Assembly: GCA_030831125.1 (NCBI GenBank) | Contig: JAURLQ010000089.1 | Span: forward strand, 62,001 to 126,000 | Length of the DNA: 64,000 nt | DNA from: Gammaproteobacteria bacterium | GTDB lineage: Bacteria; Pseudomonadota; Gammaproteobacteria; Pseudomonadales; Pseudohongiellaceae | Reading direction: 5' to 3' | Shown here: piece after piece, positions 1 through 64,000 of the stretch | Position numbering within the stretch: the stretch's first letter is position 1 | Layout of the letters: the number at the start of each line of letters is the position of its first letter | Position numbers and translations under genes: made by a program | The notes under the pieces: model-generated | Told to the model about the DNA's origin: nothing | Databases searched by the model: none | The model's input: the letters and a program-made list of their open reading frames with translations, nothing else

Positions 1-349
1 GGCGCTCCTGGCCCGGCGGAGGCATCATCCTGCCACGCAGTTTGCGCACTACCTTTTCCCAGACTTCTCCATCCTGTGCTATTGCCTGATGATCCATCAG
101 GTCAAATGCCAAACCCCCACTGTAATCATCAAGGTTGTGGCAGTTCATGCAGTACTCTTCAATCACCGCCCATTGCTGATCAGCACTCGCCTCAAGTTCA
201 GAGGGTGTGGGCATGCTGTAGGCTGCAGAGCTCTGTGATTGAGAAGCAGACTGCATGCTGGCTTCATCAGAACAAGCACCAGCCAGCAGCGCTGCTGAAA
301 CAATACTGACCAGAGTCAGGTTTTGGAATGCGGGATTTCTGTGTTTCAT
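1..349 (-). CDS. DUF1592-type c-cytochrome lipoprotein, N-terminal part (cut by window edge)
   Basis: Only the first ~116 residues lie in the window; the gene runs off the left edge. It starts at ATG 349 with a lipoprotein-type signal peptide ending LLAGAC, so the product is probably anchored in an outer or periplasm-facing membrane. A single haem c motif, CMNCH, follows near residue 70, then a WEKVVRKLRG...MPPPG stretch. That arrangement is characteristic of the large multi-domain DUF1592/DUF1588/DUF1587 cytochrome family common in planctomycetes and marine Gammaproteobacteria; function unknown. The start lies 16 bases after the stop of the MBL-fold gene at 366-1352 on the same strand, so the two are probably co-transcribed. 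Family call is fairly sure for the haem segment but rests on the N-terminus alone. Confidence 0.7.
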   Translation of the reverse strand, partial: MKHRNPAFQNLTLVSIVSAALLAGACSDEASMQSASQSQSSAAYSMPTPSELEASADQQWAVIEEYCMNCHNLDDYSGGLAFDLMDHQAIAQDGEVWEKVVRKLRGRMMPPPGQER

Positions 350-365
350 CGGTTTTGACTTGTTC

Positions 366-1352
366 TCAGGGTATATTGAGTACGCGGTAGTTCTGGGGAT
401 CCCTTACCCGGCCCTGGAAACTTTGATATGCCAGGGTCATGAATCGTGTCGGGTCACCCATTTGTGCATCAAATTCTGCGGTATGTTTTTCAGCCAGTAT
501 ATCCTGCAGTCCCCAGCTCTTGATCAGGGACCCGTGGAAACGGTCGAACACTGTCAGATACATCTGGTTCTGGGCACGGAGCTGGTCAAGGTTCATTAGT
601 TCCCCATAGCCGGGGATGATCCTGGTGCTGGCTGTTGGCACTGTAAGCAATGAAACAAAGCCATCAAGCATGCCGCCTATATAACCCCCTGTCCACCAGT
701 CAATGTCTGGCCAACGTCCATTGGAAACAAGCGGACCCGTTGCCAGCAGATCCTCTTCCTCGAAGTAAACCCAGATATCTCCATCTGTATGGGCGCTGCG
801 CATGTACCCGAAATACACATGGGTATCTCCAAAAGTCATCATGCCATCATCCTGAATGATGGTCCCGGGAAGTGCAGCATCGGGAAGTGGCTCAAAAGTG
901 GTATCAGACCAACGCTGCCATACTTCGGTGCTCATCCAGAGCATGGTGTTTTCATGTGCAATTATTTCAATACCCTGCTGACCAAGCGCAAGGTTGGCAC
1001 CGGTGACTTCACGGTGCCAGTGTGTGTTGAAAAGCGCGCGCATCGGCCTGCCAGGAAAATTGTCCTGTATGGCAGCATCAAGATCAACAAACCAGTCTTG
1101 ATGCCCTCCGTCTACCAGGACCAGTCCTTCGCTGGTATCTACTACAAGCACATTGCTTTGCGGCCCTTTCACAAAAAGAGCCTTCTCTGAAAGCCGGACG
1201 GTCTCCAGCTCTGCAGCCTGTATGCTGAATGCGAACAGAGCCACAAACCAGGCCGAACCGCCTGGCACGGACCATTTGGGAAAATGCCGGATTACCGCTA
1301 CCAGATTCAGCGTGTGCAGTCCGCGCGCATAAAATTTATTTCGCATTTTCAT
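366..1352 (-). CDS. MBL-fold metallo-hydrolase, exported, with altered metal motif
   Basis: 328 residues with a hydrophobic segment around residues 33-47 (AWFVALFAFSIQAA) that looks like a late signal peptide. The metallo-beta-lactamase fold is shown by the LVDGGH strand, the HWHREVTG motif and AHTDGD. The usual HxHxDH signature reads H-W-H-R-E-V here, so the Asp and third His of motif 2 are replaced. That resembles the quinoprotein-relay-system class of MBL proteins and argues against an ordinary Zn hydrolase. Substrate unknown. It sits immediately upstream of, and probably in one transcript with, the haem protein at 1-349, and diverges from the DUF6152 gene. A shorter paralogue-like fragment lies at 4854-5429. 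Start at ATG 1352 (alternative ATG 1346). Confidence 0.75.
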   Translation of the reverse strand: MKMRNKFYARGLHTLNLVAVIRHFPKWSVPGGSAWFVALFAFSIQAAELETVRLSEKALFVKGPQSNVLVVDTSEGLVLVDGGHQDWFVDLDAAIQDNFPGRPMRALFNTHWHREVTGANLALGQQGIEIIAHENTMLWMSTEVWQRWSDTTFEPLPDAALPGTIIQDDGMMTFGDTHVYFGYMRSAHTDGDIWVYFEEEDLLATGPLVSNGRWPDIDWWTGGYIGGMLDGFVSLLTVPTASTRIIPGYGELMNLDQLRAQNQMYLTVFDRFHGSLIKSWGLQDILAEKHTAEFDAQMGDPTRFMTLAYQSFQGRVRDPQNYRVLNIP

Positions 1353-1456
1353 ACATTTCAGGAGTTTTATGACTTAGACTTGATCGACTTGTTCGTTTTT
1401 GTTTTTGCCGATAATGCTGCCAGTAAGAGCCAGCATTACATACCAATGGGGACATT

Positions 1457-1858
1457 ATGAAAAACAATAATAAAAGTAAACATTTATCGGGAATGGTCTT
1501 ATTTGCTGCATCATTATCTGCTGCAAGCCTGCAGGCCCATCATTCACTGGTAGGAGAGTTCGACACATCAGTGGAATTTGAATTGCGCGGCGCCATCACC
1601 GCCGTTGAATGGACCAATCCCCACATATGGCTCTATATGGATGTTGACGGTGAAAATGGCCAGACAGTCAAATGGGAATGCGAAATGGGATCACCGAACC
1701 AGCTCATCCGTCAGGGCTGGAAAAAGGAGGATCTGCCCACAGGCACCGTTATCCGTGCCCAGGCCAATCCTGCAAGAGATGGCTCCAATACATGCAGCAC
1801 CAGAAGTATCACACTTGATGATGGCACTCCGGTGTTCTCACGTGTTGGCAACAGGTAA
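1457..1858 (+). CDS. DUF6152 family exported protein
   Basis: 133 residues starting at ATG 1457, preceded by GGGGAC at good spacing. It has a clear Sec signal peptide (LFAASLSAASLQA), then HHSLVGEFD and an EWTNPHIWLYMDV core typical of DUF6152, a small periplasmic beta-rich family of unknown role. Such proteins are often found beside an exported partner like the next gene, which follows after only 18 bases. The pair is therefore probably an operon. Family assignment comes from recognition of the HHS...EWTNPH pattern; no biochemical function is established. Confidence 0.75.
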   Translation: MKNNNKSKHLSGMVLFAASLSAASLQAHHSLVGEFDTSVEFELRGAITAVEWTNPHIWLYMDVDGENGQTVKWECEMGSPNQLIRQGWKKEDLPTGTVIRAQANPARDGSNTCSTRSITLDDGTPVFSRVGNR

Positions 1859-1876
1859 GTAACAGGAGGACAGAAG

Positions 1877-2641
1877 ATGAAAAAGATTTTTACCACTGCA
1901 ATCATTTCAACGATTTTTGCCGCGCTGCTTTGTCAGACAGGCCTGGCGCAGGACATCCCCCGCATGGCCAATGGCAAGCCTGACTTCAACGGCATCTGGG
2001 AGTTTCCGTATGTCCCTGACATGTCCAGAGGCAATGGCAGAAACCAGACTGTGGTCGGCGAACTGAAATTCACTCCAGCAGGTGAACTGAACTTCAGTCG
2101 TTACAATGCCACTGATGGTGACTATACCGGTGCATGCCTTCCCTTTGGCCATGTCCGTTCCATGAATTCGCCGAATCCGGTGCAGTTTTTCCAGAGCGAC
2201 AATGCCTTTGCCTATCTCTTCGAGGTTAATACCTGGCACCATGCATTCAAGATAGGCGGCGAAGATCTTTCGATGGACCTGCCCCCTACCTGGTATGGCA
2301 ATTCACACGCACAATGGGACGGCGACTCTCTGGTTGTCACAACCAGAAATTACAACGGCAAGACGCGTCTTGACACCATTGGCCACCCGCACAGCCATAA
2401 AATCACAGTAACAGAGCGGTTCACATTCCAGGATGCCGATACCATTGAGTATGTGATCACGGTTGATGATCCCATTTACTATCAGGAGCCTTTCAGCAAC
2501 CGCCGTCTCTTCACCCGTATGCAGGACGGTCTTGGGCTGCTTGAATACTCCTGCAACGAAAACAACAGAGGTCTCTGGGAAGGACGTATCCAGCTTCCTG
2601 ACTATGAAAACTGGCACACCTATGATGTAAACGCCGAATAA
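1877..2641 (+). CDS. Exported protein of unknown function paired with DUF6152
   Basis: 254 residues, start ATG 1877 with a strong AGGAGG ribosome binding site. The signal peptide ends near GLAQ; the mature protein begins DIPRMANGKPDFNGIWEF, a beginning common in exported proteins encoded next to DUF6152 genes. The rest is rich in aromatic residues and Asp/Asn and has two conserved-looking cysteines (ACLPFG, YSCNENN). I recognise no catalytic motif. It follows the DUF6152 gene by 18 bases and is closed by the terminator at 2653-2691, so the two form a compact operon. Role unknown; a periplasmic lipid- or substrate-binding partner is only a guess. Confidence 0.65.
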   Translation: MKKIFTTAIISTIFAALLCQTGLAQDIPRMANGKPDFNGIWEFPYVPDMSRGNGRNQTVVGELKFTPAGELNFSRYNATDGDYTGACLPFGHVRSMNSPNPVQFFQSDNAFAYLFEVNTWHHAFKIGGEDLSMDLPPTWYGNSHAQWDGDSLVVTTRNYNGKTRLDTIGHPHSHKITVTERFTFQDADTIEYVITVDDPIYYQEPFSNRRLFTRMQDGLGLLEYSCNENNRGLWEGRIQLPDYENWHTYDVNAE

Positions 2642-2652
2642 GCACGGTTTTC

Positions 2653-2691
2653 AGACAAAAAGTCCCGGCAGTTGCCGGGATTTTTTTGTCT
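2653..2691 (+). terminator. Rho-independent terminator after the DUF6152 operon
   Basis: An 8-bp perfect stem, TCCCGGCA / TGCCGGGA (2663-2680), with a two-base loop is followed by seven T. Flanking CAGACAAAA / TTTTGTCTG can extend the stem, so it could work in both directions. It lies 21 bases after the stop codon at 2641. Confidence 0.85.
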
Positions 2692-2972
2692 GCTTCAATC
2701 ATGCTCACAATTCGGTGCAGTTCATATCCCGTACTTCCTTGAAGAATAGACACTCGGCCACCCCCTCCTTGTCATCTATCAGTAATTTAGCACCAGCGAG
2801 CCGACTCTGATAGAATGCGCCGCCCGCTCAGCGGGCAACCATAATCCCTAACCCAGAAAACCAAGGAACAAGCGGTCAATCCTGGTTACCCGACAAAATA
2901 CTGCTACTGCACGGGCCCCGAGCTCATGAAGCAGATTTTCGGGACAATATTGCTGTGACTGCCCGACTGAAC
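2692..2972. other. Intergenic region before the FadL-type gene
   Basis: No convincing open frame. A short GC hairpin, GCCCGC-TCA-GCGGGC, lies at about 2823-2837 just after a TAGAAT hexamer at about 2811, which could be the -10 of the promoter for the gene at 2973. The -35 is not clear. Nothing else recognised. Confidence 0.3.
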
Positions 2973-4340
2973 ATGAATAGAGCTCTAAGATTTGCGTTAA
3001 CCCTGCCTCTGCTTGCTGCTTCCATCAATGCACATGCCACCAATGGTTATTTCACACATGGCCTGGGTGTAATCAACAAATCCATGGCCGGTGCAGGCAC
3101 TGCAACGCCTGAGGAAGCCATGGCAATTGCAAATAATCCGGCCTCTGCAGTCATCCTGGATGACTCGACCCAGATTGGAATTTCCCTGTTTTCACCACGC
3201 CGCTCCTACACTGCTTCAGCAAGCCTTGCCAATGGAAACGGCGGTGCATTCACCATAGCCCCGGGCAAGGTGGACAGCGGTCGCGAATATTTCCCCATTC
3301 CCTATATCGCCAAAACCTGGCACCTGGATGAAGAACGGGCTCTAGGGCTTACAGCCTATGGCCGTGGAGGCATGAATACAGATTATTCCTCGGGTGCAGC
3401 CACTTTCGATCCCGACGGTCCGGGCCCTGCCCCTGTAATGACACTGCCCGGCCCCTATGGCGCCGGAAATGCAGGCGTTGATTTGAGCCAGCTTTTTATC
3501 GAGGCAGCTTTTGCACAACGCAACGGTGATCGTTTCAGCTGGGGTATCAGCGGTATTTTTACAGCGCAGGCATTCGAAGCAAACGGAGTGGCTACCTTCG
3601 CACCCTACACCAAAACCTTCGCTGCAAGTGGAGGTACGATCCTGCCAGACGATATGAGCAACAACTCGCATGACACTGCTTTTGGTGCAGGCGCAAAAAT
3701 TGGCATGAACTGGCAGGCAAGCCCCACATTGGCATTGGCTATCAGTTATCAGAGCGACATTTACATGTCAGATTTTGATGACTATGGCAGCCTGTTTTCA
3801 CCCGATGGCAATTTCGACATCCCCTCCAATATCCGCTTTGGCGCCAGCTGGCAGGCAGCTGACAACCTCAGGCTGCACTACGATATCGACCACACGAACT
3901 ATCGCGATATCGATGCTGTAGGCAACTCCATTCGCAATATTTTCAACTGTCCGACTGCCGGTCAGGGTGGTACAGATATCGAGTCATGCCTTGGTGGATC
4001 AAGTGGAGCAGGTTTTGGCTGGAATGATGTGACAGTGCACAAGTTCGGCATATCCTGGCAACCGGCCAGCCATCCCGACTGGACCTTGAGAGCAGGTGCC
4101 AGCAAGAATTCACAGCCGGTTGAATCCAGTGAAGTACTGTTCAACATGCTGGCCCCCGGCGTAGTTGAAAAACATTTTACTGTTGGTGCAACACACCGCA
4201 TGGCCAATGATCGCGAATACAGCTTTACCTTGATGTTTGCACCTGGTGAAAAAGTCAGTGGTACCAATTCATTTGATCCGACCCAGACCATCAGGCTGGA
4301 AATGCATCAATTCGAGCTGGAATTCGCCTACTCCTGGTAA
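2973..4340 (+). CDS. OmpP1/FadL family outer-membrane transporter
   Basis: About 455 residues. A GTG at 2955 would add six residues, but ATG 2973 gives a clean signal peptide (ALRFALTLPLLAASINAHA) followed directly by TNGYFTHGLGVINKSMAGAG, the plug-domain N-terminus typical of FadL/TodX proteins. The NPA motif (IANNPASAVIL) also fits. The remainder is alternating beta-barrel sequence ending in a C-terminal aromatic (EFAYSW), as expected for BAM-dependent insertion. FadL proteins carry long-chain fatty acids or other hydrophobic compounds across the outer membrane; the substrate here is not determinable. The gene appears monocistronic; a hairpin without a T-run follows at 4357-4383. Confidence 0.88.
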   Translation: MNRALRFALTLPLLAASINAHATNGYFTHGLGVINKSMAGAGTATPEEAMAIANNPASAVILDDSTQIGISLFSPRRSYTASASLANGNGGAFTIAPGKVDSGREYFPIPYIAKTWHLDEERALGLTAYGRGGMNTDYSSGAATFDPDGPGPAPVMTLPGPYGAGNAGVDLSQLFIEAAFAQRNGDRFSWGISGIFTAQAFEANGVATFAPYTKTFAASGGTILPDDMSNNSHDTAFGAGAKIGMNWQASPTLALAISYQSDIYMSDFDDYGSLFSPDGNFDIPSNIRFGASWQAADNLRLHYDIDHTNYRDIDAVGNSIRNIFNCPTAGQGGTDIESCLGGSSGAGFGWNDVTVHKFGISWQPASHPDWTLRAGASKNSQPVESSEVLFNMLAPGVVEKHFTVGATHRMANDREYSFTLMFAPGEKVSGTNSFDPTQTIRLEMHQFELEFAYSW

Positions 4341-4664
4341 TCCGGAATGTGTGGAGGGGCTCTGCGGCTTTCATGCAGAGCCCTGATACCGCTGACTGAC
4401 AGGAAACAAGCACATTTATCTGCCAAATTCGACAAATTCAAACACCTTCTTGCCATATTTGGCACATACAGCTTCATCCACTGCTTGACTCTTACCCCGT
4501 CAAAAATATTTTATATCTATTTTTCAACAGCTTATGGAAAATTCAATCCTGGCATGTTCCCTGCAATGTGGAATACAAGGCTGGCCAGGGCCGGTAGTAA
4601 TTGCGCTGTACGACAGACAATTTGACTCGGGCCAGCGATTTTCAACTTGCTGGAGGACATAACA
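4341..4664. other. Intergenic region with a weak terminator-like hairpin
   Basis: Contains a 9-bp perfect hairpin, GGGCTCTGC / GCAGAGCCC (4357-4383), 17 bases after the FadL stop. No T-run follows, so it may be a processing or attenuation structure more than a true terminator. The rest is AT-rich and carries no protein-like frame; a 92-codon frame starting at 4347 overlaps the hairpin and lacks any family signal. Confidence 0.4.
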
Positions 4665-4772
4665 ATGATGAAAGTAAAAAACATGATTCTTCTGATGGTG
4701 TGGCCAATAATCGTGGCAACGGTATGCATCGTATGGGCTTTCTATTTCGATAACCCGATGGCATCCATGTAA
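4665..4772 (+). CDS. Small hydrophobic membrane peptide (35 aa)
   Basis: A 35-codon frame starts ATG-ATG at 4665, eight bases after a strong GGAGG (4652-4656), and ends at TAA 4770-4772. The product has a short basic head (MMKVKN), one transmembrane segment (MILLMVWPIIVATVCIVWAFYF) and a short acidic tail (DNPMASM), so it would be a single-pass inner-membrane peptide. No family recognised. It lies between the FadL gene and the truncated MBL fragment and is too short for most gene callers. The ribosome binding site and ideal membrane-peptide layout are the only evidence. Confidence 0.5.
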   Translation: MMKVKNMILLMVWPIIVATVCIVWAFYFDNPMASM

Positions 4773-4853
4773 GGAATCCTGGCAAGTATCCTGCCAGCGG
4801 ATGAAAAAGCAGTAAAACCCTGAACTTCGGCTGCCGTAGCGGCAGCCGACGAT

Positions 4854-5429
4854 TCAATCCGGCACGTAGGCCATTTGCAGGCTGCGATGAGCAGTTTCCA
4901 CGAAGAACGAAGAATCCCCGAACTGTGCTTCATGCGGGGCAAGCAAGCCCATCTCCCTGACATCATCCCAGCCCATACCAGGATTGAGCTGCTCTGCCAG
5001 ATCCAGATGCAGGCCGCTGTACATGTTGCGCATACGGATGATTTCTGTGCCATTGGTCACCGGACCATGCGCCGGTATGACAGTAGTGTCGGCACTGACT
5101 ATTGAAGCCAGAATCCCATAGGCATTGACAAGACCGCCAATCCAACCGCCCTGCCTGATATCCATTACAGGCCATTGACCTGTAGTGACAGCACCACCGG
5201 CTACCAGGGTATCGAGTATAGGGAAATAAAGGAATATATCGCCATTGGTGTGAGCAGCTGGCAGATAACCGTAGATTATCTGCTGACCGGCAAATTTCAA
5301 CTTCCCCTCCCCACTGATTACCTGATTGGGAATGCCCGGCTTTGCAAGAGGGCCGTATCTGACTTCATGGTTCCAGGATAACAGGGAGCTGCTCAGGTAC
5401 ATTCTGGTATTGTTGTGTGCAATGATCAC
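4854..5429 (-). pseudogene. MBL-fold protein, N-terminally truncated remnant
   Basis: About 191 residues matching the C-terminal two thirds of the MBL protein at 366-1352 in layout: AAHTNGDIFLYF, then VTTGQWPVMDIRQGGWIGG, VIPAHGPVT and an ETAHRSLQMAY tail. The first ~100 residues, including the histidine-rich motif 2, are missing. The frame opens with IIAHNNTRMYLSS, which should be an internal segment, right at the palindrome at 5423-5438. No proper start or ribosome binding site is present (only GTG 5429). It is best read as a gene decapitated by a deletion or insertion event. A separately translated domain is possible but unlikely, because the metal site would be incomplete. Confidence 0.7.
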
Positions 5430-5438
5430 ATGTGATCA
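5423..5438. repeat. 16-bp perfect palindrome at the truncation point
   Basis: TGATCACATGTGATCA is a perfect 16-bp palindrome lying exactly where the homology of the truncated MBL gene stops. It may be a regulatory site, or a junction or target scar of the event that removed the gene's 5' end. It contains two GATC sites. Confidence 0.6.
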
Positions 5439-6041
5439 AAAGAACCCGGCACGAGTTTTCGTTTTTCCGCCTCTGGATCAAGCGGAAAAATACTCCAGGG
5501 ATAATAGAAAGGCGGACCGACATTTGGCCAGACTGCCGGCCCAGTCCACATCGTTGTGACAGTCAAAAGCTGATGTACTGCCAGTTGCTGTCTACATGCT
5601 CTGCCCCGCCGACGGGGCTCATCAGGGCCAACATACCTGAGATGCAATGAGTGCAGTCCTGACTGCATTTTCCAAAAGAAGGGAGCGCATACAAATCTCT
5701 CTGGTATTGTTTTGCCCTGGCTCTCGGGCCAGATGATAATATCCCGAGCCCTTACGGGCAAAAATCGGTCTGATAAAATCCAAAATCATTGCATAATGCC
5801 TGTCGGGAGCCTCATTTGTACCTGATTTCTGATCTGGATCCGTCATGCCGGACGCCATGCCTGACCCGGGCTGTTGGTACCGACAGCGATACCACCTGCA
5901 ATCAAGTCCAACACCGCCGGTTATTATGGGAATTAACCCCGACCAACAGTTTGATTTTCGATTCGATCAAATTAAACTGGACATTCCATTGTAACGAAGG
6001 GTACCTTTTTACATTCAGACAAAGGATTGCAAATCAGGAAA
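5439..6041. other. Degenerate intergenic stretch
   Basis: About 600 bases without a convincing gene. A minus-strand frame at 5426-5761 ends in a Trp/Pro-rich stretch (e.g. WPNVGPPFYYPWSIFP) that looks protein-like, and could be the 3' end of another decayed gene, but its upstream part does not resemble a protein and no start or ribosome binding site is seen. The region between the truncated MBL gene and the FHA gene therefore looks like decayed sequence. Confidence 0.4.
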
Positions 6042-6545
6042 ATGACTACGACCATTTCAAAAGAAGAAGCTCTTGAAAAACTGCTGCCAGTTGCTGCGCT
6101 GAAACCGCTGACTGAAGAAGCGCTTTTTTCCATTCCCCAAAGCTACCTTCGGGCCGGGCTGATTCCCATTTACCAGACACCCTATCGTATAGGCAGGGAG
6201 GCACGTATCTACAAGGACGAAGAAACAGGCACACTACACCGCATCGAACGTCATCGTCCGAACAACCAGTCTCCCACCAATGATCTGTACCTGATAGACC
6301 GCGGACAGAAACTGAATATTTCCCGTGAGCATGTCCAGCTTCTCCGTGAAGCGGACACCTTCATCATCCTGGACCGACTCAGTGCCTGCGGTTTTCTGGT
6401 CAATGACACCCACCATGGCGGCAATGACACAGGTGGCAGAGCCATTATCAGGGATGGCGATACACTGACTCTGGGTATCAATACCAGCCCTTTCTGTTTC
6501 CAGTTCATCGAGTTCAATGGTTACCACGTCAGAGGGGAAGGCTGA
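6042..6545 (+). CDS. FHA-domain protein
   Basis: 167 residues from ATG 6042 (AGGA just upstream); a TTG at 6027 would add five residues. A forkhead-associated domain occupies about residues 45-160: YRIGREA, then NISREHVQLL (the SxxH phosphothreonine-binding pair), FIILDRLSACGFLVND and DGDTLTLG. FHA domains bind phosphothreonine peptides, usually with a Ser/Thr kinase or secretion system. No transmembrane segment, and no kinase or phosphatase gene sits next to it. It is cytoplasmic and possibly a solitary adaptor. Its neighbours are gene remnants, so its original partners may be lost. Confidence 0.75.
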   Translation: MTTTISKEEALEKLLPVAALKPLTEEALFSIPQSYLRAGLIPIYQTPYRIGREARIYKDEETGTLHRIERHRPNNQSPTNDLYLIDRGQKLNISREHVQLLREADTFIILDRLSACGFLVNDTHHGGNDTGGRAIIRDGDTLTLGINTSPFCFQFIEFNGYHVRGEG

Positions 6546-6552
6546 CCAGAAG

Positions 6553-7106
6553 TCAGAATCCGGATTCCTGCTGGAAAACCTGCAGGATGAGTTGAACCAT
6601 ACCTGACAGCATTGACCGGGCCTCACCTTCCACCACCACGCTTCCCCTGAGCACCCTGTCAGGCATGATTGTTGCGCCCTGTGGCTCAAGCATCATCACA
6701 TAATAGCTTTCCTGCGTAATGAGCTCCTGATTCCGGCCTTCCCTGACAGGGATGTCTCCCCCGAACAATGAAGCCAGGTACAGCTTGTCCAGCTCTCTCA
6801 CCCCCACTTCATCAAGTCGGGAAACCGCAGCTTCAATGGTCCCCCAACCCGGTTCTTCAGGATAGAATCTGCCTCCTGTAGTAACAGATACCCGACCAAG
6901 GTCCTGCTCCCTTACATAGGCAGCTATCCTCAGCGCCTGCTGATCCTTGACTGCCAGCAGGGGCTCACCAGCTGATACCCAGATACCTTCTGACAAATCT
7001 GTATTCATATCCGTAACAATGCCGGAAATTGCTGCTTTTACCTGCAGGCGTTCTCTGGTTTCGAGCAAACCCCGCAGTCTTTCATTCTGGGTCTGCAGTT
7101 CTGCAG
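6553..7106 (-). pseudogene. HlyD-family membrane-fusion protein, 3' half only
   Basis: The minus-strand frame encodes the second half of an HlyD-type adaptor: end of a coiled coil (ELQTQNERLRGLLETRERLQ), the distal half of the lipoyl/barrel-sandwich domain (VKAAISGIVTDM...GEPLLAVKD), then the beta-barrel part. The N-terminal membrane anchor and first half are absent. Homology stops at about 7106, where a plus-strand asparagine synthase remnant begins. The open frame runs a little further (to 7146) but that part is antisense to the other remnant. Probably a non-functional relic left by a deletion or rearrangement. Confidence 0.7.
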
Positions 7107-7355
7107 ATGAAAGTACTTGCTGACAAATATCTGGACGAAGATGCAATCCGGCAGACCGGCATTTTGTCTGCTGATGGTGTCTCGAACCTGTTCAAGCGCC
7201 ATGAGTCATCCTCTGCACCAATTGCAGAAAAAGTGCAGATGGATGCTGTCATCAATCACCTGCTTGGTGTACAGATAATGCACAAGCATTTTATCGCGGA
7301 TGATATTCCGAAAAGAGCAGCTGGACAGGCCAAAACACTCGGCTGGGTGGCCTGA
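7107..7355 (+). pseudogene. Asparagine synthase (AsnB-like) C-terminal fragment
   Basis: The last ~82 codons resemble the C-terminus of class II asparagine synthetases: DKYLDEDAIRQTGILSADGV, then LFKRH and a final helix NHLLGVQIMHKHFI corresponding to the usual LW-LL-LE-W--F pattern. The glutaminase and most of the synthetase domain are missing. It abuts the HlyD remnant head to head at about 7106. The match is by pattern memory of the family's C-terminal helices, so moderate certainty. Such a fragment could not be enzymatically active. Confidence 0.55.
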
Positions 7356-7400
7356 AACGAAGCAGGCACCCGATTCACTGATGCCTGCCGTTTTGTTCAG

Positions 7401-8285
7401 TTATTTTCTGGTGATTTTCATGACCGTCTGCCCACGCGCATCAGAGGCGTAGATACTGCCATCGGTATCCACAGCCAGTCCGTGCGGACGGGCATCAACG
7501 GAAACAGTGTCCAGAAGCTGCCCATCACGGACGATATTCACAGCTCCGGCATTCACATCACTTATATAGACAGTATCATCTGCGGTAACCACTATCCCGC
7601 CGCGGGACGGGAAAGGCCAGTTTTCGACAAAGTTGCCATTACTGTCGAAAACGGATACCCGCTGGTTACCACTGTCATTGACCAGTATACGACCGCGGGA
7701 ATCTACCGCGATGCCGTGTGGCACACTGAACTGTCCATTGCCTGCACCTTCCACTCCGCCAATGATACGGACGAAGCTGCCATCCGCCCTGAAATGCACC
7801 ACACGGGAATTGACATATCCGTCAGTCACATAGATATCTCCGTTTGGAGCAAAGGCTACATGATTGACCTGATTGAACAGCGCATTCGAGCTGTTGTCTC
7901 CTGCCACCCCCTTGCTGCCCAGGGTCATGACAATTTCCCCGGCCGGGTTGTACTTGTATATGACATGTTCAGCAGCGTCAGTTGCCCACACGTTCCCGGC
8001 ACTGTCAAAAGTCACACTGTGGGCATTACTGAAAAGATCGTCATTTCCCCATGACCTGAGGAATTCACCTTCACGTGTAAAAAGCCTGAAATAAGGTGCG
8101 GTCCTGACCATGACCAGCACGTTCCCCTTACCATCTGCGGTAACCCAGGATGTTGAGCCACCCCATCCCTCACCGGGGATATCTGCCCACTCCCTGTCGA
8201 TATTCCATTCAGCTGCCGATGTTGGCAGCGCAAACATCATAAGCAGACAATATCCGGTTATCTGCAAAAGCCCTGTTCGTTTCAT
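7401..8285 (-). CDS. Exported NHL-repeat beta-propeller protein
   Basis: 294 residues from ATG 8285, chosen because AGAGGGGG precedes it at good distance; an upstream start at 8321 would place twelve residues before the signal peptide. The signal peptide (LLMMFALPTSAAE) is followed by about six NHL-type repeats (FDSAGNVWATDAAEHVIYKYNPAGE, FAPNGDIYVTDGYVNSRVVHF, VDSRGRILVNDSGNQRVSVFD, VDTDGSIYASDARGQ). This is a periplasmic six-bladed propeller similar to peptidyl-alpha-hydroxyglycine lyase-like and SMP-30-like proteins. Ligand unknown. It converges with the asparagine-synthase remnant. Confidence 0.8.
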   Translation of the reverse strand: MKRTGLLQITGYCLLMMFALPTSAAEWNIDREWADIPGEGWGGSTSWVTADGKGNVLVMVRTAPYFRLFTREGEFLRSWGNDDLFSNAHSVTFDSAGNVWATDAAEHVIYKYNPAGEIVMTLGSKGVAGDNSSNALFNQVNHVAFAPNGDIYVTDGYVNSRVVHFRADGSFVRIIGGVEGAGNGQFSVPHGIAVDSRGRILVNDSGNQRVSVFDSNGNFVENWPFPSRGGIVVTADDTVYISDVNAGAVNIVRDGQLLDTVSVDARPHGLAVDTDGSIYASDARGQTVMKITRK

Positions 8286-8749
8286 TGTTATTCCCCCTCT
8301 TGTGAGTCCCGGTCCCGCCATGATCTGACAGCAGGACGAAATCTATATTAGGCAGTAAGCCCTGCAATGGTCCAGCATCCGCAGCACTCTACGACCATGA
8401 CAAATCAGGTAATTGTTCATCACAAAAACGACAACATTGCTGACCTATTTACTGCGTCGGCCTAACCGGATTCAACAATCAAACCTCATAATCCAGAGGA
8501 TCCATAAATACTTTTGTGGTTTTATGAAGTCATAATTTCCATATACTGCGCATCATAATAATGCGTTCAGCTCTACATTTTACAGAACGATTCATATTTT
8601 GATGATTCACCATTCATGCCGGGATAGTCTTGCAAATAAATTCCATCAAACAGAAATAGCGACAGGTACAATCCAGCTGAATTCGCATCATTATTTCATT
8701 GAGCTGTTGAATTCCATGGCTTCTGGTACACCAACGGGGAAAGTTACAC
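8286..8749. other. Divergent intergenic region, AT-rich
   Basis: About 460 bases separating the divergent NHL-repeat and marC genes. It is noticeably richer in A+T than its surroundings and must hold both promoters, but I could not place convincing -35/-10 pairs. No small ORF with a ribosome binding site, hairpin with T-run, or RNA family was recognised. Confidence 0.35.
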
Positions 8750-9382
8750 ATGCTTGAATGGAATGATTACATGAGAATGCTGACTGGACTGTTCGCCATA
8801 GTTGGCCCCGTCAGCACTGTACCGCTTTTCCTTGATTTCACCGACAACGTGCAATCGCAACGAAAAAAAATCGCCCGTACTTCCGGTTTTGCCGTTGCCT
8901 GCATCCTGACACTCAGCGTACTCGCAGGATCCCGGATACTGCGCACTTTCGGGATCAGCATAGACGGTTTCAGGGTTGCTGGTGGACTGTTGCTGATGAC
9001 AATTGCTTTTGAAATGCTCAATGCCAAAACCACCCGGGTCAAGCACACACCCGAAGAAGACCAGGAAGCCATCGATTCAACTTCAGTCGGTGTGGTCCCG
9101 CTTGCCCTGCCACTGCTTGCAGGCCCGGGCGCAATAAGCACCGTTATCCTGTTCGGGCAACAGTCCGAAGCATTCACGCACAAAGCCGTTCTGATACTGC
9201 TTTGCTGGATAGTGGCAGGGTCAGTCTGGACAAGTTTTCATCTGGCGCCGCAGATCAGCAAACGCCTGAGCCAGACTTCCATGAACATAACCTCACGTGT
9301 CATGGGACTCATACTTGCTGCAATGTCAGTTGAATTCATAGTCGGCGGATTGAAGAACCTGTTGCCGGGCCTGGCAAACTAA
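8750..9382 (+). CDS. MarC family integral membrane protein
   Basis: 210 residues with six predicted membrane spans: LTGLFAIVGPVSTVPLFLDF near the N-terminus, then VACILTLSVLAG, VAGGLLLMTIAFEML, VVPLALPLLAGPGAISTVILFG, a span near AVLILLCWIVAG and MGLILAAMSVEFIVGGL at the end. The PLALPLLAGPGAIST segment is the UPF0056/MarC hallmark. The family sits in the inner membrane; its transport function is unsettled, and early links to antibiotic resistance were not upheld. GGGGAAAG upstream supports ATG 8750. Monocistronic; it converges with the peroxidase gene 15 bases downstream. Confidence 0.9.
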   Translation: MLEWNDYMRMLTGLFAIVGPVSTVPLFLDFTDNVQSQRKKIARTSGFAVACILTLSVLAGSRILRTFGISIDGFRVAGGLLLMTIAFEMLNAKTTRVKHTPEEDQEAIDSTSVGVVPLALPLLAGPGAISTVILFGQQSEAFTHKAVLILLCWIVAGSVWTSFHLAPQISKRLSQTSMNITSRVMGLILAAMSVEFIVGGLKNLLPGLAN

Positions 9383-9397
9383 TGAAAAGAAACCTCT

Positions 9398-10597
9398 TCA
9401 GTCTGTCACCTGGTTTTCAAATTGCAGAAGAGGCTCATAGCGTTTGTCAGTCAGCATGCGCATGAACGCAACCAGTGCATCTATCTCCCTGCTGTCCAGG
9501 GCCCTGCCGGATTCCAGCTTGTCTAGCGCAAGGTTTGCAGCGGATTCAGGCGTACCCCAGATTTCACCTGTTTCCGGATTGATCTGTGCCTTTGAGCCTC
9601 TGGCAAGATACTTGTTGTAAAAAAGCATCACAGTCTTCAGATCCGCAAAAACACCGTTGTGCATGTAAGGCGCTGTAAGTGCCACATTCCTGAGCGTGGG
9701 CACCTTGAACTTGCCATCCTGGGCCTCATCAGTCACAACCGGATTCTCCAAAAGTCCACGATCTCTGTACTCTTCGCCCAATCCATTTGCTGCACGCAAG
9801 GCAAGGTTCACAGGAACGCCTATGTTCTGGTAAGTGTAATTACTGAAAGTTTCTCCCAATGCCTCGGGAAACTGTTGCAGCTGATGACACTGGTTACAGT
9901 TGGTGAACTGGTTGGAAAAAAACAGGGTCATGCCAAGCGTCTCCTGCTCGGAGGGCTGGTATTCGCCCGCAAGATAGCGGTCATACTTCGAATCAAAGGG
10001 TGCAAAAAAATCTGTTCGCTCGAATGCTGCAATACTCTGCTGCATTGCGTTATAGCCAGCGTCTGCATTGTCCAGCACACCATTTCCGAACAAGCCTTCA
10101 AACGCACGGACATAATTGTTGTTTTCACGCAGCCGCTCAACAACCGAGGCTTTGTCCGGCATCCCCATCTCAATCGGATTCAGTGGCGGTCCACCTGCCT
10201 GCTCTTCCAGCGTTGAAGCACGACCATCCCAGAATTGACCACCCACATATTTTCCTGCTCCATCAATATGAAACGGTGGGATCTGACTGGCATATCCGGC
10301 TGTTGGAGCACTGCGATCACCCAGTGAATAAAAATCTCCGCCAAGCGAGGCAGCCGCACCCACACCATTGTCGCGCCAGTCGGTAAAGGCTCTTGCCGGG
10401 TCATGACATGTGGCGCAGCTTTGGGTGCGATCACGTGACAGGTTCACATCAAAGAACAGTGATCTGCCAAGATCTTCAAGCCTTGTCTGCCTGGCATACT
10501 GCTCATCGGCAGCCAATGCAGAAATGCCAGACAGCAACAGACTTGCTGCACTTGCAACACCAACAAAACAGATCAGGGATTTTCTCAGGATACCCAC
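9398..10597 (-). CDS. Di-haem cytochrome c peroxidase / MauG family protein
   Basis: 399 residues from GTG 10597 with a signal peptide (GVASAASLLLSGISALA) and two haem c motifs, CATCH (with DPARAFTDWRDN after it) and CNQCH. The block LEDLGRSLFFDVNLSRDRTQSC and the later VPTLRNVALTAPYMHNGVFADLKTV are classic for the bacterial di-haem peroxidase/MauG superfamily. It acts in the periplasm, either reducing H2O2 or carrying out long-range oxidation. It follows the DUF1513 gene by 10 bases and ends the imelysin operon, so here it probably belongs to the iron/haem-redox system and is not a stand-alone peroxidase. Confidence 0.88.
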   Translation of the reverse strand: MGILRKSLICFVGVASAASLLLSGISALAADEQYARQTRLEDLGRSLFFDVNLSRDRTQSCATCHDPARAFTDWRDNGVGAAASLGGDFYSLGDRSAPTAGYASQIPPFHIDGAGKYVGGQFWDGRASTLEEQAGGPPLNPIEMGMPDKASVVERLRENNNYVRAFEGLFGNGVLDNADAGYNAMQQSIAAFERTDFFAPFDSKYDRYLAGEYQPSEQETLGMTLFFSNQFTNCNQCHQLQQFPEALGETFSNYTYQNIGVPVNLALRAANGLGEEYRDRGLLENPVVTDEAQDGKFKVPTLRNVALTAPYMHNGVFADLKTVMLFYNKYLARGSKAQINPETGEIWGTPESAANLALDKLESGRALDSREIDALVAFMRMLTDKRYEPLLQFENQVTD

Positions 10598-10607
10598 AAC
10601 GGCGTGC

Positions 10608-11750
10608 TCATACGATACTCAGATGGTTGTCCCACATCAGTCCGGATTCATCTGAAGTCAGCTCCTCAACCGAGAGACGCCCAAGGTTATAAAGCGCCAG
10701 CTTGCCTGTGCCTGCAGTGAACAGGAAGCCTTCTTCTACTGCACACACGCCGCAACCATCTCTTGAGCGGACACTATCGAGTAATTTGCCGGAGACAGTG
10801 TCCCAGACGGTCAACTGATTACCTCTGGGGCATGAGGCCATGAATGTATGTCCATGAACAGAGAAACGAACCGACCCGACGTACTGCTGCATCTGTCCCT
10901 GAACCGGCTCATCGGCCAGCAGTAAACGGAAAGCTTCTCCCCTGTTGTGTGTGGCTATCAGGGGAACCTGTTGCCAGGGTTCTCCCTGGAACTGCATGCC
11001 CAGTGCCACCATCCCCTGTGCATTGACATCCATGTGCCGTATTGACGCCTGATGATAATCTCCAGGCAGGAACTGCTGCTCAAGTAATTTACCGCTGGCA
11101 GCATCAAGGTAGGCCAGTGAAGGCAACATGGTATCGAGGTTGAGTACTTCACGTTCCGACTCGGGATGTGTTCTCATGCCACCATTGGCAATGGCAAGTG
11201 TTTGTCCGTCTGGCATCAACACCAGTTCATGAGGACCTGTACCGAAGGTCGGAAACTCGGCAACCCTGTGCAGCCTGATTTCCCCGCCTGAAGTATTGAC
11301 CTCCCATACACCCACAAGACCGTTTTCATTCTCGCGATCATTGAAGTCGCTTTCTGTTGTATAAAAATAGCTGCCATCTTTTGAAAACACACCATGTCCA
11401 TAAAGATGACGATCATCTGGCACCCTGATCTGCGAAGTGATCCCTCCCGTATCCGGACTACCTATTACAAGCCAGTTGCCCGGTCTTCTTGCAATGGCCA
11501 CAAAACCATTGCCGTCCGGATGGATGGCAACATGATGTCCGCGGCCAGGCAGTTGCAACTTCATCAGCAATCTGACACTGCCATTTTCTTCACACAATAC
11601 CGACACCCAGTGCTGGTCGTTCCTGTCTGAGGCTGCACTTGCAAAGCGTCGCACACCGGACTTCTGTCCACCTGCAACACAGACAGCAGTGCTGCCTGAA
11701 AACAGGATCAGTCCAAGCGAAAGCAGTTGTCGACGATCAAGGTTTGTCAC
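10608..11750 (-). CDS. DUF1513 exported beta-propeller protein
   Basis: 380 residues. The N-terminus DRRQLLSLGLILFSGSTAV looks like a Tat-like signal. The rest carries propeller-style repeats (GRGHHVAIHPDGNGFVAIARRPGNW, LYGHGVFSKDGSYFYTTESDF, GPHELVLMPDGQTLAIANGG), the recognised pattern of DUF1513. This family is regularly encoded beside imelysin and DUF1111 proteins in Fur-regulated loci of Pseudomonas relatives. Cofactor and substrate unknown. It follows the imelysin gene by 18 bases and precedes the peroxidase gene by 10, so it is in the same operon. Confidence 0.85.
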   Translation of the reverse strand: MTNLDRRQLLSLGLILFSGSTAVCVAGGQKSGVRRFASAASDRNDQHWVSVLCEENGSVRLLMKLQLPGRGHHVAIHPDGNGFVAIARRPGNWLVIGSPDTGGITSQIRVPDDRHLYGHGVFSKDGSYFYTTESDFNDRENENGLVGVWEVNTSGGEIRLHRVAEFPTFGTGPHELVLMPDGQTLAIANGGMRTHPESEREVLNLDTMLPSLAYLDAASGKLLEQQFLPGDYHQASIRHMDVNAQGMVALGMQFQGEPWQQVPLIATHNRGEAFRLLLADEPVQGQMQQYVGSVRFSVHGHTFMASCPRGNQLTVWDTVSGKLLDSVRSRDGCGVCAVEEGFLFTAGTGKLALYNLGRLSVEELTSDESGLMWDNHLSIV

Positions 11751-11768
11751 CGGATTATCCCTGACTGC

Positions 11769-12821
11769 TCAATCTCCATCCAGGCTGTTGAAGCCCAGAT
11801 ACAGATCGGTATTTTTCAGTGCTGCTTCCAGTGTTTCAAAAAGGGCGTCCAGATCATCCCGGGCACTTTGTAGCCCCTGGAAGCCCTGATCAGTTTCCAG
11901 GGCTACATTCATGGAATCGGGCAGCGTCGCCAGTGTGCCTTCAAGGTTTTCGAATGCAGCCAGAATGCCCGGCACATCATCAGGCACGAATACTTCGCTC
12001 AACGATGGTACTGAATCCTCAAAAATTGCATGAAAGGCAGCAACATTCAGCTTTATGTTCCTGATTGATCTGTCGGATCGCCAGGATTCTGCCAGCCGCA
12101 CCCTGCTGCCTGCCCGATCCTCTCCCAGCACACTTTCGATTTTCTGCTGTTGCACACGACGCGTACCTTCTACCAGCGCCTTGAGGAAATCGATCGTTGC
12201 ATCTTCAGCGCTTTCAAAAAATCCACGCTCATCGGCATTGGCCACAGTTGTGCGGAACTCTTCACGCCAGCGCGACTCAACCCCTGCAGACATCTCTGCC
12301 AGGTTGGCCGCAACTGTCTGTACCACACGGCAATAAAAGGGCTCATCCTGCAACTGCTGCAAACTGTCTGCATCAAAGAGCAGCCTTTCAAGTGCGGGGT
12401 AACCCTGCACACCCACGCTTTGGCCGGCAAAAACTTCAGGAGCCAACTGTGTTTCATCCTGTCCAGCCAGTAATGCTGTCAATTGTCGGCCACCGGTTCC
12501 ATTGTCATCAGGCCAGAACTGCAGACGGTAGTTCCAGTTGAAATAGGTAATCGGCCCGAACTGGATATGCTGAATACCCTGCCATGCATCCATACTGGCA
12601 TGGAAGGCATCTTTCATTTGCTGCAGCGATGTATCTGTGGCCTGGCTGCAAAGCGTATTCGCTGCTGGCACAAGCGCTGAAGTGGCTTCACTGAAACGGG
12701 CGTAGCCCGGCAACACATGGGAATCCGTAATAGCCAGATTGACCGGGGTCCACTCCGTGCTCTGGGCACAAACCATTACCGGCATCAATATCAGTGCGAT
12801 TGTTCTGGTCAACTGTTGCAT
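11769..12821 (-). CDS. Imelysin family periplasmic protein (second copy)
   Basis: 350 residues with a signal peptide (TIALILMPVMVCAQ). The imelysin-like domain shows FGPITYFNWNYRLQFWPDDNGTGGRQL and GVQGYPALERLLFD; the latter is the GxHxxE-like region, here with Tyr-Pro in place of His, so the putative metal motif is altered. Imelysin/IrpA proteins are iron-regulated periplasmic or lipid-anchored helical proteins. It is the first gene after the Fur box at 12918-12936 and leads into DUF1513 and the di-haem peroxidase. Confidence 0.85.
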   Translation of the reverse strand: MQQLTRTIALILMPVMVCAQSTEWTPVNLAITDSHVLPGYARFSEATSALVPAANTLCSQATDTSLQQMKDAFHASMDAWQGIQHIQFGPITYFNWNYRLQFWPDDNGTGGRQLTALLAGQDETQLAPEVFAGQSVGVQGYPALERLLFDADSLQQLQDEPFYCRVVQTVAANLAEMSAGVESRWREEFRTTVANADERGFFESAEDATIDFLKALVEGTRRVQQQKIESVLGEDRAGSRVRLAESWRSDRSIRNIKLNVAAFHAIFEDSVPSLSEVFVPDDVPGILAAFENLEGTLATLPDSMNVALETDQGFQGLQSARDDLDALFETLEAALKNTDLYLGFNSLDGD

Positions 12822-12917
12822 AACTTACTCTTGATAACGGGAAATTCGGCCACTGCAAAGGGCACTCTGATGCTTACCCTGACCTGTTGTTGGGAGGTAT
12901 CTTTCAATCCACCTCTT

Positions 12918-12936
12918 GAGAATGATTCTCATTATA
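12918..12936 (-). promoter_or_regulatory. Fur box upstream of the imelysin-DUF1513-peroxidase operon
   Basis: On the minus strand the 19-mer TATAATGAGAATCATTCTC matches the classical Fur consensus GATAATGATAATCATTATC at 16 of 19 positions by my count. It lies about 100 bases upstream of the imelysin start at 12821 and overlaps the last codons of the DUF1111 gene. It indicates iron-repressed transcription of the three downstream genes. Confidence 0.8.
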
Positions 12937-14089
12937 GTCCAAGCAGGAACGCAAACAAATCCTCGCGTTCCGCCTCATTAAGGCCAAGGTAAGCTTCAGT
13001 AGCTGAAGCGGCCTCACCTGCGTGCCATCTGATGGCCTCATCAAGGGTGCGTGCCCTGCCATCATGCAGATAAGGCCCTGAATCCAGCCCCCACAAAGGT
13101 GCCGTGCGCCACTCTGCAGGCAATGCATGCGGCACCGGGAGACTGTCTGCCAAACCGGGCCCCATATCATGCAAGAGCAGATCAGACCACGCCTTGATCT
13201 GCCCCATGGCGGAGGCCAATTCCTCGATATGGCAAGCTGCACATCCACTTTGTCTGAAAAGTCCGTAACCCCTCTCTTGCATTGCTTCTGGTGTTGGCGG
13301 CAGCAGACTCTGCAGATAGCTTTCCAGCATATCCATGACCAGATGGCCTGCTTCAAACTGTTCGTCCGGTCCAAGGCCTGCCGGGGCTGCAAGACAGTCA
13401 TGCTGCAGCGCTGTGCAGTCACCCCAATGATCCGGATACAGGGGATTGCCAAGCCCAAGATCAAGGCTCAGGGCTCTTGCAATCTGAGCCTGTAAAGACG
13501 GTTCTGAGGCTTTCCAGCCATAACGCCCGGCAACTGCCTGACCCGTACCGGACTCAAGCCAGGCAATCCTGCCCGAAATTCCATCGGCATCGCTGTCGTC
13601 AGGATCTGCCAGGATTTCAAGCGCTGAAACGGGCACTGTCGATAACAGCCCCACACCATGAAGAGGAGGAGCCATTCTTACTGATGAGGGCATAATTAAA
13701 GGTCCGGTGTCGCGATCAACTAGAACCGGCAGTGGCCTGTCCAAGCCCTGTGCATTGCTTTCTGTAATCCACTGCAACTGTGCTTCAGCTTTCAGGCCTG
13801 TAACTGCACTGGTCTGCAATTGCTTGCCATAGCGGGGATCATCCAGTTGCAGCACGCGACCTTGCGGAAGCAGTCCACGCCCGCCATCAGGATGACAGGC
13901 AGCACACGAACGGGAGTTGTAGAAAGGACCCAGACCGTCAGAAGCGCCCGTGGATGCCGGCGCCTGTACCCAGAGCTTTTCAAAAATTGCCTTGCCTGTT
14001 GCAGCATCAAGACCGGCAATATCCTGGGCCGACAGAACAAGGCTGCACAGCACCGTACTGAGCAGAAGGGGAAGCCTGAAATGTGTCAT
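12932..14089 (-). CDS. Di-haem oxidoreductase, DUF1111 family
   Basis: 385 residues with a signal peptide (LLLSTVLCSLVLSA) and two haem c motifs, CAACH in NSRSCAACHPDGGRG and CAACH in SGCAACHIEELAS, plus PLHGVGLLSTVP and GPYLHDGRARTLDEAIRWH near the C-terminus. This is the DUF1111 di-haem oxidoreductase family, a MauG relative found between two imelysin genes in Pseudomonas-type iron loci. Periplasmic. It lies 48 bases downstream of the first imelysin gene; its 3' end overlaps the Fur box that drives the next group. Confidence 0.88.
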   Translation of the reverse strand: MTHFRLPLLLSTVLCSLVLSAQDIAGLDAATGKAIFEKLWVQAPASTGASDGLGPFYNSRSCAACHPDGGRGLLPQGRVLQLDDPRYGKQLQTSAVTGLKAEAQLQWITESNAQGLDRPLPVLVDRDTGPLIMPSSVRMAPPLHGVGLLSTVPVSALEILADPDDSDADGISGRIAWLESGTGQAVAGRYGWKASEPSLQAQIARALSLDLGLGNPLYPDHWGDCTALQHDCLAAPAGLGPDEQFEAGHLVMDMLESYLQSLLPPTPEAMQERGYGLFRQSGCAACHIEELASAMGQIKAWSDLLLHDMGPGLADSLPVPHALPAEWRTAPLWGLDSGPYLHDGRARTLDEAIRWHAGEAASATEAYLGLNEAEREDLFAFLLGL

Positions 14090-14137
14090 CTCTACAGGAT
14101 AACAGATGAAAGGGTAACGGTACTTTTTTGCTGTTGA

Positions 14138-15433
14138 CTACTGGATGGCAGGCAGGCTTGAAGAACCCTCAATGCTGACATTCTGCAATCCGAGCACATT
14201 GATAACCTTTTCAATGGAGCGGGTTTCTTCCATCAGCGCAGCCACAACACGGTTGATGATGGCTTCACCTTCGGCATTGCCAGTGGCAATAAGCATGTCG
14301 TAGGGTTGTCCACCTTCACCGGCATCAACCAGCGCCTGCATGGCCAAAGCGGTTTCCTCCATGCGGGCATTCAGTTCAGCATGTTCTGCCGGATGTCGGG
14401 TTCTGAGCAGTCCTTCCAGGCTTGGGCCACTCACAAGCTCGCCGTTGATCCGCGTATACTGACCCCGGAAAACGTTGCTGATACCGAGCGCATCGTAGTA
14501 ATGCGACCAGTGGGTATTGTCAGAAAAACAGTCATGCTCCTCCTCGGGGTCATGAAGCAGCAAACCCAGCCTGACTCTCTCTCCAGCAAGTTCACCATAA
14601 GCCAGGCTGCCCATTCCGGTGAGAATGGTTGCAAGCCCGCCGGCTTCGCCCCGCGCCATGAGATCCCGGTAAGCAGCACCACCTGGCTCCCAGTTGAGCA
14701 CCATCTCATCCAGATCTGCTACCAACAGGGTAACTGCAGAAGCCAGATAATCACGGCGACGATCACAATTTCCATTGCTGCACTTTTCCAGCGAATAATC
14801 TGTCCAGGGACGGTTGCCAGCTCCAGGCCCGGTACCATTGAGGTCCTGCCCCCAAAGGAGAAACTCTATGGCGTGATATCCGGTTGCTACATTGGCGTCC
14901 ACACCATCCAGCTCATGCAGGGTTTCGGCCAACAGTTGTGGAGTTATTTCAGGCGCATCAACACTGATTCCAGCAATGTCGATCAGTGGATTGGCAATGA
15001 CATTGGCTGTATAGAAATAATTGTTGTCTGACTCATCACCATAGGCTGGTGCCACATAATCAATGAGCCCTTCATCAAGTGGCCAGGCATTGACCCGACC
15101 TTCCCATTCGTCAACCACACGGTTGCCGAAGCGAAACACTTCAGTTTGCTGATAAGGAATGCGAGCCTGCTTCCAGGCCAGGCGAGCGGCGTCCAGAGTG
15201 GTTTCTGAGGGATCTGCCAGCAAGGCATCTGTGGCGGCCATGAGCTGTCTTGCAGTCAGCAGAGAATCTTCGTATCCCGCGCTGGCAATTTCAGCATAGG
15301 TTTCTATGATGGAGCCAGGGGCATCAGGAACATCATTACTGGTACAGGCAGAGACTACCAGTACTGCCACAGCCAGCAGGTATTGGCTGCACGAATTTCC
15401 TGCTGATTTACCGGGTTGATGGCTAGTCATCAT
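14138..15433 (-). CDS. Imelysin family lipoprotein (first copy, IrpA-like)
   Basis: About 431 residues from ATG 15433; a start at 15448 is also in frame, but ATG-ATG at 15433/15430 overlaps the phoU stop and suggests translational coupling. The lipoprotein signal ends AVLVVSAC. Imelysin motifs: RVVDEWEGRVNAWPLDEGLIDYV, then ATGYHAIEFLLWGQDLNGTGPGAGNRPWTDY, which contains the intact GxHxxE (GYHAIE) motif, unlike the second copy. The protein is probably an iron-regulated periplasmic iron-binding factor. No Fur box was found just upstream, because the phoU coding region directly abuts; expression may read through from phoU or use an internal promoter. Confidence 0.88.
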   Translation of the reverse strand: MMTSHQPGKSAGNSCSQYLLAVAVLVVSACTSNDVPDAPGSIIETYAEIASAGYEDSLLTARQLMAATDALLADPSETTLDAARLAWKQARIPYQQTEVFRFGNRVVDEWEGRVNAWPLDEGLIDYVAPAYGDESDNNYFYTANVIANPLIDIAGISVDAPEITPQLLAETLHELDGVDANVATGYHAIEFLLWGQDLNGTGPGAGNRPWTDYSLEKCSNGNCDRRRDYLASAVTLLVADLDEMVLNWEPGGAAYRDLMARGEAGGLATILTGMGSLAYGELAGERVRLGLLLHDPEEEHDCFSDNTHWSHYYDALGISNVFRGQYTRINGELVSGPSLEGLLRTRHPAEHAELNARMEETALAMQALVDAGEGGQPYDMLIATGNAEGEAIINRVVAALMEETRSIEKVINVLGLQNVSIEGSSSLPAIQ

Positions 15434-16097
15434 CCTGTTCCGGATCATGATGTCTGATCACTTTGCCTTCAACCATGAAAAGCACATCTTCTGCAATATT
15501 GGTACTGAGATCGGCAATACGTTCCATATATCTGGAACTTGAAAGCAAACTTATTGCCACTTCAGTTTTGCTTACATCATTGTGAATGATTTTCTGCACT
15601 TCCGAGTACATCCTGCGATTGATTTCATCAACCTGATCATCCATTTCGATCACGGTGTTGGCCAGGTCAACATCAAGAGTGACAAGAGCATCCAGTGATT
15701 TGCGAACCATACTGCGAACAAGCACAGGCAAATCGGAAACAAACTCCCTGAAAACAGGAATAGGTTCCTGTGTAGACAGGAACATTGCCCGCTTGGCGAT
15801 GTTGTCCGCAAAATCTCCCATTCGCTCAAGATCATTATTCACTTTCAATACAACTACTATAAAACGAAGATCCACTGCAACAGGTTGATGCAGTGCCAGA
15901 ATTTTCAGACATTCCTCTTCGATATAGACCTCTTTCTCATTTATTTCCTGCTCAAGGGAAGCCACCTTCATGCCAAGTGAGGCTTCACGATTGTTCAAGG
16001 CAAGAATTGCAGTATTGATGGCACTTTCCACCAGATTACCGAGCTGCAGGATTTCCTTTTTCAACGCGTCCAGATCGCGTTGCAGATGCAGAGACAT
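15423..16097 (-). CDS. phoU: Phosphate uptake regulator PhoU
   Basis: 224 residues from ATG 16097 (a TTG at 16103 would add two). The all-helical protein has the two PhoU repeats with E/D-rich metal-binding stretches: NREASLGMKVASLEQEINEKEVYIEEECL and VIEMDDQVDEINRRMYSEVQKI, plus VDLRFIVVVLKVNNDLERMGDFADNIA. PhoU sits at the membrane linking the PstSCAB transporter to PhoR and represses the Pho regulon when phosphate is plentiful. It follows pstB by about 80 bases in the same orientation, the usual pst-operon ending. Its last codons overlap the start of the imelysin gene. Confidence 0.95.
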   Translation of the reverse strand: MSLHLQRDLDALKKEILQLGNLVESAINTAILALNNREASLGMKVASLEQEINEKEVYIEEECLKILALHQPVAVDLRFIVVVLKVNNDLERMGDFADNIAKRAMFLSTQEPIPVFREFVSDLPVLVRSMVRKSLDALVTLDVDLANTVIEMDDQVDEINRRMYSEVQKIIHNDVSKTEVAISLLSSSRYMERIADLSTNIAEDVLFMVEGKVIRHHDPEQDDD

Positions 16098-16177
16098 ATT
16101 CAACCTGTATTTGTTGGGATTTAAAAACTGCTCAAGCTGTATGCAGCCATGTTACAAGCGAAGACTGCCTGATCAGA

Positions 16178-16975
16178 TTAACCGAAACGGCCAGTAACGT
16201 ATTCTTCAGTACGCTTTATGTTCGGCCTGGTGAATATCTGGTCCGTCTCACCGAATTCAATCAGGTTACCCATTTCCATGAAAGCAGTAAAATCGGAAAT
16301 TCGCGCCGCCTGTTGCATGTTATGGGTAACAATGACGATAGTATAACGGGACTTGAGCTCAAACATCAGGTCTTCTATGTGTGCAGTAGAGATCGGATCC
16401 AATGCTGAACAGGGTTCATCCATGAGCAGAACCTGGGGTTCCATGGCGAGAGCTCTGGCAATACACAAACGCTGCTGCTGACCACCGGACAGATTCAGAG
16501 CAGATTCGTGCAACCTGTCCTTGACCTCTTCCCAAAGTGCAGCCTGTGTAAGCGAACGCTCGACCAGCTCATCCATGGAGCCATTGTATCCATTGATACC
16601 GGGCCCCCATGAAATATTGTTGTAAATGGATTTTGGGAAGGGATTCGGCTTCTGGAAAACCATGCCGATTCTGCGCCTGACTTCCACCGGGTCAACGTCG
16701 CTGCTGTAAAGATTCTGGTCTGTGAACAGAATTTCACCTTCTATGGTGACACCATCAACAAAATCATTCATTCGGTTGAGCGATCGCAGCAGGGTACTTT
16801 TGCCACAACCACTGGGACCGATGATTGCAGTTATTCTGTTCTTGAGTATCTTGCAGGAAACATTTTTTACTGCTGCCTTGCCGGAATAGAGCACACTGAC
16901 ATCCCTGATATCCAGCACAGCAGGAACAGCATTTTTGCCCTGATTGGCGGTAGTCCTGCTTTCAGTCATGCTCAT
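16178..16975 (-). CDS. pstB: Phosphate ABC transporter ATPase PstB
   Basis: 265 residues. Walker A is GPSGCGKST, the signature motif [15 protein letters not shown], and Walker [13 protein letters not shown]; the switch His is in [14 protein letters not shown]. The near-N-terminal [24 protein letters not shown] and C-terminal [17 protein letters not shown] are PstB hallmarks. It powers high-affinity phosphate import by PstSCA. The start codon overlaps the pstA stop by one base (TAATG), which indicates tight coupling. Confidence 0.97.
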
Positions 16976-17853
16976 TACTTCAGTCTCCGCTCTGTCTTGC
17001 TGCGAATATAGATTGCAGTAGCATTCATCAGCAGCAGGACAGCCAACAACACAATGATACCGGCAGCAGCAAGATCGTGGAATTCAGGTTGTGGGCGTGC
17101 AACCCAGTTGTAGATCTGTATCGAAAGCACAGTGAACGAATCCATCGGCCCTGCTGGCAGGAAGGCAACAAAAGTCAGGGCACCTATCATGATGATGGGA
17201 GCTGTCTCTCCTATTGCCCGGGAAAGGGACAGAATCACACCAGTCATGATGCCCGGAAAGGAAGCAGGCAGCACGTGGGCCCATGTTGTCTGCCAGCGTG
17301 TGGCACCCAGGGAAAGCGCGGCATACCTGATGCTCATCGGCACTGTCCTGATTGCTTCGCGGCTGGCAATGATGATGATGGGCAGTATAAGGAGACTCAT
17401 GGTCAGCGCACCTGATATCAGACTCCGGCCAAGTGCGAAATAACGGACAAATACTGCCAGTCCGAGTATGCCGTAGACTATGGATGGTACGCCTGCCAGA
17501 TTGGCAATATTCACTTCTATGAGCTTGGAGAGCCGGCCCTTGGCTGCAAATTCCTCAAGATACAGCGCGGTGGAAACGCCAACTGGAATGGAGATGGCCG
17601 CCACCAGAGAGATTAGCCACATGGTTCCTACCAACGCGGACTTTATCCCTGCCCTGTCAGGAAAACGGGAGGGAAAGCTGTTGATAAACTCCCAGTCGAG
17701 CCAACCAAACCCGTCGATGCAAACCTGGAACAGCAAAATGCCCAGTATCAAGACACTGGACCAGGTAACCAGAGCACATAAAAATGCAAAACCCCTTGCT
17801 CTGGCATGTCTTTTCCTGAGATTCAGTTTTTCCCTTTCGCTGGAAAATGCCAT
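16975..17853 (-). CDS. pstA: Phosphate ABC transporter permease PstA
   Basis: 292 residues with six membrane spans. The first span ([16 protein letters not shown]) follows a very basic head rich in Arg/Lys. The conserved [31 protein letters not shown] loop is the EAA-type contact site for PstB, and [14 protein letters not shown] is a PstA signature. Inner-membrane half of the phosphate channel. It overlaps pstC by one base (TGATG) and pstB by one base. Confidence 0.96.
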
Positions 17854-18773
17854 CAGTCATAAACCTCGCGAAAGCGTTCCAGAATCAGCTGGGAAATGAT
17901 GTTGATGATGAGAGTGATGAAGAAAAGCAAGGCCGCCACTGCAAAGAGCGTCTGATATGCAACCCCTCCTGCAGGTGTATCACCCAGACTGATCTGGACA
18001 ATATAGGACGTCATGGTCTGAATGCTCTCGAACATGCTCAATGTCAGATTCGGTGTTTGCCCTGCGGCCAGAGTAACAGCCATCGTTTCACCGATTGCCC
18101 GCGAAATCGCCAGCAGAAAAGACGCCATCACACCAGAGAGACCTGCAGGCACTACCACCCTGGTCGTAACTTCATAGGAAGTTGCTCCAACGGCATAGGC
18201 TGCCTGTCGAAGGCTTTCGGGTACCGCCCTTAACGCATTATCACTGAGAGTTGCGATGGTGGGCAGTATCATGATCCCCACTACTATTGCAGCGCTGAGG
18301 GCATTGAAAACCTGTATTTCAGGGAAAATGTTTCTCAGCAAAGGGGTAATGAAGGTCAGTGCGAAATACCCATAAACCACAGTCGGTATGCCTGCCAGCA
18401 GCTCAAGCGCCGGCTTTACCCAGGATCTCATTCGGTCAGATGCATATTCGCTCAGATAGATTGCACTGGCGAGCCCGAGCGGAATTGCTATAAGGGCTGC
18501 ACCGATAGTGACCTGCAGCGTCCCCCACAAAAGCGGCAGCACGCCAAAGGAACTGGGCTCAAGTATAGGAACCCAGCGAGTTCCGAAGAAAAATTCCGAT
18601 GGACTGACATTCTGGAAAAAACTGAATGATTCAACAACCAGCAGAATCACAATTGCAGCCGTGGTGATCAATGAAAGCGCCGAGCACACAACAAGCCAGG
18701 ACTTGATCATGAACTCGCCCCAGCGTTTGTTGAGCTTGCGTATGCTGCTATTGGTTGGCGAATTGGTTGCCAC
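17853..18773 (-). CDS. pstC: Phosphate ABC transporter permease PstC
   Basis: 306 residues from GTG 18773 (GGAAAG upstream). Six membrane spans with the PstC features [33 protein letters not shown], the coupling loop [30 protein letters not shown] and [15 protein letters not shown]. Its partner permease PstA follows with a one-base overlap. An internal ATG at 18710 is a less likely start because the N-terminal basic residues fit the family. The gap to pstS is about 160 bases and contains no clear promoter. Confidence 0.95.
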
Positions 18774-18934
18774 AATCTTTCCGCTGGTTATATCCGGATT
18801 TTACGCTTATGCAGATCGACAGGGATATTACATCCACCCGCCGGAAACAGTTCTGCAATAACTGCGCTCCTTTCTGCCTTCAGTGCTGTATGTGCCCGGA
18901 CCCTGGCTTGGTAACAGACACCCGGGGTGTGTAT

Positions 18935-19894
18935 TCAAAAATTTGCAAGTGCTGCCTTGGCTGCAATGTAATCTGATTCTGGTAGCGGGATATAACCCAC
19001 TTCAGAAACAAGGGAAGGCGCCATATCCAGGTAGAACTCCACAAATGCACGAACCTGGGGCTTCGCTGCTCCGCTGGCACTCAGGTAGATGTAAATCGGG
19101 CGCGAAAGCGGGCTGTATGTGCCATCGTTTATCGTGACCTCATCAGGTGCAATAGGTCCATTACCACCGTCAACCGGTACGACATTGACCCTGCCGGCAT
19201 TAGCCTTGTAATAGGCAAAGCCAAAGAAGCCCAGAGAATTTTCATCGCCGATGATGCCCTGCACAAGCACATTGTCATCTTCACTTGCGGTGTAATCTGG
19301 CCGGGAAGCACCGGATTCGCCATTCACTGCCTCGGTAAAATAGTCGAAGGTGCCTGAATCCGTGCCTGGGCCGTACAGTCGAATGGGCTGTTCGGGCCAG
19401 CCTGCGCGTATGTCATCCCAACTGTCCACGATGCTGCCAGGCTGCCAGATCATTCGCAGCTCATCCACAGTAAGGTAATCCACCCAGGTATTGGACGGAT
19501 TTACCACTACTGACAGGCCATCATAGGCCACCGGCAACTCGAGATAGGAAATACCGTTTGCCTGCGCTTCGGCTATTTCGCTGTCCTTGATAGTTCTCGA
19601 TGCGTCATTGATGTCTGTTTCTCCTGCGAGGAATTTCTTGAAACCACCTCCGGTACCTGAAACACCAACCGTAACCCTGACATCTGGTGCAACATTCCGG
19701 AATTCCTCAGCCATGGCTTCACTGACTGGATAAACAGTACTGGATCCGTCCAGACTTACTACCCCGCTGAGTACATTTTCAGCCATTGAGCCCGTTGGTG
19801 ATCCGGTATTTTCCTGTGAACAGGAAGCCAGCAAAATTGTGCCAGCCATGAGAATAGTGGCGGTAAATAATAGTCGGCTTGTGTAATTCGACAT
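18935..19894 (-). CDS. pstS: Phosphate-binding protein PstS (lipoprotein)
   Basis: 319 residues from ATG 19894 with GGAGA upstream. The lipoprotein signal ends TILLASC, so the binding protein is lipid-anchored. The mature part begins LSGVVSLDGSSTVYPVSEAMAEEF, the phosphate-binding loop, with GVSGTGGGFKKFLAGETDINDASR and GPGTDSGTFDYFTEA, the ligand-contact residues of PstS. It delivers phosphate to PstCA and is first of the transporter genes, 222 bases downstream of phoR. That gap holds two TTGTTAAGA copies on the plus strand (about 20040 and 20091) but no clear Pho box. Confidence 0.95.
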   Translation of the reverse strand: MSNYTSRLLFTATILMAGTILLASCSQENTGSPTGSMAENVLSGVVSLDGSSTVYPVSEAMAEEFRNVAPDVRVTVGVSGTGGGFKKFLAGETDINDASRTIKDSEIAEAQANGISYLELPVAYDGLSVVVNPSNTWVDYLTVDELRMIWQPGSIVDSWDDIRAGWPEQPIRLYGPGTDSGTFDYFTEAVNGESGASRPDYTASEDDNVLVQGIIGDENSLGFFGFAYYKANAGRVNVVPVDGGNGPIAPDEVTINDGTYSPLSRPIYIYLSASGAAKPQVRAFVEFYLDMAPSLVSEVGYIPLPESDYIAAKAALANF

Positions 19895-20116
19895 CAATCA
19901 GGTCTCCAGGCAAGGTTCACAGCAAGGTACCCGTCCAATGGCAGGATTCCGGATGCAACATCTGGCGCATTTGCGCAGGATGCAAGGAAACTCCACCCGC
20001 TTGCGGGATCATGCTTGGTTGCGCATTTTCACTGAATATTGTTAAGACAAAATAAAGGAAATACGCTCAATGGAAGAAAATCCGGCTTTTGTTAAGAATC
20101 GGAAAAGAGCATGAAT

Positions 20117-21934
20117 TTATTCATGAATTTCAAGAACTTGAACTGTTCCGCTCTGCCCTGCAAGTGGGATTTTAAAGCTGAAAGTGGACCCTGCGCCCGA
20201 CTGGCTGGCTACACTCACCGTGCCACTGTGCTTTTCAGCAATATTCCTGACAATGGACAAACCCAGCCCTGTCCCCCCAAGACTCTGGGATCGGGCCTTG
20301 TCTACCCGATAAAAACGCTCGAATACCCTTTCCAGATACTGGGGGCTGATGCCTATTCCGCTATCTTCCACTTCCAGAACAGCCTCGCTGCCCTTTCGGA
20401 ATAACCTGACAATGATCCGCCCTTCTTCCGGTGTGTACTTGATCGCGTTATCTATCAGGTTATCTGCCAACTGACTCAAATTCTGTCTGTCGCCCAACAC
20501 TTCCAGTTTGGTACCTGAAAGTTCTGCAGATAGATGCTGATGTTTGCCATGTGCTGCTGATTCCGCTGAACGGACTGCACGATTGACAATATCCGAAAAA
20601 TTGACCAATCCGAAATCATCATTACCCTGATCTGACTCCAGCCTGGAGATGGTCATCAGGTCGCTAACAAGCTGGGATAGCCTGATACTCTGGGCATGAA
20701 TTCTTTCCATGAACCTGCGCAGGGTGTCCCGGTCTATATCCGGGTCGTCCACGACTGTTTCAGAAAATCCCCTGATAGCAGTAATCGGCGTCTTGAGCTC
20801 ATGTGAAGCATTGGCTACAAAGTCGGTCCTGACTCTCTCCAGATTCCTGATTTCTGTCACATCATGCAGAACCAGCACTGCGCCGATCTGCCTGCCCTGA
20901 TCATCCGAAAGCGAAGCAACATATATGTCTATAAAAAGCTGTTCCCTGCTGCACTGGTAGTCAACCTGGGCTTTTATGACAGATCTGGTCCTGATGGCTT
21001 CATCCAGTGCCTCAGTGATCTTCTTGTGTCGGACTTCCTGCCAGAAAGGCTTGCCAAGACATGACTCTTTGCGGATTTCCAATACCCGCGCCGCAGCTTC
21101 ATTTATATGGATAATATTCTGGTTCTGATCAACGTCTATCACTCCCTCAACCATGCCAGTGAAGATTGTGGCAAGTCTGTTGCGGTCTGCAGTGAGAAGT
21201 GAAACCCTGCTGGCAGAATTACGTGCCATGAGATTCACGGAATCCACAATGGATTTGAATCCATATGCGCGAGACTCCGGAATCCTGCTATCAAATTCAC
21301 CCTGCGCAATGGTTCTGGTGACATCTGTAATGAGCTCCAGCATGTGTGCACGCCGGTAGGACAAAATAAATGCGAGCACAATCTGCAAACCAATGATGAT
21401 CAACCACCAGTTCAAAAGTGTAAGCTGCCTAGCAGATATTCCCTGGTCCAGATCGAATTCACTACGGGCCAGTCTTGCAACACCAACAAGACCATCCGGG
21501 CCGAACAATGGCGTGGCGACGAAAGTGAAGTTTTCCTGCATGGTCTGGCTGTAGCGACGCGCCTCACCGATGCCGAATTCAATGGCTGCCTGTACTTCAG
21601 GACGATGCAACAAGTTGTCCATTCCGTCAGGGCTTTCACTGGTATCAGCCAGCACAAAACCCATACTGTCAATCACAGTAATTCGAAGGCTTGATGTATC
21701 AGCCAGCCTGTCAACAATCAATGCAATGACTTCTCCATTCCTTTCTTTGACAGGATTGCTCAATCCTGCAGCCAGTACACTGGCATACTCCCTCATCATC
21801 ATGGACGAAGAAGCTCGTTCATTCGCGGAAATAGCTGCCAATTGCAGCAGAAAAAGAAGGCCCGTCCCCAACAGGGCAAACAGGGTCAGAACGACAAAAT
21901 GCCGCCAGAAGTAATGTGATTTCAGGGGAATCAA
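20117..21934 (-). CDS. phoR: Phosphate regulon sensor histidine kinase PhoR
   Basis: 605 residues, longer than the ~430 of E. coli PhoR because it has an extracytoplasmic sensor domain. Layout: membrane span around residues 12-35, periplasmic domain to about 175, second span (WWLIIIGLQIVLAFIL), HAMP linker, PAS domain (about 250-360), then the kinase core. The phosphorylated His is in ASHELKTPITAIRGF; ATP-binding N box LIDNAIKYTPEEG, G1 VEDSGIGI and G2 GGTGLGLSIV are all present. The periplasmic-loop layout matches Pseudomonas/Bacillus-type PhoR. It lies 49 bases after phoB, so the two form phoBR, with pst downstream. Confidence 0.93.
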   Translation of the reverse strand: MIPLKSHYFWRHFVVLTLFALLGTGLLFLLQLAAISANERASSSMMMREYASVLAAGLSNPVKERNGEVIALIVDRLADTSSLRITVIDSMGFVLADTSESPDGMDNLLHRPEVQAAIEFGIGEARRYSQTMQENFTFVATPLFGPDGLVGVARLARSEFDLDQGISARQLTLLNWWLIIIGLQIVLAFILSYRRAHMLELITDVTRTIAQGEFDSRIPESRAYGFKSIVDSVNLMARNSASRVSLLTADRNRLATIFTGMVEGVIDVDQNQNIIHINEAAARVLEIRKESCLGKPFWQEVRHKKITEALDEAIRTRSVIKAQVDYQCSREQLFIDIYVASLSDDQGRQIGAVLVLHDVTEIRNLERVRTDFVANASHELKTPITAIRGFSETVVDDPDIDRDTLRRFMERIHAQSIRLSQLVSDLMTISRLESDQGNDDFGLVNFSDIVNRAVRSAESAAHGKHQHLSAELSGTKLEVLGDRQNLSQLADNLIDNAIKYTPEEGRIIVRLFRKGSEAVLEVEDSGIGISPQYLERVFERFYRVDKARSQSLGGTGLGLSIVRNIAEKHSGTVSVASQSGAGSTFSFKIPLAGQSGTVQVLEIHE

Positions 21935-21983
21935 GATTCTTCCTGCTCCCGGAAGCCTGGTTGCCAGGACCCAAAGGTATTGT

Positions 21984-22679
21984 TCAGTGCTGATCAGCCA
22001 TTCTATAACCTACTCCGCGGATTGTTTCTATCAGCGGAGGATCCACATCCAGCTTTTTCCTTATGCCACGTATATGAACATCAATATTCCTGTCCACTAT
22101 CACAATGTCATCGCCCAACGCCCTGCTAAGAAGCTGCTCCCTGGAAAATACACGACCAGGATGACTGGCCAGGTAATGCAGAAGCTTGAATTCAGACGCT
22201 GTGAGCTTTACGTCGCGATCACCAACCAGAACCTTGTACTTGCCTGTGTCTATGGTCAGATCGCCAAGCTGGATTTTCTCTACTGCAGGGGACTTTTCTA
22301 CCATCACTCCCCTCCGCAGAACTGCCTTCACTCTGGCAATCAGCTCCTTGGGACTGAAGGGCTTGGTGATGTAGTCATCTGCACCAACACCAAGCCCCAG
22401 CACTATATCGCTTTCCTCACCCTTGGCTGTAACCATGATGATCAGAGTGCTCTGGGTCTCGGGATCTTTCTTGATATTACTGCAAATCTCAACGCCATCC
22501 ATACCAGGCAACATGAGGTCAAGCAACACCATGTCGGGGATCTCTCGCTTGATCAACGCCAGTCCTTTGTTTCCGTCACTGGCGGCCAACACCTCATAAC
22601 CTTCTCGCTTAAGATTGTAGCCGAGAACCTCGAGAATATCGGGTTCGTCCTCGATTATGACTATCTTTTTTCTGCTCAC
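21984..22679 (-). CDS. phoB: Phosphate regulon response regulator PhoB
   Basis: About 231 residues from GTG 22679, preceded by AGGAG; a TTG at 22706 would add nine residues. The receiver domain has the acidic pocket IEDE, phosphoacceptor Asp in DMVLLDLMLPGMDG and Lys in ITKPFSPKEL. The winged-helix OmpR-type DNA-binding domain (KLTASEFKLLHYLASHPGRVFSREQLL...VDVHIRGIRKKLD-like) ends in TIRGVGYRM. PhoB activates Pho-regulon promoters at Pho boxes. A candidate autoregulatory Pho box lies about 95 bases upstream. Confidence 0.94.
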   Translation of the reverse strand: MSRKKIVIIEDEPDILEVLGYNLKREGYEVLAASDGNKGLALIKREIPDMVLLDLMLPGMDGVEICSNIKKDPETQSTLIIMVTAKGEESDIVLGLGVGADDYITKPFSPKELIARVKAVLRRGVMVEKSPAVEKIQLGDLTIDTGKYKVLVGDRDVKLTASEFKLLHYLASHPGRVFSREQLLSRALGDDIVIVDRNIDVHIRGIRKKLDVDPPLIETIRGVGYRMADQH

Positions 22680-22771
22680 CTGATCATGAACTCCTGATCC
22701 TGCCAAGACAGCGGTAACGCTACCATGAGTGGATTAAGAATACGTAAAGTTACTATGATGATTTCCCGGAA

Positions 22772-22789
22772 TTAACAGGATTTTAACAT
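22772..22789 (-). promoter_or_regulatory. Candidate Pho box upstream of phoB
   Basis: On the minus strand two 7-mers, ATGTTAA and CTGTTAA, are spaced exactly 11 bases apart with AT-rich spacers, the repeat period of PhoB sites (consensus CTGTCAT every 11 bases). A CATAGT hexamer 14 bases downstream could be the -10. The match to the consensus is partial, so this is tentative; the same geometry recurs before the porin gene at 30716. Confidence 0.45.
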
Positions 22790-22900
22790 TGAGCCAGTCA
22801 TATCTGCTGGAGGCTTTCTTGCCTAAGACAAGGGGGTGAGCAATAATGCCGCCCCCACGAAAGCTCCGGCGTATCCAATAAATACCGGGCCAGATGGCTT

Positions 22901-23455
22901 ATGACGGCGAAAGAAAAGAATGACAATTCGGTCCTCAAGGGGACTACAGACAAGCGCCGGCGCTATGAAGAACTGGTCAAGAACTTCTATCACCACATTT
23001 TCAGGTATGCCTACTGGCTCTGCAAAAGTCGGCAGCTGGCTGAAGATCTGACCCAGGAAACCTTCATGCGGGCCTGGCGGGCCTTTGACGGCCTGCAGAG
23101 TGATGCCGCCGCCAAAGCCTGGCTGTTCACGATTCTGAGAAGGGAAAACGCCAGGCTGTATGAAAAATTCCAGCCTGAACTGGACGATATCGACGATTTC
23201 GAGACAGGGCTGCCGGATACACACCGTGTTGAACCTGATCAGCAGATGGAGATGCATCTGCTATACAAAGCCATGCAGAAACTTGAGCCCGAGTACCGGG
23301 AACCGCTGGTGCTGCAGGTGATTGGTGGTTTCAGTGGTGAGGAAATTGCCTCTATGCTGGATCTCAACAACAACACGGTAATGACCCGGCTTTTCAGGGC
23401 GAGAAACAAACTGCGCGCCCTGCTGGAACCGGACAATGGACAGGAAATCGACTGA
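22901..23455 (+). CDS. ECF-type RNA polymerase sigma factor
   Basis: 184 residues from ATG 22901. Region 2 is seen as NFYHHIFRYAYWLCKSRQLAEDLTQETFMRAWRAFD with the DLTQETF signature; region 4 is LEPEYREPLVLQVIGGFSGEEIASMLDLNNNTVMTRLFRARNKLRALL, a helix-turn-helix typical of sigma-70 family ECF factors. The gene 98 bases downstream encodes a DUF3379 protein with one membrane span, which is the usual companion of this sigma group. It is divergent from phoB. The stimulus is unknown. Confidence 0.88.
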   Translation: MTAKEKNDNSVLKGTTDKRRRYEELVKNFYHHIFRYAYWLCKSRQLAEDLTQETFMRAWRAFDGLQSDAAAKAWLFTILRRENARLYEKFQPELDDIDDFETGLPDTHRVEPDQQMEMHLLYKAMQKLEPEYREPLVLQVIGGFSGEEIASMLDLNNNTVMTRLFRARNKLRALLEPDNGQEID

Positions 23456-23553
23456 CCCGAAAATATCATCAGGCCCGGGATGAAAAACAGTAATTCCCGG
23501 TCTTGATCCAGTAGCGCGGCCCCCTGGCGATTCCAGGAGCCACACACAGCAAG

Positions 23554-24303
23554 ATGAAAGCTATGAACGACAAAGAATTTACAGAACGTCTTTGGGCCAA
23601 TCCGGGGGATACGTCTCCACAATTCCGTGAGGCTCTCGGTCACAGTGATGCCCGCCTTGATGCATACAGCAAGGCCCTCGCGTTCGAGTCTTTACTGGAA
23701 AAATCCCTGAAGATTCCTGCACCTGCGACCAATCTGGAACAGCGCTTGCTGCAGATTCCGGATCTTGCCCGGATGGACAGACATGCTCTGCCTGCAGCAG
23801 CCAATGACGAATCCGTCATACGCAGACTCCTGCCTGTTGCTGCCCTGTTGTTGCTGGCACTCGGGCTCGGTGCATACCTGAAACCTGACAGCAATGCAGA
23901 ACTGGCCCGCGACCTGTTTTCCCATGTCTATGCCGAAACTCCTTATATGAACCCTGACGGGGATTACTCCCTTGATACAGTCAATACACAGCTTGGTCAG
24001 GTGGTTGGAGCACACCTTGAAGCCAGCCCTGCTACAGAATCCCTGCAGGTCAGTTTCGTGAAAGACTGCTATGTTGCCAAACAGATTGCCATGCACTTTG
24101 TGCTACACGGCAATAACGGCGATGTGAATGTCATGCTTCTGCCAGAGCAGGTTTCCGGCGCAGAATTCACCATATCCGATGAGCAGTTCAATGGCATCGT
24201 TTCACCGGCCTCGCGGGGCACTCTGGTGGTAATCGGCAACAAGCAGGAACCCATTGCCGAATACAGCAGCCTGCTGTCTTCCAACCTCGGCTGGGAATAC
24301 TGA
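23554..24303 (+). CDS. DUF3379 membrane protein, probable anti-sigma partner
   Basis: 249 residues. The N-terminal cytoplasmic part (NDKEFTERLWANPGD...DARLDAYSKALAFESLLEKSLKIPAP) is the DUF3379 pattern. One membrane span (RLLPVAALLLLALGLGAYL) sits around residues 93-112 and a periplasmic domain of ~135 residues follows, with a single Cys in VKDCYVAKQ. Genes of this type regularly follow ECF sigma factors; by position and topology it should hold the sigma factor at the membrane, although it lacks the zinc-binding HxxxCxxC motif of ZAS anti-sigma factors. Confidence 0.75.
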   Translation: MKAMNDKEFTERLWANPGDTSPQFREALGHSDARLDAYSKALAFESLLEKSLKIPAPATNLEQRLLQIPDLARMDRHALPAAANDESVIRRLLPVAALLLLALGLGAYLKPDSNAELARDLFSHVYAETPYMNPDGDYSLDTVNTQLGQVVGAHLEASPATESLQVSFVKDCYVAKQIAMHFVLHGNNGDVNVMLLPEQVSGAEFTISDEQFNGIVSPASRGTLVVIGNKQEPIAEYSSLLSSNLGWEY

Positions 24304-24354
24304 GCCTGTCGTTTGGCAGGCCTTGATGATTCACCTGCCAAAATCCTGTCACAT

Positions 24355-25817
24355 TCAGGTCTTCTTTTTGAGCGGCCCGAAGCCTGATTGACTGCTTTTT
24401 GCTTCTGCTTTCTGCCTGACGGCTTTGCCTGGTGCTTTCCCGGGCATTTCCTTTGAGGGCTCCTTCAGAGGAGCAGCCTGCCCGGCATCCTTCTGCCGGG
24501 TACCATCACCGGATGGAGCGGGTGCGCGCCGCTTGCCAATGTTCTTGCGGAAAGTGTGACGCTGCTTTGCCTTGGGTACTGTTTTTTTCCTGGTCTTCTT
24601 GTCTTTTTCGGGCCTCTTCGTGGCTTTCTTCGCAGGTCCCTTGAAGCGGCTTTCATGACCGGCAATGATCCTTGTTTCCACTTCCAGCCTGAGATAGCGC
24701 TCTATGCTCTTGAACTGGTTCCATTCCTGGGTGCTACAAGGGTAATGGCCAGTCCACTCTCACCTGCCCTTCCGGTGCGCCCTATCCTGTGCACATGATC
24801 ATCGCCTGATCGGGCAACAGAATGGTTGATAACCAGGTCAACCCCTTTGACATCCAGTCCTCTGGCCGCAAGGTCTGTTGAGACAAGCACACGGATTACG
24901 CCGGTTCTGAACCAGTGCATTAGGCGTTTGCGGTCATCCTGGGACATTTCTCCGTGCAGGTATCCGATTTTCGACTTTTTGGCAGCCTCGGGTTTGCCTG
25001 CATTTCTTTTGTCGCGCTGACTCTGCAGGAAGGCACACAGGATTTCTGTCTGCTCTCTGGTATTGGTAAAAACCAGCGCTTTTTCAAATTCACTATTGGC
25101 CAGCAACCAGTTAACCAGTTGGTTCTTGTGGGCAGGGTCATCTGCAAGAATGACCTGCTGCTGGATACTTGCGTGTGCTGAGCGGTGCGTACCGACAGAA
25201 ATGATTTCAGGCTCACTCAGCACCTCGGCAGCAATCAGCCCTATCCCTTCATGTTCAAGGGTTGCCGATAGCAGAAAAACCTGTCGTTTGGGGGGGCAGG
25301 CCCCGACTATTGCAAGGACTTCATCCCTGAAGCCCATATCAAGCATCCTGTCAGCTTCATCCAGTACCAGAAATTCCAGATCATCCAGCACAATTGAACG
25401 CTTGTTGACATGCTCAAGAATGCGCCCGGGGGTACCCACGAGAATTTCTGGATTCTTGCGAATCATGGCTTTCTGCTCACCATAGGGAGTGCCTCCAACC
25501 ACAACGCCACTTGTGATCAGGGTGAAGCTGGCCAAATCCCTGCAGTGCTTTTCAACCTGCAGGGCCAGCTCTCGTGTTGGCAACAGGATCAGTACTCGTG
25601 TTGCCGTATCAGACTGGGGATTCTCGAGCATTTTGTGGAGTATTGGCAGAACGTAGGCTGCCGTTTTGCCACTACCGGTTTCCGCACTGGCCTGCATGTC
25701 CCTGCCCAGCAGAGCTTTGGGGATCAGTTCGTCCTGTATTGGCGTGGGACGACTCAGGTTCAAATGGTCAAGAGCCTTGAGCAAACGCTCATGCAATCCC
25801 AGTTCAGAAAAATTCAT
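24355..25817 (-). pseudogene. srmB: SrmB-type DEAD-box RNA helicase, interrupted by a single-base frameshift
   Basis: Start ATG 25817 (MNFSELGLHERLLKAL; the longer upstream frame has no helicase sequence). The Q motif (RPTPIQDELIPKALLGRD), Walker A (ASAETGSGKT), VLDEAD, SAT, HGEMSQDDR and HRIGRTGRAG motifs are intact through LAITLVAP. At 24729-24731 (CCC on the coding strand) the frame shifts: frame one stops at 24702, while the missing C-terminus (QEWNQFKSIERYLRLE, then a Lys-rich tail with RKNIGKRR) continues in the next frame to 24355. Restoring one base gives one 487-residue frame whose tail ends like E. coli SrmB. The helicase core would still be made. Either a real mutation or a base-calling error in a short C run. 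Confidence 0.85.
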
Positions 25818-25961
25818 GGATAATTTCTTGTGCAAGTATCCGCTCACAATGCTGCATTTGCATGAACGGGCAAGTGGGTGATTCAGGGGACTGTATTGTA
25901 TCCACCCGGTACAGCGAGGAGAATGGAAAACCCCACAATTATCAATCCAAACAGGTAAAAG

Positions 25962-26852
25962 ATGCAGGAAAAAGACCAGTTGTTTCGTTTCAGCTTCGGA
26001 AATCTTGATATCAGGGGCGAGCTGGTCTATCTGGACGACCTCTGGCATGAAGTACTGGCCAGACATCAATATCCGGAAAATGTCCGCTTGCAGCTTGGCA
26101 GCGGGCTGGCAGCTGCGGCCCTGCTTTCCCTCACCATCAAGTTCAAGGGCAAGCTTATACTGCAGGTTCAGGGCACGGGGCCATTGCGAAGTCTCGTGGT
26201 ACAAGCTGGCAGTGACGGATCATTACGGGGACTGGCAAGATGGGAAGGGCTGGTGCCTGAGGGCCCCCTGCAGGAAGTCTTTGGTGACAGTCGCATGCTG
26301 ATCACCGTGATTCCCGATGAGGGTGAGCGTTACCAGAGCATCGTTGAAATTTCAGGAAATTCCCTGGCTGAAGCAATAAATCGGTATTTTGACCAGTCTG
26401 AGCAGCTCCCCACATCATTACAGTTTCATGTCAGTGAAAAACGCACGGCAGGCCTGTTGCTGCAGGCACTGCCGCTTTCCACATCATCTGAAACCACTGC
26501 CGACCAGCGTCAGGAAGACTGGAAGAGGCTTAACATGCTGGCTGAAACCACAACGCCACAGGAAATTCTGGAGTTGCCGGCAACTGCACTTCTTCACAGG
26601 CTTTTTCATGAAGAAGAGGTCAAGCTGCACGGCACCAAACCCCTGCACTTTTCCTGTTCCTGCTCCCGGGAAAAAGTCAAAAACACACTTGTCACACTTG
26701 GCGAAGCTGAGCTCAGATCAATTCTGGAGGAAACCGGGCTGATAAAGGTTGACTGTGAATTCTGCAATACCCATTACAGTTTCGACGCTGCTGCAGTCGA
26801 CCGCTTGTGCCATGAAATGCAGCAGCCACCGCCTGATACCATACTGCACTGA
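25962..26852 (+). CDS. hslO: Redox-regulated chaperone Hsp33
   Basis: 296 residues from ATG 25962. The N-terminal half (RFSFGNLDIRGELVYLDD...LLSLTIKFKGKLILQVQGTGPLRSLVVQ) is the Hsp33 fold. The C-terminal zinc-binding redox switch has the CxC plus CxxC pattern, CSCSREKV and CEFCNTHYSF. Hsp33 becomes active when these cysteines are oxidised and prevents aggregation in the cytoplasm. It is divergent from the srmB gene and converges with trpEG. Confidence 0.95.
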   Translation: MQEKDQLFRFSFGNLDIRGELVYLDDLWHEVLARHQYPENVRLQLGSGLAAAALLSLTIKFKGKLILQVQGTGPLRSLVVQAGSDGSLRGLARWEGLVPEGPLQEVFGDSRMLITVIPDEGERYQSIVEISGNSLAEAINRYFDQSEQLPTSLQFHVSEKRTAGLLLQALPLSTSSETTADQRQEDWKRLNMLAETTTPQEILELPATALLHRLFHEEEVKLHGTKPLHFSCSCSREKVKNTLVTLGEAELRSILEETGLIKVDCEFCNTHYSFDAAAVDRLCHEMQQPPPDTILH

Positions 26853-26869
26853 CTTCTGATTATTTCATT

Positions 26870-29086
26870 TCAGCCTGCCTTTCTCGTGGTCACTGGCAAA
26901 ATGCCTGCCAGGTTAGGTGCATTTTTTACATCAAGCTTCCTCAACACATTACCTACCAGCATACGACCAGAATCACCCTGCATTGTCATGATTGACTCAG
27001 GATGGAACTGTACTGCAGAGACCGGAAGATTCCTGTGCTGTATGGCCATGATTTCACCATCCTCACTGTGGGCTGTGACCTGCAACTCATCAGGAAGGCT
27101 GTCTGCCACCAGTGAGTGGTAACGACCGACTTGCAGTTCCCCCTGCAGCCCCTCAAAAAGCGCTCCCTCGAAATGACTGAGCAATGAAGGCTTGCCGTGA
27201 ACCGGCGCTGACATCAACCTGAGACTTCCTCCGAAATACTCAACAATCCCCTGCAGTCCCAGGCACACGCCGAACAAGGACACTTCCCTGCCCAGACACA
27301 ATTCGATGGTCCGGGACATGGCAAAGTCACCCGGCCGCCCCGGCCCCGGTGAAAGAACTACCAACTGCGGATCAAAATCGTCCAGCGCCTGTTCTACAGT
27401 GCCCGGTCTTACGGTACTTACAATGGCCCCATATTCCCTGAAATACGAAGAAAGAGTGTGTACGAATGAATCCTGATGATCGACCATCAAGACTCTGGTC
27501 CTGCACACATGCTGCACCAACTTTTTCGCTGCCTTCGAGAACGGATTCGTGTTTGCTCTCAAGGCAAACAGCATAGCCTCTGCCTTGAGTCGCGTCTCTG
27601 CCTCTTCAGCAATGGGGTCAGAATCGGCAAGCAGGGTGGCGCCAGCTCTCACCTGCGCAATACCATTACTGATCTGTATTGTGCGAATTGTCAGGCCGGT
27701 ATTGAGATCACCATTGAAATTCAGGCAACCCATGGCCCCGCCATACCAGCGCCTGGGACTGCGTTCATGATCCTCAATGAACTGTATGGCAGCCTGTTTG
27801 GGCGCCCCGGTTACTGTTACGGCCCAGGCATGGGAAAGAAATGCATCCAGTGCATCCTTGCCCTCCATCAGCCTGCCTTCAACATGATCTACCGTGTGTA
27901 TAAGCCTTGAGTAGAGCTCTATCTGCCGTCGCCCGATAACTTTCACACTGCCGGGCTCACAAACGCGGCTCTTGTCATTGCGATCCACATCCGTACACAT
28001 GGAAAGCTCCGCCTCGTCCTTGGCAGAGTTCAGCAATTTGCGTATCTGCTGTGCATCCTCTACTGCGTTTTCTCCCCGTCTGATAGTCCCGGAAATCGGG
28101 CAGGTTTCCACCCGCGTACCACGAACGCGCACAAACATCTCAGGCGATGCTGCCACCAGATATTCCTGCTGACCCAGATTCATCAGGGCGCCGTAAGGCG
28201 CAGGGTTCTGGCTTTGCAGTCGCCTGAAAACTGTAGCCGGATCATCTTTACAGGAGGCGCTGAAAGTCTGTCCTGGCACTGTTTCAAAAAGGTCTCCACG
28301 ACGGAAGTACGCCAGAGCCTTGCGAACTGTCTCTGCATACGCGCCCGGCTCATGGTCACATTCTGATACCGTGTCGGTATTGTCGGCAAACAGGAATGGC
28401 TCGTGTAAGGTTTGTCTGGGCAGTCCTTGTGTTGAAGTGGTACCTGATGACAGTGGGAACTCAAAGTCGTAATAGTATTGCCTGGCAGTTTCCCTGGCAT
28501 GATCAACTACTAATAGCGTATCAGGCAGGTAAAGCAGCAGATTACGCTCATCTCCACTCCGGGGGATTTGCCGCCGCACATCCTCGAACTGGAAGGCAAG
28601 CTCATATCCAAAGGCCCCGTACAAGCCGAGAAAACTGTCTTCTGCACTGTAAAAAGCATTGATGATTGTACGCAATACAGTAAACACTGAGCACTGACGG
28701 GTGCGATCTTCTTCATAGATCACAGCCTCTGGCGCTTTTATGTTCAGGTGTGATCGCTCAACGCCGGCATCAAAACTCGCAACATCGGAATCATCTGCAA
28801 GCAGGCTGTTGAGAAAGGCAAGGATTACCTCTCCACGTTGATTGAGCGCCTCAAAAGTCATGGTCCGCTCGACGGCACTGATTCGCAGCGGCGGGTCAGA
28901 AAACCCGATATCCCAACGACTGTAACGCCCGGGAAATTCGATGCCCGAACTCAACAGTACTCCGGGAGCATCATTAAGCTTTCTCGCGAGCGTCGCTACA
29001 GCAGTGCCATAGTCTCCTGCAGTAGCTGCACGATAGATACCTGCGCCTTTTGAAGTCAGGTAATGGCTGGTTGGCATGGTCTGCAT
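26870..29086 (-). CDS. trpE(G): Fused anthranilate synthase TrpEG
   Basis: 738 residues from ATG 29086 with AAGGAG upstream. Residues ~1-510 are the chorismate-using TrpE part (PISGTIRRGENAVEDAQQ, LLNSAKDEAELSMCTDVDRNDKSRVC, HAWAVTVTGAPKQAAI, GLTIRTIQ). Residues ~525-725 are a class I glutamine amidotransferase with catalytic Cys in LFGVCLGLQG and the His-Glu pair in QFHPES. It makes anthranilate, the first step of tryptophan synthesis, using its own ammonia channel. Single-chain TrpE(G) is best known from Rhizobiales and Azospirillum; most Gammaproteobacteria have separate trpE and trpG. A leader peptide with three Trp codons and an attenuator precede it. No other trp gene is near. Confidence 0.93.
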   Translation of the reverse strand: MQTMPTSHYLTSKGAGIYRAATAGDYGTAVATLARKLNDAPGVLLSSGIEFPGRYSRWDIGFSDPPLRISAVERTMTFEALNQRGEVILAFLNSLLADDSDVASFDAGVERSHLNIKAPEAVIYEEDRTRQCSVFTVLRTIINAFYSAEDSFLGLYGAFGYELAFQFEDVRRQIPRSGDERNLLLYLPDTLLVVDHARETARQYYYDFEFPLSSGTTSTQGLPRQTLHEPFLFADNTDTVSECDHEPGAYAETVRKALAYFRRGDLFETVPGQTFSASCKDDPATVFRRLQSQNPAPYGALMNLGQQEYLVAASPEMFVRVRGTRVETCPISGTIRRGENAVEDAQQIRKLLNSAKDEAELSMCTDVDRNDKSRVCEPGSVKVIGRRQIELYSRLIHTVDHVEGRLMEGKDALDAFLSHAWAVTVTGAPKQAAIQFIEDHERSPRRWYGGAMGCLNFNGDLNTGLTIRTIQISNGIAQVRAGATLLADSDPIAEEAETRLKAEAMLFALRANTNPFSKAAKKLVQHVCRTRVLMVDHQDSFVHTLSSYFREYGAIVSTVRPGTVEQALDDFDPQLVVLSPGPGRPGDFAMSRTIELCLGREVSLFGVCLGLQGIVEYFGGSLRLMSAPVHGKPSLLSHFEGALFEGLQGELQVGRYHSLVADSLPDELQVTAHSEDGEIMAIQHRNLPVSAVQFHPESIMTMQGDSGRMLVGNVLRKLDVKNAPNLAGILPVTTRKAG

Positions 29087-29137
29087 TGTGGTTCTCCTTC
29101 AGCGTCAGATTAAGGGCGGACCGCAATGTTTTTTCAG

Positions 29138-29173
29138 AAAACAAAAAGGCCGCCTTGTTGCCTGGGCGGCCTT
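29138..29173 (-). terminator. Transcription attenuator upstream of trpEG
   Basis: On the minus strand, a 9-bp stem AAGGCCGCC / GGCGGCCTT with a ~10-base loop is followed by a U-rich run (TTTTTGTTTT) about 50 bases before trpEG. The 3' arm is also complementary to the GGCCGCCTT segment near the end of the leader ORF, which could form a competing antiterminator when a ribosome stalls at the Trp codons. Confidence 0.85.
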
Positions 29174-29228
29174 CGTAAATTCAGTTCACAACAGTGCAGG
29201 AAGCAGATTGATTCTGCCCCTGACCTGA

Positions 29229-29300
29229 TCAGTCAAGGCGGCCCGGGTTTGAGGGCCACCACCACTGCTGCTGTAATCTTGTTGTTTGCATAGTCGGCAT
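29229..29300 (-). CDS. trpL: trp leader peptide with three consecutive Trp codons
   Basis: A 23-codon frame from ATG 29300 (AAAGG at good spacing; a second in-frame ATG at 29291) to TGA 29229. It carries QQQWWWPSNPG: three TGG codons in a row at 29256-29264, immediately before a GGCCC that can pair with the following GGGCC. It is followed about 55 bases later by an intrinsic terminator and then trpEG. This is the classical arrangement for ribosome-mediated tryptophan attenuation, similar to the Trp-Trp-Trp leaders known before rhizobial trpE(G). Confidence 0.88.
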   Translation of the reverse strand: MPTMQTTRLQQQWWWPSNPGRLD

Positions 29301-29381
29301 CTTGCCTTTGCTGTCATCAACTGTCAATCAGGGAACCACTGCTTCATTCAGGAGTATCCCGACCAATTCAGAACAGGTTTA

Positions 29382-30716
29382 TCAGTAATTATACTGAGCT
29401 CTTACAGTCCATACATCCAGATCCGGTGCCAAACTCCTGACCGTATTGGATTTGTCAGTGTCCAGAATATGGGTCCAGTCGAACAGAAAGCGGACGTTCC
29501 GTGTTGGATACCAGTTGACTCCTGCATTGAAGACATCTTCCGTGCCACCAATGAAAGTACCATCGTCGAAATCCACTTCTGCATATCTGGCCACCAGCTC
29601 CAGACCACCCCACTGACCACTGGCAGGATCAAATGGCCGACTGGCCCTGACCCCCTTGAATTCACCGGCATCAATCCGGTAGCTCGTGGCTCTGGTGTCT
29701 CCGGTCAACGACAGGGCCGCACCCAGATGCCAGGCTTTGAGGTCTACATCCGGATTCAGGCTGCGGTTGACAGTAACCGTACTATATTCACCGAGCACTG
29801 TAAGGGGCCCTACGGCAAGGCCCAGTTCCGGCCCGTACATGACGATGCTTTCTGCGTCAGCAATAACACCGGTATCAACAATGCGCAGGCCGGAAAAATC
29901 CGTGGTCCTGTCCCGTGCCCTGAACTCCCTGACATCCTTGTTGCTGCGGTATGCGCCACGCAGACCCAGGTGCAGGGTCTTGTCGTCATCCATGATCGGG
30001 GCATAGACAATTCTGCCCATGGTAGCAACATATTCGTCTCCCTGGGTTCCGGAGTCCGGCTCTTCTCCAAATACCCCCCCGGCAAAAAACCAGTTATCAC
30101 CCGAGGTTTCAAGCCGCACACCTACTGACCTGTCGGTCAGTTCGGCTACCAGGTAATTGTCGATGGAACGCTCAATCCACGGGATGTCGTTTGAACTCAT
30201 CTCCAGGGAAAGACTGTAGGGTTGTTTCTGGTGGCCACCATACAGACTGAAATTGTCGCCTTCGTAGCCTATTTTGAAGTCCTTGATTTCAACCACGTTT
30301 TCAGCGAAATCGATTTCTGCAGCCCAACCCCAGACCCCACTGAACATGCCTTCCATCTCAAGCCGGGCTCGTCTGGTCGTGAAACCATTGATGGGTGTCA
30401 CACCCAGGCCAGGCACATTTTCGTGCTGGGCATAATCAAGATGCAGACGACCTCCGATGTCAAATTCAAACTGCCCGTCGCGGGTGCTGACATTGACACC
30501 ACTGCCTTCACCAAAGTCGACTACAATGTCATTTGCATCCTCAACAGTGAGCTCTTCTTTGGCCAGCAACTCGTCATATTGCTGTTGAGTGATGGCTCCA
30601 TTACCGAGCAGGATATCGAGTAGTTGTTTGTCCGCAGCAAACATGGTGTTTGATGCTGAAGCGGCAATCAAGGCAAGAACCAGTGTCTTTAATTTCGCTT
30701 TATTAAGAAGTGGCAT
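29382..30716 (-). CDS. OprO/OprP-type outer-membrane porin (phosphate-selective family)
   Basis: 444 residues with a signal peptide (LVLALIAASASNTMFA) and a short periplasmic coiled start (LLDILLGNGAITQQQYDELLAKEEL), typical of Phosphate-selective porin O and P proteins. The barrel begins FEFDIGGRLHLDYAQHE and includes RRARLEMEGMFSGVWGWAAEIDFAENVVEIKD; the C-terminus ends AQYNY with an aromatic. Trimeric anion channels of this family import phosphate or pyrophosphate. Three 11-bp repeats resembling Pho half-sites lie at 30797-30829, which fits PhoB control and the adjacent pho/pst locus. Selectivity cannot be read directly. Confidence 0.85.
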   Translation of the reverse strand: MPLLNKAKLKTLVLALIAASASNTMFAADKQLLDILLGNGAITQQQYDELLAKEELTVEDANDIVVDFGEGSGVNVSTRDGQFEFDIGGRLHLDYAQHENVPGLGVTPINGFTTRRARLEMEGMFSGVWGWAAEIDFAENVVEIKDFKIGYEGDNFSLYGGHQKQPYSLSLEMSSNDIPWIERSIDNYLVAELTDRSVGVRLETSGDNWFFAGGVFGEEPDSGTQGDEYVATMGRIVYAPIMDDDKTLHLGLRGAYRSNKDVREFRARDRTTDFSGLRIVDTGVIADAESIVMYGPELGLAVGPLTVLGEYSTVTVNRSLNPDVDLKAWHLGAALSLTGDTRATSYRIDAGEFKGVRASRPFDPASGQWGGLELVARYAEVDFDDGTFIGGTEDVFNAGVNWYPTRNVRFLFDWTHILDTDKSNTVRSLAPDLDVWTVRAQYNY

Positions 30717-30796
30717 CCGATTATCTCATTGAAGTTAATGGAAAAATCCGAAACCACATACCCCTGCCCGGATTCATGGCGCGCACTTTATAAAAG

Positions 30797-30829
30797 CAGG
30801 GTTAAAGTAACATTAATGGGGGATTAAAG
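30797..30829 (-). promoter_or_regulatory. Candidate Pho box (three 11-bp repeats) upstream of the OprO/P porin
   Basis: On the minus strand three consecutive 11-mers begin CTTTAAT, CATTAAT and CTTTAAC, giving the strict 11-base spacing of PhoB half-sites. A TATAAA hexamer follows at 30787-30792 and could be the -10, with the first two repeats in the -35 position. Match to CTGTCAT is partial (4-5 of 7). Confidence 0.45.
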
Positions 30830-30874
30830 TTTTATTGGCATTCCATGAAGATTATGTAAAGAGCGTGCCGGAGA

Positions 30875-31873
30875 TTAACGGACTGGATTGAAAACTCTTG
30901 CCAGCAATGCGTTCAATTGCCGGGGATCCCACGGGGTTTCAACCCTCGTACTGACTACTGGTACGGTTGCCCCATCCTTGAAATCGGCAACCCTGTAATT
31001 GAACGTATATGTAGGTTCAACACCCATTCGCAGGTCACTCATGACGACAGATCCATTCATTTCCCTTACGCCGAAAAATCCATGTGTGAAATATGCCAGC
31101 CGCTGGACAGGCCAGTGCCGCCATATGGGTTCAATCAGCGTCTTGTCATCTGCATGGAAACTGAATTCCAGGGTATGGGGTTCATCCAGCATCGAATACC
31201 AGGCCTCGTAATACCCGCCTTCCGCCATCACCACTGCCCGCCAGAGAATGCTGTTGAAGGGGGCGGGTGTCGTCAGGATGGATTGCCATGCCAACTCCTG
31301 ATCAGAGAGTTCTTCGCGCATGACTCTTTCGATATGGAATTTTGCCCCCACGGTCCAGACCAGATAGGCACTGCTCAGCCCCAGGCCGAGCCAGGCGCTG
31401 ATCTGCCTGCCTTCACTCTCCCTTTTCAGGAACAGGGCAGTCAATACGCCCACCACAAGCGGCAGGGTGTAGGCAGGATCTATGATGAATATGGTTGAGC
31501 CACTGAAGGGGTAGTCGCTGATTGGCCAGAACAGCTGTGTGCCGTAGACAGTGAAAAGATCAAGCAGGGGATGGGTGAAGAGTGCAAAAAAACACAGTGG
31601 CCACCATAGTTGCCAGTTCCCCCCTACTCGCCTGAACAGTTTCGACATTACCCATGCGACGACGGGGGATATCAGTGCCAGAATGAAAAGGGAATGACTG
31701 AAGGAGCGATGAAAGGTTACCGTGGCCACAGCATCAGCGTATGGAATGAAACTGTCCAGGTCCGGCAGAGTGCCGCATATGGCTCCGGCGAGTGCAGCCC
31801 TGCCCCCTATCTTTCTGCCGAGTGCAAGCTCACCCATCGTTGCACCCAATGCTATCTGTGTTACTGAATCCAT
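30875..31873 (-). CDS. YdjM/LexA-binding-like membrane metal-dependent hydrolase family protein
   Basis: 332 residues from ATG 31873; longer frames upstream overlap the next gene and look unreal. The N-terminus MDSVTQIALGATMGELALGRK and GTLPDLDSFIPYADAV...FHRSFSHSL are hallmarks of the YdjM (DUF457) membrane-bound metal-dependent hydrolase family. Several membrane spans follow (LWWPLCFFALFTHPLLDLFTVYGTQLFWP, a second His/Asp site). The C-terminal ~170 residues form a soluble domain. Function unknown in the family; His and Asp residues suggest a metal site at the membrane. The start overlaps by one base the stop of the gene upstream. Confidence 0.8.
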   Translation of the reverse strand: MDSVTQIALGATMGELALGRKIGGRAALAGAICGTLPDLDSFIPYADAVATVTFHRSFSHSLFILALISPVVAWVMSKLFRRVGGNWQLWWPLCFFALFTHPLLDLFTVYGTQLFWPISDYPFSGSTIFIIDPAYTLPLVVGVLTALFLKRESEGRQISAWLGLGLSSAYLVWTVGAKFHIERVMREELSDQELAWQSILTTPAPFNSILWRAVVMAEGGYYEAWYSMLDEPHTLEFSFHADDKTLIEPIWRHWPVQRLAYFTHGFFGVREMNGSVVMSDLRMGVEPTYTFNYRVADFKDGATVPVVSTRVETPWDPRQLNALLARVFNPVR

Positions 31874-32238
31874 CAGACTGCTTTCACCGATACACCTGAA
31901 TGAAACAGGACCAGATTTTCCCGCATTTGTTCCAGCCCCTGCTCCATGGTCAGGCAATCCCCCGTATCCAGCAGCATATGAACAATCAGACCTGCTCCCA
32001 GTAAACGGGTTGCTGATGGCACACAGAGCACTGCATACACCAGTACAGCAGGCAGGGTGTGCAGTGGATGAAAGCCCATACTGCACCTGCCCGGATCATA
32101 AATCGGACTGGCCAGCAGATGGTCCACATCAACCAGCATGCCTGCCATCATGATTCCGAACACAAAGAGTGCTTTTTTACGATAGAAACACAAGGCAATT
32201 GCTGCAGGAACAAGCAGGTGGAGCAGAAGATGAAGCAT
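31873..32238 (-). CDS. DUF6122 family small membrane protein
   Basis: 121 residues, mostly hydrophobic, with three or four membrane spans: MLHLLLHLLVPAAIALCFY, LFVFGIMMAGMLVDVDHLL, then PIYDPGRCSMGFHPLHTLPAVLVYAVL. The DVDHLL and RCSMGFHPLH motifs resemble DUF6122, distantly like the YdjM metal motif in the next gene. It overlaps that gene by one base, so the two are co-translated and may act together. Function unknown. Confidence 0.72.
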   Translation of the reverse strand: MLHLLLHLLVPAAIALCFYRKKALFVFGIMMAGMLVDVDHLLASPIYDPGRCSMGFHPLHTLPAVLVYAVLCVPSATRLLGAGLIVHMLLDTGDCLTMEQGLEQMRENLVLFHSGVSVKAV

Positions 32239-32250
32239 ATAACGGTTCCT

Positions 32251-32631
32251 TCAACTTACCCGCGTAGCCTGATGAAAGTGCAGTTGCCAGACTTCCAGAC
32301 TGCTGCTGTAGCGCCACAATGAACAATGTCTTGCCCCCGGACTGACCGGCTGCCCGGACTGTTTCCGGATTGCGTGATAAACGAGAAGTCTCGCATCATC
32401 ACCCGTTATCAGCATCCTGAAGTCCAGCAGTTCCCAGCGTGCTTCGACATCCTTCTGCAGTATCCAGTTGATGACATCTGCACGGGAACTGATTCTGCCA
32501 GTCGGGTTGACCTCCGTGAAATCTTCAGCAAGCAGCACTTCAAGCTCTGCATCATTGCCTTTGAAATCCCTGTGTAACAGGGATAATTCGAGATTCATCA
32601 TCTGCTGTTCTGCAGGGATTCCTTGTGGCAT
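32251..32631 (-). CDS. DUF4440 / NTF2-like small protein
   Basis: 126 residues with the DUF4440 (NTF2-like alpha+beta barrel) layout: LELSLLHRDFKGNDAELEVLLAEDFTEVNPTGRISSRADVINWI, then a beta-rich half ending WQLHFHQATRV. Cytoplasmic, no signal peptide. Such domains bind small hydrophobic ligands or act as small enzymes; no specific role can be read here. It overlaps the ubiH stop codon by one base (TAATG), so it is translated with ubiH. Confidence 0.75.
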   Translation of the reverse strand: MPQGIPAEQQMMNLELSLLHRDFKGNDAELEVLLAEDFTEVNPTGRISSRADVINWILQKDVEARWELLDFRMLITGDDARLLVYHAIRKQSGQPVSPGARHCSLWRYSSSLEVWQLHFHQATRVS

Positions 32632-33887
32632 TACAGTCTCACTCTGGCCTGACGCATGCCCATGGACTGACGGCTCAGCGTATTGCGCAGAGGAGGCAGC
32701 AGATCGATGCTGGCCATGCCCAGGTGTCTCACTCCTGCAATCACCAGGTTGGAACTGCTGAACATACGGGTCATGTAGTCACTGAATCTGATGGTCATCA
32801 ACTGGTCGGTATTGACCTCGTTTACATAACACTGCAGTCGTTTGAAGTCTCCCGGACTGATGTCCTGCGCGATTGAAACCAGGATGTTTTCGGCCAGCGC
32901 CATAGTATCTCGCAGCGCCAGATTGAATCCCTGTCCGGCAACAGGATGCAAGGTATGCGCCACATTCCCCAACAGCACCAGTGCTGGACGAATCTGCTCA
33001 TCAGCGGTACTTAGTGCGAGCGGGAACATCGCCCGTTTGCCGACTTTTGTGAATTTGCCGACCCTGTTACCGAAATCCAGCTGCAACTGCGTCAGGAATT
33101 CCTGGTCTCCGAGCTCGAATATTTGCTGTATGTCCTTGTCAGGATGTGTCCAGACCAGTGCGGCGCGATGCATGCCATCGATATCAGAAAGCGGTAACAG
33201 AGCCAAAGGCCCCTTGGGGGTAAAACGTTCCCAGGCACGGCCATTGTGGTGAGAGGTAAAGGCAACATTGGCGATCAGGGCGCTCTGCCCGTACTTTTCC
33301 CGGGCCTGCGAAATACCCAGTTGCGCAGGAAGCCCCGAACGTCCGCCATCTGCCAGCACTACCAGAGAGGCAGTTATAACCTGCTCTTTACCCTGCTCAT
33401 TTGATTTCAGGCGCAGACTCATACCGCCCGGGCAGGGACTGATGCTTTCAACAGTAACAGGTGCACTGACCTCAACATGCTCCTGTGCCAGCAGCGCCTT
33501 GTTGAGGGCAAGACCCAAAGCCCTGTTCTCAGTGACATAACCCAGAGCAGGCACTCTTTCGGTAGCGCTGTCGAGCCTGACTGAACCGAACCGCCCCTTA
33601 TCTGACACATGGATATCAATGATGGGCTCTGCATGGGAAACGAGATGCTCCCATATGCCCAGAACGCGGAAATATTCGACAGTGCTTGCAGAGAGCACTG
33701 TACTGCGTATATCGAACCCCGGTTGAAGAATCTGGTCATCTGATTTCAGCGGTGCTGCTGCCTCCACCACAAGCAGAGATGGCGGCTTTCGCTGAGGATT
33801 GCAGACCAGGGCATTGGCCAGGCTTGCACCCACCATGCCGGCACCAACTATGACGACATCGTAGTGCTGCTCAATTGCAAGTGCCAT
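32631..33887 (-). CDS. ubiH: UbiH-type FAD-dependent ubiquinone-biosynthesis hydroxylase
   Basis: 418 residues. The FAD Rossmann motif VVIVGAGMVGASLANAL is at the N-terminus, the NAD(P)H/FAD DG motif VVLADGGRSGLP mid-way, and the second FAD motif LLGNVAHTLHPVAGQGFNLALRD near residue 300, which matches the UbiH/UbiF/VisC family. It hydroxylates the aromatic ring of ubiquinone precursors at the inner membrane. The gene order ygfB-pepP-ubiH is conserved in Gammaproteobacteria and supports UbiH over UbiF or UbiI, although the DUF4440 gene follows where ubiI often sits. Confidence 0.9.
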   Translation of the reverse strand: MALAIEQHYDVVIVGAGMVGASLANALVCNPQRKPPSLLVVEAAAPLKSDDQILQPGFDIRSTVLSASTVEYFRVLGIWEHLVSHAEPIIDIHVSDKGRFGSVRLDSATERVPALGYVTENRALGLALNKALLAQEHVEVSAPVTVESISPCPGGMSLRLKSNEQGKEQVITASLVVLADGGRSGLPAQLGISQAREKYGQSALIANVAFTSHHNGRAWERFTPKGPLALLPLSDIDGMHRAALVWTHPDKDIQQIFELGDQEFLTQLQLDFGNRVGKFTKVGKRAMFPLALSTADEQIRPALVLLGNVAHTLHPVAGQGFNLALRDTMALAENILVSIAQDISPGDFKRLQCYVNEVNTDQLMTIRFSDYMTRMFSSSNLVIAGVRHLGMASIDLLPPLRNTLSRQSMGMRQARVRL

Positions 33888-33909
33888 GGAGCGGATCCCT
33901 TTTCACGAA

Positions 33910-35226
33910 TCAGGCTTGCGCCATGAAACTCTCGATTTCAGCAACTGTTTTGGGAATCCCGGATGTCAGAACTTCGTGACCGTTGCGTGTTACCGCCACA
34001 TCATCCTCAATGCGAACGCCTATGCCTCGCCAGCACTCGTCCACACTGGTGTTTTGCCGCGATATATAAATTCCGGGCTCTACTGTCATCACCATTCCCG
34101 GCTCCAGCTGACGCCACTGGCCTTCAATCTTGTAGTCTCCCACATCATGTACATCCATACCGATCCAGTGACCGGCCCGATGCATGTAGAAGTCGCGGTA
34201 GGCGCCGCTTTCAATCAGCGCATCAACTTCACCCTTCAGCAATCCAAGCTCAACCAGACCTTCTGTTATGACCCTGACAGTTGTGCTGTGGGGATCATCC
34301 CAGTGATTGCCGGGTTTTACCTGCTCTATTGCCGCCAGCTGGGCCTTTAGCACCAGTTCGTAAATGGCCTTTTGCTCGACACTGAATTTTCCATTGACCG
34401 GGAAGGTTCTCGTGATATCCGAGGCATAATGCTGGAACTCGCAACCTGCATCTATCAACAGCAGATCCCCATCGGAAAGTTGCTGGTTATTTTCTGTGTA
34501 ATGAAGAATGCAGGCGTTGTCTCCACCTGCCACTATCGATGTGTAGGCAGATGAAACACAGCCACTACGGAAGAACTCATACATGAATTCGGCTTCCACC
34601 TCGTACTCGTACATACCAGGTTTGCAAACCGCCATTGCCCGTTTGTGCGCCCTGACCGCAATCTGTCCGGACTCACGCATCAGTTCCAGTTCCGCTTTTG
34701 ACTTGATCAGTCGCATTTCGTGCAGCAGATGATCAAGCACCAGAAACTCTCCCGGAGAGTGTGCTCCGCTGCGAACCTTCTTCCTGATGACCTTTACCCA
34801 CTCCATGACCTTGTGATCAAACTGCTCATCCTTGCCCATCGCGTAATAAACACGCTCTCTGCCTTCAATAAGACCGGGAAGAATGTCATCTATGTCGGAG
34901 ATCGGAAAGGCATCATCCATACCCAGCTCACTTATAGCCGCTTCAGGACCCAGTAATTTTCCATTCCACAGTTCCTTGTGCGGATCTTTTTCCTGACAAA
35001 AGAGCAGGCACTGGCCCTGGGCCCTGCCCGGAATCAGCACCAGCACACTATAGGCTTCATTGAAGCCTGTCAGGTAATGGAGGTCACTGCTCTGACGATA
35101 ACGGTACTCGGTATCGCCATTGCGCAATACAGCATTTGCCGATGCCAGTATTGCAATACTGTTCGACTCCATATGGTTCATCAGGTCCAGGCGTCTCTGC
35201 TTGAATTCTTTCTGCGTAATCGGCAT
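33910..35226 (-). CDS. pepP: Xaa-Pro aminopeptidase (proline aminopeptidase P II)
   Basis: 438 residues from ATG 35226; a GTG start at 35259 is possible but less like the family. N-terminal creatinase-like domain, then the metallopeptidase M24 core with metal ligands in DAGCEFQHYASDITRTFPV (two Asp), HRAGHWIGMDVHDVGDY (His), VEPGIYI and the C-terminal RIEDDVAVT (Glu). It removes N-terminal residues before proline with two Mn ions, in the cytoplasm. It lies 22 bases before ubiH in the conserved ygfB-pepP-ubiH operon. Confidence 0.95.
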   Translation of the reverse strand: MPITQKEFKQRRLDLMNHMESNSIAILASANAVLRNGDTEYRYRQSSDLHYLTGFNEAYSVLVLIPGRAQGQCLLFCQEKDPHKELWNGKLLGPEAAISELGMDDAFPISDIDDILPGLIEGRERVYYAMGKDEQFDHKVMEWVKVIRKKVRSGAHSPGEFLVLDHLLHEMRLIKSKAELELMRESGQIAVRAHKRAMAVCKPGMYEYEVEAEFMYEFFRSGCVSSAYTSIVAGGDNACILHYTENNQQLSDGDLLLIDAGCEFQHYASDITRTFPVNGKFSVEQKAIYELVLKAQLAAIEQVKPGNHWDDPHSTTVRVITEGLVELGLLKGEVDALIESGAYRDFYMHRAGHWIGMDVHDVGDYKIEGQWRQLEPGMVMTVEPGIYISRQNTSVDECWRGIGVRIEDDVAVTRNGHEVLTSGIPKTVAEIESFMAQA

Positions 35227-35288
35227 GCAATGAATCTCTTTGGGAAATATGGGGCTCACTGAAAGTCGGATTCAGCGAAAAGCCGGTT

Positions 35289-35855
35289 TCAATGGAAAAC
35301 GGGATTTTCCTGGTCAGTGCCCGAATCCGGCACCTCACCACAAATGCCTACAAGTTGCTGATACAGGGTTATGGCAGCCATACGGACATACTCCACAAGC
35401 TCCATGAAATCTTCCTCATCCTGCTCATCGACCTGATCCTGGGCATCACCGATACAGGCCAGATCCCCGAAGTCACTGAGTATTTCCCGGGCTTCCTTGC
35501 TGAGATTGGACTCCGGCCGGATATATCCTGCGGCAAAACCAGTAGTAAAACTTTCACACCACTGGGCTAGTGCTGAAACACGTTCCCTGATGCTCGCATC
35601 ATCACAGGGAAGTAACGGCTGGAAGCTGTATTCAACGCTGCCAAGCTGTCCATTGGCCTCTTTTGCCAGTCTTTCCAGCAACTTGCGCACAACCGGCAAC
35701 AATTCATGATCCAGCAGGTCACTGACATCGTCCGGATCCGGTTGAATCACGCCACTGCACAACTGGCCTGTCAGCAGACCATGAAATTCGGCAGGTGTGA
35801 TACCGGGCAGGGAGTCAGCCAGCAATTGTGCAGTCAGGTCGTAATCAGCTTGCAT
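35289..35855 (-). CDS. ygfB: YgfB / UPF0149 family protein
   Basis: 188 residues, acidic and helical. The N-terminus (LLADSLPGITPAEFHGLLTGQLCSG) and the mid block LAQWCESFTTGFAAGYI are the YgfB/UPF0149 signature. In Pseudomonas aeruginosa the family represses ampDh3 induction and affects beta-lactam resistance; in most species the role is unclear. First gene of the ygfB-pepP-ubiH group and divergent from the zapA pair. Confidence 0.9.
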   Translation of the reverse strand: MQADYDLTAQLLADSLPGITPAEFHGLLTGQLCSGVIQPDPDDVSDLLDHELLPVVRKLLERLAKEANGQLGSVEYSFQPLLPCDDASIRERVSALAQWCESFTTGFAAGYIRPESNLSKEAREILSDFGDLACIGDAQDQVDEQDEEDFMELVEYVRMAAITLYQQLVGICGEVPDSGTDQENPVFH

Positions 35856-36122
35856 GAGGATAATCTGTTGAATTGGTCATGATACCAAATTGCATGAGAC
35901 AGCTTCACTAGTAACACCATTGTTATCCGGTATTACCGTGTATCATCTGAAGCTGTCCATTGATGTGTATGTATTGTCTCGGCAGTGTCACAGGAGCAAG
36001 TATATCCGTCATGGAATTTTTCATTGAATCAACCACTTGTTGACCATAATGAAAGTGACATTTATATTTGATCGCCTGTCTGATCAGTGCCCTGCAGGGC
36101 TTCACAACAAATTGCGCAATTC

Positions 36123-36335
36123 ATGAGCCACGCAAGTTTCAAAAGTCTGGAAGACAAGGTTGATACCCTTATCAAGCTTTGTGACGACATCCGCAGGGAA
36201 AACCAGATGCTGAGAGATCGGGAAAGCAACTGGAAGCATGAGCGGGAAACCCTGCTCGGCAAGAACAATCTGGCCAGAGTACGTCTCGAGAAAGTACTAC
36301 GTCGCCTGAAGACACTGGAACAGGGACAAACATGA
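36123..36335 (+). CDS. TIGR02449 family coiled-coil protein (ZapB-like)
   Basis: 70 residues from ATG 36123. Essentially one coiled coil: SLEDKVDTLIKLCDDIRREN, then LRDRESNWKHERETLLGKN and LEKVLRRLKTLEQG with heptad Leu spacing. This is the small protein regularly encoded just before zapA (TIGR02449), resembling the division factor ZapB. It overlaps the zapA start by four bases (ATGATG), so the two are coupled. Role in division is inferred from this pairing. Confidence 0.85.
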   Translation: MSHASFKSLEDKVDTLIKLCDDIRRENQMLRDRESNWKHERETLLGKNNLARVRLEKVLRRLKTLEQGQT

Positions 36336-36649
36336 TGCCCGCACCAACAGGCACAGTAACCATTTCCATCATGGGCCGCGAATACCAGATCAGTTGCCCG
36401 CCCGAGGAAGAGGAGAAGCTGAGAAAATCAGCCCGCTATCTTGTTCAGCAAATGGAATTAACCAAAAGCCGCGGCGCTTCTCTGGCTTTTGAAAAAATAG
36501 CCGTGATTACTGCATTGAACCTTGCCGTTGATCTGCTTGAAACCAACCAGAACGCTACAACCAGCGAAAACGCCTCCCTGCAGGAAATAAAGCAGCTTGA
36601 AAAGAAAATCGATGCCGCACTACTGGCCAGTCGTCAGATTGAAATCTGA
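36332..36649 (+). CDS. zapA: Cell division protein ZapA
   Basis: 105 residues. N-terminal globular part VTISIMGREYQISCPPEEEEKLRKSARYLVQQM, then a long coiled coil (LNLAVDLLETNQNA...IKQLEKKIDAALL). ZapA bundles FtsZ filaments at midcell. Overlaps the TIGR02449 gene and is followed by 6S RNA, the gammaproteobacterial order zapA-ssrS-ygfA. Confidence 0.93.
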   Translation: MMPAPTGTVTISIMGREYQISCPPEEEEKLRKSARYLVQQMELTKSRGASLAFEKIAVITALNLAVDLLETNQNATTSENASLQEIKQLEKKIDAALLASRQIEI

Positions 36650-36692
36650 ACCTTTCTTTTCAATCCCGCCTGTTTTATCCCTCTGTTTGAAC

Positions 36693-36698
36693 TATAAT
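36693..36698 (+). promoter_or_regulatory. -10 box of the 6S RNA promoter
   Basis: A perfect TATAAT sits about eight bases before the predicted 5' end of 6S RNA. TGTTTT at 36671-36676, 16 bases upstream, is the likely -35. Confidence 0.7.
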
Positions 36699-36701
36699 GC
36701 A

Positions 36702-36877
36702 TCTCCCTGGGGTACTTGCCAGTCGGACGAGTTCTTGAGCCGATATCTTTGATCCGGAGGCTTTGCCCAATGGCGTCAGTGTGCATGTCCGCTTTGCGGA
36801 AAGCCTTAGACGCCGGACTGGCCACCACCTGAACCTTACGGTTCAGGGCAAGTTTGACAGCGGTATTCCCGGGGATA
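36702..36877 (+). ncRNA. ssrS: 6S RNA
   Basis: About 176 bases between zapA and the 5-formyl-THF cyclo-ligase gene, the conserved ssrS position. The ends pair (ATCTCCCTGGGGTACTTG with CGGTATTCCCGGGGAT). Inside are GAGCCGATAT, the GTGTGCATG...CGGAAAGCCTTA block and the hairpin CCTGAACCTTACGGTTCAGG, all shared with E. coli 6S RNA. It binds sigma-70 RNA polymerase holoenzyme and down-regulates transcription in stationary phase. Exact ends are estimates. Confidence 0.92.
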
Positions 36878-36947
36878 TTTTTACTTGCCTGTATTGCCTC
36901 TGCCAGTTCCACGCCTGTCCTGAAATTTCCAGATCGAGCCTGCAAAC

Positions 36948-37550
36948 TTGTCCACTCCCATTGAGCAAATACAAGAGCAAAAAAAACTGTTGCGCAAGCA
37001 GTTGAGAGAACGCCGTCGAAAACTTACTGAACAGCAACAGGCACTTGCCAGCCGTAAACTGTTCAACAATCTGTCCACTCACGAATTTTTCCTGTCGAGC
37101 CAGCACATCACTTTTACACTGGCCAGGGATGGCGAAATTGATACCCTCCCCCTGATGCTGGAGGCTCACCGACTTGGCAAGCATTGCTATCTGCCTGTCA
37201 TGACAACCAGGGACAATGTCGACCTGCTGGTTTTCAGGGAATGGCAACCTGATATTTCCCTTGCAACAAACAGCTATGGAATTGATGAGCCCCCAGGAAA
37301 GGAATGTTCGCCTGCAGACCTCGATCTGGTCCTGCTGCCACTGGTAGGGTTCGACAGCTCATGCAATCGTCTGGGTATGGGTAAGGGCTACTATGACCAT
37401 ACCTTTGCATTTATTCGCGAGGAGCAACATGACAAACCTGTCCTGTTGGGACTGGCACATGAATGTCAGAGGGTAGAAAGACTGGAGGTGGCGTCCTGGG
37501 ACGTTCCTCTGAGTGCTATTGTGACCGATCAGGCCTGGTACAGGCCCTGA
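36948..37550 (+). CDS. ygfA: 5-formyltetrahydrofolate cyclo-ligase (MTHFS)
   Basis: 200 residues from TTG 36948, the only start that gives the basic N-terminus (KKLLRKQLRERRRKL) expected for the family. Motifs: DGEIDTLPLM, CYLPVMTTRDNVDLLVF and the nucleotide-binding loop VGFDSSCNRLGMGKGYYDHTF. It converts 5-formyl-THF to 5,10-methenyl-THF with ATP. It follows 6S RNA, from which it is partly transcribed in E. coli. Confidence 0.9.
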   Translation: MSTPIEQIQEQKKLLRKQLRERRRKLTEQQQALASRKLFNNLSTHEFFLSSQHITFTLARDGEIDTLPLMLEAHRLGKHCYLPVMTTRDNVDLLVFREWQPDISLATNSYGIDEPPGKECSPADLDLVLLPLVGFDSSCNRLGMGKGYYDHTFAFIREEQHDKPVLLGLAHECQRVERLEVASWDVPLSAIVTDQAWYRP

Positions 37551-37561
37551 CGGCGATTATT

Positions 37562-37654
37562 CTAGAGCAGCCCGCTTTGGGCTACTGAACTGATGAGCAG
37601 GCCTGCACTGAACAATACGATAAGCACAGCCATCAAGTCGGGTTTCTTGCGCAT
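37562..37654 (-). CDS. Small hydrophobic protein (30 aa)
   Basis: A 30-codon frame from ATG 37654 to TAG 37562, preceded by AGGAAG six bases before the start. The peptide has a basic head MRKKPD and one membrane segment LMAVLIVLFSAGLLISSVAQ. I have an impression of similar short peptides in related Gammaproteobacteria but cannot name a family. The stop lies 11 bases after the ygfA stop (convergent) and the start lies 28 bases from the large inverted repeat at 37682-37735. Confidence 0.55.
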   Translation of the reverse strand: MRKKPDLMAVLIVLFSAGLLISSVAQSGLL

Positions 37655-37681
37655 AATGCTTCCTATGAACCCATGTTTTTT

Positions 37682-37735
37682 AGCAAGTTAGGGCGGCATA
37701 TTTACAACGCTTTTAGGTATGCCTTCTAACTTGCT
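37682..37735. repeat. 54-base inverted repeat upstream of rpiA
   Basis: AGCAAGTTAG (37682-37691) pairs perfectly with CTAACTTGCT (37726-37735), and inside it GGCATA pairs with TATGCC (37718-37723), leaving a ~17-base loop. No T-run follows directly, so it is not an ordinary terminator. It sits between the divergent small ORF (start 37654) and rpiA (start 37853), where it could be an RNA structure or a protein site. Confidence 0.6.
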
Positions 37736-37852
37736 GAACTATAAGACTTATACCTGCCGCGATCAACATTTATTTTGAAGGCCAAGCTGCACTGGCTTGC
37801 ACCCTGCATGCAAAGCTAGACTCTCCCCTGAATCACCATCGAGGACATCACT

Positions 37853-38527
37853 ATGAACCAGAACGAGCTGAAGCAGGCTGTTGCCAAAGCTGCCTTTGAA
37901 TATGTGAAACGTCATCTGAGACAGGACAGCGTCATCGGCGTTGGTACCGGCTCAACTGCCAATCTGTTCATCGATGAACTGGCTGCGATCAAATATGATA
38001 TTCAGGCCACCGTTGCCAGCTCGGAAGAAAGTGCCCGTCGACTCAAAGGGCATGGCATCACAGTGCTTGACCTGAACAGTGTGAGTGAAGTGCAGATCTA
38101 TGTTGATGGTGCAGATGAGGCCAACGAATACCTGCAGCTTATCAAGGGAGGCGGTGCCGCGCTGACCCGGGAAAAGATAGTGGCAGCCGTTGCCAGGGAA
38201 TTTGTCTGCATTGCAGATGAAAGCAAGATGGTGCAGGTGCTGGGCAAATTTCCGCTGCCTGTAGAAGTCATTCCAATGGCACGCAGTCATGTGGGCCGTG
38301 AAATCGTCAAACTCGGCGGCGATCCGGTCTATCGTGAAGGTGTTGTCACTGACAATGGAAATATCATCCTTGATGTCCATAACATGAGCATTGTGGATCC
38401 CAGAAAACTTGAAGCCGCTCTGAACCAGATAACCGGCGTGGTGACCAACGGACTGTTTGCGATACGCCCGGCTGACCTGTTGCTGCTGGGCACATCTGAA
38501 GGGGTTAGAACCCTGCGCGCCAGGTAA
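37853..38527 (+). CDS. rpiA: Ribose-5-phosphate isomerase A
   Basis: 224 residues from ATG 37853 (GAGGACATC upstream). Signature blocks: [56 protein letters not shown] and [11 protein letters not shown], with catalytic Asp and Lys present. It interconverts ribose-5-P and ribulose-5-P in the pentose phosphate pathway. It converges with fba and shares the window with transketolase, so both ends of the non-oxidative branch are here. Confidence 0.96.
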
Positions 38528-38638
38528 TCAGTGCCGACCCGGCCAGGGTCAAAACACTGGAGCAATTTGAGGCGGGAATATGGGCGCGCATGCACGCCCC
38601 CACGATTTATTCGTGATTCTCGTTTGCGCGTTGAATTA

Positions 38639-39706
38639 TCAGTTCACCCTGGCTGCGTAAGTGCCTTTGGCATATTTGTCTGCCATCTGCTCAAGTGAAT
38701 AGATCTTGCCAATCGTTGAAATCTGCCCGGCAGTGCCGAAGGCCTCCAGTCGTGATTTGACCACCTCCTTCATTGCCGTGATTGTCGGTGCCAGGAATTT
38801 TCTCGGGTCGAATTCACTTTTGTTTTCAGCAAGGAATTTGCGTACTGCACCCGTTGAGGCCAACCTCAGGTCTGTATCAATATTCACTTTGCGTACCCCA
38901 TGCTTGATCCCTTCCTGGATCTGCTCCAATGGCACACCATAGGTTTCCTTCATTTCTCCGCCGAAATCGTTGATGACTTTCAGCCATTCCTGCGGCACAG
39001 AAGAAGAACCATGCATGACCAGATGTGTATTGGGGAGTCGCTTGTGGATTTCGGCAATGCGGCCAATAGCCAGAATGTCTCCTGTGGGGGGACGGGTAAA
39101 CTTGTAGGCACCATGACTGGTACCAACAGCAATCGCGAGCGCATCCACACCGGTATCTTTTACAAAGGAAGCAGCTTCTTCCGGATCAGTCAGCAGCTGG
39201 CTGTGATCGAGCACGCCTTCTGCACCAATGCCGTCCTCTTCACCAGCCATACCTGTTTCCAGTGAGCCCAGACAACCGATCTCTCCTTCAACCGAAACAC
39301 CACAGGCATGCGCCATGGCAACAGTCAGTTTGGTAACCCTGACGTTATAGTCGTAATCAGTGGGGGTCTTGCCGTCTTCAGCCAGTGAGCCATCCATCAT
39401 TACCGAGGAAAAGCCAAGCTGTATTGAACGCTGGCAAACTGCCGGTGCAACACCATGGTCCTGGTGCATCACGATCGGAATATGCGGAAACTCCTCAATT
39501 GCTGCAGCAATCAGATGCCTGAGAAAATTGGAGCCGGCATATTTGCGCGCACCAGCAGATGCCTGCAGGATAACCGGACTGTTGACTTCATCGGCTCCCA
39601 TCATGATGGCGCGCACCTGTTCAAGATTGTTCACATTGAACGCTGGCACACCGTAGGAATTTTCTGCTGCATGATCGAGCAACTGACGAAGACTGATAAG
39701 AGCCAT
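38639..39706 (-). CDS. fba: Class II fructose-1,6-bisphosphate aldolase (Calvin-cycle subtype)
   Basis: 355 residues, start ATG 39706 with AAAGGA upstream. Zn ligands in IVMHQDHG and the later [42 protein letters not shown] and [14 protein letters not shown] are the class II-A blocks of the longer Calvin-cycle-type enzyme. Cleaves fructose-1,6-bisphosphate in glycolysis or builds it in gluconeogenesis. 42 bases after pgk, as in many Proteobacteria. No RuBisCO gene is seen, so a glycolytic/gluconeogenic role is assumed. Confidence 0.95.
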
Positions 39707-39748
39707 GATTTCTGTCCTTTATTTTTTACTAGATCTGTGAATATGTTT

Positions 39749-40948
39749 TCAGCACAGCGGGCAGCTGTGTGGCTTTGCCCGCTCCTGCAAAATTGCCACT
39801 GCAGGCAACACATCACCCTGAACGAATTCAAGAAAGGCGCCACCTCCGGTTGAAATATATGAAATGTCGTTCTGTATACCGTATTTTTCAATTGCCGTGA
39901 TTGTTTCTCCGCCACCGGCTATGGAAAAGCCCTTGTTGGCAGCAATAGCTTTGGCAACCGCTTCTGTGCCTTTGGCAAATGCCGGAAACTCGAATACCCC
40001 GACAGGGCCGTTCCAGAGAATTGTCGATGCACTGTTGATGGTTTCAACCAGGGCCGCCGCAGAGGCGGGGCCAATATCCAGAATCATGTCATCAGGGCCC
40101 ACGTCATCCACAGACTTGACGGCAGGTGTGGCATCGACAGAAAACTCGCTGGCCACAACCACATCCACCGGCAGCGGGATATGTGTGCGTGCCATAATGT
40201 TACGAGCGCATTCGATCATGTCATTTTCACAAAGTGACTTGCCAACCGGCTTGCCTGCTGCCGCAAGAAAGGTATTTGCTATACCTCCTCCCACTACCAG
40301 CGAATCGACTTTCTGTGAAAGCGCCTCCAGCACCTGGAGTTTGCTGGAAACCTTGGCACCTCCGACCATTGCAAGCAATGGCCGCACAGGATTGCTCAGG
40401 GCACGATCCAGCGCATCAAGCTCGGCAACAAGCAAGGGTCCCGCACAGGCAATTCTTGCGAATTTTGCAACACCGTGGGTGCTCGCCTGCGCGCGGTGGG
40501 CAGTGCCGAAGGCGTCCATGACAAACACATCGGCAAGGCTGGCGTAGTAGGCCGCCAATTCATCCGAGTTTTTCTTTTCACCAGGATTCATACGGACATT
40601 TTCGAGCAACACACAGGCGCCCTGAGGCAGTGCCGCAGCCTGTTCGGCACTGAAAACCTGCGGCATTACCTGGACTTCCCTACCCAGCTGTTCACCAAGA
40701 TGGGCAGCTACCGGTGCCAGCGCCGAGTCTGGTTGTTGTTCAAGTGGTACGCCTTCCTCCGGGCGTCCAAGATGGGACATCAGGATTACGGTTGCGCCCT
40801 TGTCCAGTGCCATTTTTATGGTGGGAAGCGCGGCCCTTATACGGGCATCATTGACCACCTTTCCCTTTTTTACAGGGACATTCAGGTCCTCGCGGATCAG
40901 AACCCGCTTGCCCTGCAAATCAAGATCGGCCATTGCCAGAATTGTCAT
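39749..40948 (-). CDS. pgk: Phosphoglycerate kinase
   Basis: 399 residues from ATG 40948 (GAGG at spacing five; an upstream ATG at 40984 lacks family sequence). [45 protein letters not shown] and the C-terminal ATP-binding [16 protein letters not shown]...[12 protein letters not shown] are diagnostic. Glycolysis/gluconeogenesis. The final residues (AKPHSCPLC) extend slightly past the usual end. The PiT transporter gene lies between it and epd. Confidence 0.97.
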
Positions 40949-41087
40949 ATCAACCTCATCAACTGCCAGTGCTGATAACTGCATCGGGAGTAGATCATAT
41001 CAAATGTCCCGTTCAATTAATGCGCCCGTAAATCCCGGGCGTCATATGCCTGCAATCGTCATACCAGCACTGAAAACCGTTACAGTT

Positions 41088-42659
41088 TCAGAATATTGTT
41101 CGCAGGATCAGGAAAATCGCGGCACTGAGGAAGGCAGCTGCCGGTAGCGTTATAACCCAGGCTAGTGCAATCGGCTTCATCAGGCCCCAGTTTGTCTCAC
41201 GGTTGACCATACCTATGCCAAGCACTGAACCTATGAGTATATGCGTACTGGAGACTGGAATGCCCAGCAAAGATGCCATCAGAACAATTGCGGATGCAGA
41301 AAGCTCTGCAGCAAAGCCCGATGCAGGATGGAGGGATGTGAGGTGATGCCCTACTGTCATGATCACTTCCCTGCCAATGAACCACAATCCGGCAATCATT
41401 GCGATCCCGAACGACACCATGGCTACAGTAGGAATGGCAGCAGTGCTGGTCAGCTCCCCTGTACGCAACACATCGAGAATAGCAGCAAATGGACCAACCG
41501 CATTGGCAATGTCATTTGAGCCATGACTGAAAGCAAAACCGGAAGCCGTGAAAACCTGCATCCAGCTGAACAACTGCACAGTGGTGCGGCTCAAAGGCTC
41601 TCTGCGCATGGTTTTGGCAACGATCATGGCACCCATCCACACGGCTGCCGCTACCATCCCCATGATCAACAGTTTGAAGATATTGGTCAGCTGAAGATCA
41701 AGATTGTTCAAGCCCTTGAACAGGAGCATGGCTGCAATGATCATGGCACCAAATGCTGCAACCAGTGGCACCCAGTATTCTATGGCCCTGTGCGCATTGA
41801 GATCATCTTCCTTCTGTTTGAGCTTTTCCAGGTCCTGGAACAATTCAGACTGCAGCCTGGTGATATTGAAATCACGGTCACTGTGCTCGATCACATCCCT
41901 TGCCAGCATTGAGGTAATTGCCGCCTTGCCCGCATTATCCATATTCTCGATAGAACGCAGCAGACCTTCCTTGTGCATCCTGATTTCTTCCCTGATTTCA
42001 TCAAGCCTGTTTTCGGCCTCTTCGTTGTAATCGAGGATATGCCCTTTGATTACCTTGAAAAGCATGAATGACGCCAACCCGCCCAGAACCGGGGATATCA
42101 CCCAAGACATGGCAATAGTGCCTATCTGAGGCCAGTTGACCAGTGAAAGGGCGCTATCTCCGTTCTCCAGCACAATTCCTAGTGTAATAGCGCTACCAAC
42201 AATACCCCCGATAATTGAATGGGTAGTGGAAACAGGATAACCCCGCTTGCTGGCGAACAGGAGCCACAAGGCTGCTGCAAGCAGGGCCGCCATCATGATG
42301 TACATGAACTGGTTGGGATCACCTCCCAGACTATCCAGTTCAACGATACCACCCCTGATAGTGTTGGTAACTTCACCTCCCGCTATGATGGCACCACTGA
42401 CTTCAAAAATAGCAGCAACAACAAGAGCCTGGCGAAGTGTTAGAGTACCGGCACCGACGCTGGTACCAAAGGAATTGGCAACGTCATTACCACCGATGTT
42501 GAATGCCATGAAAAGGCCGAAGAACGTGGCAAGAGCGAACAAGGGAAAATGGGTACCATTGGTATAAGCCTGGCCCCAGAAAAGAAAATAGACAGTCATA
42601 CCTGTGAGAAGTATGCCGAAAAAAAGACTCAACCTGTCCAGACCTGGTTTTTCAGTCAC
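41088..42659 (-). CDS. PiT-family inorganic phosphate transporter
   Basis: 523 residues from GTG 42659 (GAGGGTAAAG upstream); an ATG at 42752 is in frame but its extra 31 residues are unlike the family and overlap the epd stop. The two PiT signatures are present: [22 protein letters not shown] and [14 protein letters not shown], plus [14 protein letters not shown] and [12 protein letters not shown]. About ten membrane spans with a large charged cytoplasmic loop (around residues 210-300) as in the longer PitA-like subgroup. It moves phosphate (or metal-phosphate) with H+ or Na+. It is inserted between epd and pgk, unusual for that cluster. Confidence 0.92.
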
Positions 42660-42738
42660 CGTCTTTACCCTCAGTTCATTTGGCTGGTTCTGCAAATCCG
42701 GATTGATCCGGCAATCCCCTGGATACCGATTCCAGCAC

Positions 42739-43755
42739 TCATAATTTTGCAAGTATAGCGGCTACATCCAGCATACGATTGGCATAGCCCCATTCGTTAT
42801 CAAACCATGTCAGGACCTTTATGAGATAGCCTCCACTGACCCTTGTCTGCCCCAGATCAACTATTGCAGAGCGTGGATCATGGTTGAAATCGCAGGAAGC
42901 CAGTGGCTCATCGGTAAACGACAGCACTCCGGCAGGATACCGGCTCGAGGCCTCCCTGATCATTCCGTTCACAGCTGCTGCATCCACACGTTTCTTTACC
43001 ACAACCGAGAGGTCGATGGCCGACACATTCACGGTGGGTACCCGCATGGCCTGTGCCTCAAAGCAGCCGGACAACTGGGGCAGTATCCTGTCAATGCCGC
43101 GGGCAAGGGCTGTGTCTACTGGAATAATGGACTGGAACGCGCTGCGGGTCTTGCGCAGGTCGGTATGGTGGTACGCATCTATAACGGGCTGATCGTTCAT
43201 TGCCGAGTGAATCGTGGTGATCACGCCATGCTCAACGCCAAAGGCAGCATGAAGACTGTGAATTACCGGCACGATACAGTTGGTAGTGCATGAAGCACTG
43301 GAAACTACCCTGTGCCCCGCTTCAAGCGTTTCATGATTCACACCATAGACTATGGTGGCATCCACGTCGGGTTCTGCAGGCTGGGAAAACAGCACTCTGC
43401 CTGCACCCTGTTGCAGATGCAGTTCGGCAGTGGGCCTGTCAGAAAACACCCCGGTACACTCCATCACCAGGTCAATTGACAAGTCGCGCCAAGGCAGGCG
43501 GTCAAGGGAATCGATATGTGTAACCAACAGCTCAGTGCCATTGATCACCAGTTTGTTGCCGGCAATGGCGACTTCACCCGGAAACTTGCCATGGGTGCTG
43601 TCATAGCGTGTCAGATGCGCAAGCGTCTGCAGATCCGCGAGTTCGTTGAGAGCCACAAACTCGAGCCCGGGCCACAGGGCAGGATTTTCAAACCAGGCAC
43701 GCACCACGCTGCGCCCGATCCGACCCATCCCGTTAACAGCTATACGGTAACCCAT
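42739..43755 (-). CDS. epd: Erythrose-4-phosphate / glyceraldehyde-3-phosphate dehydrogenase
   Basis: 338 residues. NAD-binding N-terminus [17 protein letters not shown], catalytic Cys in SSASCTTNC, general-base His in [17 protein letters not shown], and C-terminal [20 protein letters not shown]...[18 protein letters not shown] and the order tkt-epd-pgk-fba are typical of Epd, which makes erythronate-4-P for pyridoxal phosphate; but the same family includes GapA/GapB, so a glycolytic GAPDH cannot be excluded from sequence alone. 27 bases after transketolase. Confidence 0.9.
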
Positions 43756-43782
43756 GATGTACTACCTGGTTGGCAGAGCTGA

Positions 43783-45810
43783 TCAGAACAACGATTCAAC
43801 GGTAGCCACAACAGTCCCGGCGTCAAATCCGAAGTGTTTCATGACATCGCCACCAGGTGCAGACTCTCCGAAACTCCGCAGTCCCACCACCTTGCCGTCA
43901 AGACCAACATATTTGTACCAGCAGTCAGTATGCCCGGCCTCAACAGCGACACGACGGCGCACTGCCCCGGGCAGCACTGCTTCCCTGTATGCTTCATCCT
44001 GACTGTCAAAAACGGTAGTTGAAGGCATAGATACAAGGCGCACCTTTTTGCCACTTGCCTGCAACTCAAGCACTGCCTGACGGGCAATGTCTACCTCGGA
44101 ACCGGTAGCAATCACTATGGCCTCAGGAGCTCCTTCACAGTCAACAAGCACATAGGCGCCCTTGCTGATCAGGGCAACCTGCCCGGAGGTACGCGGTACA
44201 TGGTTGAGTCCCTGCCGGGAAAGCACCAGCGCGGTTGGGCCTGTTCTGTTCAGCAGCGCCGCTTTCCAGGCAACAGCAGTTTCAACACTGTCGGCCGGTC
44301 GCCAGACCATCATGTTGGGCGTGCCGCGCAGGTTGGCAATTTGCTCAACCGGTTGATGAGTGGGGCCATCTTCACCCTGGCCGATGGAGTCATGCGTGAA
44401 TACATAGATGCTCTGCTGTTTCATCAGGGCAGCCATGCGAACAGCGTTACGGGCGTATTCCATGAAAATCAGGAAAGTGCCTGCGTAGGGAATGAAGCCT
44501 CCATGCAGTGCTATTCCGTTATTGATGGCTGCCATGGCAAATTCGCGCACACCATAATAGATGTAGTTACCTGCCGGATCCCGCGATACCGGCAAACTGC
44601 CGCTCCAGTTGGTGAGATTGGAACCTGTCAGATCGGCAGACCCCCCGATGAGCTCGGGCAACATGCGGCCAAAGTTGGCAATACAGTTCTGGGAAGCCTT
44701 GCGGCTGGCGATATTTTCACCCTTTTCCTGGCACTGCCTGATGAACTCTTCGGATTGTTTTTCGAAATCGGAATAGAACTCTCCACGCAGGCGACGCACA
44801 AATTCCATCGCCAGCTCAGGATGCTCTTCTTCATAACGGGCAAAGAGCTCCTTCCATGCAGATTCCTGCTGGAAACCCTTTTCACGGGCGTCCCAGGTTT
44901 TGTATATCTCGGACGGGATATCGAAAGGCATATGGAACCATTCGAGAGCGGCTCTTGTTGCCTGGATTTCCTCTGCCCCGAGGGGGGCACCATGGCAGCT
45001 TTCCTTGCCCTGCTTGTTCGGAGAACCAAAGCCGATGATGGTTTTGCAGATAATCAGTGTTGGCTGTGCGTCATTACTGCGAGCTGCCTCAGTTGCAGCT
45101 ATTATTTCTTCCGGATTGTGCCCATCAGCCTGCAGCACCTGCCATCCATAAGCCCTGAAACGCGCCGCTGTGTCGTCCCCGAACCATTCGTCAACTTCTC
45201 CATCAATCGAAATACCATTGTCATCGTAATAGACAATCAGTTTGCCCAGTTTCAGGGAAGCAGCAAGGGAGCAGGCTTCATGTGAAATCCCTTCCATCAG
45301 GCAGCCATCGCCAACAAAGGCCCACGTGTAATGATCCACCACTTTGAAATTGTCACGATTGAACTGGGCAGCGAGGGTGCGCTCGGCAAGCGCCATACCC
45401 ACGGCATTGGCCAGTCCCTGCCCCAGCGGACCAGTGGTGGTTTCAACACCTGGCGTATAACCGTATTCGGGATGGCCCGGGGTTTTCGAATGTAGCTGGC
45501 GGAAATTCCGGAGATCCTCTATGCCAAGGTCATAGCCACTGAGATGAAGCAGGGAGTAGACCAGCATGGATCCATGGCCATTGGACATGACAAAACGATC
45601 CCGGTTTGGCCACTTGGGGTTGCCAGGATTGTGTTTCAGATAGTCGTTCCAAAGTACTTCGGCAATATCAGCCATACCCATGGGGGCACCGGGGTGACCG
45701 GAATTGGCTTTTTGAACAGCATCCATACTCAGGGCACGTATGGCATTGGCACATTCCCGGCGGGACGCCAGACGCTCACTACCACTGTTGCCAGGTTTTG
45801 CTTCCGGCAT
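43783..45810 (-). CDS. tkt: Transketolase
   Basis: 675 residues with GAGGAGT upstream of ATG 45810. Thiamine-diphosphate site: [42 protein letters not shown], and the C-terminal pyrimidine domain [23 protein letters not shown]. Transfers two-carbon units in the pentose phosphate (or Calvin) cycle. First gene of the tkt-epd-pit-pgk-fba run and divergent from metK. Confidence 0.97.
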
Positions 45811-46108
45811 TGCAGACTCCTCAAATGCTTCAGATCAGTGATCCGGTTATCATGATTGTTGGCGTACCTGCGCTTTTCTTTTGCATCCCTGCCGGAATGG
45901 CAATCATGTCTGGTGCAGGCCCCGGATCAGGGGGCCGCTATTCTCTCGCAGGCTGCTCCCGATTGCCACTTGTACAGGGCCTCTACCTCATCAAAATACC
46001 GGCTTTTCAGGATGGGGACGTTTGCGTTGACATCGTGCGCGATGATACATTCACGCCCCTGTTTTACCCCGCTATCGAATCAAGAACAGAACAATCAAAG
46101 GAAAGTTT
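45811..46108. other. Divergent promoter region between tkt and metK
   Basis: About 300 bases. Contains a strong short hairpin, GGCCCC / GGGGCC with a seven-base loop (45918-45936), but no T-run and no recognisable SAM riboswitch core. A long plus-strand frame running through it into metK lacks protein-like sequence. Promoters for both genes must be here but could not be placed. Confidence 0.4.
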
Positions 46109-47266
46109 ATGCCTGAAGCAGTCTTGTTCACCTCCGAATCCGTTTCCGAGGGTCACCCCGACAAAATGTGTGACCAGATCTCTGATGCCATCCTGGATGC
46201 ACTGCTCGAACAGGATCCAAGATCCCGTGTAGCTGTTGAAACGCTGGTCAAAACCGGCATGGTTGTTGTGGCAGGAGAAGTTACTACCACTGCCAACATC
46301 AATTACGAAAAAATCATCCGCAAAGTGGTCTGCGACATCGGTTATGACGATTCGGCCAAGTACTTCGATGGCAAGACCTGCGCTGTGCTCAATGCCGTAG
46401 GTGAGCAGTCACGGGATATCGGTCAGGGTGTGGACTCATCCTCGAAGAAGGAACAGGGCGCTGGCGACCAGGGCCTCATGTTCGGTTATGCCTGTGATGA
46501 AACCGATGTCCTGATGCCGGCACCAATCTGCTATGCCCACAGACTTGTTGAACGCCAGGCAAAAGCCCGCAAGAAGAATATCCTTCCCTGGCTGCTGCCG
46601 GATGCCAAAAGCCAGCTCACCTTCCGTTACGTTGATGGCAAGCCACATTCCATTGACGCGGTAGTGCTTTCTACCCAGCACACCAATGACGTAAAGAACA
46701 AGGATATCCGCGAAGGGGTGATGGAAGAAATCATCAAGAAAGTTCTCCCTGCAAAATGGATAGACAAAAAAACCAAGTTCCATATCAATCCCACCGGCCG
46801 TTTTGTTGTAGGTGGTCCATATGGTGACTGCGGACTCACAGGCCGCAAGATCATTGTCGATACCTATGGTGGATATGCACGTCATGGCGGTGGAGCTTTC
46901 TCCGGCAAGGATCCCTCCAAGGTTGACCGCAGCGCTGCCTATCTTGCCCGTTACATAGCCAAGAACATTGTCGCTGCCAAAATTGCGAGCAAATGCGAAG
47001 TGCAGCTCTCCTACGCCATTGGTGTAGCTGAACCAACTTCCGTGCTTGTGGATACTTTCGGTACCGGCAGGATTTCCGATGCCGAGATAACCAAACTTGT
47101 CCGCAGACATTTCCTGCTCAAGCCTGCCGGCCTGATTGAAATGCTTGACCTGCTCAAACCGGTTTATCTTCCTACTGCCTCCTACGGCCATTTCGGACGC
47201 AAGGAGTTTTCGTGGGAGAAAACCGATCGGGCAGAAGTCCTCAAGGCAGACGCAGGCATCAAGTAA
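46109..47266 (+). CDS. metK: S-adenosylmethionine synthetase
   Basis: 385 residues from ATG 46109 (AAAGGAAAG upstream). [16 protein letters not shown] (ATP/methionine site), [47 protein letters not shown] and [19 protein letters not shown] are the diagnostic blocks. Makes SAM from methionine and ATP. The next gene, ahcY, removes the SAH by-product; a terminator lies between them. Confidence 0.98.
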
Positions 47267-47275
47267 GGAACAGTC

Positions 47276-47311
47276 GGGAACAGACCTCGCAAGGGGTCTG
47301 TTCCCTTTTTT
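47276..47311 (+). terminator. Strong Rho-independent terminator between metK and ahcY
   Basis: An 11-bp stem GGGAACAGACC / GGTCTGTTCCC with an eight-base loop is followed by six T. The ahcY start lies 16 bases further, so ahcY either depends on read-through or has a promoter inside metK. Confidence 0.92.
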
Positions 47312-47326
47312 ATGAGGTAAAGCAGT

Positions 47327-48709
47327 ATGAGCAAGAAGAAAGATTACAGAGTTGCAGACATCAACCTTGCCGGTTTCGGCCGCAAGGAAATAGAGCTCGC
47401 CGAAATGGAAATGCCGGCGCTGATGACCCTGCGCAAGAAATACGGCAACAGCAAACCACTCAAGGGCGCCCGCATCATGGGCTGCATCCACATGACCATC
47501 CAGACTGCTGTACTGATGGAAACCCTGATCGAGCTGGGCGCTGAATTGCGCTGGTCATCCTGCAATATTTTCTCCACCCAGGATCACGCTGCAGCTGCCA
47601 TGGCAGCACGCGGCATTCCGACCTTCGCCTGGAAAGGGGAAACCGAAGAAGAATACGAGTGGTGCCTGGAACAGACCATTCTCAAGAACGGCAAACCCTG
47701 GGATGCCAACATGATTCTTGATGATGGTGGTGACCTTACCTCCCTTGTACACCAGAAATACCCGCAAATGCTGGACAAGATCCACGGCATTACCGAAGAG
47801 ACCACTACCGGTGTACACCGCCTGCAGGAAATGCTGAAAAAAGGCACACTCAAAGTTCCGGCCATCAACGTCAACGATTCAGTAACCAAGTCCAAGAACG
47901 ACAACAAGTACGGCTGCCGTCACAGTCTCAACGATGGCATCAAGCGTGGTACTGACATGCTGCTCTCAGGCAAGAAAGCACTGGTTCTGGGTTACGGTGA
48001 TGTCGGCAAGGGTTCTGCCCAGAGCCTGCGTCAGGAAGGCATGATTGTAAAAATTACCGAGTGCGACCCGATCTGCGCAATGCAAGCCTGCATGGATGGT
48101 TATGAAGTCGTATCGCCCTTCAAGAACGGCGTCAACAACGGCAAAATCACCTGCATCAACAAAGCCATCATGGGCGACATTGATCTCGTTGTGACCGCTA
48201 CCGGCAACTTTGATGTATGTGACAGCAACATGCTGCAGTCTCTGAAATCCGGTGCCGTAGTCTGCAACATCGGTCACTTCGACAACGAAATCAATACTGC
48301 CTACATGCGCAAGAACTGGAAGTGGCAGGAAGTGAAGCCCCAGGTACACAAGATCATTCGCGGCAAACTGAAAGACGGCAGCCCGGATTATCTCATCCTG
48401 CTCAGTGAAGGCAGGTTGATCAACCTTGGCAATGCAACCGGCCATCCTTCCCGCATCATGGATGGCTCCTTTGCAAACCAGGTACTGGCCCAGATGTATT
48501 TGTGGGAACGCAAGTTTGCAGACCTTGACCCCGCTTTCAGGCAGGCTGCCCTTAAAGTGGAAGTTCTGCCGAAAACCCTGGACGAGGAAGTTGCTGCATG
48601 TATGGTGCTCGGCTTTGGTGGCATTATCACCAAACTCACCAAAGAACAGGCGGACTATATCGGAGTATCACCAAAGGGTCCCTTCAAGCCAGACAGCTAT
48701 AAATACTGA
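47327..48709 (+). CDS. ahcY: Adenosylhomocysteinase
   Basis: 460 residues. [37 protein letters not shown], then NAD-binding [20 protein letters not shown] and the C-terminal [25 protein letters not shown], the canonical Lys-Tyr end of the enzyme. It hydrolyses S-adenosylhomocysteine to adenosine and homocysteine, completing the methyl cycle with MetK. GAGGTAAAG precedes ATG 47327. A hairpin follows at 48724-48753. Confidence 0.98.
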
Positions 48710-48723
48710 TAAATATCCATTTC

Positions 48724-48753
48724 CATGCACCCCCTGCAAACCAGGGGGGCATG
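48724..48753 (+). terminator. Hairpin after ahcY, terminator-like
   Basis: CCCCCTG / CAGGGGG with a five-base loop, extended outwards by CATGC / GCATG, lies 15 bases after the ahcY stop. There is no T-run, so termination could need Rho or other factors. Confidence 0.55.
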
Positions 48754-48849
48754 AATTGCTGATTTTCCAGCATTTATGCCAATAGCATTAATTGTTGCCT
48801 GGGATCCCATGGCTTTCAGTCAATGTATTCGTAATTCGGATCTGATGAT

Positions 48850-49650
48850 TTGAAACTTCAGCATATTTCCAAAAACCAGCTTGTCAGGATTCTTGGCTTC
48901 CCGGCCACGCTGCTCCATGGCGACACCATGGTACTGGATCGCTGGCTTTGGCTCTCCAAACGACTGCCACAAACCGGTAACAACGAAACACTCATTGATA
49001 TCGGGTGTGGATCAGGGTCATTCACCATTGGCGCTTCTTTACGCGGCTACGAATGCCTGGGGCTGAGCTGGGATGCAAGGAATCAGGATGCTGCAGCAGA
49101 ACGCGCTCTTGTCTGTGGAGCCAAGCGAGCGCAATTCCAGGTGCAGGATGTCCGCTGCCTGGACACAAGGGAGGATCTTCACTGCCGCTTTGACATAGTA
49201 GTCTGCCTGGAAAATATAGAACATATCCTTGATGACCGGAAACTCATGCTCGATATGGCAGGATGTCTGAATCCCGGTGGTCGCCTGCTTTTGACTGCAC
49301 CCTATTCAGGCTACAGAGCAATCACCAAAGGGGATCTTGGTCCTTTCCACACAGAAGAAACAGGCTGGCATGTACGCAAAGGATATTCCTGCGCAATGCT
49401 GCGTGAACTTTGCCGGGAATCAGGACTTGAAATAGAAGACATGAACTTTTGCAGCGGCTTCCTCAGCCAGAAAATCACAGCCTTGATGAGATGGCTATCT
49501 GAATTCAGCCACATTATGTCATGGCTATTGATTATGCCGCTCAGGATATTGCCACCCCTGCTTGATCCGATAATTTCCAAACTCACTGGATGGCCCGCCT
49601 ACAGTATTACACTGGAAGCCTACAAACCAAGATTTACCAAATCCGACTGA
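48850..49650 (+). CDS. Class I SAM-dependent methyltransferase with C-terminal hydrophobic region
   Basis: 266 residues from TTG 48850 (no better start gives the full domain). Motif I is LIDIGCGSGSFTIGASLRG; motif II-like DIVVCLENIEHI; then LNPGGRLLLTAPYSGYR. The C-terminal ~60 residues are hydrophobic (HIMSWLLIMPLRILPPLL), suggesting membrane association. The substrate is unknown. Located directly downstream of metK and ahcY but 140 bases away behind a hairpin, so probably separately transcribed. It converges with the lipoprotein gene three bases beyond. Confidence 0.78.
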   Translation: MKLQHISKNQLVRILGFPATLLHGDTMVLDRWLWLSKRLPQTGNNETLIDIGCGSGSFTIGASLRGYECLGLSWDARNQDAAAERALVCGAKRAQFQVQDVRCLDTREDLHCRFDIVVCLENIEHILDDRKLMLDMAGCLNPGGRLLLTAPYSGYRAITKGDLGPFHTEETGWHVRKGYSCAMLRELCRESGLEIEDMNFCSGFLSQKITALMRWLSEFSHIMSWLLIMPLRILPPLLDPIISKLTGWPAYSITLEAYKPRFTKSD

Positions 49651-49653
49651 AGC

Positions 49654-50166
49654 TCACAGCCTGAATTCACCAATCTGAACCCTGTTCAGCACATTGTTAC
49701 GGTACCACAACCGGAAGGTTACGCGACTGTAATCCGCTATCACCGGTGTCAACGTCAAGGGATCTATAGGTACCTGCTGACAGCTGCCATCTGCTGTAGC
49801 CGTCCTGCTACCGGCAAAGATTTGCAAATCCAGATTATAGACACTGTTCTCGTTATTTAGTCGATCTGACTGATCGAGAGAAACCCTCAGGCACTTCATC
49901 CCGGTAGAAGAAAGGTCCATGGAAACCGGCAGCCACATGATGCCGTTGTTGTCACGATAGGCCTGCCCTGTCTGAATACCCCCTGCCGCTACTATTTCAC
50001 TCCACTCCATCGGCGGGCGAATTGCATCACTGAATACCCTTACCGGTGAACATGCAGACAAGACCAGTGCACCACCCAATACCGCTGCCAATTCAGGAAA
50101 TTTCCGCATTACCGATGCTTTTGCTTTAACTGACACAGTCTTCATTTTTTTCACTTGCCTGCTCAA
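49654..50166 (-). CDS. Lipoprotein of unknown function
   Basis: 170 residues with a lipoprotein signal ending GGALVLSAC, and a mature beta-rich domain (GMKCLRVSLDQSDRLNNENSVYNLDL...YSRVTFRLWYRNNVLNRVQIGEFRL) with two cysteines that could form a disulphide. The start may be ATG 50145 instead of 50166. No family recognised. Monocistronic, separated from the TetR gene by about 160 bases. Confidence 0.65.
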   Translation of the reverse strand: MSRQVKKMKTVSVKAKASVMRKFPELAAVLGGALVLSACSPVRVFSDAIRPPMEWSEIVAAGGIQTGQAYRDNNGIMWLPVSMDLSSTGMKCLRVSLDQSDRLNNENSVYNLDLQIFAGSRTATADGSCQQVPIDPLTLTPVIADYSRVTFRLWYRNNVLNRVQIGEFRL

Positions 50167-50300
50167 GGGTACCCAATGGCCTGACCGGTATTCTACTGCA
50201 ATGCCGGGGAAAATTTACTTAACCTGCGCAATCAGCGTCTGCCTCGCACAACAGCATCAGGCACAGCTTGCAATTTCAGGGAGAGGAGCATAATCTTCAT

Positions 50301-50324
50301 ATTTAATTAAATATTTAATTAAAT
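50301..50324. promoter_or_regulatory. Tandem 12-bp palindromes, probable TetR operator
   Basis: Two directly adjacent copies of the perfect palindrome ATTTAATTAAAT fill 50301-50324, ending four bases before the ATG of the TetR-family gene at 50329. The position would block ribosome or polymerase access, so autorepression by the adjacent regulator is the natural guess. A strongly AT-rich promoter is the alternative. Confidence 0.65.
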
Positions 50325-50328
50325 AATC

Positions 50329-50946
50329 ATGACCGCCACCAAACCACGCCCGGGGCGCCCTGCCTTTACTGATACTGTTGATGCCCGTCAGGGCATCATA
50401 GATGCAGCCTGTATTCACTACGCCAATTTCGGCATCAAGGGGAGCAGTAACCGGAAGATTGCAGAACACGCAAATGTTACACCGGCCATGATCAACTACT
50501 ACTTCAGGAACAAGGAAGACTTGCACAAGGCAGTTCTGCAATCAGGGCTGGCCCCTCTTCGGGAAACCCTGCCGGGCTCTGAAAATCTGGGCGAGTGGGT
50601 AAACCACTTCCACAGTCATCTACTGCAAACACCCTGGTTTCCCCACCTCATGATTCGCGAAGTACTTCCCAGCAATGGCCTCTTAAGGGAATACTTTGTC
50701 GAACACAACGCTCCTTTCCTGTTCGGCTCCATCAAGATTGTTCTGCAACGGGAATTCAAAAGTCGCAAAGTCAGCAAAAAGAAAGACATCGATCGCCATG
50801 TGGTGTTGCTGATCGGCTTGCTGTTATACCCGTTTCTAGGCATGGGAATTGCCCAGAACGTTACCGGACGCATGTTTGATGAACAAATGATGAAGAATTT
50901 CCGTGATGATGCCTTGTCACTATTCCTTCATGGCATCGAACCATAA
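50329..50946 (+). CDS. TetR/AcrR family transcriptional regulator
   Basis: 205 residues. N-terminal helix-turn-helix: ARQGIIDAACIHYANFGIKGSSNRKIAEHANVTPAMINYYFRNKEDLHKAVL, with the conserved YYFRNKEDL recognition helix. The C-terminal ligand domain resembles CecR/YbiH-type regulators of YbhG-type exporters. It overlies the first gene of a TetR-HlyD-ABC-ABC2 set and is preceded by tandem palindromes, so it probably represses this exporter and itself. Inducer unknown. No Shine-Dalgarno sequence is visible in the AT-rich leader. Confidence 0.88.
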   Translation: MTATKPRPGRPAFTDTVDARQGIIDAACIHYANFGIKGSSNRKIAEHANVTPAMINYYFRNKEDLHKAVLQSGLAPLRETLPGSENLGEWVNHFHSHLLQTPWFPHLMIREVLPSNGLLREYFVEHNAPFLFGSIKIVLQREFKSRKVSKKKDIDRHVVLLIGLLLYPFLGMGIAQNVTGRMFDEQMMKNFRDDALSLFLHGIEP

Positions 50947-50959
50947 ACAGGAGATGAAC

Positions 50960-51919
50960 ATGAACCACTTCACCCTGCCTTGTCGATTGATTGCTGTTGT
51001 TACCATGCTGTTGATTTCATCTTGTGCCGAAGAACCGCAACGTCTTGCGCTGGGTACACTTGAGCAGGACAGAATTACACTCTCTGCGACTGCAGGTGAA
51101 ATCATTATCGCCCAACCAGTCAGCGAGGGAGAACAGGTAAGGGTTGGCGACCTCATCGTCCAGCTTGACTCTACTTTGCAAGAGGCCGCTGTCAGCAGAA
51201 CACAAGCAGAGTTCGCGGCTTTGCAAGCCAATATCGACAAACTGCGCAATGGACCCAGGCCCCAGGAAATTGCAGCAGCAAGGGCCCGTGTAGATACGGC
51301 AGCTTCCGTGCTGCTGGAAAGTGAACAGGATCTGGCCAGGATCAGGGATATCGTCCAGCGAAATCTGGGCGCCAAGGCAGACCAGGAAACTGCCCAAGCC
51401 AGAAGAGACAGTAATGCAGCGCGTTTAAGGGATGCCCAGGCGCAACTGGATCTGCTGCTTTCCGGAACCAGAGAAGAAGATATCAATCAGGCGCTTGCCC
51501 AATTGCAGGCAGCACAGGCAACACTGGCTGCCGAACAGCAGAAACTGCAGAATTTGTCAGTAGTAGCAACACGCAATGGCACACTGGACTCACTCCCCTG
51601 GCAGGTTGGCGAACGTGTCATGCCCGGGTCCCAGTTAGCCATAATACTTGCAGAGGGTCCGCCTTTTGCCAGGGTCTATATCCCTGAAACCTCAAGAGCC
51701 GCCATCAGTACGGGTGATTCGCTGACCATACATGTGGATGGTACAGGAACTACATTCACCGGGACTGTACGCTGGATCTCACTTGAACCGGCATTCACGC
51801 CCTACTTCGCCCTGAACAGCTCGGAGCGCAGCAGACTGGTATATCTGGCAGAAATCCAGTTGCCGGCTGCTGCCACTGGCCTCCCTGCCGGACTCCCGGC
51901 CCAGGCAGAGCTGCCATGA
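50960..51919 (+). CDS. HlyD-family periplasmic adaptor lipoprotein (YbhG-like)
   Basis: 319 residues from ATG 50960, chosen because AGGAG lies six bases upstream; ATG 50954 is too close. The lipoprotein signal ends LLISSC. Half-lipoyl domain (SATAGEIIIAQPVSEGEQVRVGDLIVQLDS), a long coiled-coil hairpin rich in Ala/Gln/Arg (residues ~75-200), second lipoyl half (VVATRNGTLDSLPWQVGERV) and a beta-barrel. It bridges the inner-membrane exporter to an outer-membrane channel such as TolC. Its 3' end overlaps the ATPase gene by four bases (ATGA). Confidence 0.88.
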   Translation: MNHFTLPCRLIAVVTMLLISSCAEEPQRLALGTLEQDRITLSATAGEIIIAQPVSEGEQVRVGDLIVQLDSTLQEAAVSRTQAEFAALQANIDKLRNGPRPQEIAAARARVDTAASVLLESEQDLARIRDIVQRNLGAKADQETAQARRDSNAARLRDAQAQLDLLLSGTREEDINQALAQLQAAQATLAAEQQKLQNLSVVATRNGTLDSLPWQVGERVMPGSQLAIILAEGPPFARVYIPETSRAAISTGDSLTIHVDGTGTTFTGTVRWISLEPAFTPYFALNSSERSRLVYLAEIQLPAAATGLPAGLPAQAELP

Positions 51920-52842
51920 CGAATGCAGCCATTGATGCATCCGGGCTTACCCGCCGCTTCGGTTCCTATACTGCGGTAGATCATCTTGACCTCCATATTC
52001 CGCGCGGTTGCATCTATGGCTTTCTTGGACCCAATGGTTCAGGCAAATCCACTTCCATCAGGTTACTGACAGGATTACTGACGCCTGACGAGGGAACCGT
52101 CAATATACTGGGGTTACAGCTACCCCGTCAGGCAGAAGAACTACGGGGAAGAATCGGCTACATGACCCAGAAATTTTCCCTGTTCGGCGACCTGACCCTG
52201 CAGGAAAACCTGCAGTTCATCGCGCGTATCTACGGACTGCCACGCAAAGGCATCAAGGCACGCATTGCAGATCTGCTGGAACGCTACGACCTGACTCGAC
52301 AAAGCAAACAACTGGCAGATACGCTCAGCGGTGGCCAGAAACAACGCCTTGCCCTGGCAGCAGCAACCATCCACAACCCTGAACTGCTGTTCCTGGACGA
52401 GCCAACCTCTGCCGTAGACCCTGAAAATCGCCGGGATTTCTGGGAAAAACTCTTCGACCTGAGTGATGCAGGAACAACTATCCTTGTCTCCACACATTAC
52501 ATGGACGAAGCGGAAAGATGTCATTATCTGGCCATACTTGAAACCGGACGCAAACGCGCCGACGACACACCACAAAACCTGATGCAGAACATGTCAGCCA
52601 ATGTGGTGGAAATAAGCGGCAACAGTTTGCGCCGGTTGAAACAGCAGCTGCTGCTTACACCTGATGTAATATCGGTTGCGCAACAGGGAATCCGTCTGCG
52701 CGTGCTTGTAGACAAGGGCCATACCGATCCGCTGTCGTGGCTGAGGGCAGAGTGCCCCGCTTCTCTCAATGACTACCAGCTTGCAGTGGTGCGCCCTTCG
52801 CTTGAAGATGTTTTCGTGATGAGCACGGGAGCACACCGGTGA
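51916..52842 (+). CDS. ABC exporter ATPase
   Basis: 308 residues: Walker A GPNGSGKST, Q loop YMTQKFSLFGDLTLQENL, signature LSGGQKQRLALAAA, Walker B LLFLDEPTSAVDPENRRDFWE, switch His VSTHYMDEAERC. The C-terminal ~90 residues are a regulatory tail. It belongs to the ABC-2 exporter ATPases (YbhF/CcmA-like), but has a single nucleotide-binding domain, unlike the two-domain YbhF. Overlaps its neighbours by four bases on both sides, so HlyD, ATPase and permease are one translational unit. Confidence 0.92.
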   Translation: MTNAAIDASGLTRRFGSYTAVDHLDLHIPRGCIYGFLGPNGSGKSTSIRLLTGLLTPDEGTVNILGLQLPRQAEELRGRIGYMTQKFSLFGDLTLQENLQFIARIYGLPRKGIKARIADLLERYDLTRQSKQLADTLSGGQKQRLALAAATIHNPELLFLDEPTSAVDPENRRDFWEKLFDLSDAGTTILVSTHYMDEAERCHYLAILETGRKRADDTPQNLMQNMSANVVEISGNSLRRLKQQLLLTPDVISVAQQGIRLRVLVDKGHTDPLSWLRAECPASLNDYQLAVVRPSLEDVFVMSTGAHR

Positions 52843-53945
52843 AATTCCTGCTGCGCATCAGTGCAATAACCTTCAAGGAATTCCGCCAGCTTTCCCGGGA
52901 CAGGCTGACCTTCGGGATGGTAGTGATGATTCCACTTATCCAGCTGTTGTTGTTTGGTTATGCCATCAACAACAACATTCGCAACATCAATGCAGGACTG
53001 CTGGACCAGTCAGACTCCTCAACGTCCAGAATCATCATAGATACGGTAAAGGCCACCCAGGTGGTAAACATTATCGAGCAGTATTTTTCCATTGCCGATG
53101 CAGAAGCCGCCATCACCAAAGGCAATGTCCGGGCAGTGCTGGTATTACCGCGTGATCTCCCACAACGAGTAGCCAACCCTGCAGATGACAGGGCTCTGGG
53201 CCAATGGATAGTGGATGGTTCAGACAATATAGTTTCTTCAGCACTACTGGGGCTGGCGAGGATGCCCATCGCGCCGCTGCAACAGGGAACCGGCAATACT
53301 GTCTCAGCTACTTTCGATACCGTACTGTACTTCAACCCGGAAAGACGCACACCCGTAAACATTGTGCCCGGACTGCTGGCGGTAATCCTCACCATGACCA
53401 TGATCCTGTTTACTGCAACCGCCATCGTTCGGGAAAAGGAAAGAGGGAATCTGGAATTGCTGATCACAACACCTATCCGCTCGTTCGAACTGATGCTGGG
53501 CAAGATCATCCCCTACATCCTGATCGGACTGGTCCAGATGTTCATCATCCTGACGCTGGGGCACTTTGTATTCGATGTACCGATCAACGGGCAGCCCCTG
53601 CAGATAGTGTCTGCAACGCTATTGTTCATAGCAGCAAGCCTCACACTCGGGCTGCTTATATCCACTGTGGCACTGACGCAGTTGCAGGCCATGCAGATGA
53701 CTGTTTTTGTGCTGCTGCCCTCAATACTGCTTTCCGGCTTCCTGTTTCCCTATGAGGGAATGCCAAAACCGGCACAGATGATCGCAGAAGGGCTACCAGC
53801 TACCCATTTTGTTCGCATGATCAGAGGCGTGGTACTGCGGGACGCATCACTGACAGACATGCAGGGTGACACTCTTTTCCTGGTAGCTTTTACAGTAGTC
53901 GGCATGATTCTGGCAACGCTTAAATTCCGCAAGTCACTGGACTGA
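52839..53945 (+). CDS. ABC-2 type exporter permease
   Basis: 368 residues from GTG 52839. An N-terminal span (FGMVVMIPLIQLLLFGYAINN) is followed by a large extracytoplasmic domain (residues ~40-170), then five spans including AVILTMTMILFTATAIVREKERGNLELLITTPI, IPYILIGLVQMFIILTLGHFVFDVP, and a last span near the C-terminus. The EKERG-NLE-L motif marks the ABC-2/YbhS-YbhR permease family. Only one permease is encoded, so the exporter may work as a homodimer. Substrate unknown; by similarity, drugs or toxic compounds. Confidence 0.9.
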   Translation: MKFLLRISAITFKEFRQLSRDRLTFGMVVMIPLIQLLLFGYAINNNIRNINAGLLDQSDSSTSRIIIDTVKATQVVNIIEQYFSIADAEAAITKGNVRAVLVLPRDLPQRVANPADDRALGQWIVDGSDNIVSSALLGLARMPIAPLQQGTGNTVSATFDTVLYFNPERRTPVNIVPGLLAVILTMTMILFTATAIVREKERGNLELLITTPIRSFELMLGKIIPYILIGLVQMFIILTLGHFVFDVPINGQPLQIVSATLLFIAASLTLGLLISTVALTQLQAMQMTVFVLLPSILLSGFLFPYEGMPKPAQMIAEGLPATHFVRMIRGVVLRDASLTDMQGDTLFLVAFTVVGMILATLKFRKSLD

Positions 53946-54168
53946 CAAACTGCAAACTACCATGCCTGGAAATAATTGGCGGGAAATGGTTATAAATTTT
54001 TAATACTTGAGGCTGATACCCAGATTAAAGTAGCTAGTATCGAGTGAGGAACACAATTGAAGAGCGTGAAATTTCAGCATGCGGTCATAACATTCAATTT
54101 TTTCCGACGCATCAGACCAAATATTATCGGGGCAAAAATGGCCATATTTATTGAGGCTTATACTTTTG

Positions 54169-55029
54169 CTACCAGGTCTTGCTTTCTGCATCGACCAGCC
54201 GCTCCTTCCGGCTTTGCTCCTCGGCTAACGCTGACTCTATTTCCTGGAGCACTCCATCCACGTCTGTTTCATGCGCACTTTCAACAAAAATGCCGGTTAA
54301 CGCAATTTCCGGATGTAATTCGCCTTCTTCGAACAGCTTCCAGATTTCCCTGGCGTATTGGCTTTCCAGTAATTGGGGCGCGAATTGGCCATAAAAACTG
54401 GTGATCCTGTTAACATCCCGCGCCAACATGAACCCGGCATTGTTGTTTGCTGCAGCATCCACCGCCTGAGGCAGATCTATAATTACCGGGCCGTTTTCAT
54501 CCACCAATATATTGAATTCTGACAAATCACCATGTACCAGACCGGCACATAGCATGCGCACTACGTATCGCATAACCTGGTAATGGCCTTCATGTGCCTG
54601 TTCGGCTGACATAGCGAGCTCGCTCAAACGTGGCGCCACAGAGCCTTCACTGTCCGTGATCAACTCCATCAACAAAACGCCATCTATACACGCGTATGGT
54701 TGGGGAACTCGCACCCCGGCATTGGCAAGTTTTGACAGCGCATCTACTTCGGCGCTATGCCAGGTTTGCTCCTGTTGCTGACGGCCAAATTTCGAGCCTT
54801 TTTCCATCGCCCGAGTACGACGGCTATTGCGTCTATTACGGCCTTCCCGATAAAGGACTGCCTGTTTGAAACTGCGTTTTGCAGCATCTTTGTAGACTTT
54901 GGCGCAGCGGATTTCAGAATTGCAGCGCACTACATAAACATCAGCCTCCTTGCCGCTCATCAGCCTGCTGATAACTTCATCAATCAAGCCTTCATCTATG
55001 AGAGGCTGGATTCGTTTTGGAATTTTCAT
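54169..55029 (-). CDS. RIO-family serine protein kinase
   Basis: 286 residues. ATP-binding and catalytic parts: LMSGKEADVYVV (P-loop region), CAKVYKDA (catalytic Lys), LVHGDLSEFNILVD (catalytic loop with HGDLSxxN) and VIIDLPQAVD (metal-binding Asp in IDLPQ). The RNRRNSRRTRAMEKGSKFGRQQQEQ insert is typical of the bacterial RIO1-like proteins of Pseudomonas. It is cytoplasmic; its phosphorylation target in bacteria is not established. About 80 bases downstream of the MBL-rhodanese gene on the same strand. Confidence 0.9.
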   Translation of the reverse strand: MKIPKRIQPLIDEGLIDEVISRLMSGKEADVYVVRCNSEIRCAKVYKDAAKRSFKQAVLYREGRNRRNSRRTRAMEKGSKFGRQQQEQTWHSAEVDALSKLANAGVRVPQPYACIDGVLLMELITDSEGSVAPRLSELAMSAEQAHEGHYQVMRYVVRMLCAGLVHGDLSEFNILVDENGPVIIDLPQAVDAAANNNAGFMLARDVNRITSFYGQFAPQLLESQYAREIWKLFEEGELHPEIALTGIFVESAHETDVDGVLQEIESALAEEQSRKERLVDAESKTW

Positions 55030-55126
55030 AGCGCCTTTGTACAGTACATTTATTCGGGAGGATAGAATAAGGGCTGGTTCAAGCCCCGCCTGTATCCTCT
55101 TGAGTGATTAAATTCTGAAAGGTCCG

Positions 55127-56182
55127 CTATGAGGCGATAGAGGGCAGGCCCTCTGCCTGCCATTGCAGCAACCCTCCCTTGATATTGGCTACCTTTTCCC
55201 ACCCTTCTTTCCTCAGGATAGTGGCAGCCAGGACTGAACGTTTGCCGGACCGGCAGATAGTCATCACCGGTTTGTCCTTCGGCACTTCGTTCAGGCGTTC
55301 GCGAAGTTCGTTTATCGGAATGAGAAGCGCCCCTGCTATCCTGGTGCCCTCTTCTTCAGTCTCAACGGAAGTCCTGACATCCAGGATGTTGACCGATCCC
55401 CTGTTTGCCGCTACCCACTGTGGTGTAACCTCAAGCATACCGCTATAGGTGACGACGACAGGTGCCCAATCCGGTGGTTCAGGCATCTTGTCGGGTTTAC
55501 CCGCTTTGAGATTGGCGGGAACTGCGATATCGATCTGCCGTGGGTGGGGCAGGTTCATGTTCTCCATATAACCGACAAAATCCACTTCATTGGCCTGGCC
55601 ACCGATACGGGGGTTGTATTCCTTCTCTTCGCCGATGCTGCTGGCATTACGCCCGGTGTAATCGTGGGCTGGATATACGATGCAGTCATCAGGCAATGCG
55701 AACAGTTTTTCGCGGATGGAGTTATAGAGCTTGTTAGCTGATCCCTGCTGGAAATCAGTACGGCCGCAACCCCGGATCAACAGTGTATCCCCTGTGAAGA
55801 CCATGGTCCTGGCATCCAGTACCAAAGAAATACAGCCGTCCGTATGGCCAGGCGTCTCCAGAACATGCAGTGAATGCCTGCCAAAGTCGTAGGCATCCCC
55901 TTCCTTGACACTGATATCCAGTGGGTCGATAGCGGAAGGCACCGAGGCGACGATATCGCATCCTGTGTGATGCTTCATTAGCCAAGCCCCTGTCACATGA
56001 TCTGCATGACAGTGTGTTTCGATACAAGCCTTGAGGGTCAGCCCCAGTTCCCGTACCAGGGCCAGGTCACGATCGTGTTGCTCATAGACAGTATCGATAA
56101 ACACAGCCTCATGACTGTCTTCATCGGCCAGCAGGTAGGAGAAGGTGCCGGAGGCCTGGTCAAATAGTTGTTTGAAAACCAT
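55127..56182 (-). CDS. Persulfide dioxygenase-rhodanese fusion (MBL + rhodanese)
   Basis: 351 residues. The N-terminal half is an ETHE1-like metallo-beta-lactamase domain with an intact iron site: THCHADHVTG, LETPGHTDGCISL, FTGDTLLIRGCGRTDF and VYPAHDYTG. The C-terminal ~100 residues are a rhodanese domain with active Cys in MTICRSGKRSVLAATIL. Fusions of this type (CstB/BlH/PRF class) oxidise glutathione or protein persulfides and transfer the sulfane sulfur, protecting against H2S. Cytoplasmic. Situated alone; no sqr or sulfide-quinone gene nearby. Confidence 0.9.
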   Translation of the reverse strand: MVFKQLFDQASGTFSYLLADEDSHEAVFIDTVYEQHDRDLALVRELGLTLKACIETHCHADHVTGAWLMKHHTGCDIVASVPSAIDPLDISVKEGDAYDFGRHSLHVLETPGHTDGCISLVLDARTMVFTGDTLLIRGCGRTDFQQGSANKLYNSIREKLFALPDDCIVYPAHDYTGRNASSIGEEKEYNPRIGGQANEVDFVGYMENMNLPHPRQIDIAVPANLKAGKPDKMPEPPDWAPVVVTYSGMLEVTPQWVAANRGSVNILDVRTSVETEEEGTRIAGALLIPINELRERLNEVPKDKPVMTICRSGKRSVLAATILRKEGWEKVANIKGGLLQWQAEGLPSIAS

Positions 56183-56293
56183 ATATGTTCAATCCTGCAA
56201 TAGAGGCTGTTGTATGTTTTGGAGAGATTCACTTCAAGCCAAAGGATTATCTCTTATGTCCGCTTAGGCGCGCTTACTTTGTTGCAGCGCTCG

Positions 56294-57052
56294 TCATATA
56301 GCTGTGGGAGCCGCCTGGGATGCAGGGCGACCTGCTGCTCTTGATTTCTTCAGACTCCTTACCCTGATGCCATTGCCCGGCCCGCTTTTTACTTCAAAAA
56401 GTCCCGTTGCCTTGTAAAGATCGCTCAATTTCTTGAAGCCGTAATTGCGAGAATCGAAAGAAGCATGGTTGGAAATGTGCTGGCCAACCTCTCCCAGATT
56501 GGCCCATCCGTCCTCTTCCTCAACTGCTTCAACAGCCTTGCGCAGCAGATTGATGAGTTTGGTATCACTCTTGAGGTTTCGTGGCGCGGCTTTCTGGCTT
56601 CTACCCTCATCCTCCAGCTCTTCCAGCTCTTCCAGTTGCAGGAACAGGGAACAGCAGTTCCTGAAAGGTTTTGGCGTTTTGTCTTCTCCGAAGCCAATCA
56701 CAACCTTCCCCTCTGCGAGTGCGCGAGTCACCAACGGTGTAAAATCGCAATCGGACGAAACCAGACAGATCACATCAACACCCTTGGTATAAAGTACATC
56801 CATGACATCAATGACCAGCGCGATGTCAGAAGCATTTTTGCCCTTTACAAGATCAAACTGCTGAACCGGCACAATGGCATATTCATGCAGTTGTTTCTCC
56901 CAGGATTTGAGGCGGTCACTTTTCCAGTTGCCATAGGCTTTTCGGATATTGACCACGCCATATTTGGCCAACTCAGTAAGGATGAGATCGATTTTTGATG
57001 CCGACGCATTATCGGCATCGATGAACATCGCAATTTTTTGTTTGTCACTCAT
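56294..57052 (-). CDS. NYN-domain protein with C-terminal OST-HTH/LOTUS-like domain
   Basis: 252 residues. The N-terminal NYN (PIN-like ribonuclease) domain shows the acidic catalytic residues in AMFIDADNASASKIDLIL, KNASDIALVIDVMDVLY and VSSDCDFTPLVTRALAEGK. The C-terminal ~80 residues (LINLLRKAVEAVEEEDGWANLGEVGQHISNHASFDSRNYGFKKLSDLYKATGLFEV) form the OST-HTH/LOTUS domain, a probable RNA-binding fold. Proteins of this layout (DUF88/LabA-like) are predicted RNases; the substrate is unknown. The C-terminal tail is Ala/Arg/Gly-rich and disordered. Preceded by AGAGAG. Confidence 0.85.
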   Translation of the reverse strand: MSDKQKIAMFIDADNASASKIDLILTELAKYGVVNIRKAYGNWKSDRLKSWEKQLHEYAIVPVQQFDLVKGKNASDIALVIDVMDVLYTKGVDVICLVSSDCDFTPLVTRALAEGKVVIGFGEDKTPKPFRNCCSLFLQLEELEELEDEGRSQKAAPRNLKSDTKLINLLRKAVEAVEEEDGWANLGEVGQHISNHASFDSRNYGFKKLSDLYKATGLFEVKSGPGNGIRVRSLKKSRAAGRPASQAAPTAI

Positions 57053-57080
57053 ACTCTCTCCCGACCATACTGGTTCCTGA

Positions 57081-58484
57081 TCACTGCTGCCTCAAGCTCG
57101 TGAGTTTGGCTGATTGCAGCATATTTCCTGTCAACAATCCCGCCCAGGAGCAGGCCATGCCCACAAACATGGCAGGCACAGGGAAATCTTCCACGCCGTA
57201 TTCACAAATTACGTACCCCAGCAAACCCAGGCTCATGGCCAACCAGGCTCCCAGACTGCTTCTGTGCTTGCCGAACAGGGCGTTCAACATCGGAATGAGA
57301 ATGGACACTGCGCCAAGCGTTGAAGATTCAGCCACCAGGTCGTAGATGCTGTCACTGCTGAACGCAATGGCTGTTGATATTACCGCAATGAAGGCAACCG
57401 AAAGCCTCGAAATTCGCAACAGCCCGGCATCATCAATATCGGGATAGAAAAGTGGGCGAATGAGGTTTTCAGCCAGAATGGATGAAGGCGCCAGCAGTGC
57501 GCCACTGCAGGTGCTGAATACTGCAGATATCAGGGAACCGAAAAACAGTGCCTGCACCCACAATGGTGCATGACCTTCCACCAGCCGCAGAATAATGTTC
57601 TGTCTTTCACCTTCCAACAGTGCCGGGTCCAGTTGAAAAACCACCAGACCAAGGTACAGAGGCAGCATGGCAAAACACAAATAGAGCACTGCCCCGAAAA
57701 TTGTAGACCATACGGCTATATTCTCGGTTCTGGCAGCATTGGCACGCTGGAATATATCCTGTGAAGCCAGTGATCCGAGCGCCAGTGTCATCCATGCTGC
57801 AAGGTAATCCAGCCAGCTCATGCCGTTATCACTGGAAGGAAAAAAATCAAGAAAATATACTGTGGGCGGGGCGAATACTGCTGCCATTTCAACTTGTGAA
57901 GAGAGATTGATACAAAGGAACACCAGCCCTGCCATGATGACCAGACTTTGGACAAAGTCGGTAATCGAGACAGCCCACATGCCACCTGCTGCTGTATAAC
58001 AGGTAACGACAAGCGCACTTATCAACCTGCCGTAAACCTGATCAATGCCAAAGGCGCTCTCGAACAGGAAGGCCAACGCAATAATCTGGGCGGCAGCATA
58101 ACCGACAAAGGTCAGGATCATGAAAAAGGAAGACAGGTATTCGGTTTTCCTGCCATAGGCATTATGAAAAAGATCGCCAAGTGTCAGCAGGTTTTGCCGA
58201 TACAACGGCCTGACCAGAAAGAGCCCGAACAGCAACAAACACAGACAGGCCCCGAAAGGATCTTCCATAACCCCCAGCAGTCCATGTTCAATGAATTCAC
58301 TGCTGGCACCCAATATGGTCTCTGATCCGAACCACAAGGCAAAAAGAGCGAAGGAGCTCAGCACGAAAGGCAGGCGCCTGCCTGCATTGAAAAAGTCACT
58401 GCTACCATGCACAAAGGTACTGGCGAAATAGCCCAGCACCAGCGTACCGGCAAGGTATAGCGTGACAAGAAACCCAAGGGACAT
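57081..58484 (-). CDS. Sodium:solute symporter family protein
   Basis: 467 residues from ATG 58484; an ATG at 58526 adds 14 residues ahead of the first span and has no better ribosome site. About 13 membrane spans (GFLVTLYLAGTLVLGYF, ALFALWFGSETILGASSEF, FFMILTFVGYAAAQIIALAFLF, VTCYTAAGGMWAVSITDFVQSLVIMAGL, and others). The TAAGGMWAVSITDFVQ block and the early YF-G-R-LPF motif are the SSSF (SLC5-like) pattern. Inner membrane; it takes up an unidentified small molecule with Na+. 28 bases upstream of the NYN gene on the same strand. Confidence 0.87.
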   Translation of the reverse strand: MSLGFLVTLYLAGTLVLGYFASTFVHGSSDFFNAGRRLPFVLSSFALFALWFGSETILGASSEFIEHGLLGVMEDPFGACLCLLLFGLFLVRPLYRQNLLTLGDLFHNAYGRKTEYLSSFFMILTFVGYAAAQIIALAFLFESAFGIDQVYGRLISALVVTCYTAAGGMWAVSITDFVQSLVIMAGLVFLCINLSSQVEMAAVFAPPTVYFLDFFPSSDNGMSWLDYLAAWMTLALGSLASQDIFQRANAARTENIAVWSTIFGAVLYLCFAMLPLYLGLVVFQLDPALLEGERQNIILRLVEGHAPLWVQALFFGSLISAVFSTCSGALLAPSSILAENLIRPLFYPDIDDAGLLRISRLSVAFIAVISTAIAFSSDSIYDLVAESSTLGAVSILIPMLNALFGKHRSSLGAWLAMSLGLLGYVICEYGVEDFPVPAMFVGMACSWAGLLTGNMLQSAKLTSLRQQ

Positions 58485-58589
58485 CACTGTGGACCTGATG
58501 ACGCATTTGTCCATGACAGCCGCCATGGTGCTGTCATAAACTCAGCGATAGAACAATTTCGCAATATTACAGCAACAACCAGAGGCAAT

Positions 58590-59261
58590 GTGACCCTTAT
58601 GCCAGTCAAGTTTCCAGGCCTCCGCATCCGCGTCGTATCCATACTCTTCCTGTTGATTACTCTCGCATTTCTTCTGGTCTACAGGCAGCAAGCGCATGAC
58701 TTTGTGCAGGATCAGCTTCGTCTGCTGGACATCAGGGTTGCGGCTGTATTTTTTCTGGCAGCTTTTGCAACCGGATCAGTTTTGCTGGTACCGGCCTCGA
58801 TCATGATGCTGATAGGTGGCTACTATTTCGGGCTTACCTGGGGCACCCTGTTGAATCTCACCGGATTCGGGCTGGGGGCAATGGCTTCTTTCATGGCTTC
58901 CCGCTTTCTGGTGCATGACCTTGCCGCGCGCTACATCCCACGCAGCGTGTTCCTCAGGATGCAGGAAACCCATCGGCATGGCTGGCCACTGGTGGCAGTA
59001 CTTCGGCTTACAGGTATTATTCCATCCGTGCTTATCAACTATGCAATGGGCCTGACCTCAATCAAACCGATGACATTTTTTTGGGCTTCGGTAATTTTTA
59101 CCATCCCGAACGCCCTGATCCTGACCTACGCCGGTGTTGCAGGTGAGGAATTCCAGGAAAGTGGCGATATGGGCAACCTGCTGCTGGCAGTAGCTTTTAT
59201 TGGCTTCATGAGCTTTGCAGGCTGGCTGTTGCGCAAAAAATTAGGCACAAGTACAAATTGA
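58590..59261 (+). CDS. TVP38/TMEM64 (VTT-domain, DedA-like) membrane protein
   Basis: 223 residues from GTG 58590 with AGAGG upstream (ATG 58599 is an alternative). Six or so spans; the VTT hallmark is visible in LLVPASIMMLIGGYYFGLTWGTLLNLTGFGLGAMASFMASRFLV and LVAVLRLTGIIPSVLINYAMGLTSIKPMTFFWAS. Family members are implicated in lipid scrambling or transport and membrane homeostasis. Divergent from the symporter gene with about 105 bases between. Confidence 0.88.
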   Translation: MTLMPVKFPGLRIRVVSILFLLITLAFLLVYRQQAHDFVQDQLRLLDIRVAAVFFLAAFATGSVLLVPASIMMLIGGYYFGLTWGTLLNLTGFGLGAMASFMASRFLVHDLAARYIPRSVFLRMQETHRHGWPLVAVLRLTGIIPSVLINYAMGLTSIKPMTFFWASVIFTIPNALILTYAGVAGEEFQESGDMGNLLLAVAFIGFMSFAGWLLRKKLGTSTN

Positions 59262-59423
59262 TGAAGGATATTCCAGTCAGGAACTTGTATTCCAGAAATA
59301 TACCCCGCATGCATCAATAATCAGAACAAACAGTTGACTACCCGAAGGTATTCCATGTCAATATTGACTGCAGCTCAAATTTTATTCCATTAGCATGGGT
59401 TTGCTGGTTTCAATACGCACTGC

Positions 59424-60558
59424 ATGAATACTGAATCAACAAAATACGATCAAGAGCTGAATACGCAGCTCACAACCATTCGTGAATACAGCGCAGACAG
59501 AATGTGGAAGGGACTGCTTGTCGTCGCACTTGGTGGCGCACCCGTTTCTGTTTCACGCGCCACTTTTACCGGGTGGTTACCGCTTTACACACTGCATTTG
59601 CTGTTGGCACTGTTTGTCACATTGATCTATTTCTCTCGTCCACTGCTACCGCACAAAATTAAAGCCTGGATTCTGGTATTACTTTTCTGGGGCGTAGGAT
59701 TACCGGGTGTTTTCTCCTTCGGCCTTTTTGCCTCCAGCCTGTTGTGGCTGGTGCTAAGCAGTTTTATCGCCAGCAGCATATTGTCTGTTCGCGAAGGCAT
59801 ATACGTTGCCTTTGCTGTCGTTGTGCTTTATTGCCTTCTTGCTACCGGTTATGTCAGCGCATTTCTTGAACTCAGTGTGGACATGAACCTTTATACCAGC
59901 GAATTTTCCTCGTGGGCCACCATGCTTATAGGAACGGGTACTTTCATCTATTTTGTCTTGCAGACAAATGTCACTTATCTGCATTCCATAACTGACTTGC
60001 TCAAAGAGGTCAGCGAAAGCCGTGATGAAATAGCCAGACTGGCCAATTACGACAAACTGACCGGCCTTGCAGTCATGCATTGGGCAGAAGAGAGAATCAA
60101 CCTGATGTTGAATCAGGCAGAACGCTCAAAAGAATATGTGGCCCTTTTTTTTTATAGACCTTGACGGTTTCAAGAATGTTAACGACACCTGGGGCCATGC
60201 TGTAGGTGACCAGCTCCTGGCAGAAGTAGCCAGAAGAATGTCGGTGCTCCTGCGCAAAACAGATACGCTCGCCAGATTTGGAGGGGATGAGTTTGTTGCA
60301 GCCATGGGCAACCTGCGAAACAAGGATACTGCACAAGAGCTCGCCAGCAAGTTGATAGAAGAAATTTCACGACCATTTATTTTCAATGGCACAAACATCA
60401 AGGTTGGAGCCAGTGTCGGCATCAGCTACTATCCTGACGACGCCAAAGATCTGGATAGTTTGCTCAAACTGGCCGATCAGGCAATGTATGACGCCAAACA
60501 ATCAGGCAAGAATTGCATCAGCACAATGGATGATGATTCAAAAACACAAAACTTATAA
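59424..60558 (+). pseudogene. Membrane diguanylate cyclase (GGDEF), interrupted by frameshift in a T9 run
   Basis: The first frame (from ATG 59424) encodes five or six spans (ATFTGWLPLYTLHLLLALFVTLIYF, AWILVLLFWGVGLPGVF, LVLSSFIASSILSV, VAFAVVVLYCLLATGYV), a linker and the start of a GGDEF domain (YDKLTGLAVMHWAEERINLML). It stops at 60164 just past a run of nine T (60145-60153). The rest (IDLDGFKNVNDTWGHAVGDQLL, inhibitory I-site RKTD, active site GGDEF, VGASVGISYYPDDA) continues in the next frame to 60558. Removing one T gives one 377-residue protein. It would make cyclic di-GMP. Sequencing error, pseudogene or phase-variable/slippage control are all possible. Confidence 0.88.
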
Positions 60559-60691
60559 TGTTGAGAAGGCACTGTCTTACTTGATTGTTCAAACCAATAC
60601 TTCACTCATCATTGGCTGCCATTACCCTTGTTTTTACAGGCAGCAAACAGACAATGCCGCAGATACATGAGATGAATTATCAGAAGGAATA

Positions 60692-60719
60692 AAAAAAGCC
60701 CTCAGAAGAGGGCTTTTTT
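60692..60719. terminator. Bidirectional Rho-independent terminator
   Basis: AAAAAAGCCCTC / GAGGGCTTTTTT with a four-base loop: a T-run on either strand, so it serves both the GGDEF gene from the left and the LigM-like gene from the right. Confidence 0.93.
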
Positions 60720-60735
60720 GCCTCCAGAGACTGGA

Positions 60736-62148
<1,413 letters not shown>

Positions 62149-62336
62149 CTATATCACGGGTCAGACAAAGGCAGGCAATCTACACGTTTGGTGTTGCCAT
62201 TGCAATCTGATGTCATTGAATGATTTTATGTTTTATTACAATGACTTAACTGCTCCCGATGGGTTAATGTACGAGACCGGACAAGCTGCATACAGCAGGT
62301 ATTCCGGCTTTCCCAATTCCACCTTCCGAAAAAGCG

Positions 62337-63767
62337 TCAAGCGGCCGGAGTAAAGCCCAACAGGGATTTGTACTCCAGAAACTCTCCAAAAGCCTGATCA
62401 CTGAACTCACGCCCGTTGCCGGAATGCTTGTATCCGCCAAAAGGAACGTTCAGGTCGAGCCCTGCATTATTGATGCTGATGTAACCGGCACGGATCTGTG
62501 CGGCTATGGCGCGGGCGTGATCAATATCCTTGCTGTGGACATAACCACCCAGGCCATATTCAGTATCGTTGGCTATTTCAATTGCCTCTTCTTCAGTATC
62601 GTAGCCAATGATACTGAGCACGGGGCCAAAGATTTCCTCTCTGGCAATTTCCATATGATTTTTCACATCCCTGAATACGGTTGGCTTGACGAAGTAACCA
62701 GCCTCAAGACCCTCGGGCTTGCCAGGGCCACCAGTCACCAGTGTGGCACCTTCTTTGATGCCACTGTTGATCAGCCGTTGTATCTTGTCCCACTGGGTCT
62801 GGGAAATGACAGGACCCATTTTGCTGTCGGCTTTCGGGTCGCCAGGTGCCCAGCTTTCGGCCGCCTCTTTGGCGATGGCACAAACCTCATCCATCAGTTT
62901 GTTGGGTACCAGCATGCGGGTCGGCGCCCTGCAGCTCTGGCCTGAATTCATCATGATGCCGGCAATGCCGCCGGTAACGGCTGCCTTGAGATCAGCATCT
63001 TCCAGAATGATATTGGGGCTCTTGCCGCCAAGTTCCTGGTGCACTCTTTTCACAGTAGGCGCTGCAGCCTGGGCTACCAGCACACCTGCTCGGGTAGAAC
63101 CGGTAATGGATACCATTGCAACATCGGGATGTTCGGCGATGGCCTGACCCACGACTGGGCCTTCGCCCTGTACAAGGTTGAATACGCCCGGTGGAACACC
63201 TGCTGCATCCAGAACCTCAGCAAATATGACTGCGGAAAATGGCGCGATTTCGGAAGGTTTGAGCACCACGGTACAACCGGTTGCCAGAGCTGGCGCCACC
63301 TTGGCGCAAACCTGATGCATGGGCCAGTTCCAGGGCGTAATGAATCCGCAGACCCCAATAGGCTCCTTCACTACACGGCTGGTGCCACGATCTTCTTCAA
63401 AGGAATACTTCGTCAGGACGCTGATGGCAGTCTTGAAATGATTGACCCCGACACCAGCCTGGACATTGTGGGCCAGTGAGGTTGGAGCGCCCATTTCTTC
63501 GGTAATGGCATCCCCTATTTCGGGTAAACGCTTTGTGTACTCTTCGACAATACGATTGAGTATGGCCAGCCGTTCTTCCCGACTGGTCCTGGACCATGAC
63601 TTGAAGGCTTTGGCAGCTGCTTTCACAGCCTTGTCCACATCAGCAGCACTACCCACATTGATGTGGCCAGCCACCTTGCCTGTGGCAGGATTGATCACTT
63701 CAAGGGCTTTTGGATTGACAGGATCAACCCATGCGCCATCTATGTAAAATTGCTTGTATTCTCGCAT
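62337..63767 (-). CDS. NAD(P)-dependent aldehyde dehydrogenase
   Basis: 476 residues from ATG 63767. Rossmann-fold block ITGSTRAGVLVAQ, active Glu in QELGGKSPNIIL, active Cys in MNSGQSCRAPTRM, and the substrate-entry PWNWPMHQVCAKVAPALATGC. C-terminal FGGYKHSGNGREFSDQAF fits the superfamily. It oxidises an aldehyde to a carboxylate in the cytoplasm. The gene is followed after ~200 bases by the LigM-like gene; together they could convert a methoxybenzaldehyde (for example vanillin) to the demethylated acid, but this is inference from proximity. Confidence 0.92.
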   Translation of the reverse strand: MREYKQFYIDGAWVDPVNPKALEVINPATGKVAGHINVGSAADVDKAVKAAAKAFKSWSRTSREERLAILNRIVEEYTKRLPEIGDAITEEMGAPTSLAHNVQAGVGVNHFKTAISVLTKYSFEEDRGTSRVVKEPIGVCGFITPWNWPMHQVCAKVAPALATGCTVVLKPSEIAPFSAVIFAEVLDAAGVPPGVFNLVQGEGPVVGQAIAEHPDVAMVSITGSTRAGVLVAQAAAPTVKRVHQELGGKSPNIILEDADLKAAVTGGIAGIMMNSGQSCRAPTRMLVPNKLMDEVCAIAKEAAESWAPGDPKADSKMGPVISQTQWDKIQRLINSGIKEGATLVTGGPGKPEGLEAGYFVKPTVFRDVKNHMEIAREEIFGPVLSIIGYDTEEEAIEIANDTEYGLGGYVHSKDIDHARAIAAQIRAGYISINNAGLDLNVPFGGYKHSGNGREFSDQAFGEFLEYKSLLGFTPAA

Positions 63768-64000
63768 TCGCGGTAACAGCTCTCTATGCCGGGCAAGCCC
63801 GGATCCAGTGAATTTCCAGTGAAACTGTATATCTGGTGTTCTGGGAACAGGGCAGCTCTTGGTGCCACCCCGTTCAGGGGAGCGCGATTATATACTCTGA
63901 GTGCTCACAAGACCACCTGGGACGGCCAGGGGAAAGTGAGGATTATCAACCGGATATGGGGAACAACAGTGTCAGGGCCTGTAAACAGCCACACGCATAA

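Follow-up and report, generated by a model that had tools for sequence, protein, structure and literature searches.

Does a small open reading frame with three tandem tryptophan codons, lying upstream of a fused anthranilate synthase gene (trpEG), belong to an attenuator that controls this gene, and how did the two come to lie in a gammaproteobacterial genome? The window (the whole stretch of DNA that was analysed, 64,000 nucleotides) carries on its minus strand, from 29327 to 29084 and in this order, a promoter, the small reading frame with its Trp codons, a GC-rich hairpin that ends in a U-run, and the Shine-Dalgarno (SD) sequence of trpEG. A sequence-only reading of this locus had proposed an attenuated trpEG that was transferred together with its control element. 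Our analysis points to a tryptophan-responsive, ribosome-mediated attenuator that would control trpEG as a second anthranilate synthase, with a probability of roughly 0.87. The leader, the promoter geometry, the helices with their conservation and covariation, and the association with trpEG can be read from the sequence itself.

The trpEG gene and its leader

The features of the locus are as follows.

26870-29086, minus strand: trpEG, fused anthranilate synthase of 738 aa; a single-gene unit with the amidotransferase motifs GVCLG and QFHPES
29299-29327, minus strand: sigma-70-type promoter; -35 box TTGACA at 29327-29322, 17-nt spacer, -10 box CAAGAT at 29304-29299, 7 nt before the leader ATG
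29229-29291, minus strand: trpL leader peptide MQTTRLQQQWWWPSNPGRLD; 20 codons plus stop, ATG at 29291-29289, predicted leaderless translation
29256-29264, minus strand: putative Trp stall site TGGTGGTGG, three consecutive Trp codons; WW or WWW is kept in relatives
29253-29260, minus strand: segment 1 GGUGGCCC; pairs with segment 2 and would lie under the stalled ribosome; helix 1:2 is 92% paired in 43 relatives
29235-29244, minus strand: segment 2 GGGCCGCCUU; able to pair with segment 1, 3 or 4
29162-29173, minus strand: segment 3 AAGGCCGCCCAG; 5' arm of the terminator and antiterminator partner of segment 2; helix 3:4 is 99% paired in 43 relatives
29146-29154, minus strand: segment 4 GGCGGCCUU; 3' arm of the terminator and, when free, predicted partner of segment 5 (see below)
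29138-29147, minus strand: the intrinsic terminator's U-run, UUUUUGUUUU; T at 7 of its first 8 positions, and present in all 5 window-clade members

The product of trpEG matches two profiles over its full length and above their curated cut-offs, NCBIfam NF010081 (1054 bits, cut-off 645) and TIGR01815 (1006.9 bits, cut-off 739.15), which bears out a single-chain TrpEG behind the attenuator. The same genome holds a separate trpE-trpG-trpC cluster directly after rpe (locus L162, contig C101), so that trpEG is a second anthranilate synthase. The cluster follows rpe with overlapping stop and start codons, leaving no space for a leader, trpD lies apart from it on contig C60, and the genome contained no match to the TrpR repressor. 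Because the rpe-linked cluster has no such leader, trpEG would serve as a starvation-induced supplement.

Two further observations were made in the window. A 6S RNA (RF00013) lies at 36701-36879 on the plus strand (84.5 bits) and nothing else in the window reaches an Rfam gathering score. Downstream of trpEG, the first ~80 codons of a helicase reading frame (24702-26204, minus strand) run antisense within hslO (25962-26852, plus strand); the true start of the helicase is probably further in, because helicase profiles match only from residue ~130.

Three consecutive Trp codons are indeed present at 29264-29256 on the minus strand, although such a run is by itself not unusual (2 in the window vs 1.09 expected by chance). 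The leader had been read as 23 codons long; the Trp-Trp-Trp leader is real, but the start chosen for it, the ATG at 29300-29298, overlaps the -10 hexamer. We place the start nine bases downstream, giving 20 codons, because the promoter TTGACA-17-CAAGAT lies 7 nt before this second ATG. The choice fits both the promoter and the relatives, one of which (L034) has MQTTNFKKQWWWLATSGRLD with a nearly identical promoter geometry. Among non-rhizobial leaders, the -35 box begins TTGAC in 57 of 59, with spacers of 17-18 nt and gaps of 6-9 nt to the ATG, and a promoter score of at least 8 was reached by 75% of leader ATGs vs 1.6% of other ATGs. An SD-like motif precedes the leader ATG in just 1 of 59 relatives, while all 59 have a pyrimidine at -1. 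From the promoter geometry and the absence of an SD, the trpL transcript is predicted to be leaderless. By its geometry, the locus thus has what marks a leaderless trpL of the rhizobial type, a promoter that places the start at the trpL ATG without an SD; in S. meliloti, transcription of trpE(G) is reported to begin at the trpL ATG and to be attenuated (PMC7298713).

The terminator and U-run previously placed at 29138-29173, ahead of the single-chain trpEG, were confirmed with their coordinates, the stem spanning 29174-29145 and the U-run 29147-29138 on the minus strand. A simple terminator scan did not report this hairpin because its upper limit for the loop was 8 nt. For the leader RNA (29291-29137), the folding energy is -66.5 kcal/mol vs an average of -47.3 kcal/mol over shuffles (z = -4.9; 0 of 200 shuffles). 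Within it, segment 2 can pair with segment 1 at the Trp codons (-19.0 kcal/mol), with segment 3 (-19.0 kcal/mol) or with segment 4 (-23.4 kcal/mol), and helix 3:4 has an energy of -20.4 kcal/mol. The pairing of a leader segment with the 3' arm of the terminator, already noticed in the sequence-only reading, is therefore real (2:4), and a classical 2:3 antiterminator is present besides.

Which of these helices folds depends on the position of the ribosome, for which we assumed a footprint extending 12 nt downstream of the A site. Whichever of the three Trp codons the footprint occupies, 2:3 folds in the nascent RNA and 2:4 in the full leader. With the footprint at the trpL stop codon, the 3:4 terminator folds, and without a ribosome 1:2 and the terminator fold together. 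The locus thus combines the elements of a leader-peptide attenuator: a reading frame with consecutive codons for one amino acid, exclusive helices (1:2, 2:3 and 3:4) set by ribosome position, and a U-tailed terminator before the gene.

The mechanism that we infer takes in the start of transcription, ribosome stalling and termination, together with masking of the SD and the role in physiology. In it, RNA polymerase would start at the trpL ATG or within 1-2 bases of it, so that the leader would be translated from a leaderless 5' end. When charged tRNA-Trp is ample, the ribosome would reach the trpL stop codon and cover segment 2, allowing the U-tailed 3:4 terminator to form. When it is scarce, the ribosome would stall on the three Trp codons and cover segment 1, leaving segment 2 to pair with segment 3 (or 4), and no terminator would form.

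Conservation of the element and origin of trpEG

A WW leader was found at 72 of 96 TrpEG loci (distinct loci with enough upstream sequence) vs 10 of 401 control upstream regions, two control matches that were trpEG itself having been set aside. The 24 of 96 loci where an ATG-started WW leader was absent lie mostly outside the family. In 43 family leaders (A2), 95% of cells are paired, with 20 double-change cells vs 4.7 in shuffles, and slid controls reach at most 57%. Lack of conservation of the leader reading frame or stem in close relatives had been named as grounds for refuting the attenuator; both are kept, in the form of WW leaders and paired helices.

A covariance search had also been called for, and a family model (R1) recovers elements before trpEG: 60 at E ≤1e-4 in 59 of 98 family genomes, a count that is in part by construction because the 43 leaders served as training. 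R1 also matches leaders outside the training set (L072, L095, L043 and L067). By comparison of coordinates, each R1 element lies directly upstream of trpEG, except at contig ends (G005, G006 and G664), and the element was found only with trpEG. The model gave no match at the housekeeping trp loci L162 and L167, and none in G722, a family relative that has a full trpEG. Gene and control element stay together across the family, as the sequence-only reading had supposed. One genome (G709) has two trpEG copies (contigs C94 and C16), each with its own attenuator before it.

This conservation bears on two other explanations of the locus. The first is that a Trp-rich small reading frame lies by coincidence next to a terminator that is unrelated to it and belongs to the upstream porin gene; chance by itself predicts about one TGGTGGTGG per window, but promoter, leader, paired helices and position are conserved in dozens of diverged relatives, and we consider coincidence hardly credible. 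The second is that the terminated leader RNA, the peptide or both act mainly in trans, with cis control of trpEG being secondary. In S. meliloti, rnTrpL destabilises trpDC mRNA, and the peptide peTrpL has its own targets (PMC7298713, PMC7143759). The layout here is the same, and a leaderless trpL with its terminator would give an RNA of ~150 nt. On the other hand, the confinement of the element to trpEG argues against a main role in trans, as does the variation of the leader peptide outside WW, which is likewise seen among rhizobia; we hold such a role to be unlikely and prefer control of trpEG in cis.

The proposed transfer of trpEG with its control element, in the form of a recent acquisition of trpL-trpEG by the window lineage from an alphaproteobacterium, has some points in its favour. 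Of 274 genomes sampled from the whole class, just 6 have TrpEG, and its occurrence within the genus is patchy. A TrpEG phylogeny had been suggested as a check. Placing the window clade with rhizobial TrpEG lowers the log-likelihood by 23 units and is not rejected (AU p = 0.22); the unrooted tree has every row of the family on the same side of a branch with an SH-aLRT of 97. Within the family, TrpEG occurs in 63 of 99 genomes and 7 of 8 genera. In a draw across the phylum, 13 of 14 matches came from the same phylum and another class, presumably alphaproteobacteria. Sister genus g2 (L085) shares the window's gene order, ubiH - ubi - porin - trpEG - helicase - ECF sigma - phoB, and hslO adjoins trpEG in a further genus (L038, L041, L086 and L093). 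The patchiness within the genus is accounted for by loss, since in G004 and G007 hslO sits directly beside ubi and trpEG is missing, and the trpEG of G010 is fragmented.

The shared gene order, the family-wide presence and the one-sided placement in the tree indicate that trpEG is old in the family. A recent transfer is thus unsupported and, in our view, very improbable; an ancient transfer of trpEG at or above family level may have occurred. The broken copy of the same genus (L171, G010:C49) has its pieces in several frames and a weak attenuator match upstream, from decay or poor assembly.

A predicted second switch at the trpEG ribosome-binding site

Between the terminator and trpEG, two further segments come into play.

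29112-29128, minus strand: segment 5 CAUUGCGGUCCGCCCUU; predicted to pair with segment 4 (GG.CCGCC, 29122-29115) or with the SD/start region (CAUUG, GGU, CCUU)
29084-29099, minus strand: segment 6, the SD AAGGAG at 29099-29094 plus the trpEG AUG; predicted to be hidden by segment 5

Freeing segment 4 raises the predicted opening of the SD 2^7.3- to 2^15.6-fold in 5 of 5 window-clade leaders. Against shuffles of the spacer that keep its composition (pooled null median 0.3), the five p-values are 0.03, 0.07, 0, 0 and 0, and they are not independent because the sequences are related. In group g5, 19 of the 23 leaders show the same switch at p ≤0.05; it was not seen in g4, nor in 6 of 7 other leaders, L072 being the exception. 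If segment 3 is freed instead, the SD stays closed in most cases tested. For g4 (Pseudohongiella), freeing either segment 4 or segment 3 gave no consistent SD switch. Some g4 leaders (L082, L015, L079 and L092) have hairpins that hide the SD before trpEG, without an attenuator arm that consistently opens them.

The two helices of segment 5 differ in their covariation. Over 28 g5 sequences, helix 4:5 is 95% paired vs 42-55% in slid controls and is largely kept through G-U changes. Helix 5:6 in g5, at 67.7% paired, is not above shuffles, so that SD masking rests on folding rather than covariation. Masking is weak in some members (for the window alone, p(low) = 0.23), and the window SD is open just 5% (0.05) in the predicted ON state. 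From this low opening and the lack of covariation support for 5:6, we grade the second switch as plausible.

Members of g5 (L046-L066, L097, L136 and others) have retained the 3:4 hairpin as well as the WW codons, have no U-run, and can form a conserved alternative helix 4:5 from GAGTTGTGGCG with CGCCATAACTC. Their tails are TATTGCTC-like, with the U-run gone, whereas the window clade has 6-7 T of 8. The U-run has been lost in two sister genera, and the arm-freeing switch is kept in one of them, g5. Loss of the U-run with the arm switch retained suggests a shift from transcriptional to translational attenuation.

For the window, these results have to be weighed against plain transcriptional attenuation, in which control lies entirely with the terminator and RNA structure at the trpEG ribosome-binding site is without function. 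The strong stem and full U-run of the window clade fit such a mechanism, folding at different ribosome positions alone already yields an on/off switch, and the SD masking of the window itself is not significant. The SD-opening switch in all five window-clade leaders speaks against it, however, as does the 4:5 pairing in g5 sequences that have no U-run, and we regard it as a possible account with a little less than an even chance.

In the proposed mechanism, we give the added SD switch about even odds. In a read-through transcript, segment 5 could hide the trpEG SD; when segment 4 is free, it could pair with segment 5, which would open the ribosome-binding site and allow TrpEG to be made. The trp leader would then have two serial outputs, antitermination followed by opening of the trpEG ribosome-binding site via 4:5, with g5 working by translation alone and the regulatory platform having changed within the family; the chances for and against this model appear balanced. 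The element would be an old, family-wide trp attenuator, which may switch translation besides transcription. Within the family, the regulator appears to shift from transcription termination to masking of the ribosome-binding site; this would form a natural series along which the change of platform could be tested stepwise. The family genomes also carry an anthranilate synthase without an attenuator.

Comparison with known trp leaders

In the literature that we found, it is in rhizobia that a fused TrpE(G) is described as controlled by a leaderless trpL (PMC7298713, PMC7143759); this gammaproteobacterial leader may have been sighted earlier. Our results would add a leaderless trpL-trpEG that is also family-wide and vertically kept in the gammaproteobacterial family that holds Pseudohongiella. 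The window element appears to be a variant of ribosome-mediated trp attenuation that lies outside the Rfam models at their gathering scores.

Actinobacterial trp attenuators contain UGG repeats and gGCC-rGCy-GGCC triples, and the window leader resembles them in its UGG repeats and three-way GGCC pairing (PMC1262725). Unlike the window element, they precede trp operons and have poly-U terminators throughout, and in actinobacteria SD masking has been described for ileS T-boxes, not for trp leaders (PMC1262725). At gathering score, Rfam had no match at the window's leader locus.

In the enterobacterial trp leader, the ribosome stalls on Trp codons, alternative hairpins form, and an intrinsic terminator ends transcription. 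The window element would follow the same logic, although the corresponding Rfam model, Trp_leader, was not among the matches in the window up to E = 10. Unlike the enterobacterial leader, it controls, as we read it, a lone trpEG in a genome where no TrpR was found, and its peptide is predicted to be leaderless rather than SD-led.

Of the known elements, the rhizobial trpL-trpE(G) attenuator (S. meliloti rnTrpL/peTrpL; Rfam RF02552, RcsR1) comes closest; RcsR1 is reported to occupy the same position as rnTrpL (PMC7143759). The two share the TrpE(G) family, consecutive Trp codons, a leaderless start at the trpL ATG (predicted in the window), and overlapping helices with a terminator. The window element differs in its host class, its distinct leader peptide, its consensus -35 box and its predicted SD-masking switch, which was not seen in the rhizobial-type leaders L123 and L124. 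RcsR1 aligns with the window in register at 18.4 bits vs a gathering score of 60, with the best E-value in the window (0.18), and as a positive control it covers the trpL of L114 and L115 (same phylum, other class) with 114.5 and 100.3 bits. By the rule of Rfam the window element is thus not a member of RcsR1, yet judged by its sequence it would work like one.
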